Shown one piece after another: positions 1 through 44,737 of a DNA stretch of 44,737 nucleotides; within the stretch, counting starts at the first letter, position 1; each line of letters opens with the position of its first letter. This DNA comes from Lentisphaeria bacterium (GTDB lineage: Bacteria > Verrucomicrobiota > Lentisphaeria > Victivallales > Victivallaceae). Location of the stretch: positions 1 to 44,737 of the forward strand of contig JAFSTC010000069.1 in the NCBI GenBank assembly GCA_017450705.1. Direction: 5' to 3'. The notes under the pieces were generated by a model that was given only the letters and a program-made list of their open reading frames with translations, ran no database searches and was not told the DNA's origin. The position numbers and the translations under genes are program-made.

Positions 1-3000
1 GCTTCCGGCGAAGCCCGCGTCGTGCTTGAGGACAACGTCGTCTCTTCCGTCGCCGTTGAGGTCGCCGACGGCGGTGATTTTCCATTCGTCGCCGAGGCTC
101 TGGAAGTAGTTCCAGCCGGTTGTGGGGCCGCTGGTGAAGAAACACCCCACCGCGCCGTTGACGTTGCGGAGAAGCAAGTCGCTCTGGCCGTCGCCGTTGA
201 AGTCGCCGAGGCCGAGGATCTGGGTGTTGCCGTCGAACTCGCCCACGGTTTCCCAGCCCGAGACGTTGCCCGCGTCGTTGGTGACCCATGCGCCGATGAC
301 GTTGCCGGTGCTTCTCACATAGACGTCATTGGTGGATTTTCCGGCAGTCGTGATGCCGGTGCCGAAGATCTCCCAGCCCTTGTTGCGCTGGCTCAAGTTG
401 CCCCACGCGGCGGTCTGATCGTTCTGGATGAGCCAGGCGCCCGTGGCGCCCTCCGCACCGTGGCCCGGCTGGGAGATGGACATGATGACGTCCGCCCGCC
501 CGTCGCCGTTGAGGTCGCCGGGGAGAGGCGAGACGGCGGGAGGCACCGGACTGCCGCTGGTCACGGTGAGGACGAGCAGAGCGTCGGTGAGGTCCAAGGT
601 GTAATCCTGACCGGCCAGCGTGACCGTGTCGCCGACGGCGAGGCTGGCGCAAACGCCCGAGGCCGCGCAGATGGTGACCGTTTTGTCGAAGCCCGCCGCG
701 CCGTCCGCGAGTTTGTAAGTCCCGTCGGCCTGATTTTCGGCGGCGGTGACGGTGAAATCGGGTCCCCCGTCCCACCGGTCATACTGAATGAGCGAGAGAT
801 CGTTGACCCGTGCCGGGGCTTCGGGAGCAACTTCGGAGATATCGAAGTCGATGATGCTGCCCGCATAGGCCAAAACGGTCGCGCCCGAAGCGATCTCCAA
901 GCGGCCCGTGACTTTTCCGCTGCCGGAGACATACAGCCTGCCGCCGGAATCGACGGTGGTGCTGTTTGCCGTGCCGCTGCGGTATATCCACATCTCGCCG
1001 CCGGAATTGACAGCGGTGCTGTTGGCTGTCCCCCCATAGGGGACGCTCAAGAAGCCGCCGTGACTGACGGTAATTCTGTTTGCCGTGCCGCCGCTGGAAA
1101 CGTACATCCAGCCGCCGGAATTGACAGCGGTGCTGTTGGCTGTCCCGCCATCGGAGACGCACAAGAGGCCGCCGTAATTGACGGCAGTTCTGTTTGCCGT
1201 GCCGGGGCCGGAAACGTACATCCAGCCGCCGTAATTGACGGTGGTGCCGTTGGCGGTGCCGCCGCTGGAAACGTACATCCAGCCGCCGGAGATGGAGGTA
1301 CGGTCAGCTGTGCCGGAACTTTCGACATACAGACAGCCGTTGGAATTGACGTTGGTGCTGTCGGCTGTGCCGCCTGAGAAAACGATGACGGAGTTGCCGC
1401 TTGTCACCGCAAGATCGGAGACGGAATCGCATTTCGAGATCAGGCCGCGGTAAAAATTTCCGTAATAGATGTCGGCGTCACGCTCCAGGCAGGTAATTTC
1501 AGCTCCATCCTCCGAAGTGATCTCCCCCTGCCAGGGATTGAACACGATGCTTGCCGTGCCGCCGCTGTAGACATACATGCTGCCGCCGTAGTTGACTGTG
1601 GCTCTGTCGGTCGTGCCGCCGCTGGAAACGTACATATAGCCGCCGGAATTGACGGTGGTGCCGTTGGCGGTACCGCCGCTTTCGACCGCCAAAGCGCCGG
1701 AATTGACGGTATATTCGGAAATCGTCGCATTTTTCATTTCGAATGCGGAACCGGCAGACGTTCCCTGAATGTAAGTATCAGGTGCAACCACAAGATCCAA
1801 ATATGTTCCACTTGAGGCAATGATATCCGTCGCCGTGCCGCCGCCGGAGACATACATACAGCCGCCGGAATTGACGGTGGTTTCGTTTGCCGTTCCGCCT
1901 GAGAAAACGATGACGGAGTTGCCGCTTGTCACCGCAAGATCGGAGACGGAATCGCATTTCGAGATCAGGCCGCCGCCGCCGTAATAGACATTGACGTCGC
2001 GCTCCATGTAGGTGACATTTTCCCTCAACTGGGCGATAGCTTGCCCTCCCCAGGGATTGAATGCGATGCTTGCCGTGCCGCCGCTGGAGACAAATATGCT
2101 GCCGCCGTAGTTGACGGTGGTTTCGCTTGCCGCGCCGCCGCTGGAGACGATCATATTGCCGCCGGAATTGACGGTGGTTTCGCTTGCTGTGCCGCCGCTG
2201 TAGACACCCATGCCGCCGTTGGAATTGATAGAGGTGGCGTTTGCCGTGCCGCCGCTGGCGACACCCATGTTGCCGGTGGAATTGATGGAGGTGGCGTTTG
2301 CCGTGCCGCCGCTGGCGACATACATATGGCCGCGGGAATTGACAGCGGTGCTGTCGGCCGTGCCGCCGCTGGAGACGATCATATTGCCGCCGGAATTGAC
2401 AGCGGTTCTGTCGGCCGTTCCGGAACTTTCGACATGCATGTAGCCGCCGGAATTGACGTTGGTTCCATTTGCTGTGCCGCCGCTTTCGACCGCCAGAACC
2501 CCGGAAGTGGCGTTATATCCGGAAATCGTCGCATTTTTCATTTCGAATGCGGAACCGGCAGACGTCCCCTGAATATAAGTACCGGGCGCGACCACAAGAT
2601 CCAAATATGCTCCACTTGAGGCAATGATATTCGTCACCGTGCCGCCGCAGGAGACAAATATGCTGCCGCCGGAATTGACGGTGGTTTCGTTTGCCGTTCC
2701 GCCGTGGGCAATCATACTGCCGCCGGAATTGATGGCGGTTTCGCCTGCCGTGCCGCCGTTTTCAATCCACATCCGGCCGCCGGAATTGACGGTGGTGCTG
2801 TTTGCCGTTCCACCGCGGGCAATCATATTGCCGCCGGAATAGACGGTGGTTTCGTTTGCCGTGCCGCCGCTGGAAACGTACATACTGCCGCCGGAATAGA
2901 CGGTGGTTTCGTTTGCCGTGCCGGAACTTTCGACATACAACTCGCCGTAGCGATCGACTGTGGTGGAGTTTGCGGTGCCGCTGTTCATCACATACATGAT

Positions 3001-4242
3001 GGAACCGGAAAGGACTTTCCACGTCATCGTTTCTGCGGAGGAGAGAAGGGTGTTGTTTGAACCGAAATAGACGCCGCTGTAACTGCTGACAAAGGTCACT
3101 GTCGCGCCGTTATAGACAGTCACGTTGCCAACACAGGGCGTCCACGCCACATTCAACGCCGTGCCGCCGCTGTAGACAGTCATGCCGCCGCCGAAATTGA
3201 CGGTGGTTTCGTTTGCCGTGCCGCCGCTGTAGACAAGCAGATAACCGTCGGAATTGACGATGGTGTTGACGGCGGTCGTCCCGGAGTGCACCGTGGCGAC
3301 GTTTCCATATCCATACAGGACCACCCCGCTGAAGGTGTTGGCGGCAAAACTGACATCTGCACCGTCGCAGACACCGACATACCCCCCGTTCTCCTCGATC
3401 GCCGTCACCGTGCCCCCGCTGGAAACGTACATCCGGCCGCCGTAATCGATGGTGGTGCTGTTGAGCGTACCGCTGGAGACAGTCATCCAGCCGCCGGAAT
3501 TGACGGAGGTGTTGTTTGCCGTGCCGCCGGAGACAGTCATCCAGCCGGAATCGATTGTTGTGCTGTTGGCCATGCCTCCGTCGGCGAGAGCCAGAGAGCC
3601 GCCGGAATTGACGATGATTTTGTTTGCCATTCCCCCGACATACATCGTGCCGCCGGAGTTGACAGTGGTATCGTTCGCCGTTCCTGTCAGACGCATATAG
3701 CCGCTGTAATTGAGGATGGTACTGTTGGCGGTGCCGAACACGTAAATACGGCCGTCTTCATGGTAAACACGTCCGTCGTAATCATGACGGCTGCCGCTGA
3801 CAGCAGTGCTGTTGGCGGTGCCGCCGCTGGAAATGTACATACATCCGTTGGCATGGACGGTGGTGTTGTCGGCGGTGCCGCCGCTGGAGACAAACACGCA
3901 ACCGTAATCGCGGACGGCGGTGTTGTCGGCGGTGCCGCCGCCGAGGACATACATGCTGCCCCAGTAATGGACGCCGGTGTTGCTCGCCGTGCCCCAGACA
4001 TACATGCTGCCCCAGTAATGGACGTCGGTGTTACTCGCCGTGCCCCCGCTGAAAACCTGCATCCCGCCGCTGCGGAGTCCTGTTCTGTTCGCCGTACCTC
4101 CGCTGGAGACCATCATCCAGCTGCCGGAGTTGACAGTGGTTTCGTTCGCTGTGCCGCCACTACGGACGTACATCCAATCTCCCAAATCACTCAACACGAC
4201 ACCGGTGGAGATTTCACCGCCGGAAACGTAATAGGTGGCCAT
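1..4242 (-). CDS. Giant AIDA-type repeat protein with FG-GAP (VCBS) repeats; 3' end outside window
   Basis: The frame is open from an ATG at 4242 to the window edge, giving 1414 codons and no stop. Codon phase was checked at 4242, 3270, 2181, 1020, 519 and 63 and is unbroken. Residues from about 20 to 1110 are degenerate repeats of 18-19 residues with the core GGTANxTTVNSGGxMYVSS, the pattern of AIDA-type passenger (beta-helix) repeats. A linker of about 130 residues follows. Then come FG-GAP/VCBS calcium-binding-type repeats with DLNGDGRAD near residue 1242, DFNGDGQSD near 1346 and DLNGDGRDD near 1394. The N terminus (MATYYVSGGEISTG) enters the repeats directly and has no signal peptide. That suggests type I secretion or a C-terminal signal, but the C terminus is not visible. 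An adhesin or other surface role is inferred from the repeat type. A GGGGA ribosome-binding site lies about 12 nt upstream. Confidence 0.85.
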   Translation of the reverse strand, partial: MATYYVSGGEISTGVVLSDLGDWMYVRSGGTANETTVNSGSWMMVSSGGTANRTGLRSGGMQVFSGGTASNTDVHYWGSMYVWGTASNTGVHYWGSMYVLGGGTADNTAVRDYGCVFVSSGGTADNTTVHANGCMYISSGGTANSTAVSGSRHDYDGRVYHEDGRIYVFGTANSTILNYSGYMRLTGTANDTTVNSGGTMYVGGMANKIIVNSGGSLALADGGMANSTTIDSGWMTVSGGTANNTSVNSGGWMTVSSGTLNSTTIDYGGRMYVSSGGTVTAIEENGGYVGVCDGADVSFAANTFSGVVLYGYGNVATVHSGTTAVNTIVNSDGYLLVYSGGTANETTVNFGGGMTVYSGGTALNVAWTPCVGNVTVYNGATVTFVSSYSGVYFGSNNTLLSSAETMTWKVLSGSIMYVMNSGTANSTTVDRYGELYVESSGTANETTVYSGGSMYVSSGGTANETTVYSGGNMIARGGTANSTTVNSGGRMWIENGGTAGETAINSGGSMIAHGGTANETTVNSGGSIFVSCGGTVTNIIASSGAYLDLVVAPGTYIQGTSAGSAFEMKNATISGYNATSGVLAVESGGTANGTNVNSGGYMHVESSGTADRTAVNSGGNMIVSSGGTADSTAVNSRGHMYVASGGTANATSINSTGNMGVASGGTANATSINSNGGMGVYSGGTASETTVNSGGNMIVSSGGAASETTVNYGGSIFVSSGGTASIAFNPWGGQAIAQLRENVTYMERDVNVYYGGGGLISKCDSVSDLAVTSGNSVIVFSGGTANETTVNSGGCMYVSGGGTATDIIASSGTYLDLVVAPDTYIQGTSAGSAFEMKNATISEYTVNSGALAVESGGTANGTTVNSGGYMYVSSGGTTDRATVNYGGSMYVYSGGTASIVFNPWQGEITSEDGAEITCLERDADIYYGNFYRGLISKCDSVSDLAVTSGNSVIVFSGGTADSTNVNSNGCLYVESSGTADRTSISGGWMYVSSGGTANGTTVNYGGWMYVSGPGTANRTAVNYGGLLCVSDGGTANSTAVNSGGWMYVSSGGTANRITVSHGGFLSVPYGGTANSTAVNSGGEMWIYRSGTANSTTVDSGGRLYVSGSGKVTGRLEIASGATVLAYAGSIIDFDISEVAPEAPARVNDLSLIQYDRWDGGPDFTVTAAENQADGTYKLADGAAGFDKTVTICAASGVCASLAVGDTVTLAGQDYTLDLTDALLVLTVTSGSPVPPAVSPLPGDLNGDGRADVIMSISQPGHGAEGATGAWLIQNDQTAAWGNLSQRNKGWEIFGTGITTAGKSTNDVYVRSTGNVIGAWVTNDAGNVSGWETVGEFDGNTQILGLGDFNGDGQSDLLLRNVNGAVGCFFTSGPTTGWNYFQSLGDEWKITAVGDLNGDGRDDVVLKHDAGFAGS
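1371..1972 (-). repeat. Identical 77-bp segments inside the repeat gene
   Basis: Positions 1371-1447 and 1896-1972 are identical over 77 bp. They encode the same non-AIDA insert, which includes LISKCDSVSDLAVTSGNSV. The copies are 525 bp apart and in the same frame. Such identity among otherwise diverged repeats points to recent duplication or gene conversion within the gene. Confidence 0.85.
1716..2642 (-). repeat. Second duplicated module inside the repeat gene
   Basis: Positions 1716-1838 and 2520-2642 match closely with an offset of 804 bp. Both encode a module read as YLDLVVAPxTYIQGTSAG followed by SAFEMKNATIS. Only scattered substitutions separate the copies. With the 77-bp repeat this shows that the passenger grew by block duplication as well as by the short AIDA unit. 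Confidence 0.75.
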
Positions 4243-4291
4243 TTTTCACGGTCCCCCGAGTTTTTCTTTGTCTGATATTTTTACGGCAAAT

Positions 4292-4320
4292 AATGTATCG
4301 CCGGTTTGTCGCAAATGCAA
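4292..4320 (-). promoter_or_regulatory. Sigma70-like promoter of the giant repeat protein
   Basis: On the minus strand the -35 TTGCAT (4315-4320) and the -10 TACATT (4292-4297) are separated by exactly 17 bp. The -10 lies about 50 bp upstream of the ATG at 4242. The match is by eye against the sigma70 consensus. Confidence 0.6.
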
Positions 4321-4337
4321 GAAGGAAAAGAAAAAAA

Positions 4338-4365
4338 GAGATGAGAGATGAGAGATGAGAGATGA
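4338..4365. repeat. Heptanucleotide tandem repeat (GAGATGA)x4 upstream of a promoter
   Basis: Four perfect direct copies of GAGATGA (4338-4344, 4345-4351, 4352-4358, 4359-4365) are followed by a partial copy and flanked by a run of seven A residues. The array starts 17 bp upstream of the -35 box of the repeat-protein promoter. In that position a copy-number change could alter promoter strength. Confidence 0.9.
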
Positions 4366-4580
4366 GATGGCAGGAGACGGGCCGAGGGGGAAATTACCGC
4401 GGCCCGCGGGCAAAGAAGCCGCCGATGAGATCGCAGTCGGACAGTTGCGCGGCGAATAAAACCGCAGCGGTTTCATTGTCACCATACGGGGTACGACCGA
4501 GTAACAGAGAAGATAGGGGGTGAAGGGGGAAAGAAAACAGCGGAGGTACGACGCGATTGTCTGTCCCCTTCCGGCAAACC

Positions 4581-4644
4581 GTTGCAAAATATGTGCGCGG
4601 TCTTTCCGTAGAAAAACGGGAAGACCGCGCATTTATTTTGCAAC
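4581..4644. other. Large nested hairpin in intergenic region
   Basis: Arms 4581-4604 and 4621-4644 are inverted repeats matching at 22 of 24 positions, beginning with GTTGCAAAAT. The loop contains a second small stem, CCGT (4606-4609) with ACGG (4616-4619). There is no T-tract on either side, so it is not a textbook intrinsic terminator, although it lies downstream of the permease gene and could protect that mRNA end. Confidence 0.8.
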
Positions 4645-4678
4645 ACGCATTTCCAGCCCGAAGCCCGCGAGCCTCCGG

Positions 4679-4782
4679 GCGGGTAGCACCCGCTGGCGTA
4701 TAACGGCGCGTTGCCCTTACGGGGACGCGCCGGACAGAAAACGAATCTATCCCCTCCTGCGGCTCCCCGAAGGGCAAGCCGC
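4679..4782. other. Cluster of three further hairpins (REP/BIME-like)
   Basis: Three stems follow one another: GCGGGT/ACCCGC at 4679-4693, CGGCGCGT/ACGCGCCG at 4704-4732 with an inner CCC/GGG pairing, and GCGGCT/AGCCGC at 4759-4782 with an inner CCC/GGG pairing. With the large hairpin at 4581 they form a four-hairpin array. The GGCGGGTAGC core of the first stem recurs at 44722-44731, at the other end of the window. Confidence 0.6.
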
Positions 4783-4850
4783 AATTATACCGGAGCCGAC
4801 GTTCGGCCGGCGACAGCGCCCCCGCATGACTCCCACGGGCTTCGATTGCC

Positions 4851-7091
4851 TCAGGAGTCGATGTCGGTGTCGCCGGCGGAGGCGACGAGGAAGGTGGTGG
4901 GCATATCGGCGAGCTGACGGTCGATGCGGTCGTGGAAGGACTGGAAGTCGGGGGGCTGTGGGGGGATGAAGCCGAGGAAGATGACGGAGGCGTCGGCGGA
5001 ATATTTTTTGAAAGCGGCGTCGAAGTCGTCTTCGTCGGTCACGACGACCATGGTGGTTTCGATGCGGGAGTTTTCGGCGAGGGCGAGTAGTTCGCGTTCG
5101 GCCTCTTTTTTCTGGTCGGAGGCGGCCATGCGGATGAGGCGGATCGGGGTCTTGTGCCAGAAGCGGTTGCAGGTGAGGAGGTGGGCCAAAATGAGCATGA
5201 GCGAACCGTTTTTGCGTCCGCGCCACCAGATGTCGATGGGGCCGCTGCGGGGGTCTTCTTCCTCTTCGCGGGAGGGGTTGATGAGCAGCAGGGAGTTCAT
5301 TCTCAGCCGTTTGATGGTGAGCAGATTGGTGAAGAAGGCGTCGATGCGGTCCTGATTGACGGGCCATCCGGAGAGGACGATGTTGGGGGCGAGGGGGCCG
5401 AAGGAGTGGGCCTGGAGGAAGATGTTGAGGGCCTTGTCGAACTCGCTTTCGTCGGCGGTGGCGATGACCTGGGGGAAGAGGACGACGCCGGTCTCTTCGG
5501 ACATCCGGCGCATATCCTGAAACGTGCGGCGGCGTCTCTGTTCGGCGGTGCCGTTATCCTGGGGAACGACCATGATCCTGACGACGGAGAGGATGCCGCG
5601 TTCGTTGTTGAGCCATGAACCGTAGCGGATCAGGGCCCTGTGTTTTTTTTCGGCTCCGGCCAGAATGAGGATCTGGGGACGCCAGTTTTTGGCGTCGACG
5701 GGGAGGGAGTCGAGACGGATGAGGTCGCGGCGAATATGCTCGAAATAGTAGCCTCTCCGGGCGTCGCCGAAGGTGCTGGCCAGGGTCCGGCGGCGGACGA
5801 AGAGGAAGATCGCCGCCACGACGGCGAAGGCGGCGATGAAGCACAGCGCGTTGATGAAGAGCGCGGCGGCGAAACAGGCGACGGCGCCGTAACAGCCGAT
5901 GGTCCAGTGGAAGAGATGGAACTGGGGCCGGAAGGAGGGATTGGCGGCGAAGTCCTCCACGGCGGCGGAGATGTTGATGATGGCGTAGGTGCAGAGGGTG
6001 AACATGGTCACGAGCTCGGCCACGGCGTTGAGGGTGTTGCCGGGGCTTTGGGTCCCCCACCAGATGGCGGCAAGGGAGATGAGCAGCGTGAGGAGCATGG
6101 CGATGACGGGATCGTTGCTGCGTCCGCGGCCCTTGGAGAACACATTGAGGGGCGTGAGGATCCCGTCGGCGGCGAAGGCCTGAAGGATCCGCGGAGCGCC
6201 GATGAGGGTCCCGAGGGCGCTGGAGAGGGTGGCCGCCGCCATGCCCGCGAAGATCAGGAATCCTGTGTGGAAGGGGGCGCTTTTGACGAGGACGCCGTAG
6301 GCGTTTTCGATGAGCAGCTCCCGATTCCACGAGGCGCCGAAGAGCAATATCTCCGTCGTGTAGATGACGAATCCGGCGGCGATGGCCCAGAGGGTCCCTT
6401 TGGGGATGGACTTGCGGGCGTCCTCCAGGTCGCCGGACAGGTTGACGCCGGCGAGGAATCCCGTCACGGCGGGGAAGAAAACGGCGAAGCTGGCCGCGAA
6501 GACGAGGATGTCCAGCCTCTTCCCGGGAACGGCGCGGAGATTTGCGTAGAACTGATCCGCCGTCGGTCCGGCGGAAACGGCGGCGAGGACGATGACGATG
6601 ATGGAGATCCCCAGGATCGCGAAGATCCCGTACTGGGCGCGGATGGCCCAGTCGGCACCGATCATGGCGATGCCGAACAGGATGAGGAGGGGGATGGTGC
6701 TGACCCAGAACTGATAGGGCGCAAGCGAGGGGAAGATCGTCACCACGGCTTCGGTGAAACCGATGACGTAGAAGGGAACGGCCAGGGATTGGGAAACGTA
6801 ATAGGTGAGCCCGATGGAACTGCCGAACCCCGGTCCGAGGGAGCGGGAGATGAGGAAGTACGGCCCGCCGCTGAGCACCGGGGTGTTGGTGGAGATGGAA
6901 CAGATGGAGAGCCCCGTCGCGACGGCGATGCTCTCCGCGAAGAGGAGGATCCCCAGCGCGCCGAGGACGCCCATGTCGCCCACGATGGTCCCCAGACGCA
7001 TGAACATGACCACGCCGAGGATGGTGAGGATCGACGGCAGAAAGACGCCGCTGAAGGTGTTGAACTGATATCCTTTTTTCGTCTGAGACAC
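4851..7091 (-). CDS. SLC12/cation-chloride-cotransporter-like APC permease
   Basis: The protein has 746 residues and begins with a GTG at 7091, preceded by GGAGGG at a spacing of 8 nt. The first 430 or so residues are strongly hydrophobic, with about 12 membrane segments of the amino acid-polyamine-cation fold. The segments GVFLPSILTILGVVMFMRLG and LSGGPYFLISRSLGPGFGSS match the start of SLC12 (Na-K-Cl cotransporter) family members. The last 300 residues are soluble, as in that family, and probably form a cytoplasmic regulatory domain. The likely role is ion-coupled chloride or amino-acid transport across the inner membrane; the substrate cannot be read from the sequence. It lies 43 bp downstream of a flavodoxin-like gene on the same strand and may be cotranscribed with it. 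Confidence 0.85.
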   Translation of the reverse strand: MSQTKKGYQFNTFSGVFLPSILTILGVVMFMRLGTIVGDMGVLGALGILLFAESIAVATGLSICSISTNTPVLSGGPYFLISRSLGPGFGSSIGLTYYVSQSLAVPFYVIGFTEAVVTIFPSLAPYQFWVSTIPLLILFGIAMIGADWAIRAQYGIFAILGISIIVIVLAAVSAGPTADQFYANLRAVPGKRLDILVFAASFAVFFPAVTGFLAGVNLSGDLEDARKSIPKGTLWAIAAGFVIYTTEILLFGASWNRELLIENAYGVLVKSAPFHTGFLIFAGMAAATLSSALGTLIGAPRILQAFAADGILTPLNVFSKGRGRSNDPVIAMLLTLLISLAAIWWGTQSPGNTLNAVAELVTMFTLCTYAIINISAAVEDFAANPSFRPQFHLFHWTIGCYGAVACFAAALFINALCFIAAFAVVAAIFLFVRRRTLASTFGDARRGYYFEHIRRDLIRLDSLPVDAKNWRPQILILAGAEKKHRALIRYGSWLNNERGILSVVRIMVVPQDNGTAEQRRRRTFQDMRRMSEETGVVLFPQVIATADESEFDKALNIFLQAHSFGPLAPNIVLSGWPVNQDRIDAFFTNLLTIKRLRMNSLLLINPSREEEEDPRSGPIDIWWRGRKNGSLMLILAHLLTCNRFWHKTPIRLIRMAASDQKKEAERELLALAENSRIETTMVVVTDEDDFDAAFKKYSADASVIFLGFIPPQPPDFQSFHDRIDRQLADMPTTFLVASAGDTDIDS

Positions 7092-7134
7092 TTTTTGTTC
7101 CCTCCTGCCGGGGGTTTTCGCGGACGGTCGGCCG

Positions 7135-7758
7135 TCAGCGGATGAAGTTCATGGGCTGCCAGGGCTCCTGTTCGGGGCGGGGCGCCGCGCCGCTGCCGCG
7201 CAGGTTTTTGACGGCCCAGGCCATGTTGCGGGCCAAAGTCCGCATGGTCTGCATGCCTTCGGTGTCCTGAGCGGCTTCGCCCTCGTCGCGGCCGAAGACC
7301 ACGTTCCAGTACTGGGAGCCGACGATAAGATTGCTGAGCATTTCGAAAGGCATGTTCATGCACTGGAAGGCGGCGGTGGAGCCGCCCCGGCGGCAGACCG
7401 CGACGGAGGCCGCGGGTTTTCCCTTGATGTGGGCGCCGGCCGAGAAGCACACCCGCTGCCACACGGCGAGAAGCTGGCCCGCCGGCTGGCCGTAGTAGGT
7501 GGGCGAACCGAGGACGATGGCGTCCGCGGAGGGCAGTTTTTCGACGATGCGGTTGGCGGCATCGTCGTCGAAAACGCAGCGGCCCAGTTTCTTTTCGACG
7601 CAGGCGTAACAGGCGGCGCATCCGCGCACGGGCTTGCGGCCGATCCAGAAAGTTTCCGTTTCCAGACCCTCTTGTGCAAGGGTGTCGGCGATCTCTTTCA
7701 GGGCCCGGGCGGTGTTGCCGTTCTGCCGGGGACTTCCGTTGATAAGCAGGACTTTCAT
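7135..7758 (-). CDS. NAD(P)H-dependent FMN reductase / iron-sulfur flavoprotein family (flavodoxin-like fold)
   Basis: This 207-residue protein begins at an ATG with GAGG 7 nt upstream. The N terminus MKVLLINGSPRQNGNT is the FMN-phosphate loop of the flavodoxin-like reductase family. The segment GCAACYACVEKKLGRC contains a close-spaced Cys cluster like that of iron-sulfur flavoproteins. GSPTYYGQPAG is the second flavin-binding segment. It should be a cytoplasmic FMN-dependent oxidoreductase, perhaps for quinones or as an electron carrier. It lies upstream of the permease gene on the same strand and is divergent from a flavin-reductase-like gene, so the two flavoproteins may share control through the palindrome at 7780-7800. 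The exact substrate is unknown. Confidence 0.85.
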   Translation of the reverse strand: MKVLLINGSPRQNGNTARALKEIADTLAQEGLETETFWIGRKPVRGCAACYACVEKKLGRCVFDDDAANRIVEKLPSADAIVLGSPTYYGQPAGQLLAVWQRVCFSAGAHIKGKPAASVAVCRRGGSTAAFQCMNMPFEMLSNLIVGSQYWNVVFGRDEGEAAQDTEGMQTMRTLARNMAWAVKNLRGSGAAPRPEQEPWQPMNFIR

Positions 7759-7779
7759 AGAAAAACCTCGTTGTTTTTT

Positions 7780-7800
7780 GCCTTTCTATAATAGAAAGGC
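7780..7800. promoter_or_regulatory. Perfect 21-bp palindrome, candidate operator
   Basis: Arms GCCTTTCTAT (7780-7789) and ATAGAAAGGC (7791-7800) are perfect inverted repeats around one central A. The site covers the TATTAT element that would act as the -10 of the flavodoxin-like gene on the minus strand, with TTGACT at 7813-7818 as -35 and a 19-bp spacer. It lies between divergent genes and cannot be a terminator for either. A repressor site is the simplest reading. Confidence 0.6.
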
Positions 7801-7851
7801 CGGACCGCCGAAAGTCAAGTTTTCCCGTGAAAAAAAGTGGAAAAATCGGAT

Positions 7852-7880
7852 TTGAATTTTTTCCGGACCGGTGCTACGGT
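7852..7880 (+). promoter_or_regulatory. Promoter of the flavin-reductase-like gene
   Basis: A -35 TTGAAT (7852-7857) and a -10 TACGGT (7875-7880) are separated by 17 bp, about 47 bp before the ATG at 7927. The -10 is a moderate match. Confidence 0.45.
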
Positions 7881-7926
7881 ATGGAGCGGCCCGGAACTTC
7901 CGAAAAGGACCGCGGGAGATAGAAAA

Positions 7927-8469
7927 ATGCTGAAAGAATATCCTTTGAACCGCGTTTTCACGCTGGTCGAGCCCGGTCCCGTGCTGCTGGTGACGACGGC
8001 GGAGGGGAAGAAGAAGAACATCATGACCATCACATGGTCGATGGCCATGAGTTTTTCTCCGACGTTCGGGATCGTCACGGGAGCGTGGAACCACTCCTTC
8101 GAAGTCATGATGAAGACCCGGCAGTGCGTCGTCGCCGTTCCCGGCGCGGATCTGATCGGCAAAGCCGTCGGCATCGGAACCTGTTCCGGAACGGATACCG
8201 ACAAGTTCGAAAAATTTTCTCTGTCCGCCCGGAAGGCGGAAAAGGTCAAGGCGCCGCTCGTCGCCGAATGCCTGTTCAACATGGAGTGCGAAGTTTCGGA
8301 TCATATCGAGCGGTACGGCATCGTCATTCTCGAGTGCGTCCGCGCCTGGGAGAACCCGAACCGTCCGGAAAAACGGACCATTCACGCCGTCGGCGACGGC
8401 ACGTTCGTCGCAGATGGGGAGAAGTTCGATCTGCGCCGGGAGATGGCTTCCAAACTGCCGCCGCTGTGA
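7927..8469 (+). CDS. Flavin reductase-like FMN-binding protein
   Basis: This 180-residue protein starts at the ATG that follows GGGAGA with a spacing of 8 nt. An in-frame extension to 7837 would run through the promoter and is unlikely. The pattern PVLLVTTAEGKKKNIMTITW near the N terminus, followed by a segment ending in VVAVPGADLIGKAVGIGTCSG, is typical of the flavin-reductase-like (flavoredoxin) split-barrel family, which binds FMN and passes electrons from NAD(P)H or another donor. It probably acts in the cytoplasm as a homodimer. The gene is transcribed away from the flavodoxin-like reductase and ends convergently 33 bp from an alpha/beta hydrolase gene. Its electron acceptor is not known. 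Confidence 0.85.
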   Translation: MLKEYPLNRVFTLVEPGPVLLVTTAEGKKKNIMTITWSMAMSFSPTFGIVTGAWNHSFEVMMKTRQCVVAVPGADLIGKAVGIGTCSGTDTDKFEKFSLSARKAEKVKAPLVAECLFNMECEVSDHIERYGIVILECVRAWENPNRPEKRTIHAVGDGTFVADGEKFDLRREMASKLPPL

Positions 8470-8502
8470 GGAGATGAAACGGTATCCGGTGCGCGGAACC
8501 TT

Positions 8503-9708
8503 TCAGGAACGGCCGCAGTCCTCTTGCGTCCCGCCTGAAAAGGCCAGTTCCAGCAGTTTCAGCGATGGTTCGGGGCGGAATGAGTGATCGGGCACATCCA
8601 CGGAACAGTAATCTTCGTAATACGCTTTGGACGAAAGACCCTGCCAGGGGACCGGGGCGTGCTTTTTGGCCGCATCGGCGAATTTGGGATAATAACTGAC
8701 CTGAAAACGGTCCGGCACGCCGCAGGCGGCATAGGCGGTTCGCACCTTGTCGAGAAACTCCTCCGCCCCGCCTTCGTTGGCCGCGAGGAATTTCGGTGCC
8801 AGCGCGGCAAGCATATCGGGGAAAGTGAAATATTTCCACAAACCGGGGACGACATGCCAGTTCCCGGAATCGCGGAACTCCCGGGCCTCGATCTCGGTCA
8901 CGGCGCACCAGCGTTTCCGCTGATCCGAGAGAAAGTCGTTGAAAACGACTGCGGAAACGCGGTCGTCCAGCAGTCCCATGAAAAGCGCGATCTCCGATCC
9001 GAGCGAATGGCCGGAGACGGCGATGCGCGCCGGGTCGCTCCAGGGCTGTTTTACCAGCCAGTCCAGGACGACGCGTTTTTGGAAAAGCGACCAGCCGGGG
9101 TAGGTGGTCCCCGCGCACAGCAGCCCCTGCACAAGTTTCGTCCGGATGCCCCACTGCGTCTCCTCTCTCCCGGAATCCTGCTCCGCCAGCAGAGCGGTCC
9201 CCGGATTGTCGAACGCGAGGGCGATATAGCCCTTCCGGACATAGTGCAGCGCCTGACAGTTGCGTTCGGGAAAACTCACGCCCGGACAGTTTGGCGAATC
9301 CGGCATCGGCTCTCCCGCCAGCGCCTCCTTGGAGTGATGCGAACCGGGAAAACAGAGAACGGCCGGTCGCGGTCCGATCGCTTTCTCCGGCCTCAGCAGC
9401 AGGAAGGGCACCGCGGTCCAGCGATCCGGGTAGGCTTCATACCATTCCAAAAAATACCCGTCCCGGGGTTCCCTTTTCAGCAGAACGGGATCCGGTCCGG
9501 CCGGATCCGATTCAGGCATCATCAGCAGGTCGCCCAGACGCCGTTTCACCTGTTCCCGCCACCGCCCGAAGATCTCCGGGGACGCGGCACATTCCCGGCG
9601 GAATTCCAGTTCCGGCGGAGTCGAACACAGGCGGCTGCGCCAGGCAGCGAAGGAGGTTCTGCACCGGCCGTCCCCGTCGGGCGCGAAATTTTTTTCGTAA
9701 CTGAACAT
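8503..9708 (-). CDS. Alpha/beta hydrolase (putative acyl or acetyl esterase)
   Basis: The 401-residue product has an alpha/beta-hydrolase fold. Visible features are RPAVLCFPGSHHSKE (oxyanion strand and loop), the nucleophile elbow SGHSLGSE, and DHSF near the C terminus, which can supply the catalytic His. A long N-terminal region of about 130 residues precedes the hydrolase core, as in the large bacterial esterases annotated as acetyl-xylan esterase-like or abhydrolase_7. No signal peptide is evident, so a cytoplasmic location is likely. The gene stands alone, divergent from copA across a 161-bp region with back-to-back promoters. Action on carbohydrate or polyketide esters is only an inference; no substrate-specific residues were recognised. 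Confidence 0.75.
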   Translation of the reverse strand: MFSYEKNFAPDGDGRCRTSFAAWRSRLCSTPPELEFRRECAASPEIFGRWREQVKRRLGDLLMMPESDPAGPDPVLLKREPRDGYFLEWYEAYPDRWTAVPFLLLRPEKAIGPRPAVLCFPGSHHSKEALAGEPMPDSPNCPGVSFPERNCQALHYVRKGYIALAFDNPGTALLAEQDSGREETQWGIRTKLVQGLLCAGTTYPGWSLFQKRVVLDWLVKQPWSDPARIAVSGHSLGSEIALFMGLLDDRVSAVVFNDFLSDQRKRWCAVTEIEAREFRDSGNWHVVPGLWKYFTFPDMLAALAPKFLAANEGGAEEFLDKVRTAYAACGVPDRFQVSYYPKFADAAKKHAPVPWQGLSSKAYYEDYCSVDVPDHSFRPEPSLKLLELAFSGGTQEDCGRS

Positions 9709-9752
9709 GGTGTGTTTTTCCCGTCGTTTTTTCCCGAAACATTCTCCCGGGT

Positions 9753-9781
9753 AATTTAGCTCCTTCCCGCCGTTTTTGCAA
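9753..9781 (-). promoter_or_regulatory. Promoter of the alpha/beta hydrolase gene
   Basis: On the minus strand TTGCAA (9776-9781) and TAAATT (9753-9758) are separated by 17 bp, about 45 bp upstream of the start at 9708. Confidence 0.5.
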
Positions 9782-9820
9782 GTCCTGCCGTGATTTCCCG
9801 AACGGTCCGTCTCCGCCGGC

Positions 9821-9849
9821 TTGAAAACAAGCCCCGTTCGAGGTATATT
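9821..9849 (+). promoter_or_regulatory. Promoter of copA
   Basis: TTGAAA (9821-9826) and TATATT (9844-9849) are separated by exactly 17 bp, 20 bp before the GTG start. The short leader leaves room only for the AAGGGGG ribosome-binding site. No CueR-type dyad with a 19-bp spacer is visible, so copper control, if any, must be by another route. Confidence 0.6.
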
Positions 9850-9869
9850 ACCCGGCGAAGGGGGCTAAT

Positions 9870-12317
9870 GTGAAACGGTATCTGGTGAGCGGCATGAGCT
9901 GCGCGGCGTGCCGGGCGCACGTGGAGAAGGCGGTTTCCGCCGTTCCCGGCGTGACGTCGTGCACGGTCAACCTGCTGACGAAAGCCATGGACGTCGAGGG
10001 GGATTTCGATCCCGATGATGTCCGGCAGGCGGTGGCGCGCGCTGGTTACGGCGCGGTTCCGGCTGAGATGGAGGGGAGCGTCGCAAAAGTCGAGGCGGAG
10101 GTCCTCCGGGACCGGGAGACGCCCCGGCTGAAAAAACGCCTCGTCCTCTCCTGCGTTTTCCTTCTGCCGCTCGTGTATCTGGCCATGACGCCCGGGCCGA
10201 GACCCGCGTTTCTGACCGGGAATCCCGCAGCGGAGGGGATCGCGCAGATGCTGCTGGCGCTGGCCGTCATTTTCATCAACCGCAGGTTTTTCACAAGCGG
10301 CTTTGCAGGACTGCTCCGCCGCTCCCCCAACATGGACACCCTTGTCGCGCTGGGATCCGCCGCCGGGTTCGTTTACAGCGCTGTCTCGCTCGCCGGCCAT
10401 TTCCGGGGCGCGGCGGGCAAGACCGATCTCTACTTCGACGCTTCCGCCATGATCCTCGTGCTGATCTCCGTGGGGAAAATGCTGGAAGCCCGCGCCCGGG
10501 GACGCACGACGGACGCCCTGAAAAGCCTGATGCGCCTCGCCCCGGAGACGGCGGTCGTCCTGCGGGACGGCGCGGAATGCGAAGTCCCCGCCGCCGAGGT
10601 GAGGGCAGGGGAGATCTTCATCGTGCGTCCCGGGGGCAAGATCCCCGCCGACGGCATCGTTCTCGAGGGGACGAGCAGCGTCAATGAGGCGGCGCTCACG
10701 GGAGAGAGTCTTCCCGTGGAAAAATCTCCCGGAAGCGCCGTCAGCGCGGCGACGATCAATCACACGGGCTTCCTGCGCTGCCGGGCCGAGCGGGTGGGCG
10801 GGGAGACCGCTCTCGCACAGATCATCCGTCTGGTGGAGGCTTCTTCCGCCGCCAAAGCGCCCATCGCCCGGCTCGCCGATCGTGTGGCGGAGATCTTCGT
10901 TCCCGTCGTCATCGGCATCGCCCTCGTCACGATCCTGACGTGGCTTCTCTGCGGCGCGCCTTTCGGAACGGCTCTGACCCATGGGATCGCCGTGCTGGTC
11001 ATCAGCTGCCCCTGCGCCCTCGGGCTGGCCACGCCCGTGGCCGTCATGGCCGGCAGCGGCGTGGGCGCGCGCAACGGCATCCTCTTCAAAACGGCCGCCG
11101 CGCTGGAGGCCGCGGGCCGGGTCCGGACCGTCGTCCTCGACAAGACCGGGACCGTGACTTGCGGCGAGCCTCAGGTCACGGAGATCACCCCTGCGGAGGG
11201 GGGCTCTGCCGACGACCTCCTCCGCTGCGCCTGTGCGCTGGAGAAAAAATCGGAGCATCCCCTCGGAAGAGCTGTGGTCCGATACGCTTCGGAGAGAGTT
11301 CCCGAAGAGGAGAGCGCCGTCGACTTTCAGGCGCTGCCCGGCTGCGGGGTCTCGGGCTCGTGGCGGGGTTCAGCCCTGCTGGGCGGCGCCGTGGACCGTT
11401 TGCGGGAGCGTTTTCCCCTGCCGCCGGAACTGGCCGCCGCCGCGGAACGGACGGCTGAGTCCGGCGGAACGCCGCTTCTTTTCGTCCGCGACGGGGCTCC
11501 GCTGGGTGTCATCGGCGTCGCCGACGCCCTCCGTCCCGAAAGCGCCCGGGCCGTGGAGCAGATCAAAAAGCTCGGCCTCCGCGTGGTCCTGCTCACCGGG
11601 GACAACGAACGCACCGCCGCCGCCGTGGCGGAGCGGATCGGCATCGACGAAGTGATCTCAGGCGTCCTTCCCGGGGAAAAGGAGTCGGTCATCCGGCGCT
11701 TGAAGGCCGCTGGTGTGACCGCCATGGCGGGCGACGGCATCAACGACGCCCCCGCGCTCACCGCCGCCGACGTGGGGATCGCCGTCGGCGCCGGGACCGA
11801 TGTCGCCCTCGACGCCGCGGACGTCGTCCTGATGAAAAGCCGTGTCACCGACATTCCCGCCGCCATCCGGCTGGGGCGGGCGACGCTGGCAAATATCCGC
11901 GAAAATCTTTTCTGGGCCTTCTTCTACAACGTTCTCGGGATCCCTCTGGCCGCCGGATGCTTCGTCGCCCTCTTCGGCTGGTCTCTCAATCCGATGATCG
12001 GCGCGGCGGCCATGAGTCTGTCGAGTTTCTTCGTCGTCGCCAACGCCCTGCGGCTCAATTTCTTCAGGATCGACGCCCCTGTGCCGGAAGCGGAAGACGC
12101 TTCTTCCGTTTCGAAAACACTGCGGATCGAGGGGATGATGTGCAGTCACTGCGAAAACAGCGTCAGGGAGGGCCTCTCCGCGCTCGAGGGGTTTCTCGCC
12201 GCGGACGTAAGCTGTGAACGGGGGACCGCCGTGGTGACCCTCAAAACGGACCCGGGCGACGAAGCGCTGAAAAAAGCCGTGGAGTCCCGGGGGTACAAGG
12301 TGACCGGCATCGTCTGA
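9870..12317 (+). CDS. copA: Copper-exporting P1B-type ATPase with N- and C-terminal HMA domains
   Basis: The 815-residue protein pumps Cu(I) out of the cytoplasm. The start is a GTG preceded by AAGGGGG. An N-terminal heavy-metal-associated domain carries GMSCAAC at residues 8-14. The membrane metal-site motif SCPCALG lies near residue 378. DKTGT, with the phosphorylated Asp, is near 424, and GDGINDAP follows in the hinge. The CPC motif fits the copper subgroup. A second HMA domain with GMMCSHC near residue 755 forms the very C terminus, after the last membrane segments. That layout is less common than tandem N-terminal domains. The gene is monocistronic and convergent with the GT9 gene, only 13 bp away, with no clear terminator between them. 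Confidence 0.93.
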
Positions 12318-12330
12318 CGCCGGGAAAACA

Positions 12331-13464
12331 TCATCCCCGGGGCGGCGGGAGCTTGACGTGCCGCGCCGCGAGGATGGTCTCGATCTCGGCCCAGACCTGA
12401 TCCGGCGTGACCGCTGTCATGCACTCGTGGTTTCGGGGACACTCGTGTCGGAAACAGGGAGCGCAGGGCGGGGGATCGCTCAGCAGGCTCCAGTCGGGGG
12501 AGATGGGACCGGTCGCCGTATAATCCGTGGGACCGAACACCGTCACGCCCCGGCCCGCGGCCACCGCGCCCAGATGCATGAGTCCGGAATCGTTGGCCAC
12601 GACGGCCAGCGCCGACTCCAGCAGTCTGAAAAGTTCGTCCAGCGCCGTGTCTCCGCAGAGATTGAACGCCTTGTCCGGATCGAGCCCCCGGATCGTCCGT
12701 TCGCCCGCGGCGCGCTCGTTCTTCCCCCCCGCGACGGCGACGATGCCGCCCCGGCGGATCCACTTTTCCGCGATCTCGCGGAACCCCTCTTCGGACCAGC
12801 GCTTGGCCGAACCGTAGGCCGCGCCGGGGCACAGGATCAGCAGCTGGGGATGCTCGCAAAGGGCCCGCAGGGGGGCGGTCATCTCGTTCAGAACTCCCAT
12901 GGGAACAAAGCGGGGCAGCTTCCCGTCCCAGGCGGGCGCGCCCAGCGCCGTTGCGACGGCCAGGTACTGCCGCGTCATGTGACCCGGATCCTCCCCTTTC
13001 CGCAAGGGCAGAAGGCGGCGCGTCAAAAGCAGTTCCCGCAGACCGCTTCCGGGGATGCCGTAGAGGTGTTTCACCCCCGCAAGGCGCATGAAAAAAGCGT
13101 CGCGGAAAGAGCGGTTGAACATCACGCCGACGCCGAATCTCTTGCAGCGCAGAGCGTTGAATTCCTTTCTCCGCCAGCGGCGATGGGCCTGCACCAGACC
13201 GATGACCCCGTCGACGCACGGCAGCGTGGCAAAGAGCTTGCGCAGGTACTCCGGCGCGATGACGTAAAGGGCCATGTCCTGCGGCAGTCTCTTTCTCAAA
13301 GCCTCCAGCGCGGGAAGCGCCATGATCGTGTCGCCCAGATGATTGGGCATGCGTACGACCATGCCGTTGCGCCAGGCGTCATCGGGGATGTCGACAGGCG
13401 TCAGTTCGGGAGCCGGAAACTCCGTCCGGACATCCAGGTGTCTGATGGAAAAACCGCCGGACAT
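12331..13464 (-). CDS. Glycosyltransferase family 9 (heptosyltransferase-like)
   Basis: The 377-residue protein resembles GT9 ADP-heptose:LPS heptosyltransferases. The N-terminal strand VVRMPNHLGDTIMALPALEA is the family signature, and the C-terminal half contains LCPGAAYGSAKRW and a segment with ANDSGLMHLGAVAAGRGVTV followed by FGPTD, the sugar-nucleotide binding part. It probably adds a heptose or related sugar to the lipopolysaccharide core at the inner face of the cytoplasmic membrane. It is the last gene of the ilvE-panC-hisD run, 6 bp after the hisD stop, with AGGGGTGA as ribosome-binding site. A C-terminal Cys cluster (CAPCFRHECPRNHEC) is unusual for the family and could bind a metal. 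Acceptor and donor are not readable. Confidence 0.85.
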   Translation of the reverse strand: MSGGFSIRHLDVRTEFPAPELTPVDIPDDAWRNGMVVRMPNHLGDTIMALPALEALRKRLPQDMALYVIAPEYLRKLFATLPCVDGVIGLVQAHRRWRRKEFNALRCKRFGVGVMFNRSFRDAFFMRLAGVKHLYGIPGSGLRELLLTRRLLPLRKGEDPGHMTRQYLAVATALGAPAWDGKLPRFVPMGVLNEMTAPLRALCEHPQLLILCPGAAYGSAKRWSEEGFREIAEKWIRRGGIVAVAGGKNERAAGERTIRGLDPDKAFNLCGDTALDELFRLLESALAVVANDSGLMHLGAVAAGRGVTVFGPTDYTATGPISPDWSLLSDPPPCAPCFRHECPRNHECMTAVTPDQVWAEIETILAARHVKLPPPRG

Positions 13465-13470
13465 TCCGGA

Positions 13471-14763
13471 TCACCCCTGATCGGCTTTTCTGCGGATGGT
13501 CGCAGCCTGCGCGTGGGCGTCGAGGCCCTCCATCATGCCGAAGCGCTCCACGATCTCCGCTTCGCGCATGAGGGCGCGTTTCGTGTACTTGACGAGACTC
13601 GTCCGGCGGAAGAAACTCCTCGTCTCCAGCCCGTTGAAGCTCCGGGCGCTGGAGGCCGTGGGCAGCACGTGGGAGGGACCGGCGCAGAAATCGCCCACCG
13701 GCTCCGGCGTCCACGGTCCCAGGAAGACCGCGCCGGCGGCGGCGATCTTTTTGGCCCATTTTTCGGGAGAGGCGACCTGAAGCTCAAGATGTTCCGGCGC
13801 ATATTTTCCGGCCAGATCACAGGCCGTCTGCAGGTCGGGGACCCAGATCAGGAACATGCCGCGTTCCATCACTTTTTCGATCGTTTCCCGACGCGACCGC
13901 AGGGCTTTCTGCCGCAGCAGCTCCTTTTCCGCGGCGGCGATCAGCGGTTTCGATGTCGTGACCAGCACGGCCTGTTCCAGCCCGCTGCCGTGTTCGGCCT
14001 GACTGAGCAAGTCCGCCGCCACGAATGCGGGATCTGCCGTTTCATCGGCGATGACGAGGATCTCCGACGGCCCCGCCACGAGATCGATGGCCACCTCTCC
14101 GTAAAGCAGTTTCTTCGCGGCGGTGACGTAGGCGTTGCCGGGCCCGGCGATCTTTTCCACCTTGCGGATCGTTTCCGTTCCGACGGCGAGGGCCGCGACG
14201 CCGTAGACGCCGCCCAGACGGTAGACTTCGTCCACGCCCGCGCAGTGCATGGCGTACAGCGTCGCCGGATGCAGTTTCCCGGGGGGCGTGACGGCGACGA
14301 CTTCGCGGACGCCCGCCGCCTTGGCGATCCCCGCCGTGTGGATCACAGTGGAGACCAGAGGCGCAGTCCCGCCGGGAATGTAGACGCCGACCCGTTCCAT
14401 GGGGGTGAATTTCTCACCGACGACCACGCCGGGACGGGGCGAACATTTCCAGTCTTTCGGACGGGTGAGTCGGGCGAACCGCCGCACCTGGGCAAGCGCC
14501 GTGCGGATGGCCCTTCTGTCGGCCGCCGGAAGCGCTTTCCCGGCTTCCGCAAGCTCCTTTTCCGTCACCCGGAACCGTTCCGGGGCAAGATCGGCCCGGT
14601 CGAACTTTTTCGCATATGCGACCAGGGAGGCGTCGCCGCCCTTCCGGACGCCGGAGATGATCTCCGCGGCGGCCTTCTCCGCTTCGGGCGGGAAGGCGGC
14701 CCGGCCGTACAGCGCCGCAAGCCCCTCGTTAAACTCCTGGGTCCCCCAGAACAGTTTTTTCAT
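13471..14763 (-). CDS. hisD: Histidinol dehydrogenase
   Basis: HisD oxidises L-histidinol to L-histidine in two NAD-dependent steps and needs zinc. At 430 residues it has the normal family length. Visible family segments are VGVYIPGGTAPLVSTV, KIAGPGNAYVTAAKKLL, DLVAGPSEILVIAD, the zinc-ligand region QAEHGSG, and YAPEHLEL with the catalytic Glu-His pair. The zinc-site neighbourhood reads QAEHGSGLEQA where QAEHDxxAQ is usual. It lies between panC and the GT9 gene and is not linked to other his genes here, so the pathway genes are dispersed in this genome. The ATG at 14763 has only a weak ribosome-binding site, which suggests coupling to panC 13 bp upstream. Confidence 0.95.
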   Translation of the reverse strand: MKKLFWGTQEFNEGLAALYGRAAFPPEAEKAAAEIISGVRKGGDASLVAYAKKFDRADLAPERFRVTEKELAEAGKALPAADRRAIRTALAQVRRFARLTRPKDWKCSPRPGVVVGEKFTPMERVGVYIPGGTAPLVSTVIHTAGIAKAAGVREVVAVTPPGKLHPATLYAMHCAGVDEVYRLGGVYGVAALAVGTETIRKVEKIAGPGNAYVTAAKKLLYGEVAIDLVAGPSEILVIADETADPAFVAADLLSQAEHGSGLEQAVLVTTSKPLIAAAEKELLRQKALRSRRETIEKVMERGMFLIWVPDLQTACDLAGKYAPEHLELQVASPEKWAKKIAAAGAVFLGPWTPEPVGDFCAGPSHVLPTASSARSFNGLETRSFFRRTSLVKYTKRALMREAEIVERFGMMEGLDAHAQAATIRRKADQG

Positions 14764-14776
14764 TTCGGAAAGATCT

Positions 14777-15631
14777 TCACTTTTTGAATTGGATGACTTC
14801 GTTGTCGATCAGGCGTGTCGTCCCGTAAAAGACGGCCGCGGCCACCAGAAGACCCTCGCTCTGCGGCGTCGGCGCTTCCAGCGTGTCGAGGTCGAGGGCG
14901 GTCACGTAGTCGATCCTGCCGCCGGAGGCGGAGACGGCGCTCCGCGCTTCCGCCAGCGCTGTCTCGAGGGCCCCGATGTTCCCGGCCTCCTCGATGCGCT
15001 TGCGCACGCCGAGAAGCGATTTGTGGATCGTCAGGGCGCGGGCGCGCTCGTCGGAGGAGAGGTAGCGGTTGCGCGAGCTCAGCGCCAGACCGTCCGTGTC
15101 GCGGACCAGCGGCGCGCCGATGACGGTGACGGGGAAATCCAGATCCCGCACCATCCGGCGGATGACCAGCAGCTGCTGGGCGTCCTTCCAGCCGAACACG
15201 GCAAAATCGGGCTGGGCGAGATTGAAAAGTTTCGCCACCACCGTCGTGACGCCGCGGAAGAAGCACGGACGGCTCGCGCCGCACAGGGGGCCGGAGAGTT
15301 TCTTCTCTTCGACCCAGGTGGTCGCGTCGGCGTCGTACATCTCTCCGGTCTCCGGGGCGAACACGGCGTCGGCGCCGTGTTCTTTGCAGAGCGCCATGTC
15401 GCGCTCGAAATCCCGGGGATACCGGTCGAAATCCTCTTCCGGCCCGAACTGGGTCGGATTGACGAAAACCGAGACGATCACCGTGTCGGCCTTTTCCCGG
15501 GCGATGTCGATGAGCGACATGTGGCCCGCATGGAGATACCCCATGGTGGGAACGAAGCCGATCGTCCTGCCGGCGCGTTTTTCCGCCAGCGCGAAGGACT
15601 GCAGTTCGCGTCTCGTCTTGAAGATCTTCAT
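14777..15631 (-). CDS. panC: Pantothenate synthetase
   Basis: PanC joins pantoate to beta-alanine with ATP, through a pantoyl-adenylate, to make vitamin B5. The protein has 284 residues, as expected. It contains FVPTMGYLHAGHMSLI (HIGH-type nucleotide site), VSVFVNPTQFGPEEDF, and LSSRNRYLS (the KMSKS-equivalent). Two positions differ from the usual pattern: CFFRGVTTVV replaces the common HFxGVxTVV, and FGWKDAQQ replaces FGxKDxQQ with a bulky Trp. These are within family variation but worth noting. The ATG follows the ilvE stop by 2 bp. No panB or panD is present nearby. Confidence 0.95.
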   Translation of the reverse strand: MKIFKTRRELQSFALAEKRAGRTIGFVPTMGYLHAGHMSLIDIAREKADTVIVSVFVNPTQFGPEEDFDRYPRDFERDMALCKEHGADAVFAPETGEMYDADATTWVEEKKLSGPLCGASRPCFFRGVTTVVAKLFNLAQPDFAVFGWKDAQQLLVIRRMVRDLDFPVTVIGAPLVRDTDGLALSSRNRYLSSDERARALTIHKSLLGVRKRIEEAGNIGALETALAEARSAVSASGGRIDYVTALDLDTLEAPTPQSEGLLVAAAVFYGTTRLIDNEVIQFKK

Positions 15632-15633
15632 TT

Positions 15634-16641
15634 TTACGCTTCCACCATCCAGCCGTGGATGTCCTCGCAGTCGCCGTACTGGATCCCCGTCATGCGGTCG
15701 TAGAGTTTCTTCATGACGGGACCGACGGTCTCGGCGTTATAGCTGTAGACCTTGTCCCCGTCGTAGATCTTGCTCACGGGGGTGATGACCACGGCGGTGC
15801 CGCAGGCCGCCACCTCGGCGAAATCGGCCAGCTCCTCGACGCGGACCTTTCTGCGCTCCACGGGGATGCCGAAATCGGAGGCGATCTCCATCAGGCTCTT
15901 GTTGGTGATCGACGGCAGGATTGAATCGGACTGGCTGGTGACGTAGCGGCCGTCCTTGGTGATGGCCAGGAAATTGCTGGTCCCGAACTCGTCGATGTAG
16001 GTGTGGCTGGCCGGATCGAGGAACAGCGCCACGGGGCAGCCCTGCTCCTTGGCCTTCTTGCTGGAGATCAGACTGGCGGCATAGTTGCCCGCCGCCTTGA
16101 TGTGACCGGTGCCGTGGGGCGCCGCGCGGTCGAAGTCGCGGGCGATCATGGACTCCACCGGCTTGATGCCGTTCTTGTAGTACGCGCCCACGGGAACGGT
16201 CATGATGACCAGCTCATACTCCCGGCTCGGAGACACGCCGATCTGGGGCGTCGTGCCGAAGAGCACCGGGCGCAGATAAAGAGACCCGCCGCTGCCGTAG
16301 GGGGGCACGTATTCGATGTTGTCGCGGACGACGGTCTTCACCGCCTCCACGAAGCGCTCCACCGGGAACTCCGGCATGATGAGGTGACGGGCGGAGCTGT
16401 TGAGACGCTTCGCGTTCTCCTCCGGGCGGAAGATGCGCACCTTGCCGTCTTTGCAGCGGAAAGCCTTCAGCCCCTCGAAGGCGGCCTGTCCGTAATGCAG
16501 CACGTTGGCGGCCACGGAGATCGTGATGTCGTAGGTGTTGTAGAGCTTCCCTTCGCTCCATTTGCCGTCCGCATAGTGGAAGCGGATGTTGCTCTTTGTC
16601 GGGCGGAACTGAAATCCGAGATTGGCCCAGTCCATTTCCAT
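15634..16641 (-). CDS. ilvE: Branched-chain amino acid aminotransferase (type II)
   Basis: IlvE moves amino groups between glutamate and the keto acids of Leu, Ile and Val with pyridoxal phosphate. The protein has 335 residues. I chose the ATG at 16641 because GGAGG (16650-16654) lies 8 nt upstream; the ATG at 16656 would place that sequence inside the gene. The segments YGQAAFEGLKAFRCKDG and GTGHIKAAGNYAASL (with the PLP lysine) mark the type II (eukaryote-like) subgroup. It is the first gene of a four-gene run with panC, hisD and the GT9 gene; valine and pantoate share the precursor ketoisovalerate, which makes the ilvE-panC pairing sensible. Confidence 0.95.
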   Translation of the reverse strand: MEMDWANLGFQFRPTKSNIRFHYADGKWSEGKLYNTYDITISVAANVLHYGQAAFEGLKAFRCKDGKVRIFRPEENAKRLNSSARHLIMPEFPVERFVEAVKTVVRDNIEYVPPYGSGGSLYLRPVLFGTTPQIGVSPSREYELVIMTVPVGAYYKNGIKPVESMIARDFDRAAPHGTGHIKAAGNYAASLISSKKAKEQGCPVALFLDPASHTYIDEFGTSNFLAITKDGRYVTSQSDSILPSITNKSLMEIASDFGIPVERRKVRVEELADFAEVAACGTAVVITPVSKIYDGDKVYSYNAETVGPVMKKLYDRMTGIQYGDCEDIHGWMVEA

Positions 16642-16707
16642 GATGAAAACCTCCATGTGAGTTTTGTGTTCGAAAGAACACGCTGATACCGGAAAATACT
16701 GTTGTAA

Positions 16708-16736
16708 AATATATCACTTCCCGCCGACAATATCAA
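16708..16736 (-). promoter_or_regulatory. Promoter of ilvE-panC-hisD-GT9
   Basis: On the minus strand TTGATA (16731-16736) and TATATT (16708-16713) are separated by 17 bp, about 67 bp upstream of the ilvE start. No leader peptide rich in Leu, Ile or Val was found in the leader. Confidence 0.6.
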
Positions 16737-16797
16737 GACGGGAATCCCGCAAAGAGGAGTGTCTCCGCGGAAAAAGTTACTTTCTTGCAACACGGGG

Positions 16798-16826
16798 GTG
16801 ACAAAACGCACTTCCGGGTCTATATT
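16798..16826 (+). promoter_or_regulatory. Promoter of the DegT-ABC-murC-thiI run
   Basis: GTGACA (16798-16803) and TATATT (16821-16826) are separated by 17 bp, 65 bp before the ATG at 16891. It is divergent from the ilvE promoter and about 85 bp from it. Confidence 0.55.
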
Positions 16827-16890
16827 AAGAGCAAGGACGTAAATCACCGGCGGGAGCCGCCGGCGGAAAACATACAAGGAGATGGTCACA

Positions 16891-18012
16891 ATGCAGGTCC
16901 CTTTGCTTGATCTTCGTGCTCAGTACAGTCCGCTCAAAGCGGAGATCATGAGCGCCGTTTCGGAACTGTGCGACTCCCAGCACTTCATCCTCGGTCCCAA
17001 AGTCGAAGCCTTCGAACAGGAGCTGGCCGCCTACTGCCGCTCCGGCGGGGCCGTGGGAGTGACCAGCGGTTCCGACGCGCTCATCATCGCCCTCATGGTC
17101 GAGGGCGTCGGCCCCGGGGACGAGGTCATCACGTCGCCCTTCACCTTTTTCGCCACGGTGGGCGCCATCGTCCGTGTCGGGGCCACGCCGGTTTTCGCCG
17201 ACATCGACCCCGTGACCTTCAACATCGATCCCGCCAAAATCGCCGAGAAGATCACGCCGCGCACGAAAGGCATCATCCCCGTCCACCTCTTCGGTCAGGC
17301 GGCGGATATGGATCCCATCATGAAACTTGCCCGGGAGCACGGGCTCTTCGTCATCGAGGACGCCTGTCAGGCCATCGGCGCCGAATACCGCGGCCGCCGG
17401 GTCGGCTCCATCGGCGACTACGGCGCTTTCAGCTTCTTCCCGAGCAAGAACCTCGGCTGTTTCGGCGACGGCGGCGCCGTGACCTGTTCCGCCGACAGGA
17501 CCGCGCTGCTCAAGATTTTCCGCAACCACGGCCAGAGCAAGACCTACATCCACGAGTACGTCGGCGGCAACTTCCGCCTGGACGCGCTCCAGGCGGCGGT
17601 CCTCTCGATCAAACTGCGTCACCTCGATGCGTGGAGCGCCGCCCGGCAGGCCAATGCGGCCGCCTACCGGAAACTCTTTGCCGAGGCCGGCATCACCGAA
17701 GAGGAGATCACCTTGCCCCGGGAGGCGGATTACCCTGTCCGTCACATCTACAACCAGTTCTGCATCCGCGTCCACGGCGGCCGCCGCGACGCCCTCAAGA
17801 ACTTCCTCGCGCAGAACAATGTCGGCTGCGCCGTGTACTACCCGCTGTCGCTCCATCTTCAGGAGTGCTTCAAATCGCTGGGCGGCAAAGCCGGCGATTA
17901 TCCCGCGTGCGAGCTGGCCACCTCCGAGGTCCTGGCCCTGCCGATCTACGGTGAGTGCCCCGCCGAGCAGCGCGAGTTCGTCGTCGAGACCATTGCGAAA
18001 TTTTTCAAATGA
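16891..18012 (+). CDS. DegT/DnrJ/EryC1/StrS-family sugar aminotransferase
   Basis: The 373-residue product is a PLP-dependent aminotransferase of the family that makes amino sugars on nucleotide carriers. The ATG at 16891 has AAGGAG 9 nt upstream; an ATG 9 bp earlier abuts that site and is rejected. Visible segments are VPLLDLRAQY at the start, GVTSGSDALIIAL, DEVITSPFTFFAT, VIEDACQAIGAEYRGRRVG (the Asp binds the PLP ring) and FSFFPSKNLGCFGDGGA with the Schiff-base lysine. It should transaminate a keto-UDP- or keto-dTDP-sugar for lipopolysaccharide or another glycan. It heads a run with an MsbA-like exporter and a MurC-like ligase, which supports an envelope role. The sugar made cannot be told from the sequence. 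Confidence 0.9.
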   Translation: MQVPLLDLRAQYSPLKAEIMSAVSELCDSQHFILGPKVEAFEQELAAYCRSGGAVGVTSGSDALIIALMVEGVGPGDEVITSPFTFFATVGAIVRVGATPVFADIDPVTFNIDPAKIAEKITPRTKGIIPVHLFGQAADMDPIMKLAREHGLFVIEDACQAIGAEYRGRRVGSIGDYGAFSFFPSKNLGCFGDGGAVTCSADRTALLKIFRNHGQSKTYIHEYVGGNFRLDALQAAVLSIKLRHLDAWSAARQANAAAYRKLFAEAGITEEEITLPREADYPVRHIYNQFCIRVHGGRRDALKNFLAQNNVGCAVYYPLSLHLQECFKSLGGKAGDYPACELATSEVLALPIYGECPAEQREFVVETIAKFFK

Positions 18013-18020
18013 GCTGAGCC

Positions 18021-20057
18021 GTGTCGGGAGAAAAGCGAAACAACGACCGGGATTTCAAGGCGCAGAGCTATCTGCGGCTCGTCGCCTACGCGCGCCCGTA
18101 TTGGAAGCGGTTGACCGTCGGCATCGTTGCCGGGATGCTGGTCGGCGGTTCGCTCTTTTTCGGGCTGATGATGATCCCGCAGCTGGTCAGCGTGGCAGAT
18201 TCCGGGAAGAAAAATGTGCCCGTCGTCTCCCATGCGGAGCTCGCATCGAAACTCGCCGAGGCCGTTTCCCGCCCCGGCCTTTCCGCCGAGGAGAAAACGG
18301 CTGCCGTCGACCGGATCCTCAATCCGCCGGATGCCGATCCGCAGCTGACGAAACTGCTGGATCAGGCGCGGTCCGCCATCCGCCGCTTCCATCTGCCCTG
18401 CGAGCTCGTCGACCGCACCGTGATCGTCACCTGGCCCGTCAGGTTCCGGTTCGAGATCGTGAGCGCCTCGGGACGGATCGCGTGGCAGATATTCATGGTC
18501 TATACGGTGCTTTTCGTCCTCGCCTGGCTGGTCAAGTCTCTGGCCCAGTACGTCAATGCCTACTGCACGAGAATGGTGGGCGCCCAGGTCGTGGCCGATC
18601 TGCGCGAGATCATCTTCAAACAGCTCTCGAAGCAGTCGCTCTCGTTTTACAGCAGCATGGATGTGGGGCATCTCATCAGCCGCTGCACCAACGACACCAG
18701 CGCGCTGGAGGCGTCGGTATCCCACTCCATCGAAGATTTGACCAGCGCGCCGATCCAGATCTTCGCCTGTTTCGTCGCGATCCTCGTGGCCTGCCGGGAG
18801 TACAACAGCTTCTCCCTCGCCGTGATCCTGCTCATCGGCGTGCCGATCCTGATCGTGCCCATGCACGTCCTCGGGCGCCGGATCCGCAAGGTCTACAAAA
18901 AGAGCTTCGCCCGCATCGCCGACGTGTTCTCGCGGATGCACGAGACCTTCTCCGGGATCCGCGTCGTCAAGGCCTGCAATACCGAAAAGCATGAGATCGA
19001 CCGCTTCAGGATCGACAACCGGAAATATCTGAAGCAGGTGCTGAGAGCCCTGCGGCTCCAGCTGTTCATCGCGCCCTCCATGGAGTTCGTCGCCGTGACC
19101 GGGACGCTGGTGTTTCTGGTCTACTCCTACTGGGACGGCGTCACCATCACCCAGCTGGCGGCGCTGCTGTCTCCCGCCTTCATGGCCTACCGTCCCATCA
19201 AGGCGATCAGCAAGGTCGTCGCCTCGATCCAGCGCTCCATGGCGGCCGCGGACCGTTTCTTCGATCTCATCGACACCGACACCTCTCTGCCCGAGAAAAA
19301 GGACGGTCCCGTTTTGAAGGAGTTCCGGGACAAAATCGAATTTTCCCATGTGAATTTTTCCTACGACGACAAGCCGGTCCTTCAGAACATCGATCTGGTC
19401 ATCCCCCGGGGCAGCGTAGTGGCCGTGGTGGGCGAGACGGGGTCCGGCAAGACGACCATGGCCAACCTCATCGCCCGCTTCTACGATGTGGATTCCGGTT
19501 CCGTGACCATCGACGGCATCGACGTGAGGGATTACCGGATATCCTCGCTGAGGAAGATCATCGGCGTCGTCAATCAGGAACCGATCCTTTTCAACGAGTC
19601 CATCGCCGACAACATTTCCTACGGCTGTTTCAACGCGACCCGCGAGGAGATCGTCGAAGCGGCCAAACTGGCAAACGCCCACGATTTCATCGTCAACGGA
19701 CCCTATCATGAGGGGTATGATTACGTCGTGGGCGAAAAGGGATTCAAACTCTCCGGCGGCGAGAAGCAGCGCATCGCCATCGCCCGGACGATCCTGCGCA
19801 ATCCCCCCATCCTCATCCTCGACGAGGCCACCAGCGCTCTGGACACCGTGACGGAAAAACTTGTTCAGGAAGCCCTCAACCGGGTCATGACCAACCGGAC
19901 GGTTTTCGCCATCGCCCACAGGCTTTCCACCATCCGCAACGCCGACCGCATCATCGTTCTCGAACACGGCCGGATCGTCGAGTCCGGGACCCACGAGGAA
20001 CTGCTCGCTCTCGGCGGGCGGTACCGCAAACTTTACGACACCCAGTTTTCTTCGTGA
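18021..20057 (+). CDS. MsbA-like ABC exporter (fused membrane and ATPase domains)
   Basis: The 678-residue protein joins six membrane segments to one ATPase domain, as in lipid and multidrug exporters. The ATPase part shows GETGSGKTT (Walker A, near residue 470), LSGGEKQRIAIAR (signature, near 578) and ILILDEATSALD (Walker B, near 597). It likely works as a homodimer in the inner membrane. Lipid A-core export is a natural guess because of the DegT, GT9 and MurC-like neighbours, but this is inference. A hydrophilic stretch of roughly 90-100 residues separates the first two membrane segments (about residues 58-150), much longer than in MsbA. The start is a GTG 8 bp after the DegT stop with a weak ribosome-binding site, suggesting translational coupling. 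Confidence 0.9.
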   Translation: MSGEKRNNDRDFKAQSYLRLVAYARPYWKRLTVGIVAGMLVGGSLFFGLMMIPQLVSVADSGKKNVPVVSHAELASKLAEAVSRPGLSAEEKTAAVDRILNPPDADPQLTKLLDQARSAIRRFHLPCELVDRTVIVTWPVRFRFEIVSASGRIAWQIFMVYTVLFVLAWLVKSLAQYVNAYCTRMVGAQVVADLREIIFKQLSKQSLSFYSSMDVGHLISRCTNDTSALEASVSHSIEDLTSAPIQIFACFVAILVACREYNSFSLAVILLIGVPILIVPMHVLGRRIRKVYKKSFARIADVFSRMHETFSGIRVVKACNTEKHEIDRFRIDNRKYLKQVLRALRLQLFIAPSMEFVAVTGTLVFLVYSYWDGVTITQLAALLSPAFMAYRPIKAISKVVASIQRSMAAADRFFDLIDTDTSLPEKKDGPVLKEFRDKIEFSHVNFSYDDKPVLQNIDLVIPRGSVVAVVGETGSGKTTMANLIARFYDVDSGSVTIDGIDVRDYRISSLRKIIGVVNQEPILFNESIADNISYGCFNATREEIVEAAKLANAHDFIVNGPYHEGYDYVVGEKGFKLSGGEKQRIAIARTILRNPPILILDEATSALDTVTEKLVQEALNRVMTNRTVFAIAHRLSTIRNADRIIVLEHGRIVESGTHEELLALGGRYRKLYDTQFSS

Positions 20058-20081
20058 GTTTCCGCGGGGAGGGGACGGGAT

Positions 20082-21323
20082 ATGCTTCTGCCGGAGTTGA
20101 TCCACTTCATCGGTATCGGCGGCGCCGGGATGGCACCCCTGGCGGAGATCCTTCTGGCCCGCGGCGTCAAGGTGACGGGCTCGGATCTGGTCTTCAATGA
20201 CAAGTGCCGAGAGCTGGCCGCCCTCGGCGCCGTGATATCCTCCGGGCACCGGCGGGAAAATCTCCCCGGCGGCGCGGGTCTTGCCGTCTTCTCCTCCGCC
20301 GTCCCGGCGGACAATCCGGAGCTTCTCGAGGCCGCCGAGCGGGGGATCCCCCTGATGCGCCGCGGCGAATTCCTTGCCTACTTTCTTTCCCTCTACGGAA
20401 GAGTCGTCGCCGTCTCAGGTTCCCACGGGAAGAGCACCGTCACCGCCATGACCGTCCACATCCTGCGGGCGTGCGGCGTCGAAGCGGGGTACATGATCGG
20501 CGCGGGCGTTTTCGACGGCCGGTCCGCCTCCTGCGGCCGGGGTGACGACATCTTCGTCACCGAAGCCGACGAATCGGACGGAACGCACAAACTGCTTTCG
20601 CCTTACCTCGGGATCGTGCCCAACGTGGACGGCGATCACTGTTGGAGCGTGGGCGGGGAGGAGGCCCTCCTCGAAAATTTCCGCACCTTCGGAAGGCGGT
20701 CGAAGCATCTTCTCTGTTTCGAGACGGACCGGGCGCTTTTTCGGGAATGCGCCGACGTGACGGTTCTTCCTCCGCCCGGAAAGGATCTTGTCTGCGCCGG
20801 GTTCCGGGGATTCATGGCTGTCGATGCCCGCCTCGCCGTCGCCGCTTCCGTGATGCTGGGATGCCGTGAAGACCGGGCGCTCGATGCCGTTTCCTCCTTC
20901 CGCGGCGTCAAGCGGCGCATGACACTCCGCAGAACGGAGCCGTACGTCGTCATCGAGGACTACGCCCACCACCCCGCCGAGGTCGAGAGCTCCATCGAAT
21001 ATCTGCGCATCAACTATCCGGGACATCATCTGAGGGTCGTTTTTCAGCCCCACCGCTACGCCCGCTTGGAGACGTTCTTCGGCGATTTCGTCCGTGTGCT
21101 GAAGACGGCGGACTCCCTTTTCGTCGCCCCGGTCTTCGCCGCGTGGAGCGAGCACGGGCGCGTGGACAGCCGCCAGCTGGCCGATTCCTGCGGCGGCGTT
21201 GCTCTTCCGGGATCGTGGAAGGAGGCTTCTTCCATCGTGCGCGCCGCGCCCCATGGAGATAAGTCGCTGCTGATCGCCGTGCTGGGGGCGGGGGACATCG
21301 AGGAGATCATTCCGTTTCTGTGA
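20082..21323 (+). CDS. murC: MurC-like UDP-N-acetylmuramate-alanine ligase, shortened
   Basis: The sequence aligns with MurC, the cytoplasmic ATP-dependent ligase that adds L-Ala to UDP-MurNAc. The N-terminal FIGIGGAGMAPLAEILLARG and GSDL bind the UDP part. SGSHGKSTVTAM near residue 112 is the P-loop, where MurC normally has GTHGKTT. EADESDG, EDYAHHPAEVE and FQPHRYARLE are MurC-type motifs. At 413 residues it is some 50-80 shorter than usual. The missing part is in the central ATPase domain, and the conserved GRHNxxNAxAA segment is replaced by FMAVDARLAVAAS, without the Asn residues. It may be a divergent but working MurC or a paralogue with another substrate. It follows the exporter gene by 24 bp, with a strong GGGGAGGGG ribosome-binding site. 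Confidence 0.8.
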   Translation: MLLPELIHFIGIGGAGMAPLAEILLARGVKVTGSDLVFNDKCRELAALGAVISSGHRRENLPGGAGLAVFSSAVPADNPELLEAAERGIPLMRRGEFLAYFLSLYGRVVAVSGSHGKSTVTAMTVHILRACGVEAGYMIGAGVFDGRSASCGRGDDIFVTEADESDGTHKLLSPYLGIVPNVDGDHCWSVGGEEALLENFRTFGRRSKHLLCFETDRALFRECADVTVLPPPGKDLVCAGFRGFMAVDARLAVAASVMLGCREDRALDAVSSFRGVKRRMTLRRTEPYVVIEDYAHHPAEVESSIEYLRINYPGHHLRVVFQPHRYARLETFFGDFVRVLKTADSLFVAPVFAAWSEHGRVDSRQLADSCGGVALPGSWKEASSIVRAAPHGDKSLLIAVLGAGDIEEIIPFL

Positions 21324-21346
21324 CTTTTTCCGAGGAGGAAGTTTTT

Positions 21347-22537
21347 ATGTACAACTGCATCATCTGCCGCTATCACGAGATCGCCACCAAGGGCAACAAC
21401 AGAAACATGTTCGAGCGGTGTCTCGCGGACAACATCCGCCATCTGCTCTCCGGCGTCGCCCCCTGCCGGGTCCTGCGGGTGCGGGGGCGGATCTGGATCG
21501 AACACCCAGAAGGGCGGGATTATACCGACGAGGAGATCTCCGGCATGATCCCCGCGCTCCGCCGGGCCTTCGGCGTCGAGACTTTCTCCCCCGCCGTGCG
21601 GATCGCTTCCGACATGGACGCCATCAGGAACGCCGCGCTGGAGATCGCGCCGCCGGTCTTCGAGGGACGTCCCGACACCGTGACTTTCCGGGTGCGGGCC
21701 CGCCGCAGCAACAAGCGCTTCCCCATGCGGAGCAAGGAGATCGAGATCGATCTCGTTTCCGCCGTGGCCGGACTTTTCGACCACCGCCGGTTCAAACTGG
21801 ATCTCGACCACGCCGAACTGACGCTCGGCTGCGAGGTGCGCGACGAGTTTTCGCTTCTGTATTTCGACACTTACGAGGGGCCCGGCGGCCTGCCCGTCGG
21901 CAGCAACCCCCGGGTGCTGACGCTGCTCTCCGGCGGGATCGACTCCCCCGTGGCGGCCTACCTCGTCATGAAGCGGGGTTCGCCCACGGATTACGTTTCG
22001 TTCCACAGCTACCCCTACACCCCCGCGGAAACGACCGACAAGGTGAAGACCATTGCCGCCCATCTCAACACGTTCCAGGCGACGGGAAAGCTCCACCTGG
22101 TCAACCTGCTGGAACTTCAGAAGGCAGTGCGGGACAACTGCTCCGAGCGGCTGCGCACGGTGCTGTACCGCCGGGCCATGTTCCGGATCGCCGAACGGAT
22201 CGCCCGGGAGACGGGATGCCGCGCCCTGGTCACGGGGGAGGCCCTCGGTCAGGTGGCCAGCCAGACCCTCGTCAACATGGACACCATCAACCGCTCCATC
22301 GACATGCTGGTCCTGCGGCCCATCGTGGGAGAGGACAAGCTCGACACCATTGCCGTCGCGGAAAAGATCGGCACCATGAAGATCTCCGAGAAACAGGTCC
22401 CCGACAGCTGCACGGTTTTCGCGCCCTCCAGTCCGTCGACCTCCGTGCCGCTGGTCATCGCAGAGAAGGAAGAACTGCTCATCCCCGACTACGCGGGGAT
22501 CCTTGAGCGCGCCGTCGCCTCGCGGGAAACGTTCTGA
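21347..22537 (+). CDS. thiI: tRNA 4-thiouridine synthetase ThiI (no rhodanese domain)
   Basis: ThiI activates U8 of tRNA with ATP for 4-thiouridine synthesis and in many bacteria also sulfurates ThiS. The protein has 396 residues from the ATG at 21347, which has GAGGAGG 8 nt upstream; an earlier in-frame GTG at 21320 overlaps murC and has no such site. An N-terminal ferredoxin-like/THUMP region is followed by the PP-loop LSGGIDSPVAAYLVMKRG near residue 194. The C-terminal rhodanese domain of the E. coli enzyme is absent, as in many phyla, so sulfur must come directly from a cysteine desulfurase. It closes the run that begins with the DegT gene and is convergent with the amidohydrolase gene, 4 bp away. 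Confidence 0.93.
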   Translation: MYNCIICRYHEIATKGNNRNMFERCLADNIRHLLSGVAPCRVLRVRGRIWIEHPEGRDYTDEEISGMIPALRRAFGVETFSPAVRIASDMDAIRNAALEIAPPVFEGRPDTVTFRVRARRSNKRFPMRSKEIEIDLVSAVAGLFDHRRFKLDLDHAELTLGCEVRDEFSLLYFDTYEGPGGLPVGSNPRVLTLLSGGIDSPVAAYLVMKRGSPTDYVSFHSYPYTPAETTDKVKTIAAHLNTFQATGKLHLVNLLELQKAVRDNCSERLRTVLYRRAMFRIAERIARETGCRALVTGEALGQVASQTLVNMDTINRSIDMLVLRPIVGEDKLDTIAVAEKIGTMKISEKQVPDSCTVFAPSSPSTSVPLVIAEKEELLIPDYAGILERAVASRETF

Positions 22538-22541
22538 GGCG

Positions 22542-23507
22542 TCAGAGGCCGAAGAATCTTGCCGCGTTGCCGTGGAAGATGTCTTCGATCTGGGACGGTG
22601 TCAGGCCCGCCATGTCCGCCGCCTGTTTGACGGCGGTCAGGCTTTCGTAGCAGACCAGCGTCGCATCGGGCCGGCAGTGGGTGAGGGGGACCGGCTTGAG
22701 GAACTTCCAGGCCCGCCCCCAGGTGACGTAATTGCCGTGGACGCCCCCCGCGCAGATGTTGTCGGTCCCGAAGAGCAGGCGCGAGATATCGATGTGCTTG
22801 AAAAGAAGATAGAAGGATCTTGCGCTGCACACGGCCGAAAGGTCGAAGACCGTGTGCTCCATTTCCGCCAGCTGGAATACGCTCTTTTCCAGCGTGTACG
22901 GATTGAAGGCCCGGGCGCAGTGGGCGAGGATCCACCTGACGCGTGGATAGCGTTTCGTCAGGCGCGCAAGGTCTTCTATGTTCTGCGGATCGGCGGCGCC
23001 GTCGATCCGGGCCATGTGGAGCGTGACGCAGAGCCCGTGGTGGTCCGCCACCTCGATCAGGGATTCCGGGAAGAAGTCCGTGATCCGGCAGTTGTCCGGA
23101 TCCGCGGCGAAACTGCGGTAGGGTTTCAGACCGCAGAAACGGTGCCGTTTTACCGCCTCGTCCAGAGAATCGGGCGTGATTCGAGGCGTGACGACGGTGC
23201 TGCCCCGTCTGTGCCGGGACTTCGCGATCTCCTGCGCCATGAAGAGATGGGTCTTCTCCGGATCCATGCCCGCCGCGGGGTAGGGCAGAAGAAGATATCC
23301 CGTCTCCCGGCCGGGGAAGACCTCTTTCGACCACGCGTCCAGCTCGTCGAAGCCGACCTCCTGAACGGTGACCGGAACGCCGGGGGCCAGGGAATCGCTC
23401 CACAGGTGGGTGTGGGCGTCGAAGATCCGGCGGGGAACGAAGTCTTCCAATTCGGTCGCCCAGAACTCCCGGTCGAAATCCGTCAGCGGCTGATAATCTT
23501 TACGCAT
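22542..23507 (-). CDS. Amidohydrolase-2 family metal-dependent hydrolase
   Basis: This 321-residue TIM-barrel protein belongs to the amidohydrolase-related family (amidohydrolase 2). RIFDAHTHLW places the first metal-binding pair at His32 and His34. Further candidates are the His in LHMARI and in LAHCARAF and the Asp in GTDNIC. Members hydrolyse or decarboxylate small organic acids and lactones, and the substrate here is unknown. The start overlaps the end of the glycerate kinase gene by 8 bp, so the two are translationally coupled. The pairing with a glycerate kinase and an esterase suggests use of a sugar acid or related carboxylate, which is inference. It is cytoplasmic, with no signal peptide. 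Confidence 0.8.
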   Translation of the reverse strand: MRKDYQPLTDFDREFWATELEDFVPRRIFDAHTHLWSDSLAPGVPVTVQEVGFDELDAWSKEVFPGRETGYLLLPYPAAGMDPEKTHLFMAQEIAKSRHRRGSTVVTPRITPDSLDEAVKRHRFCGLKPYRSFAADPDNCRITDFFPESLIEVADHHGLCVTLHMARIDGAADPQNIEDLARLTKRYPRVRWILAHCARAFNPYTLEKSVFQLAEMEHTVFDLSAVCSARSFYLLFKHIDISRLLFGTDNICAGGVHGNYVTWGRAWKFLKPVPLTHCRPDATLVCYESLTAVKQAADMAGLTPSQIEDIFHGNAARFFGL

Positions 23508-24624
23508 GGCACTTCCTTTGTTTCAGTTCCGCCGCAAGTTCCAGCGCCGCGGCAAAAAGCAGTTCCTTTGCTTTCGGTCTGACCTCCTCGAAGGGCGTTT
23601 CCGGGGGGACCGTCCCCCGGGCCAGCACGAAGGCGGGGAAACTCTTTCCCAGAAGTTTTCCCGAAAGAAGCACACAGGAGACGCCGTTTGACCGGCACGT
23701 CTCCGCGACCACCGCGCAGAGTTTGCCGTTGTCGGTCTGGGCGTCGGAACAGCCTTCGCCCGTGATGACGAAGTCCGCGTTCCGGATCTTTTCGACAAGT
23801 TTCGTCGCGGATATGGCCAGTTGGGCGCCCGACTCCGGGACCGCGCCGCAGAAAGCCCGCAGTCCCAGTCCCAGTCCGCCCGCGGCGCCGTCGCCCGGCA
23901 GATCCGATGAAACAAGCCCCTGTGAAATGAGCACGCGCCGCAGGTTGGCAAGGCCCTCTTCCAAAAGGGGCATCGTCTCGGGCGTCGCGCCTTTCTGAGG
24001 CGCGAAGACCGCCACGGCGCCGTTTTCCCCCAGCAGAGGATTTGTGACGTCCGAGGCCGTCCGGAACCGGCAGTTTTTTATCTGCAGCGCGGCGCAGGAA
24101 GCGTCGATCCGCCCGATGCGCCGCAGGCTCCCGCCGTCAAGCCCTGACATGAGGTTGTCGGAACGGTCGTAAAAACGGTACCCCAGCGCCTCGGCCATGC
24201 CGCAGCCGCCGTCCACCGTGGCGCTGCCGCCGATGCCGATGATGATCTCCTCAACGCCCCTGCCGAGGGCGGCGCGGATCATCTCCCCCGTGCCGAAGGT
24301 GGAGGTTTTCATGGGATCGCGTTCCTCCTTCTCCAGCAGGACCATGCCGGAAGCGGCCGCCATTTCGAGAAAGGCCGTACCTCCGGCAACGCCCATTTCG
24401 GCTTTCGCGGGGCGGCCCAGGGGATCGCGGACGGTGCACGTGACGAGCTGTCCGCCCGCGGCCGCCGTCAGGGCGCGGACCGTGCCCTCTCCGCCGTCCG
24501 CCAGCGGGACGCAGAGGACCTCCGCATCGGGGATCGCAGCAAGGATCGCCGCCTTTTCGATCTCCGCCGCCCGTTCCGCCGTGAGAGACCCTTTGAATTT
24601 GTCCGGAGCCAGGACGATCTTCAC
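23500..24624 (-). CDS. glxK: Glycerate kinase (GlxK/GarK family)
   Basis: The enzyme phosphorylates D-glycerate (2- or 3-phosphoglycerate product depending on subtype), feeding glycolysis. The family N terminus KIVLAPDKFKGSLTAERAAE fixes the start as the GTG at 24624, which overlaps the preceding stop as GTGA. Other family segments are PLADGGEGTVRAL, IGIGGSATVDGGCGMAEALG and GEGCSDAQTDNGKLC (usually GEGxxDxQTxxGK). The length of 374 residues matches the family. It sits between an esterase and an amidohydrolase with overlaps on both sides, so the three form one translational unit. No tartronate semialdehyde reductase is nearby to complete a glycerate pathway. Confidence 0.93.
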   Translation of the reverse strand: MKIVLAPDKFKGSLTAERAAEIEKAAILAAIPDAEVLCVPLADGGEGTVRALTAAAGGQLVTCTVRDPLGRPAKAEMGVAGGTAFLEMAAASGMVLLEKEERDPMKTSTFGTGEMIRAALGRGVEEIIIGIGGSATVDGGCGMAEALGYRFYDRSDNLMSGLDGGSLRRIGRIDASCAALQIKNCRFRTASDVTNPLLGENGAVAVFAPQKGATPETMPLLEEGLANLRRVLISQGLVSSDLPGDGAAGGLGLGLRAFCGAVPESGAQLAISATKLVEKIRNADFVITGEGCSDAQTDNGKLCAVVAETCRSNGVSCVLLSGKLLGKSFPAFVLARGTVPPETPFEEVRPKAKELLFAAALELAAELKQRKCHA

Positions 24625-25532
24625 GATACGGCCTCTTTGGAGAAGGCGGGCATGTCGTTCTCTTCGACCCGCCTGCGGAACCATTTTTCAGCCAGCTTCT
24701 GCCAGCCGGTGACGGGGATGCCGGGGCGGTAGACGGTGGCGTATCCGTGGCCGCCGCACTCGTAGAGGTGCATCTCGGCCTTGACGCCCGCGTCGCGCAG
24801 CGCCTTGTACCAGACGAGGGCGTTTTCCACGCGGACGCTGTCGTCCTCGGTCTGGACGATCAGCGTGGGCGGCGTGTTCGGCGTCACGTCGAACTCCGGC
24901 GAAGTTTTCATGTCCTCCGTCGCCAGATAGGCCGGGTAGATGAGCGCGGCGTAGTCGGGCACGAAGGAGAGCTTGTCGATGTCGTCCGCTTCCGGGTAGG
25001 GTTCTCCCTTGCCCGCGCTGACCGCGGCGGCCAGATGCCCCCCGGCGGAGAAGCCGATGATCCCGATCTTTCCGGGATCGATGTTGAATTCGCGGGCGTG
25101 GTACCGGCAGAAACGGATCGCCCTCGCGGCGTCGGCCCGGGCCGCCGTGCGCTGATCGGGACAGCGGTACTTGAGCAGAAAGGCGGTAAATCCGATGCTG
25201 TTGAGAAAATCGCAGATGGCGAAGCCCTCCCGCTCATAGGCGAGATAAGCGTAGCCGCCGCCCGGGCAGACGATCACGGCGGGAGCCCTGCCTTTCGACT
25301 CCACCGGGCGGAAGGTCACGGCGGGCACGGAGATGTCGTGCAGACGAAGACTTCCGTCGTGGCGGCTGTTGTCGAAGAACTCCGGCTGTGCGGCCTTTTC
25401 CTTGTCGGTGAAGGGCGCTTCATTCGTCCAGAGCCGGAAAGTTCCTCCGCGCAGACCGGCCCGGAGCAGTTCCGGTTCGGTTTCCTTGAGATAACGGTCG
25501 TTTTCCCCGCGGCAGAGATAATTTTGAAGCAT
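24621..25532 (-). CDS. Alpha/beta hydrolase, acetyl-xylan/BD-FAE esterase-like
   Basis: The 303-residue protein is a small esterase of the alpha/beta-hydrolase fold. VIVCPGGGYAYLAYEREG is the oxyanion-hole segment, GFSAGGHLAAAVS carries the nucleophile Ser, VQTEDDSVRVEN can supply the Asp and YECGGHGYATV the His, in the right order. This arrangement is common in enzymes that deacetylate xylan or other plant-derived sugars. There is no signal peptide, so it would act on imported oligosaccharides in the cytoplasm. AAGGAATG lies 9 nt before the ATG. It is 21 bp after miaB and overlaps glycerate kinase by 4 bp. A carbohydrate role is supported by family trend and neighbours only. Confidence 0.85.
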   Translation of the reverse strand: MLQNYLCRGENDRYLKETEPELLRAGLRGGTFRLWTNEAPFTDKEKAAQPEFFDNSRHDGSLRLHDISVPAVTFRPVESKGRAPAVIVCPGGGYAYLAYEREGFAICDFLNSIGFTAFLLKYRCPDQRTAARADAARAIRFCRYHAREFNIDPGKIGIIGFSAGGHLAAAVSAGKGEPYPEADDIDKLSFVPDYAALIYPAYLATEDMKTSPEFDVTPNTPPTLIVQTEDDSVRVENALVWYKALRDAGVKAEMHLYECGGHGYATVYRPGIPVTGWQKLAEKWFRRRVEENDMPAFSKEAVS

Positions 25533-25553
25533 TTTTTGACATTCCTTTCTTTC

Positions 25554-26882
25554 TCAATCGACGAGTTTTCCAAACAGAGAGACCGGGTTGGACTGGATGA
25601 CTTCCACTTTTCTCAATGTTCCGGGCCGGCATTTTTCATCGGGCTCGAAATGGATCATGATGTTGGTTCCCGTCCGGCCCGTCCAGCGCCGGGGGTTGCG
25701 GGGGCTCACGCCCTCGACGAGGACTTCCTCCGTTCTCCCCTTCATGGCGGCCAGTCTTTTTTCGACCCGGACTGCCAGATCGGCCAGCAGGATCTGATTG
25801 CGCTCCTCCTTGACCTCCTCCGGCACCGTGTCGGGCATCTGCGCGGACTTGGCTCCCGGCCGGGGCGAATATTTGAAAATGAAGGACTGGGAATAGTCCA
25901 TTTCGTTCATCACCTCCCGGGTCAGGCGGAAATCCTCCTCCGTCTCTCCGGGAAAGCCCACGATGACGTCGGTGGAAAAGGTGAGGTCGGGGATGGCGTC
26001 CCGCAGTTCCGCCGCCTTGGCAAGATAGGAGTCTCGTGTGTACTGGCGGTTCATCGCGGCAAGGATCCTGTCCGATCCCGACTGAAGCGGCAGATGGATG
26101 TTGTGACAGACCTTCTCCGCCGTCGCCAGAGTCCGGATGAGGCGCTTGTTGAAGTAGCTTACGTAGGGGCTGGTGTAGCGGATCCTCAGCAGACCCGGCA
26201 GTTTGTCGAGTTCCTCCAGCAGCTCCGCGAAAGGCGAGCAATCGTCCGCGGGGGGCCGGATGTCGCCGCCGAGACCGTAGGCTGCGACGTTCTGCCCCAG
26301 AAGAAGGAGTTCCTTCACGCCCGAGTCGACGAGCATTTTCGCCTCCGCCAGCACGTCCTCCCGGGTGCGGCTGATCTCCCGCCCCCGGACGTAGGGCACG
26401 ATGCAGTAACTGCAGAACCTGTTGCAGCCCCGGGTGATGGCGATCTCTCCGTGCCAGGTGGCCGCGTAGTGGCCGGACATGCCGGTGAGAACATCGGGCG
26501 AGGGTTCCGTTTCGGCGAAGCGCAGATGCTTTTCTTTTGCCTTTCGCAGCTGTTCCGGCAGGGTGTGGAGCTGCCCGGTGCCGAGAACGAAATCCAAATG
26601 CGGCAGTTCCTCCAGGAGTTTGTCTCCCAGCCGCTGGGCCATGCATCCTGCGACGCCGATGACGAGACCGGGCTTGCGGGCCTTCAGCTTTTTCATGTAG
26701 CCGATCTTGCCCTTTGCCTTGCGCTCGGCGGCTTCGCGGACACTGCACGTGTTGAAGATCAGCGCGTCGGCCTCCTCCTCGGTGCCGACGATCTCATGTC
26801 CCTCGGCCCGGAGAAGACTTGCCATGGCGTCGGAATCCCGTTCGTTCATCTGGCAGCCGTAGGTTTTGATGTAAACCTTCAT
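25554..26882 (-). CDS. miaB: tRNA-2-methylthio-N6-dimethylallyladenosine synthase
   Basis: MiaB is a radical-SAM methylthiotransferase that modifies i6A37 of tRNAs reading codons that begin with U. The 442-residue protein starts with YIKTYGCQMNERDSDAM, the first cluster-binding Cys region. NTCSVREAAERKAKGKIG and VAGCMAQR supply the other two Cys of that domain. GCNRFCSYCIVPYVRGREIS contains the CxxxCxxC radical-SAM cluster. A TRAM-like tail ends the protein. Length and motifs are standard. It is 10 bp downstream of proB and leads into the esterase-glycerate kinase genes, with no terminator visible. Confidence 0.96.
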   Translation of the reverse strand: MKVYIKTYGCQMNERDSDAMASLLRAEGHEIVGTEEEADALIFNTCSVREAAERKAKGKIGYMKKLKARKPGLVIGVAGCMAQRLGDKLLEELPHLDFVLGTGQLHTLPEQLRKAKEKHLRFAETEPSPDVLTGMSGHYAATWHGEIAITRGCNRFCSYCIVPYVRGREISRTREDVLAEAKMLVDSGVKELLLLGQNVAAYGLGGDIRPPADDCSPFAELLEELDKLPGLLRIRYTSPYVSYFNKRLIRTLATAEKVCHNIHLPLQSGSDRILAAMNRQYTRDSYLAKAAELRDAIPDLTFSTDVIVGFPGETEEDFRLTREVMNEMDYSQSFIFKYSPRPGAKSAQMPDTVPEEVKEERNQILLADLAVRVEKRLAAMKGRTEEVLVEGVSPRNPRRWTGRTGTNIMIHFEPDEKCRPGTLRKVEVIQSNPVSLFGKLVD

Positions 26883-26892
26883 CGGATCGGCC

Positions 26893-28008
26893 TCACAGAA
26901 GCGTCAGGTTGTCCCGGTGGACCATTTCCGTTTCGCAGTCGCTGCCCATGGCCGCCTGGACGGCGTCGGAGTGACAGCCCCGCAGCTTGAGACAGTCCGC
27001 CGAGGCGTAGTTCACGAGTCCCCGGGCGAAGGGTTTGCCCCCGGGACCTGCGATCTCTACGGTGTCGCCGCGTTTGAATTCGCCGGAAACGTCCGTGACT
27101 CCCGCGGGGAGCAGGCTTTTGCCTCTTTCCCTGATGGCCCGTTCGGCGCCCGCGTCGACGGTGAGCCGGCCCGAGACTTTGCTGAAAAAAGTGAACCAGC
27201 GCTTGTGCCCGGAGAGGCGGCGGCCCCGGGGCAGGAACAAAGTCCCCGTGTCGTCTCCGGCGAGGATCCGTTTGATGACCCCGGGATCGCGGCCGTCGGC
27301 GATCCAGAGATAGCCGCCCGCGGAGGTGACGATGCCGGCCGCCCGGAGTTTCGACTCCATGCCGCCGATGGAGAATTTCGAGTCGTCGGTGCCGCCGGCA
27401 AGTCCGAGGATGTCATCGGTGAGTTTCGCGACTTCGGAGATCCGTTCCCCGAGGTTCCCCGCCGCGTCCCGGTCCCGCAGACCGTCCACCGTGGTGAGGA
27501 GGATCGTGAGTTCCGAGCCGGTCAGGGAGCCCAGCAGTCCGGCCAAAGTGTCGTTGTCGCCGAACTTGAGCTCGTCCACCGAGACGGAGTCGTTTTCGTT
27601 GACGATGGGCAGCACCCCGTTCTCCCACAGGGCGTTGATGCAGTTCATCACGTTGAGACAGCGCTCCCTGTTGCGCAGATCCGCCGCCGTCAGCAGCAGC
27701 TGGGCCGCCTCGAAGCCGTTTTTTCTGCACTCCGAGGTGTAGATGGCCATCAGCGCGCTCTGCCCGACCGCGGCCAGCGCCTGGATCCGCGCCAGATCCC
27801 GCGGACGGGTCTTGATTTTGAGCGTTTCCATCCCCATGCCCACCGCGCCCGAGGTGACCAGCAGGACCCGGCGGCCCGATCTGCGGATCTCCGCCACGCC
27901 CGCCACCAGCCGGGCCACGGCTTCCCTGTCGATCAGGAGGCGTGTCCCCGCCTTGATGATGACCTGCCGGCTCGCGGCCAGCGCCGCACTGCGTCCTTTT
28001 TTATCCAT
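26893..28008 (-). CDS. proB: Glutamate 5-kinase with C-terminal PUA domain
   Basis: ProB phosphorylates glutamate in the first step of proline synthesis. From the ATG at 28008 the protein has 371 residues, close to the 367 of E. coli. The frame runs further upstream to 28140, but that stretch crosses the promoter and has no family similarity. Family segments are IKAGTRLLIDREAVARLVAG, LVTSGAVGMGMETL, NENDSVSVDELKFGDNDTLA and FSIGGMESKLRAAGI. Residues beyond about 270 form the PUA domain usual in bacterial ProB. It is the first gene of the run proB-miaB-esterase-glxK-amidohydrolase and is divergent from mraZ. No proA is nearby. Confidence 0.95.
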   Translation of the reverse strand: MDKKGRSAALAASRQVIIKAGTRLLIDREAVARLVAGVAEIRRSGRRVLLVTSGAVGMGMETLKIKTRPRDLARIQALAAVGQSALMAIYTSECRKNGFEAAQLLLTAADLRNRERCLNVMNCINALWENGVLPIVNENDSVSVDELKFGDNDTLAGLLGSLTGSELTILLTTVDGLRDRDAAGNLGERISEVAKLTDDILGLAGGTDDSKFSIGGMESKLRAAGIVTSAGGYLWIADGRDPGVIKRILAGDDTGTLFLPRGRRLSGHKRWFTFFSKVSGRLTVDAGAERAIRERGKSLLPAGVTDVSGEFKRGDTVEIAGPGGKPFARGLVNYASADCLKLRGCHSDAVQAAMGSDCETEMVHRDNLTLL

Positions 28009-28051
28009 AACAGGAGTTTCTCCATGGTTTCGCGCTTGTTTCGATTTCATT

Positions 28052-28080
28052 AATATAGTCCGCGCTTTCCGCTTTTGCAA
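28052..28080 (-). promoter_or_regulatory. Promoter of proB
   Basis: On the minus strand TTGCAA (28075-28080) and TATATT (28052-28057) are separated by 17 bp, 43 bp upstream of the proB start at 28008. A start at the in-frame ATG at 28050 would leave almost no leader and no ribosome-binding site, which supports the shorter protein. Confidence 0.65.
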
Positions 28081-28178
28081 CGTGCGGAGAAACTTTGCCG
28101 GAAACCGTCGAAAACTGCCGGATCCCGGCCGAAAGGGCAAAAAATTTCAAAAAAATCGATTTTTTTTTGATTTTCGAT

Positions 28179-28207
28179 TTGAAAAAATCAGGAAGGTGTG
28201 GTACAAT
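28179..28207 (+). promoter_or_regulatory. Promoter of the mraZ division cluster
   Basis: TTGAAA (28179-28184) and TACAAT (28202-28207) are separated by 17 bp. A and T tracts, including the palindrome A7-TCGA-T7 at 28149-28166, lie just upstream and could act as an UP element. This is the best sigma70 match in the window. Confidence 0.7.
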
Positions 28208-28209
28208 TA

Positions 28210-28239
28210 GGAGTGAAAAGGAGTAAAAAGGAATAGAGT
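28210..28239 (+). promoter_or_regulatory. Candidate MraZ operator: three 10-bp direct repeats
   Basis: GGAGTGAAAA (28210-28219), GGAGTAAAAA (28220-28229) and GGAATAGAGT (28230-28239) repeat with a 10-bp period right after the -10 box and end 5 bp before the mraZ ATG. E. coli MraZ is known to bind TGGGN repeats with 5-nt spacers, thus also a 10-bp period. The repeats also contain the ribosome-binding sequence, so part of the signal may be Shine-Dalgarno. Confidence 0.5.
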
Positions 28240-28244
28240 TGACG

Positions 28245-28751
28245 ATGGCGGACGAAAAAAGGCGGCGCAAGGTCATGTTCTACGGCGAGTACGACCGGGC
28301 TCTGGATCCCCAGTGCCGGATCTCTCTGCCCAGCGAGTGGCGCAGCCGGGAAGGGGAGACGGAACTGGTGATGATCCCCGCTCCGGGCCGGGCGCTGGTC
28401 CTGATGCCCGAAGAGACCCTGGCCGGGTTTTTCGAGAAGCTGCAGGACGAGTCCATCGCCAATCCGAAGATCCAGATGGCCTTCGCTTTCCTCGGTTCCC
28501 AGGCCCGGGTCTGCCGGTGCGACAAGCAGGGCCGCTTGCCGCTGGACCGCAAAAAGCTGGAGTCCGTCGGCATCTCGAGCCAGGTCAAGATGATTGGCGC
28601 CATCACGCATATCCGTCTCTGTGCGCCGGAGAACTGGCAGGTCCCCGGTGACGAGGAGACCGTTGCGGGGTATCTCGGCGATATCAGAAGTGTGGGCGGC
28701 GAGGCCGGAGGTCTTGCCGGGATCCTGAGCAGTATTCTCGGAGGACGTTGA
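28245..28751 (+). CDS. mraZ: Division/cell wall cluster transcriptional regulator MraZ
   Basis: MraZ is a ring-forming DNA-binding protein that represses its own division cluster. The ATG at 28245 gives 168 residues; a TTG 6 bp upstream is less likely. The two SpoVT/AbrB-like halves are marked by YDRALDPQCRISLPSEW near residue 16 and by CRCDKQGRLPLDRKKLE near residue 90. The first DNA-binding motif reads DPQCRISLP where DxxGRxxxP is usual, so Cys replaces the conserved Gly, while the second motif keeps Gly. It is first in the mraZ-rsmH-ftsL-ftsI cluster, and three 10-bp repeats at its promoter could be its own operator. Confidence 0.93.
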   Translation: MADEKRRRKVMFYGEYDRALDPQCRISLPSEWRSREGETELVMIPAPGRALVLMPEETLAGFFEKLQDESIANPKIQMAFAFLGSQARVCRCDKQGRLPLDRKKLESVGISSQVKMIGAITHIRLCAPENWQVPGDEETVAGYLGDIRSVGGEAGGLAGILSSILGGR

Positions 28752-28758
28752 CGGGATC

Positions 28759-29694
28759 ATGGATTTTCGGCACGAACCTGTTCTGTTGGATGCGGTGTTG
28801 GAACATCTGGTTTTCGACACCGGCCGTCCCGCGCGCCTCATAGACGGGACGCTGGGCGGCGGCGGACACAGCTTTGCTCTGCTGCAGAAGTATCCGAAGC
28901 TCGAGCTTCTGGGGATCGACCGGGACGAGGATGCGCTTGCCGCCGCCTCTGAACGGTTGAAACCCTTTGCCGGACGTTTCGAAACCGTCCACGGGAGTTA
29001 CTCGCAAATGACGGAGATCGCCCGGGGACGGGGTTGGGACGCCGTGGACGGTGTCCTTCTCGACATCGGCGTTTCTTCTTTTCAGATCGATACGCCCGAG
29101 CGCGGGTTTTCGTGGCGCGGCGATGGTCCTCTGGATATGCGCATGGACCGGAAGAGCCCCGTGACCGCGGCCCGGCTTCTCAACCGGGCGACGGAGCGGG
29201 AGCTGGAGGAGATATTCCGAAAGTTCGGGGAGATCCGGCCTGCGAAAAAACTGGCCGCCGCGGTTGTTGCGCGGCGGACGGATGCCCCCTTTGCCGCAAC
29301 GGGCGATCTGGTGGCGCTGTGCGACGAGGTCCTCGGCCGTTCCCGAAAGGGGGAACTGCCGAAACCCACGCTGGTGTTTCAGGCCCTGCGCATCGCGGTG
29401 AACGGCGAGCTCGACGAACTGGAGAAGGGATTGACGGCCGCGTGCGGTCTGCTTCGCTCCGGAGGACGTCTTGCGGTGATCAGCTTCCACTCGCTGGAAG
29501 ACCGGATCGTGAAGAACTTCATCCGTGAGGCGGCGCGTGACTGCATCTGCCCTCCGGACCTTCCGGTGTGCCGCTGCGGCCACAGGGCTTTCCTGCGGCC
29601 CGTTACCCGTCACGCCGTGACCGCGGACGAAGAGGAGCTGCGGAGAAACCGCCGCGCCGCATCCGCCCGGCTTCGGGCGGCCGAAAAATGCTGA
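28759..29694 (+). CDS. rsmH: 16S rRNA (cytosine1402-N4)-methyltransferase
   Basis: RsmH (MraW) methylates C1402 of 16S rRNA in the ribosomal P-site. The 311-residue protein has the expected length and begins with FRHEPVLLDAVLEHL. LIDGTLGGGGHSFALL is the S-adenosylmethionine site, DIGVSSFQIDTPERGFSW and GPLDMRMD follow, and ISFHSLEDRIVKNF is the conserved C-terminal segment. It lies 7 bp after mraZ. A Cys cluster near the end (CICPPDLPVCRCG) is common in the family. Nothing suggests a change of function. Confidence 0.97.
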   Translation: MDFRHEPVLLDAVLEHLVFDTGRPARLIDGTLGGGGHSFALLQKYPKLELLGIDRDEDALAAASERLKPFAGRFETVHGSYSQMTEIARGRGWDAVDGVLLDIGVSSFQIDTPERGFSWRGDGPLDMRMDRKSPVTAARLLNRATERELEEIFRKFGEIRPAKKLAAAVVARRTDAPFAATGDLVALCDEVLGRSRKGELPKPTLVFQALRIAVNGELDELEKGLTAACGLLRSGGRLAVISFHSLEDRIVKNFIREAARDCICPPDLPVCRCGHRAFLRPVTRHAVTADEEELRRNRRAASARLRAAEKC

Positions 29695-29739
29695 ACTGAA
29701 CTTCAACAAAATGAAATGACATAGAGGAGCTTGGACAGA

Positions 29740-30210
29740 ATGAACATTCAACCGGGACGCATGACACAGACGAGACGGACGAGTTCCGCACGGCGGGATC
29801 CCGACTTCGGACGGCAGTTCGCGAGGGTGATGAAGGTGGTCCTTTGCCTCGTCCTCATCTCTTCGGTCCTGGTCATCCACATCTACATGAATCAGCGGAT
29901 CGCCGAGACCGAGGCGCAGATCCGCGCCGTCCGGCAGAACATCAGCCGGGTCCGGACCGAGATCACCAATCTGCGCAACCGGAAGGAGGAGTACTGCAGT
30001 CCGGAGTTCGTCCGGCGCCAGATGGGGCGGTTCGGATTGAACCTCGTTCCCGCCGAACCGGGGCAGGTCCGTCTGATGTCCGTCCTGCCGTCGTCTCAGG
30101 CCCGGCGGCTGGCCGTGCAGATGGAGCAGAGATCTCCCGTCATCGCCGCCGACAGTTTCCGGCGTCCCGTTCCGGGAAGACAGCGTTTCGGGAGCATGAG
30201 CCGTGACTAA
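29740..30210 (+). CDS. ftsL: FtsL-like division protein (by position and topology)
   Basis: The 156-residue protein has a basic N-terminal tail of about 30 residues, one membrane segment near residues 31-47 (VVLCLVLISSVLVIHIYM) and a coiled-coil stretch of about 40 residues, the layout of the bitopic division protein FtsL. Position between rsmH and ftsI supports this, since FtsL sequences diverge quickly. A further 70 or so residues follow the coiled coil, so it is longer than the E. coli protein. GAGGAG lies 10 nt before the ATG at 29740; a TTG 9 bp upstream abuts that site. It would recruit FtsI/FtsW to the septum with FtsB. Its end overlaps ftsI by 8 bp. Confidence 0.75.
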   Translation: MNIQPGRMTQTRRTSSARRDPDFGRQFARVMKVVLCLVLISSVLVIHIYMNQRIAETEAQIRAVRQNISRVRTEITNLRNRKEEYCSPEFVRRQMGRFGLNLVPAEPGQVRLMSVLPSSQARRLAVQMEQRSPVIAADSFRRPVPGRQRFGSMSRD

Positions 30211-32044
30211 CACTTCCGATTCGATTCGGATGCGGGGGAAGCTGATCGCTGTCTGGTGGTTTCCCCTCGCGGCTTTTCTCATATTCCGTTTTTTTCAGGT
30301 ACAGGTGGTCCGCCACGACTATTATCTCGGCGAGGCCAGAGTGCGCTACACCGCCAGCCGCACGACGACGGGGAAGCGGGGGGAGATCTTCGACCGGTCC
30401 GGCTATCTGCTGGTGGGCAATTCCCCCTGCGTGGAGATCTTCTGCACACCCGCCAATCTTCCCGAGAACAGCCGCCGCGGCGTCGCCGTCATCTGTGCAA
30501 AGCATTTCGGCAAGCCCGCCATGTGGTATTTCCGGCGCCTGGCGCCCACGATCCGCAAAAAAGGGTCGGACGGGGTGGAAAAAGAGGTCCCCTCGCTCTA
30601 CTTCATGATCAACCGCCAGACGCCTCTGGAAACGGCGGAATCCTTCAAAAGGGAACTCGTCCGCTTTTTCCAGACGGAAAAGGAGAAGGCGGCGCAAAAG
30701 ACGACCGCCCGCCACTTCCCGCGGGGATTCATCGCGTACCGCAACTCCAGCTACCGGACTTATCCCAAGGGACGGCTGGCCTCGAACATCCTGGGGTACA
30801 TCAACGTCGTGAACGACTCGGCCGTTCCCCAGGGGGGACTGGAGAAGGAACTGAACCGGGACATCACGCCTGAAAAGGGCCGCGAGATCTACGAGCGGAC
30901 CCGCGACGGGATCCCGCTGGATTACGGCTACCGCAAATTCACGGGCGGCCGCGACGGAAAGGATGTCTATCTCACGATCAGCGAACCCGTGCAGGCCATC
31001 CTCGAGGAGGAGCTTGACGCGGCCTACGCGAAATGGCGGCCCGAAACGATCTACGCGGCCATCGCCGATCCCGCCACGGGGGAGATCCTCGCGCTGGCCC
31101 AGCGGCCGACCTTCGATCCCGGAGACCGGTCCAGTTTCGACCCCGCGGCCGTCCGGACCCGCATCGCCGAGGACTCCTACGAACCCGGCTCGGTCATCAA
31201 ACCCTTCAGCATCGGCAAGGCGCTGGACTGGGGCGTCGTCACTCCCGGGACCGTCATCGACTGCGAGAAGGGTCGCTGGATCTATCTGAAGCGTCCCCTG
31301 ACGGATTCCCACAATTACGACAAGCTCACCGTCGCGGGCGTCATCCAGAAATCCAGCAACATCGGAACGGCCAAAGTCGCCCTGACTCTGGGGAAGGAAC
31401 GGGTGTACGAGGTGCTCAAAACCTTCGGTTTCGGGGAGAAGACGGGATTGCCGTTCCCCCTCGAGAGCCGCGGCTATCTGCCCCGCCCGAAGCGGTGGGA
31501 CGGTCTCTCCATCACCCGTTTCCCCATCGGATACGGCATCCGGGTCTCCCCGCTCCAGCTCCTGCGGGCGTACTGCGCGCTGGCGTCCAACGGCGATCTG
31601 CCCGAACTCAGACTGGTCGACCGGCTCGTCGACACCGCCACCGGGAAGGAAACGAAAAATCCCCCGAAGATCATCCGCAGGACCTTCATGAATCCGGCGG
31701 CCCACCGCCAGCTGGTGGACATGATGATCACCGTTACGGAACCGGGGGGAACTGCCACCAAGGCAGCCATTCCCGGCTACCGTGTGGCGGGCAAGACGGG
31801 GACCAGCCGCAAGTACGTCCCCGGCAAGGGGTACAGCCGGGGAGCCTATTTCGCCAGCTTCGTCGGATTCGTTCCGGCATACAAGCCCCGGCTCGTGATG
31901 CTGGTCACCTTCGACAATCCCAAGGGCGCCAGTTACGGCGGCACCATCGCCGGCCCCGTGTTCAGCCGGGCCGCCTCGCGCATTCTCAAATACTGGAACG
32001 TCCCTCCCGATCACATCCCCGAGAAGAGCGGAAAGAAGAAATGA
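30203..32044 (+). CDS. ftsI: Septal peptidoglycan transpeptidase FtsI (PBP3)
   Basis: This class B penicillin-binding protein cross-links septal peptidoglycan in the periplasm. It has 613 residues from a GTG that overlaps ftsL; an ATG at 30230 would shorten it by 9 residues. One membrane segment (LIAVWWFPLAAFLIFRFF) anchors it. The dimerisation domain begins near TTGKRGEIFDRSGYLL. The catalytic motifs are SVIKPF near residue 329, KSSNIG near 383 and GKTGTS near 530. No PASTA repeats are present. It is the last division gene here: murE, murF and mraY, which usually follow, are absent and the strand continues with an unrelated secreted protein. Transcription may end in the 120-bp gap after it, but no convincing terminator was seen. 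Confidence 0.95.
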   Translation: MTNTSDSIRMRGKLIAVWWFPLAAFLIFRFFQVQVVRHDYYLGEARVRYTASRTTTGKRGEIFDRSGYLLVGNSPCVEIFCTPANLPENSRRGVAVICAKHFGKPAMWYFRRLAPTIRKKGSDGVEKEVPSLYFMINRQTPLETAESFKRELVRFFQTEKEKAAQKTTARHFPRGFIAYRNSSYRTYPKGRLASNILGYINVVNDSAVPQGGLEKELNRDITPEKGREIYERTRDGIPLDYGYRKFTGGRDGKDVYLTISEPVQAILEEELDAAYAKWRPETIYAAIADPATGEILALAQRPTFDPGDRSSFDPAAVRTRIAEDSYEPGSVIKPFSIGKALDWGVVTPGTVIDCEKGRWIYLKRPLTDSHNYDKLTVAGVIQKSSNIGTAKVALTLGKERVYEVLKTFGFGEKTGLPFPLESRGYLPRPKRWDGLSITRFPIGYGIRVSPLQLLRAYCALASNGDLPELRLVDRLVDTATGKETKNPPKIIRRTFMNPAAHRQLVDMMITVTEPGGTATKAAIPGYRVAGKTGTSRKYVPGKGYSRGAYFASFVGFVPAYKPRLVMLVTFDNPKGASYGGTIAGPVFSRAASRILKYWNVPPDHIPEKSGKKK

Positions 32045-32164
32045 GAAGCTTTTTTCCGGGAAAACCGTTCCCTGCGTAAAATAATTTTTCCGCGCCGCCC
32101 GTTAAATAGACAGGTTCGGACTTAGTCGCGATCGAAAAAAACGTTCCAACAGGAGAAAATGAAC

Positions 32165-33082
32165 ATGTCGATGAAACTGACACTGACCGGTGCGGCCTCC
32201 GCCCTTCTCGTCCTGACCGCCTGGGGAAGTCCCTTTTCGGAAGCCCAGGCCAAGATCAAGGAAAAATATCCCGAGGAATACGAAAAGATCCAGGCCCTCG
32301 CCGCCACCGATATGGCCGAGGCCCAGAAAAAACTGGCGGAACTCGCCCGCAAGGGCAATATCCGGCTTCCCCGCGAGAGCGGAAGGGGGCAGCGCTCCCG
32401 TTTCTCCGGGCCCCGCGGCGGTGAACGGGGCGAACGCGGCGAGCGCGGCGGCCGTGGAGGCATGGATTTCCGAGGCGGCCGTCCCGGCGGCATGGGCGGA
32501 GGCATGGGCGGAGGTATGGGCATGATGCGCCGGTTCAACCCGCTTCGCCGTTTCGTCGCCGAAAGCCAGATCAAGAGCAAGTTCGCCGCCGAGTACGCTC
32601 AGGCCGAGAAGGAACTTCTGGCCGCCGCCGACAAGATCGACGAACTGGCCAAAAAGGCGAAGGTGACTCTTCCCGTTTCGTCCGAACTTCAGATGCGCCG
32701 TCTGCGCGCCAAGGCTCCCGAAGAGTTTGCCAAGCTCGAGGAACAGTCAGAATCCGATCCCCGCACCGTCTTCGGCGGGCTCCGGGAACTGGCCGAAAAG
32801 GAGGGCGTGACCCTCAACGACAATCCCGGTCAGCCCCGCGACGGCCGCGGCTTCCGCGGCGGTGAACGCGGCGGCGAGCGCGGCGCGGACCGGCCTGCCA
32901 AGGCTCCCGGGCGGGAAAATCCGGCCCAGACGATCCGGAAACTGCGGCAGAAATATCCCGAGGAGATGAAGGAGATCATGGCGCTCCGCGAAGAGGATCC
33001 CAAAGAGTTCTCCCGCCGGCTTCAGGAACTCAACCGGCGCTATGCCGCCGAGTCCGATGCGGGCAAGACCGAAAAGAAGTGA
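32165..33082 (+). CDS. Secreted Arg/Gly-rich protein with four KYPEEY-type repeats, unknown function
   Basis: I do not recognise this protein. AGGAG (32151-32155) favours the ATG at 32165, giving 305 residues. An N-terminal signal peptide (MSMKLTLTGAASALLVLTAW, probable cleavage near GSPFSEAQA) predicts export. Four related helical modules of about 40 residues follow, each near the pattern IKxKYPEEYxKIxAL then KKLxELAxKxxVxLP: they begin near AKIKEKYPEEYEK, SQIKSKFAAEYAQ, MRRLRAKAPEEFAK and IRKLRQKYPEEMKE. Modules 1 and 2, and modules 3 and 4, are separated by Arg/Gly-rich linkers (ERGERGERGGRGG; GGMGGGMGGGMGMM; RGGERGGERG). It lies between ftsI and the gsp operon on the same strand. The composition resembles the insertion in GspC, so a link to secretion is possible but unproven. 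Confidence 0.75.
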   Translation: MSMKLTLTGAASALLVLTAWGSPFSEAQAKIKEKYPEEYEKIQALAATDMAEAQKKLAELARKGNIRLPRESGRGQRSRFSGPRGGERGERGERGGRGGMDFRGGRPGGMGGGMGGGMGMMRRFNPLRRFVAESQIKSKFAAEYAQAEKELLAAADKIDELAKKAKVTLPVSSELQMRRLRAKAPEEFAKLEEQSESDPRTVFGGLRELAEKEGVTLNDNPGQPRDGRGFRGGERGGERGADRPAKAPGRENPAQTIRKLRQKYPEEMKEIMALREEDPKEFSRRLQELNRRYAAESDAGKTEKK

Positions 33083-33095
33083 TTTGCCGGAAGGA

Positions 33096-33120
33096 GCAGG
33101 CGGGGGGGCATCCCGCCTGC
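33096..33120 (+). terminator. Possible terminator hairpin after the Arg/Gly-rich protein gene
   Basis: GCAGGCGGG (33096-33104) pairs with CCCGCCTGC (33112-33120) in a 9-bp stem 14 bp after the stop. A run of eight T residues occurs about 20 bp further on rather than directly after the stem, so termination may be weak. Confidence 0.45.
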
Positions 33121-33179
33121 TTCCCGTTTCCGGAGAACAGGTTTTTTTTGAAATTTTTGCGTTTGCCGCCGGATATACA

Positions 33180-33208
33180 TTGCAAAAAAGCAATCTCTGT
33201 GGTAAGTT
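33180..33208 (+). promoter_or_regulatory. Promoter of the type II secretion operon
   Basis: TTGCAA (33180-33185) and TAAGTT (33203-33208) are separated by 17 bp, about 45 bp before the gspL start. The TTGCAA box is shared with the proB and hydrolase promoters. Confidence 0.5.
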
Positions 33209-33253
33209 ATGCCGGGGACAGAAGTGAAGTGATTTACGGGACGGAAGGTTCGA

Positions 33254-34498
33254 ATGTCTTTATGGGGAAGTGATCAGTTTGCGGTGGTGATGTTTTCCGC
33301 CGCATGTATCCGCGGCGCCGTTTTCACCCGGGGCAAGAGCGGACAGGCCCTGACCGCCTTTGCGGAGGAATCCGTCGACCCCGCCGATCCGCCCGGCAGC
33401 TGGAAAAAGGTCCTGAACCGGATCAACTGCGGCAAGTCTGTCCCCATGTACATCTGCGGCAGTTTCAAGGGAGGGATTTTCTTCCAGACGTATTCTGCGG
33501 ATCTCTCCCCGGACGAACAGCGCGGCGCGCTGGAGCTGGAACTGCCCCGGCACCTCATTTCCGTTCCCGACGATCACAAGCTCCAGTTCGTTCCGGCCGG
33601 AGAGACCGACGGCAAGGTGCTCGTCAACGCTTATGCTTTTCCCGCCGCGGCCATCGGTTCCGTGGCCGAGCTCCTCTCCGGCTGCGGGCGGAAGACCGAC
33701 GGCTTCGTCTATCCCCTGATGGCTCTTCAGGAGGGGGATCCCCCCTTCTTCAACGAGGAGATCGAGCCGGGATTCTGTTTCTTTTCCGGGCAATGGCATC
33801 CCTTTTCGGCCTCTTCCGACCGTTCCTCCGTCACCGGCCGGTGGCGGGAGATTTTTTCCGGTCTCTTCTCGCTCCCCGGAGATTTCGATACGGAGTCTTT
33901 CCTGCCTGTCCTTCTGACGGCCCGTCTGATCTCTTCCCGGGACTATCCCGCCTTGCGCGCCGGTCTGCGGGTCCTGCCGGACGCTCTCCGGCCCCGGCGC
34001 ATCCGCCGGCAGCTCCAGTTGACGGTTGTCCTCTGCGCCGCCCTGATCGTCATGCTCGCCTGGAGCGCTTCCGGATCGTGGCTCGCCAACCGCAGGGAGT
34101 ACACCTCTCTGCGGAGCCAGATCAAGGAGATGACCTCCGAGACGGCGCGGATCCAGGGCGTTCTCCGCCGACAGAGCCGGACTCAGAAGGACCGGAGCAA
34201 GATCGTCGGCGTTCGGACGGGCGAATACAATGTTCTGGAGTTCCTCGCCGGTTTCTCTTCTCTTCTGCCCGAGAACGTCTCCGTGAGCAATTTGCGGATC
34301 AGTGAGAGCGGCGTCGACATCATGCTGGCCAGCGAAACGGAAAATCTCGACCTGGCCCGCACCCTCAAGCCCATGACCGACTGGAAGATCAGTCAGCTCC
34401 AGCAGCGGCAGAACCGCAGCGGGAACGGCAACACCGTCACGCTCAAACTCGTTCCGGTTTCCTCCGGAGAGGCGGCGAAGAAAGGACGGCGCAGATGA
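33254..34498 (+). CDS. gspL: Type II secretion inner-membrane protein GspL (PilM/PilN-like)
   Basis: The 414-residue protein has an N-terminal cytoplasmic actin-like (PilM-type) domain of about 250 residues, a single membrane segment near residues 258-276 (TVVLCAALIVMLAWSASGSW), a short coiled coil and a ferredoxin-like periplasmic domain with FLAGFSSLLPENVSVSNLRI, typical of PilN/GspL. It links the ATPase GspE to the inner-membrane platform. GGAAGG lies 6 nt before the ATG. It is the first gene of an eleven-gene operon and overlaps gspM as ATGA. Sequence similarity to classical GspL is low, so the name rests on domain order and position. Confidence 0.8.
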   Translation: MSLWGSDQFAVVMFSAACIRGAVFTRGKSGQALTAFAEESVDPADPPGSWKKVLNRINCGKSVPMYICGSFKGGIFFQTYSADLSPDEQRGALELELPRHLISVPDDHKLQFVPAGETDGKVLVNAYAFPAAAIGSVAELLSGCGRKTDGFVYPLMALQEGDPPFFNEEIEPGFCFFSGQWHPFSASSDRSSVTGRWREIFSGLFSLPGDFDTESFLPVLLTARLISSRDYPALRAGLRVLPDALRPRRIRRQLQLTVVLCAALIVMLAWSASGSWLANRREYTSLRSQIKEMTSETARIQGVLRRQSRTQKDRSKIVGVRTGEYNVLEFLAGFSSLLPENVSVSNLRISESGVDIMLASETENLDLARTLKPMTDWKISQLQQRQNRSGNGNTVTLKLVPVSSGEAAKKGRRR

Positions 34499-35190
34499 AA
34501 AACAAGCTCACGGCCTTTCTCAAGACGCCCAAGGGCAAACTCGCTGCGGCGGTCGGTGCGCTGGTCCTGGTCTGGATCGTCATGCTGATCTCCTACGCCG
34601 ACGGACTTGACGCGCTGTTTCCCGACGCGGGACGCATCGCCGAGGCCCGCCGGGAGCTCCTGCGCCGGAAAAAGGCTTACGAGGCGGCTCTGGAGGACAG
34701 GAAAAAGGCGGAAAAACTCCTCGAGGATTACAACCGCGTCATCGCCCAGTCGTGGCGGGAAGAGACCCACGGCATGGTGGATACGGAGTTCCGCCGCCGC
34801 GTTTCCGAAGCCGCCCGGAGCGTCGAATTGACCCTCGACAGTCTCGGCGCCGTGAAGACCAGCCGGATCAATGCCGATTTTTACTCCGCCGAACTGGACG
34901 TCTCCGTGCGGACCGGTTACGCCGAGCTGATCAAATTCATCCGGGAAGTGGAAAAGATCGAGCCCAAAGTTTCGTGGCGGCGCATCGACATCCGGCCCGA
35001 CCGCCGGCCGCCTTTTGCGGGCGGTCCCAACAATCAGGGCGGAAGCATCGCCGCCCGGGTCCTCGGCGGAGACTCGGCGTCGAAGGTCTCCACACGCGTG
35101 GGATTCAACGGCACACTGCGCCTCATCGGCTTCGACGGCAAAGCGGCTCCCGCGCCGGTACGGAAAGACGCGAAGGGGGAAAGAAAATGA
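34495..35190 (+). CDS. gspM: Type II secretion protein GspM (PilO-like)
   Basis: The 231-residue protein has a short basic cytoplasmic tail, one membrane segment near residues 17-34 (LAAAVGALVLVWIVMLIS), a coiled coil rich in Arg, Lys and Glu, and a ferredoxin-like periplasmic domain containing ELDVSVRTGYAELIKFIREV. That is the layout of GspM/PilO, which pairs with GspL/PilN in the inner-membrane platform. A Pro/Gly/Asn-rich insertion (RRPPFAGGPNNQGGS) interrupts the periplasmic domain. It overlaps its neighbours by 4 bp on each side (ATGA), which points to translational coupling and equal amounts of L, M and C. Confidence 0.75.
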   Translation: MKNKLTAFLKTPKGKLAAAVGALVLVWIVMLISYADGLDALFPDAGRIAEARRELLRRKKAYEAALEDRKKAEKLLEDYNRVIAQSWREETHGMVDTEFRRRVSEAARSVELTLDSLGAVKTSRINADFYSAELDVSVRTGYAELIKFIREVEKIEPKVSWRRIDIRPDRRPPFAGGPNNQGGSIAARVLGGDSASKVSTRVGFNGTLRLIGFDGKAAPAPVRKDAKGERK

Positions 35191-36107
35191 AAAACCTTTT
35201 CATCCTGATCAACTGCATTCTCGGCGCCGCGGTCTGCGGGCTCTTTGTTTCCAACGTGGCCCACGCGACGAAGGCCAAGCCTGTCTACGAGGTCAAAAAG
35301 CGTCAGCCCCGGAAGGCTCCGGCGCAGGAACCCGAGACCCGGAACAAACTGGAGATCCCTGAGGAAAACCGTGAAAAGACCATCGTCGATGCGGATATCT
35401 TCAATCCCGACAGGGCGCCCAATGTCTCCATGTGGGGGAGGGGGCGTACGCAGATGACTCTTGTCGGCACTTTCAAGGCGGGCAAGATGGAGGGGGCGAT
35501 CATCCTTCAGCAGAACACCCAGCGCTGGCGCTCGCCCATGGGACCCATGGGCGCCATGATGCCTCCCGGAGCCATGTCGGCCATGATGGGCGGCATGATG
35601 GGCGGCAATTCCCCCGGCGGACCGGCCGGTCCGGGCGGCGGGAACGCCGGCAGCGGCGGGAACGCCGGGAACGGCCGCGGGAACGCCGGGAACGGCCGCG
35701 GGAACGGCCGCGGCCTCGGAAGCACGCGGCAGCGCTGGTCCATGATGAACCCCGGTTTCTTCCAGCAGCAGGGCGGTGCGAACCCGAACCAGATCTCCAA
35801 CATGCCCGTCAAGCAGTATGTTCGCGTCGGCGAGACGCTGGCCAACGGCTATACGCTGGTCGAGGTGACCCGGACCAGGGCCGTTTTGAGCAAGGGAGGG
35901 GACAAAATGGAGCTTGAGCTTCAGGATCCCTCCAAGAACCAGACCCAGCGCCGTACCGCGGCCCGGCCCGGCAACGCCAGCCAGCAGCTCCAGCAGGCCC
36001 AGCTTCAGACCCAGCAGCAGATGCTGCGCATGATGTTCATGATGCAGGGCCGCATGATGAATGGCGGCGGCGGTAACGCAGGCGGCGGTCGCGGCGGCAG
36101 AAGATGA
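35187..36107 (+). CDS. gspC: GspC/PilP-like protein with a Gly/Met/Asn-rich insertion
   Basis: The 306-residue product starts at the ATG overlapping the gspM stop. An N-terminal membrane anchor (FILINCILGAAVCGLFVSNV) is followed by a Pro/Lys linker and the homology-region motif of GspC/PilP: IVDADIFNPDR, then MTLVGTFKAGKMEGAIIL. This beta-domain, which touches the secretin, resumes far downstream with YVRVGETLANGYTLVEVTRT and AVLSKGGDKMELEL. Between the halves lie roughly 100 residues rich in Met, Gly, Pro and Asn, including a GNAGNGR repeat encoded by 21-bp tandem repeats. A second low-complexity Gln/Met/Gly/Arg tail ends the protein. I know of no described GspC with such an insertion. Assignment rests on the split domain and on its place before gspD. 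Confidence 0.75.
   Translation: MKNLFILINCILGAAVCGLFVSNVAHATKAKPVYEVKKRQPRKAPAQEPETRNKLEIPEENREKTIVDADIFNPDRAPNVSMWGRGRTQMTLVGTFKAGKMEGAIILQQNTQRWRSPMGPMGAMMPPGAMSAMMGGMMGGNSPGGPAGPGGGNAGSGGNAGNGRGNAGNGRGNGRGLGSTRQRWSMMNPGFFQQQGGANPNQISNMPVKQYVRVGETLANGYTLVEVTRTRAVLSKGGDKMELELQDPSKNQTQRRTAARPGNASQQLQQAQLQTQQQMLRMMFMMQGRMMNGGGGNAGGGRGGRR
35658..35711 (+). repeat. 21-bp tandem repeat inside gspC
   Basis: Two perfect 21-bp units (35658-35678 and 35679-35699), each ending in GGGAACGGCCGC, are followed by a 12-bp partial copy. Each unit encodes GNAGNGR. The array is in frame, so loss or gain of units would change only the length of the insertion. Confidence 0.85.
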
Positions 36108-38599
36108 AGAAATCGATTTCAGCGAGAAAAAAACATAGTGATGGTGAACAAATGACAGAAAAAACGCTTCCCCGGGATTTCCGGACGCCCCCGCTGTTCC
36201 GGCACTGCGTCCGGACCATTCTCCTTGCCGTGCTGATCTCTTCCTTCGGCTGCAGTCTCTTCGAAGACCCCCCGGAAGAGCCCAAGGTGAAGAAGGAAGA
36301 GAAAAAGAAGGAGGAGAAAAAGGAGGACCGGTTCGCGTTCCTGCGCCGGGACGAGCGGAAAAAGCTCAAAGAGGTCTACGAATCCATCGAGATGGAGCAG
36401 ATCAGCGCAAAACACCAGTCTTCCATGCCCATCCCCGATGCGAAACTCAAAACGCTGGAGCAGGGAAAAGTCGTTTCTCCCGACGGACAGGTTTCCGGCG
36501 GAGACGGCAAGGGCGGCAAGGGCGGCAAAGCGCCCGCACAGAAGAAGTTTTATGACGATTTCATTTTGCTCAACGGAGACGAGGAGATCGCCGTTTCCCT
36601 CATTTTCAACAGCGCTCCGCTGCTGGACGTGCTCTCCGCCTTCGCCGATGTGCTCGGTTTCAACTTCGTCGCCGACAGCGACATGAAGAGCACCATCACG
36701 CTCAATCTCAACAGCAAGATGACCCGGCGGGAACTCTGGGCCACTTTCGAGCACATGATCTCCCTTGCCGGCGGCGCCGTCAAGGTGGAGGACTCCCTCC
36801 TGCGGATCATGCTCCGCAACAAGGTCAGGATGCAGCCCGAATCCCGGCCCGGCATGGACGGCAAGTCCGACATCCTCTTCTTCCCCCTCACCACCGCCAC
36901 GGCGCGTGAGGCGATGAACCAGATCCGTCCGTTCCTTTCCGTCGGCGGCATCTGTTCGGAGCTGACCAAGCCCAACGCCGTCATGGTGAGCGACGCTCCT
37001 GAAAACATGGAGAAGATCCACCAGTTGCTCATTTGCATCGACCGCAACAACAAGGCGAACTGGCCCCGGGCCGTCGTCAGCTGCCAGAACGTTTTGCCCA
37101 GCAAGCTCATTTCCGAACTGCAGGAGGTGCTTCCCGTCCTCGGTCTCAACGTCGTCAAAAACACCGACCGCGCCGAACAGCCCGGCTCCGTCCAGCTGGT
37201 GGGGCTTGACCGGCTTCAGGTGGTCGTGGCCTCCGCCGCGACCAAGGAGGCCGTGAACACCATCCGGGAGTGGATCGGACTGCTGGACTCCCGGGACGCC
37301 ACCGATCAGGAGCGGGTCTTCGTCTACAAGGTGCGCCACAACAAGGCAGCCCATCTGGCTCAGGCGCTGGCGACGATCTACGAGACCCAGGGTGCCGGAC
37401 TCTCCATCGACACCACTACGGGCAGAGCGAAGACGGAAAACATCGTCTCCGCCCGGGCCCGCGTGGCGTCGACGGCCAACACCACGGGGCTCACCGCCCG
37501 CAACAACCGCACCGCGGCGGCCAACGCCGTCGCCAACCCGTCGACCGACAAGGAGTCCAGCGTCTTCGAAAAGACGATCAAGGTTTTTTCCGACGGCGTC
37601 CTCAACCGCCTGGTCATCCGCACCACGCCCCGGACCTACGCCTCCATCAAGGCGCTTCTTGACCGGCTGGACGTGGTCCCCGCCCAGGTCCTGCTCCAGG
37701 TGCTGGTCGTCGAGGTCACGCTCTCGGAGAGTACCCAGTTCGGTCTTGAGTTTTCGGGGCAGGATACCGGGAACAAGGTGACCTCCCTCTTCGGAACGAA
37801 TTACTCCGACGGCCTGAATCCCTTCGCCCAGGTGTACAATTCGACGACGCGGGAGTGGGAGAACTCCGACCAGTTCAAAATGGGCGCCGACCGGCAGAAC
37901 GGCGGCACCTTCGTCATCGCCGATCCCAACAATCCCCAGTCCCGGTTCGGCTACATCCGGGCCATGGCCGGGGACGGGCTGGTCAAGGTGCTCTCCAGCC
38001 CCCAGCTGCTGGTCTCCAGCGACAAGCAGGCCAACATCAACGTCGGTCAGGACGTGCCCGTGATCACCAGCGGCATCACCAACACTTCCAGCGCCGGCAG
38101 TCAGCAGTACAATTACCGTTACGTCACGACGGGTGTGATCCTCACGGTGACGCCCCAGATCACCAGCAACGATCTGATCTCGCTCAACATCAAGCAGGTC
38201 CTCTCCCAGGCGGTCAACACGACCAGCAGCGACATCAAGTCGCCCACCATCTCCCAGCGGACCGTGGAGACGGCCATGACCATCGCCAACGGGCAGACCA
38301 TGGTGATCGGCGGTCTTATCCAGGAGAGAAAGGAGGACATCCTCTCCTCGCTGCCCATCATCAACAAGATCCCGATCCTCAACCGGCTGACGGGCAACAC
38401 CGATGCCAAGATCGAGCGCAACGAGGTCCTCGTCCTCGTCACGGGTTACATCGTCAACGAGCACAGCCCTGTCGAGGAGATGATCAAGCGCTACAACGAC
38501 GCCATCAAGGAACTGAACGACTTCGACCAGCGCATGGGCGACAAGCCCCGGGCCAACGAAAAACCGGCGCTGATGACTTCGAAGGACTTCTGGCTGTGA
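36104..38599 (+). CDS. gspD: Type II secretion secretin GspD
   Basis: GspD forms the outer-membrane channel of the secretion system. The 831-residue protein has a hydrophobic export segment (TILLAVLISSFGC) that may be a lipoprotein signal, although the lipobox is imperfect. The first ATG overlaps the gspC stop; an ATG at 36152 gives a tidier signal peptide. A highly charged stretch of Lys and Glu (near residues 60-80) follows. N-domains extend to about residue 540, with a low-complexity Ala/Thr/Asn insertion near 440-490. The secretin domain shows VPVITSGITN, VTTGVILTVTPQITSNDLIS, SQRTVETAMTIANGQTMVIG and a segment with SSLPIINKIPILNRL, the standard signature. It is followed 3 bp later by gspE. 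Confidence 0.95.
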   Translation: MKKSISARKKHSDGEQMTEKTLPRDFRTPPLFRHCVRTILLAVLISSFGCSLFEDPPEEPKVKKEEKKKEEKKEDRFAFLRRDERKKLKEVYESIEMEQISAKHQSSMPIPDAKLKTLEQGKVVSPDGQVSGGDGKGGKGGKAPAQKKFYDDFILLNGDEEIAVSLIFNSAPLLDVLSAFADVLGFNFVADSDMKSTITLNLNSKMTRRELWATFEHMISLAGGAVKVEDSLLRIMLRNKVRMQPESRPGMDGKSDILFFPLTTATAREAMNQIRPFLSVGGICSELTKPNAVMVSDAPENMEKIHQLLICIDRNNKANWPRAVVSCQNVLPSKLISELQEVLPVLGLNVVKNTDRAEQPGSVQLVGLDRLQVVVASAATKEAVNTIREWIGLLDSRDATDQERVFVYKVRHNKAAHLAQALATIYETQGAGLSIDTTTGRAKTENIVSARARVASTANTTGLTARNNRTAAANAVANPSTDKESSVFEKTIKVFSDGVLNRLVIRTTPRTYASIKALLDRLDVVPAQVLLQVLVVEVTLSESTQFGLEFSGQDTGNKVTSLFGTNYSDGLNPFAQVYNSTTREWENSDQFKMGADRQNGGTFVIADPNNPQSRFGYIRAMAGDGLVKVLSSPQLLVSSDKQANINVGQDVPVITSGITNTSSAGSQQYNYRYVTTGVILTVTPQITSNDLISLNIKQVLSQAVNTTSSDIKSPTISQRTVETAMTIANGQTMVIGGLIQERKEDILSSLPIINKIPILNRLTGNTDAKIERNEVLVLVTGYIVNEHSPVEEMIKRYNDAIKELNDFDQRMGDKPRANEKPALMTSKDFWL

Positions 38600-38602
38600 A
38601 CC

Positions 38603-40198
38603 ATGGAAAACGCGACTGAAAACATCTGCTCCTCCGGAAGCGCCCGGCTCGAAGAGCTCTTTGCCGCGCGTTTTCCCGACCTTGACCGCTCCGTCCGGCC
38701 CCGGGATGTCGACCGGGAGCTCATCCGGTCGGGGCGGCTTACCGAGAGCGAGCTTCTGGCGATGTACAACACGGCCTATCAGGTCCCCGAGGTCAACGAG
38801 GACGAGGTCGAACCGCCCGAACTGCCCGAGTCGGCGCCGCTGGAGTTCTTCAATTCCAACACCTGTCTCCCCCTCGAGTGGGAGCAGGACTCCGTCACGC
38901 TCCTGCTGGCGGATCCCTACGACCTGGAGGGGCTGACCTTCCTCATCCGCAAGACATGGGAGTGCGGCATGGCGCCGCGCTTCGTCCGGCGGGCGTTTCT
39001 CGAACGGCTGCTCTCCCGTTTCCAGGAGAGCGGTAACGACGAGGAAAAACTCCTCGATCAGGAGGACGAGACCACCCTGCGCTCCATGGCGGGCGAGGCC
39101 CGGATCGTCCGGCTTGTCAACGATATCTTCACACAGGCCATCGAGCTGGGCGCCAGCGATATCCACGTCGAACCCGGCGAGAGCTCCCTCTCCGTCCGCT
39201 GCCGCGTGGACGGCGTGCTGACCGAGATCATGAACTGCCCCCTCAACCAGTTCCCCGCCATCGCGTCGCGCATCAAGCTCATCGGCGGATTGAACATCGC
39301 CGAGAGTCGTCTGCCCCAGGACGGCCGCACCAATGTCAGGATCGGCAAGACCGAACTGGATATGCGTATTTCCACCATTCCCATCCTGACGGGTGAGAGC
39401 ATCGTGCTGCGTCTGCTCAATCAGGAGGCCGTGAGCTTCGATCTGCACACGCTGGGGATGAGCGATGAGATCCTCCGCAAATTCGACCGGCTCATCAGCA
39501 TCCCCCACGGCATGATCCTCGTGGTGGGCCCCACGGGAAGCGGCAAGACCACCACGCTGTACAGCGTCATCAACCAGCTCAACGACCAGAAAAAGAAGAT
39601 CATCACCATCGAGGATCCCGTGGAGTACAAGACCCCCGGCCTCTGCCAGGTCCAGGTCAATCACAAGATCGGCGTCACCTTCGCGGCGGGACTGCGCTCC
39701 ATCGTGCGTCAGGACCCGGACATCATCCTCGTCGGCGAGATCCGCGACCGTGAGACGGCCGACATCGCCATCAACGCCGCCCTGACGGGACATCTGGTGC
39801 TCAGCACGCTCCACACCAACGACGCCGCCGGCGCCGTCACCCGTCTGCTGGATATGGGCATGGAGAACTTTCTCGTCTCCTCCGCCCTTTTCGGCGTGCT
39901 CTCCCAGCGTCTGGTGCGCAAGATCTGCACTTCCTGCGGCGGCACGGGCAAGGCTCAGGACGGGGGCAAATGCCGCCGCTGCAACGGTTCCGGCTACAAG
40001 GGACGCTGCGGCATTTACGAACTGCTCATCATGGACGACGATCTGCGGGCCGCGGTCAACGCCAACGCCTCCAGCGCGGAACTTGCGCGCATCGCCGTTT
40101 CCCACGGCATGATCCCCCTGCTCGAGGACGGCCGGAGCAAAGTCGCCTCCGGCATCACGACGCAGGAAGAGCTCAACCGCTCCACCGCCAACTTGTAG
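38603..40198 (+). CDS. gspE: Type II secretion ATPase GspE
   Basis: GspE is the hexameric cytoplasmic ATPase that drives pseudopilus assembly. The 531-residue protein has an N-terminal domain that docks on GspL, then ELGASDIHVEPGESSLSVRC, Walker A GPTGSGKTTTLYS near residue 309, the Asp box TIEDPVEYK, Walker B DPDIILVGEIRDRETADIAI and the His box LSTLHTNDAAGAVTRLLDMG. A tetracysteine zinc motif (CTSCGGTGKAQ then CRRCNGSGY) is present near residues 440-465, as in GspE and PilB. The ATG has a weak ribosome-binding site and may depend on coupling to gspD, 3 bp upstream. Confidence 0.96.
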   Translation: MENATENICSSGSARLEELFAARFPDLDRSVRPRDVDRELIRSGRLTESELLAMYNTAYQVPEVNEDEVEPPELPESAPLEFFNSNTCLPLEWEQDSVTLLLADPYDLEGLTFLIRKTWECGMAPRFVRRAFLERLLSRFQESGNDEEKLLDQEDETTLRSMAGEARIVRLVNDIFTQAIELGASDIHVEPGESSLSVRCRVDGVLTEIMNCPLNQFPAIASRIKLIGGLNIAESRLPQDGRTNVRIGKTELDMRISTIPILTGESIVLRLLNQEAVSFDLHTLGMSDEILRKFDRLISIPHGMILVVGPTGSGKTTTLYSVINQLNDQKKKIITIEDPVEYKTPGLCQVQVNHKIGVTFAAGLRSIVRQDPDIILVGEIRDRETADIAINAALTGHLVLSTLHTNDAAGAVTRLLDMGMENFLVSSALFGVLSQRLVRKICTSCGGTGKAQDGGKCRRCNGSGYKGRCGIYELLIMDDDLRAAVNANASSAELARIAVSHGMIPLLEDGRSKVASGITTQEELNRSTANL

Positions 40199-40206
40199 AG
40201 GGCGTC

Positions 40207-41427
40207 ATGGCATTGTACAAATACATCGCGGCCATTCCCGGCGAGGCTTCGAGAGAGATGGTCATCGAGGCCGACAGCCAGAAGGAGGCGCTGGGCAAAC
40301 TGCGCAGCCGCGGCGCCATCCCCGTCCGCTTCTGCGGCGACGCTTCGAAGGAGGAGGGCCGCAGCGGGCTTTCTCTCAAACGCAGCCGGGTCGACACCTA
40401 CGAATTCACCCGCCAGCTCGCGCCGCTGCTGGATTCGGCCATCCCCCTCGAGCGGGCGCTGGCGATCATCGCCGAGGGCGCTCAGGAGCCCGAGCAGCGC
40501 ACGTTCGTCAACGGTCTGCGTCAGGGACTGCACGAGGGCAAGAAATTCTCCGAACTGGTGCGGTCCCACGGCGCGCTGTTTCCCGGCTATTACGCCAACC
40601 TCATCGAGAGCGGCGAGGAAACGGGGTGTCTGCCGGTGGTCGTCAACGAGCTCTACAAATTCATGGGCGAGTCGAAGGAACTGCGGGACTTCATCGTCTC
40701 CAGTTCCATCTATCCGCTGGCTATCCTCGGTATCACCGTTGCGGTCACGGTGCTGCTTTTCACCGTGTTCGTGCCGCGTTTTGCGAAAATCTTCGTCGAC
40801 ATGGGGCGGGAACTGCCCGGTTCCATGCTTTTCCTCATGGCGGCCAGTTCCTTCTTCGCGTGGGCGTGGTGGCTCGTCCCCCTGTCCGTCACGGTCCTCT
40901 GGAAGAGCCTCAAACACATCATGGGAGAGGATCAGTTCAAGTTCAAACTGAGCGGGATCGTCGTTTCACTGCCCCTTTTCGGCCGCATCGCGGTGGATCT
41001 CGACATGTGCAAATACATCCGCACGCTGGCCATCCTGATCGCCAATCACGTGGAGATCATCCGGACGGTCCGCATCGCGGGGCGCATCATCGGCAACCCC
41101 GTGGTCGCCGCCTCCTTCGACGGCATCGACCGCAAGCTGAAGGGCGGTGAAAAACTCTCTGCGGCCCTGCGGGGCAATCCTTTCGTTCCCCCGAGCCTCG
41201 TCCCCATGCTCCGCGTGGGGGAGGAGTCCGGAACGGTCGGCGACATGCTCACCAAGATCGCCGGCAATCTCGAAAACGACACCCGGCTCAAGATCAAGCG
41301 GCTTTTGAGTCTCTTCGAGCCGGCGGTGATCGTGTTTCTCGCGGTGGTGGTTCTGATCGTAGTCGTGTCGATTTTCGTCGCCATGATGGAGATAAATTCA
41401 ATCAGCCAGGGAGGACCCTCGATATGA
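40207..41427 (+). CDS. gspF: Type II secretion inner-membrane protein GspF
   Basis: GspF is the polytopic protein at the centre of the assembly platform. It has 406 residues, as usual for the family, in two related cytoplasmic halves separated by membrane segments. Family features are ALYKYIAAIPGEASREMVIE at the start, FTRQLAPLLDSAIPLERALA and, in the second half, VPPSLVPMLRVGEESGTVGD. Three membrane segments are visible near residues 170-195, 215-240 and 375-400. It starts 8 bp after gspE and overlaps gspG as ATGA. Confidence 0.95.
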   Translation: MALYKYIAAIPGEASREMVIEADSQKEALGKLRSRGAIPVRFCGDASKEEGRSGLSLKRSRVDTYEFTRQLAPLLDSAIPLERALAIIAEGAQEPEQRTFVNGLRQGLHEGKKFSELVRSHGALFPGYYANLIESGEETGCLPVVVNELYKFMGESKELRDFIVSSSIYPLAILGITVAVTVLLFTVFVPRFAKIFVDMGRELPGSMLFLMAASSFFAWAWWLVPLSVTVLWKSLKHIMGEDQFKFKLSGIVVSLPLFGRIAVDLDMCKYIRTLAILIANHVEIIRTVRIAGRIIGNPVVAASFDGIDRKLKGGEKLSAALRGNPFVPPSLVPMLRVGEESGTVGDMLTKIAGNLENDTRLKIKRLLSLFEPAVIVFLAVVVLIVVVSIFVAMMEINSISQGGPSI

Positions 41428-41858
41428 AAAAGCAGTACAGAAACAAAAAGGCCGTCAGTTTCGGATTCACCCTCATCGAAATCGTGGTCGTCATCGTCAT
41501 TCTGGTGACGCTGGCCTCCATCGCGACGCCGCTTTACCTCAATTACGTGAAGCGGGCCAACGTGGGCGCCGCCAAGACCCAGATGAAACTTCTCGAGGAC
41601 GCCCTCACGGGCTACCGGCTGGATGTCGGCAGTTATCCCGACGGCAACTCCGGACTTCAGGCGCTGGTGGAAAACGTGGACAACAACGAGAAGTGGAACG
41701 GCCCCTACATCAAGCCCGCGGTCCCCAAGGATCCCTGGGGCAACGCCTACGTCTACACCTCTCCCGGCGAGCACGGCGACTACGACCTGACCTGTTACGG
41801 CGCCGACGGTCAGCCCGGCGGCGAGGGCGACAACGCCGATATCAACAACTGGGAATAA
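41424..41858 (+). CDS. gspG: Major pseudopilin GspG
   Basis: GspG builds the pseudopilus shaft. The 144-residue precursor has a short basic leader and the prepilin site SFG|FTLIEIVVV with Gly at -1 and Glu at +5. DPWGNAYVYTSPGEHG and the C-terminal Asp-rich GADGQPGGEGDNADINNW match the calcium-binding loop of GspG. This is clear evidence for type II secretion rather than type IV pili. It is the only one of the four FTL-type pseudopilins here (G, H, I, J) that keeps Gly at -1. Its ATG overlaps the gspF stop. No prepilin peptidase gene lies in the window. Confidence 0.96.
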   Translation: MKKQYRNKKAVSFGFTLIEIVVVIVILVTLASIATPLYLNYVKRANVGAAKTQMKLLEDALTGYRLDVGSYPDGNSGLQALVENVDNNEKWNGPYIKPAVPKDPWGNAYVYTSPGEHGDYDLTCYGADGQPGGEGDNADINNWE

Positions 41859-41883
41859 CACTTTTTTCTCCGGCCCTGTCGAA

Positions 41884-42507
41884 ATGATGTTTCCCCGCAG
41901 CTGTGCAGCGGTTTCCGGAGATCGGGCGTTCACGCTGATCGAGCTGGTCGTCACCATTACGATCATCATCCTCACGATCTCGATCGTCAGTTCGACGATC
42001 CGCAAGGAGTCCCCGTCGCAGATCCTGGACCGGATGGGGCTGGAGTTCCGTGCCTACTGCGCCAGAGTCCGCTACCGGGCCTGCGAATCGGGACGGGACT
42101 GGGTCGTGAGCTACGATCCCGACGAAAAGAACTTTTCCGCTTCTCCGGGCAAGTACGAACGTTTCCGCATGCCCGGGACCGACGCCGGTCTGAACGGCCG
42201 TGCGGCGGAGGATGACGACGGGGACGAGGCTGACGAAACCTATGCCGAAGGCGGCGTCTATGCCCCGCTGGTTTGGAAACTGCCGGAAGGTGTGGAGTTC
42301 ACCACGGAAGACTCTTCGGAGGATTCCCTCATGGTCGGGGAAAAACTGGAGGTGTTCCGCTTCTTTCCCGACGGCGGCGGTTCCGGCAGCGGGCATCTCG
42401 AACTGCGATGCGGCGACCTGAGCCGCATTTTCAGGATCACCCGGCTGACCGGGCGTCTGGTGATGATGGAGAAGGAAGATTTCGAAAGGGAACGGGACGG
42501 ACGGTGA
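41884..42507 (+). CDS. gspH: Minor pseudopilin GspH (Ala at -1)
   Basis: The 207-residue protein has an N-terminal prepilin motif RA|FTLIELVVTIT, with Ala rather than Gly at the cleavage position. A single hydrophobic helix follows, then a globular domain with an acidic insert (AAEDDDGDEADE). By position between gspG and gspI it is GspH, part of the pseudopilus tip. The gene starts 25 bp after gspG, the largest gap in the operon apart from the leader, and has no clear ribosome-binding site. It overlaps gspI as GTGA. Confidence 0.85.
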   Translation: MMFPRSCAAVSGDRAFTLIELVVTITIIILTISIVSSTIRKESPSQILDRMGLEFRAYCARVRYRACESGRDWVVSYDPDEKNFSASPGKYERFRMPGTDAGLNGRAAEDDDGDEADETYAEGGVYAPLVWKLPEGVEFTTEDSSEDSLMVGEKLEVFRFFPDGGGSGSGHLELRCGDLSRIFRITRLTGRLVMMEKEDFERERDGR

Positions 42508-42902
42508 AAACGCATTTTACCCTCATCGAGATCGTTGTCGCCCTGGGCATCCTCGCCATCAGTCTGGGCGGTCTGCTTCAGCTTTCCATCAGTTCCCAGC
42601 TCAAGATCGGCCGGGCCGTGGAGGCGTGGGAGAACATGCATATGGTGACCCAGGCCGCCGAATATCTGCTGTTGCACAACGAGGAGACCACCGAGATCCC
42701 CCCCGAGTTTTTCCCCTATCCCGGTTACGAGATCGCCTGTTCCTACGACGACGCCGAGGGGCTGCCCGAGGAGCTGGAGAACCTCACGGGCCAAGTTCCG
42801 CTCAAGCAGTGCCGAATCGAGCTTATCCGCACCTCCGATCACAAGACGCTTGAGACCGTTATCGTCGACCGCTTCGGCTACGGGGAGTCTTCCGAGCAAT
42901 GA
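42504..42902 (+). CDS. gspI: Minor pseudopilin GspI (His at -1)
   Basis: The gene starts at a GTG overlapping the gspH stop and encodes 132 residues. The whole leader is only KTH after the initiator, then FTLIEIVVALGILAIS, so the residue at -1 is His. The membrane helix and the following ESGxxGY-poor small domain fit the size of GspI. It would sit at the pseudopilus tip with GspJ and GspK. A longer upstream frame exists but overlaps gspH and has no support. It overlaps gspJ as ATGA. Confidence 0.85.
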   Translation: MKTHFTLIEIVVALGILAISLGGLLQLSISSQLKIGRAVEAWENMHMVTQAAEYLLLHNEETTEIPPEFFPYPGYEIACSYDDAEGLPEELENLTGQVPLKQCRIELIRTSDHKTLETVIVDRFGYGESSEQ

Positions 42903-43576
42903 TCCGGCGCAGATTCACCCTCTTCGAAGTGATCGTGGCCATGATGGTCATGGCGGTCGTTGCCATGATCATCGGGACCGCCGGGGCGACTTTCTACAAC
43001 GGTTACCGGCGGTCAGTGCGCAGCGTGGAACATTTGGAGTGCTGCATCATGATCGACCGCATCTTCGACACGCTGATCCGCAATACGGTCCCCTTCAAGT
43101 GGACCGACGACGAGAATGCTTCGCGGCTGGTCTTCAACGGCACTTCCGACACGCTTCTTTTCACGGCGCTGCGCCGCTCCTACGGCGGGGATTCCGGCGG
43201 TCTCGTCTTCGTTCGGCTTCTGGTGGAGGATGAGCAGCTGATCGCGGAGTATTCCGCAAGTCCCATCCTCCCGTGGGGGGAGGGGGAGGAACTGGGTGTC
43301 GAACGGGAAGTCATCGCCAAAAACATCGCTTCCATCACCTTTCAGTACGCCGAATTCGATGATGAGAACGGCATCGACTGGCAGGAAACCTGGGAAGAGG
43401 AGGAGAATGACACACTGCCTGTTGCCATCCGCATGACGGTGGAGTGGCTCGACGGCCGGAAGGAATACTGGCTCCGCCGGACCGCGGGCAATTCCTGGGA
43501 AAGCACTTTCGGTTACCGGATGGCTGAGGACGAAGCCCTGTCCGGCAACGGACAGAATCAGGGAGGCCGCCGATGA
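42899..43576 (+). CDS. gspJ: Minor pseudopilin GspJ (Arg at -1)
   Basis: This 225-residue protein begins MIRRR followed by FTLFEVIVAMMVMAVVAMII, a type IV pilin-like helix with Glu at +5 but Arg at -1. The globular part includes ITFQYAEFDDENGIDWQETW, and the segment VAIRMTVEWLDGRKEYWLRR is typical of GspJ C termini. It belongs to the tip complex of the pseudopilus. The ATG overlaps gspI and the stop overlaps gspK, both as ATGA. Confidence 0.9.
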   Translation: MIRRRFTLFEVIVAMMVMAVVAMIIGTAGATFYNGYRRSVRSVEHLECCIMIDRIFDTLIRNTVPFKWTDDENASRLVFNGTSDTLLFTALRRSYGGDSGGLVFVRLLVEDEQLIAEYSASPILPWGEGEELGVEREVIAKNIASITFQYAEFDDENGIDWQETWEEEENDTLPVAIRMTVEWLDGRKEYWLRRTAGNSWESTFGYRMAEDEALSGNGQNQGGRR

Positions 43577-44559
43577 ACCGGGACAGGGAAAACGGGTCGG
43601 CTCTTGTGGCGGTCCTCGCGCTGATCTTCACCGCAGGGCTCCTGACCTCCGCGGTGCTGGCCCTGTCGCGCATCGGGACCTTCGAGGTGCTTCCCCACGT
43701 GGCGCGCCAGCGCTCCATGTACGTGCTGGAGGGGGCGGGGAACCGGGTGCAGTATCTGCTGGCCGCGGACCGCTACCTCAACGACGACGTGACTTTGGGC
43801 GAGCTGGACTACTCGGAGTTCGAGTATGACCGCTACGTGGCCGACGGCGTTCCCCACGTCATCGACTATTACGGGGAGACGGTGGAGTTCGTCATCACCG
43901 ACGCCTCCGGCGGTTTCCCCATGTCCGCTTCGGCGTACACGCAGACGCTGAACCGCATGGCCAGCGGGTTCGAGGACGATTCCGAGTGGAACGACAGACT
44001 GACGGCGTTCCGCGACAAGATGGACGATTACATCGATTCCGACACCGACGTCAAGACCGACGGCATGGAGTCCGGCGAGTACGAGGAACTGCGTCTTTAC
44101 AATCTGCCGCGCAACGCTGCGCCCCAGTTCCGCGAGGAACTGCTGTGGATCCCCGGCGCCCGGGAACTCTTTCCCACGGACCGGAACGGCCGCTTCACCC
44201 GGGTGATGATCATTCCCCCGGAAAAAATGGGCGATCTCCCCGTCAAGCCCAGTCTCATGACCGCCGACGAGCTCATGCTCCGGACCTACTGCGGTCTGGA
44301 CGAGGACGAGGCCAAGGAGGTTTTGGAAAGTCTCCGCCGTCTGCGGACGGACAAGGAGCTTTTGAGCGAGACGCTGGATCCCCTGATCGCCGAACGGCTC
44401 TCCAATCTGGCGGTGAAGGAGAGCGGCTTCTACACCGTCGACATCAAACTGGGAGAGGAGAAGAAGTCCTCCGCCCGTCTCTCCTTCAGTTTCGAGGGCT
44501 TCTCCGTCGGCGGCCCCGACGATCAGATCGTGCGCTTCCTCGACTGGATGATGTACTGA
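43573..44559 (+). CDS. gspK: Minor pseudopilin GspK
   Basis: GspK caps the pseudopilus. The 328-residue protein starts MNRDRENG then SALVAVLALIFTAGLLTSAV, so Gly is present at -1 and Glu at +5 is absent, which is normal for GspK. The long globular domain with acidic segments and two saposin-like helical parts (DELMLRTYCGLDEDEAKEVL in the second) fits the family. It ends the operon; a strong hairpin follows 33 bp later. gspO and gspN are not found downstream within the window. Confidence 0.9.
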   Translation: MNRDRENGSALVAVLALIFTAGLLTSAVLALSRIGTFEVLPHVARQRSMYVLEGAGNRVQYLLAADRYLNDDVTLGELDYSEFEYDRYVADGVPHVIDYYGETVEFVITDASGGFPMSASAYTQTLNRMASGFEDDSEWNDRLTAFRDKMDDYIDSDTDVKTDGMESGEYEELRLYNLPRNAAPQFREELLWIPGARELFPTDRNGRFTRVMIIPPEKMGDLPVKPSLMTADELMLRTYCGLDEDEAKEVLESLRRLRTDKELLSETLDPLIAERLSNLAVKESGFYTVDIKLGEEKKSSARLSFSFEGFSVGGPDDQIVRFLDWMMY

Positions 44560-44592
44560 CCCCCTCCGTTTTCGACAAGGGGAGGGGATGCC

Positions 44593-44647
44593 CCGGGAGA
44601 GGGGAAAAACTTTTTTGCCGTGCAAAAAAGCTTTTCCCCTCTCCCGG
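44593..44647. terminator. Strong bidirectional hairpin after gspK
   Basis: Arms 44593-44618 and 44622-44647 (26 nt each, one mismatch) pair around a CGT loop. The inner stem contains six A-T pairs (TTTTTT with AAAAAA), so transcription from either side meets a GC-rich stem and then a T-run. It closes the gsp operon. Confidence 0.85.
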
Positions 44648-44737
44648 ACCCACTCCCCGTTTTCAAAAAAATGGAGTTTTTTGCGGGAGGCGCTTGCGGC
44701 GCGCCCCCCGCACCCCCTGCCGGCGGGTAGCGCTACC
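44648..44737. other. Gene-free tail with dispersed-element features
   Basis: The last 90 bases hold an imperfect stem (GCGGGAGGCGC with GGCGCGCC and CCCCGC) and end in GGCGGGTAGCGCTACC, which looks like the left part of a longer palindrome cut by the window edge. GGCGGGTAGC also occurs at 4678-4687. Confidence 0.5.

Follow-up and report, generated by a model that had tools for sequence, protein, structure and literature searches.

Prepilin-like proteins of Lentisphaeria lack glycine before the predicted cleavage site, suggesting a prepilin peptidase with a relaxed P1 requirement

The leader of bacterial prepilins, archaea excepted, invariably ends in a Gly that is regarded as 'absolutely critical' for processing (reviewed in PMC4471445). 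How might the pseudopilins of a type II secretion system (T2SS) be processed when this residue is missing from several of them? The question is raised by an operon on a stretch of 44,737 nucleotides (hereafter the window), which is C37 among the 117 contigs of a 3.97 Mb draft genome. The operon is an unremarkable T2SS pseudopilin operon from a Lentisphaeria (Victivallales-type) bacterium, with genes in the order gspD-E-F-G-H-I-J-K and family-level matches for their products, which are strong for GspD, GspE, GspF and GspG and weaker for the rest (Table 1). In a scan of named genomes the closest relatives of its GspE were found in Lentisphaeria MAGs from ruminants and gut (L145 with 88% and L146 with 85% identity), Victivallis sp. 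among them. Upstream of gspD, an ORF at 34752-36107 encodes a Met/Gly/Gln-rich protein, possibly GspC-like by position, for which no Pfam match was found. Elsewhere in the same genome (C80:2044-2265) there is a second fragment that matches GspK residues 255-328 at 96% identity and is interrupted by one TGA; it may be a strain variant, a partial duplication or an assembly remnant.

A sequence-only reading of the window had reported that Ala, His and Arg precede FTL(I/F)E in GspH, GspI and GspJ, that GspG and GspK have Gly at this position, and that no alternative start restores Gly. All of this holds on inspection: the reading frames of gspG to gspK, read directly from the sequence, are intact, and gspI begins with a GTG codon that overlaps the gspH stop. 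Since the entire leader of GspI (MKTH), that of GspJ (MIRRR) and many other leaders in the genome are free of Gly, we ruled out another start or another leader Gly as the true site.

Table 1. Genes of the T2SS operon in the window, with the residue at -1 and the adjoining sequence (a slash separates -1 from +1)
Gene	Product	Position	Strand	Family evidence	-1 codon	Start of FTLxE	Junction
gspD	secretin	36104..38599	+	TIGR02517 8e-92			
gspE	assembly ATPase	38603..40198	+	TIGR02533 3e-160			
gspF	inner membrane platform protein	40198..41427	+	TIGR02120 1.6e-88			
gspG	major pseudopilin	41424..41858	+	TIGR01710 3.9e-44 (strong); PF08334	Gly, 41463-41465	FTLIE from 41466	...AVSFG/FTLIEIVVV
gspH	minor pseudopilin	41884..42507	+	TIGR01708 5.2e-6 (weak but consistent)	GCG (Ala), 41926-41928	FTLIE from 41929	...SGDRA/FTLIELVV
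gspI	minor pseudopilin	42504..42902	+	gene order and weak HMM match (0.008)	CAT (His), 42513-42515	FTLIE from 42516	H/FTLIEIVVA
gspJ	minor pseudopilin	42899..43576	+	PRK08808 6.8e-6, PF11612 1.3e-5 (weak but consistent)	AGA (Arg), 42911-42913	FTLFE from 42914	MIRRR/FTLFEVIV
gspK	minor pseudopilin	43573..44559	+	NF037980 4.2e-7 (weak but consistent)	Gly, 43594-43596	without Phe1 and Glu5	MNRDRENG/SALVAVLAL

We carried out the genome-wide survey of -1 residues that the earlier reading had proposed. The pattern of FTLIE and then one of Leu, Ile, Val, Met or Phe is found 156 times in the genome, compared with a single occurrence of the reversed control, and the 145 distinct FTLxE proteins that we read cover nearly all of these pattern regions; they are paralogues from an expanded family, and the counts are thus non-independent. 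Only 8 of the 145 carry Gly at -1. Sixteen residue types are found there, with Arg the commonest and Glu never present (Arg 55, Ala 14, Ser 11, Lys 10, Gly 8, His 7, Asn 6, Cys 6, Gln 5, Asp 5, Pro 4, Phe 4, Leu 4, Thr 2, Tyr 2, Val 2). By contrast, Phe1, Thr2, Leu3 and Glu5 are present in 145/145, an invariance that is partly by construction (search pattern F-T/S-L-x-E), the informative part being the free variation at -1. The frequency of Gly at -1 is below that expected from positions -2 to -6 (5.9% vs 9.6%; 8 seen, 13 expected), which indicates no preference for Gly, while Arg shows a mild enrichment (51 observed vs 29 expected, p about 1e-4). Furthermore, Gly is entirely missing from at least 56 of 136 leaders, so that in these no other leader position could supply a Gly site. 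Therefore, the Gly-less state of GspH, GspI and GspJ is the normal state of this genome and not a chance departure. Many members of the expanded family carry an H-X9-DG motif (76/145), and one tested member matches PF07596. The expansion of these proteins is very large, with 156 FTLIE sites in the 3.97 Mb of this genome and up to 206 in another (G011).

This pattern extends across the class. A set of 115 genomes from the phylum was searched with two patterns, one that included a preceding Gly codon and one that did not. Gly was found at 102 of 2009 sites in Lentisphaeria (5%) and at 75 of 94 sites in other Verrucomicrobiota (80%; Fisher p about 1e-69, a descriptive value, as are the others given here, since the cases from different genomes are related by descent and kinship was ignored). 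Outside the class, 16 of the 19 non-Gly sites were read, and all 16 have Ala. No class genome with at least 5 sites exceeds a Gly fraction of 12/67. In other families of the class (G079, G083, G112, G086 and G046) the -1 residues include Arg, Ala, Ser, Gln, His, Lys, Phe, Glu and Met, which maps the change to the base of the class.

The T2SS pseudopilins of 30 class genomes tell the same story and also show where Gly is kept. Among 100 GspG to GspJ starts, for which any +1 residue was allowed in the search, +1 is Phe in 96, whereas -1 takes 17 residue types and is Gly in 8 and Gly or Ala in 16. Even the major pseudopilin GspG has Gly in only 2 of the 30 genomes; the Gly of the window's GspG is an exception that is common to its two closest named relatives. 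Several T2SS-like systems are suggested in one genome (G006) by four GspG and four GspK homologues (C1:3843478, C2:770237, C2:506820 and C2:887218). GspK, which lacks Phe1 and Glu5, keeps Gly at -1 in 23 of 25 readable class cases, the other 2 being Asn (sites placed by the G/xAL motif and counted by eye), and the contrast with GspG to GspJ is pronounced (p about 3e-16, the cases being related by descent). In the same scan, T2SS loci of other phyla have mostly kept Gly. The Tad-type substrates adjoining the TadV genes of the window's genome have Gly as well. The FTLxE proteins of Lentisphaeria retain the features of a class III signal peptide, namely a hydrophilic, basic leader, about 20 hydrophobic residues and Phe1 with Glu5 (GspK apart), but mostly lack the Gly (or Ala) at -1.

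Is the enzyme correspondingly unusual? The genome encodes one classical PilD (290 aa) together with two TadV/CpaA-type enzymes in Tad loci, and a PilD-type (PF06750) gene is present exactly once in 59/59 class genomes. The PilD of the window's genome (L032; AlphaFold2 model with a mean pLDDT of 92) belongs with the PilD/GspO enzymes (MEROPS A24, bacterial type), having PF06750 and PF01478, four Cys, two catalytic Asp and GxGD. We also compared this peptidase with classical ones, as proposed in the earlier reading. All aligned enzymes (29 from the class and 16 others) have the catalytic D145 and D217, the GxGD motif, K219 and the four Cys, and no single residue that would explain the loss of Gly was found among these and three gammaproteobacterial enzymes. 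Positions conserved in other Verrucomicrobiota PilD and altered in the class include G158 and T142 (each changed in 29/29) as well as L220, G163, G189, G193, A212 and M213, none of which is changed throughout the class (G163, G189, G193 and L220 are relaxed in part of it). G158 and T142 separate the class perfectly from other Verrucomicrobiota, but the gammaproteobacterial enzymes, in which position 158 is Pro and position 142 is Phe or Thr, show that Gly specificity does not in general depend on them. We also dropped the excess divergence of the peptidase half as evidence, because gammaproteobacterial PilD shows the same trend (conservation of the peptidase vs the N-terminal half is 0.67 vs 0.82 there and 0.72 vs 0.89 in the class). 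When solved structures were searched by sequence, the matches were all to pentatricopeptide-repeat proteins and due to chance, and comparing the fold of the PilD model with the PDB gave nothing usable; PilD genes adjoining GspE-like loci of other phyla were looked for and not found. In several non-Victivallales families of Lentisphaeria, PilD (L177, L180, L192, L193, L198 and L206) carries an insert of ~90-105 residues just before GxGD, which has no convincing Pfam match and is absent from the window's PilD and from the aligned enzymes of other groups.

Judged by the substrate survey by itself, a Gly/Ala requirement at P1 is apparently absent in Lentisphaeria PilD. The switch from variable leader to invariant mature part falls exactly between -1 and +1, and in composition -1 resembles an ordinary leader position apart from a slight excess of Arg. 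From this sharp boundary, the conserved Phe1 and Glu5 and the retained catalytic enzyme we infer cleavage at -1/+1, with PilD as its presumed agent and a changed P1 pocket as its presumed cause. We consider it likely that Lentisphaeria PilD no longer needs Gly or Ala at P1 and that it identifies its substrates by the FTLxE with which the mature protein begins. In the mechanism that we propose, the near-universal P1 requirement would have been lost from the single PilD/GspO-type peptidase of the class; the substrate would be recognised by its mature start (Phe1-Thr-Leu-x-Glu5 and the hydrophobic helix) together with the basic leader; and the cut would be made before Phe1 whatever residue precedes it, as a modified P1 pocket would permit. 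As GspK lacks Phe1 and Glu5 and keeps Gly at -1, the enzyme probably still uses Gly on substrates without the FTLxE signal. A more far-reaching claim, for which we see the case as evenly balanced, is that this is the first known bacterial prepilin peptidase to read FTLxE instead of Gly at -1, cutting after almost any residue (Arg, Asp and Phe included), with a second, Gly-dependent mode for GspK-like substrates, and that the change took place at the root of the class, alongside an increase in prepilin-like proteins to as many as ~200 in a genome.

The non-Gly prepilins could instead remain uncut, either as leader-bearing proteins anchored in the membrane or as subunits of a Lentisphaeria pseudopilus that is built without cleavage. 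Substitutions at -1 other than Ala abolish processing in classical systems (PMC6497953, PMC4471445), and a family of ~150 members could well consist of membrane-anchored surface proteins rather than filament subunits. However, Phe1 and Glu5 are conserved almost without exception in the expanded family as well as in four divergent pseudopilins from 30 genomes, with variation beginning exactly at -1, and this conservation is best explained if Phe1 becomes the N-terminus and pairs with Glu5 during assembly. PilD is moreover present throughout the class genomes with its catalytic pair kept in every aligned enzyme, and Gly is missing in 28 of 30 genomes from GspG, a subunit whose processing is indispensable in known T2SS. 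We therefore regard uncut prepilins as unlikely. Less probable still is cleavage of the non-Gly substrates by another peptidase, whether an A24 enzyme of TadV/CpaA type from the Tad loci or some unrelated protease, with PilD left to cut GspK and the few Gly-bearing proteins. The two TadV-like enzymes of the window's genome would be candidates for this role, but the Tad-type substrates beside such genes retain Gly, and the same -1 pattern is found in three genomes in which PilD is the only A24 peptidase (Gly at 1/150 sites in G006, 7/53 in G016 and 5/179 in G009). If an A24 peptidase cuts these sites, a single enzyme must there serve both the Gly and the non-Gly ones.

The distribution of Gly within the window, present in GspG and GspK and absent from H, I and J, could be taken to mean that only the minor tip subunits are affected and that tip assembly differs in this T2SS. 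This is very improbable, being contradicted by the comparative data, in which GspG is itself usually Gly-less, as are ~95% of all FTLxE proteins. Decaying proteins or errors of sequencing or gene calling would be conceivable in a draft of so many contigs; the frames, however, are open, the operon is compact with overlapping genes, and the pattern recurs in 40 class genomes that include few-contig assemblies (G006 and G083), which leaves this explanation with hardly any credibility. Of the options raised by the sequence-only reading, a relaxed peptidase in this lineage is thus favoured by the genome-wide, class-wide and single-peptidase evidence; the effect confined to poorly cut tip subunits falls with the GspG data, and the involvement of another enzyme has become unlikely in view of the single-peptidase genomes. 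We accordingly retain a PilD with a relaxed P1 requirement as the preferred explanation.

Gly at -1 is taken to define a bacterial prepilin, and both prediction rules and experiments presuppose it. Its loss from almost every pilus-like protein in a class of gut and environmental bacteria suggests that the cutting enzyme recognises its targets differently, and a whole class without it would mean that the rule stems from the enzyme and not from the fold or from assembly. Tools that demand Gly would miss or misplace most Lentisphaeria prepilins. In addition, PilD enzymes that differ naturally in this requirement would be available, and swaps of domains and residues between them could probe the P1 pocket of prepilin peptidases.

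No earlier description of Gly-free sites in Lentisphaeria was found in the searchable open-access literature (subscription papers lay outside the search), and the sites of this class are a new departure from the published rule that Gly at -1 is essential. The expanded family of the genome corresponds to the DUF1559/H-X9-DG prepilin-like proteins (PF07596, TIGR02532); TIGR02532 is named for a GFxxxE motif, the G of which is missing in ~95% of the members here. Like the classical class III peptides of PilD/GspO (PMC4471445, PMC6497953), the Lentisphaeria proteins have a short basic leader, Phe1, Glu5 and a hydrophobic helix of ~20 residues, and as in the classical system there is a single bifunctional PilD with a four-Cys N-terminal domain and two catalytic Asp. 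Unlike that system, in which -1 is Gly and only Ala is tolerated in tests, -1 is free in Lentisphaeria (Arg, Lys, His, Asp, Phe and others). In Streptococcus sanguinis G-1A was processed and G-1S was not (PMC6497953), and in P. aeruginosa, as cited in that paper, bulkier -1 residues abolish processing. The archaeal peptidase PibD is more flexible toward its substrates (PMC4187195), and Sulfolobus resembles Lentisphaeria in combining one A24 peptidase with diverse residues around the cleavage site (PMC4187195, PMC4371748), a site that in Lentisphaeria is a predicted one. PibD, however, is archaeal and without the four-Cys methyltransferase domain of Lentisphaeria PilD, and at the natural archaeal sites listed in PMC4371748 the -1 residue is mostly Ala, Gly or Ser, in contrast to the predominance of bulky and charged residues in Lentisphaeria.
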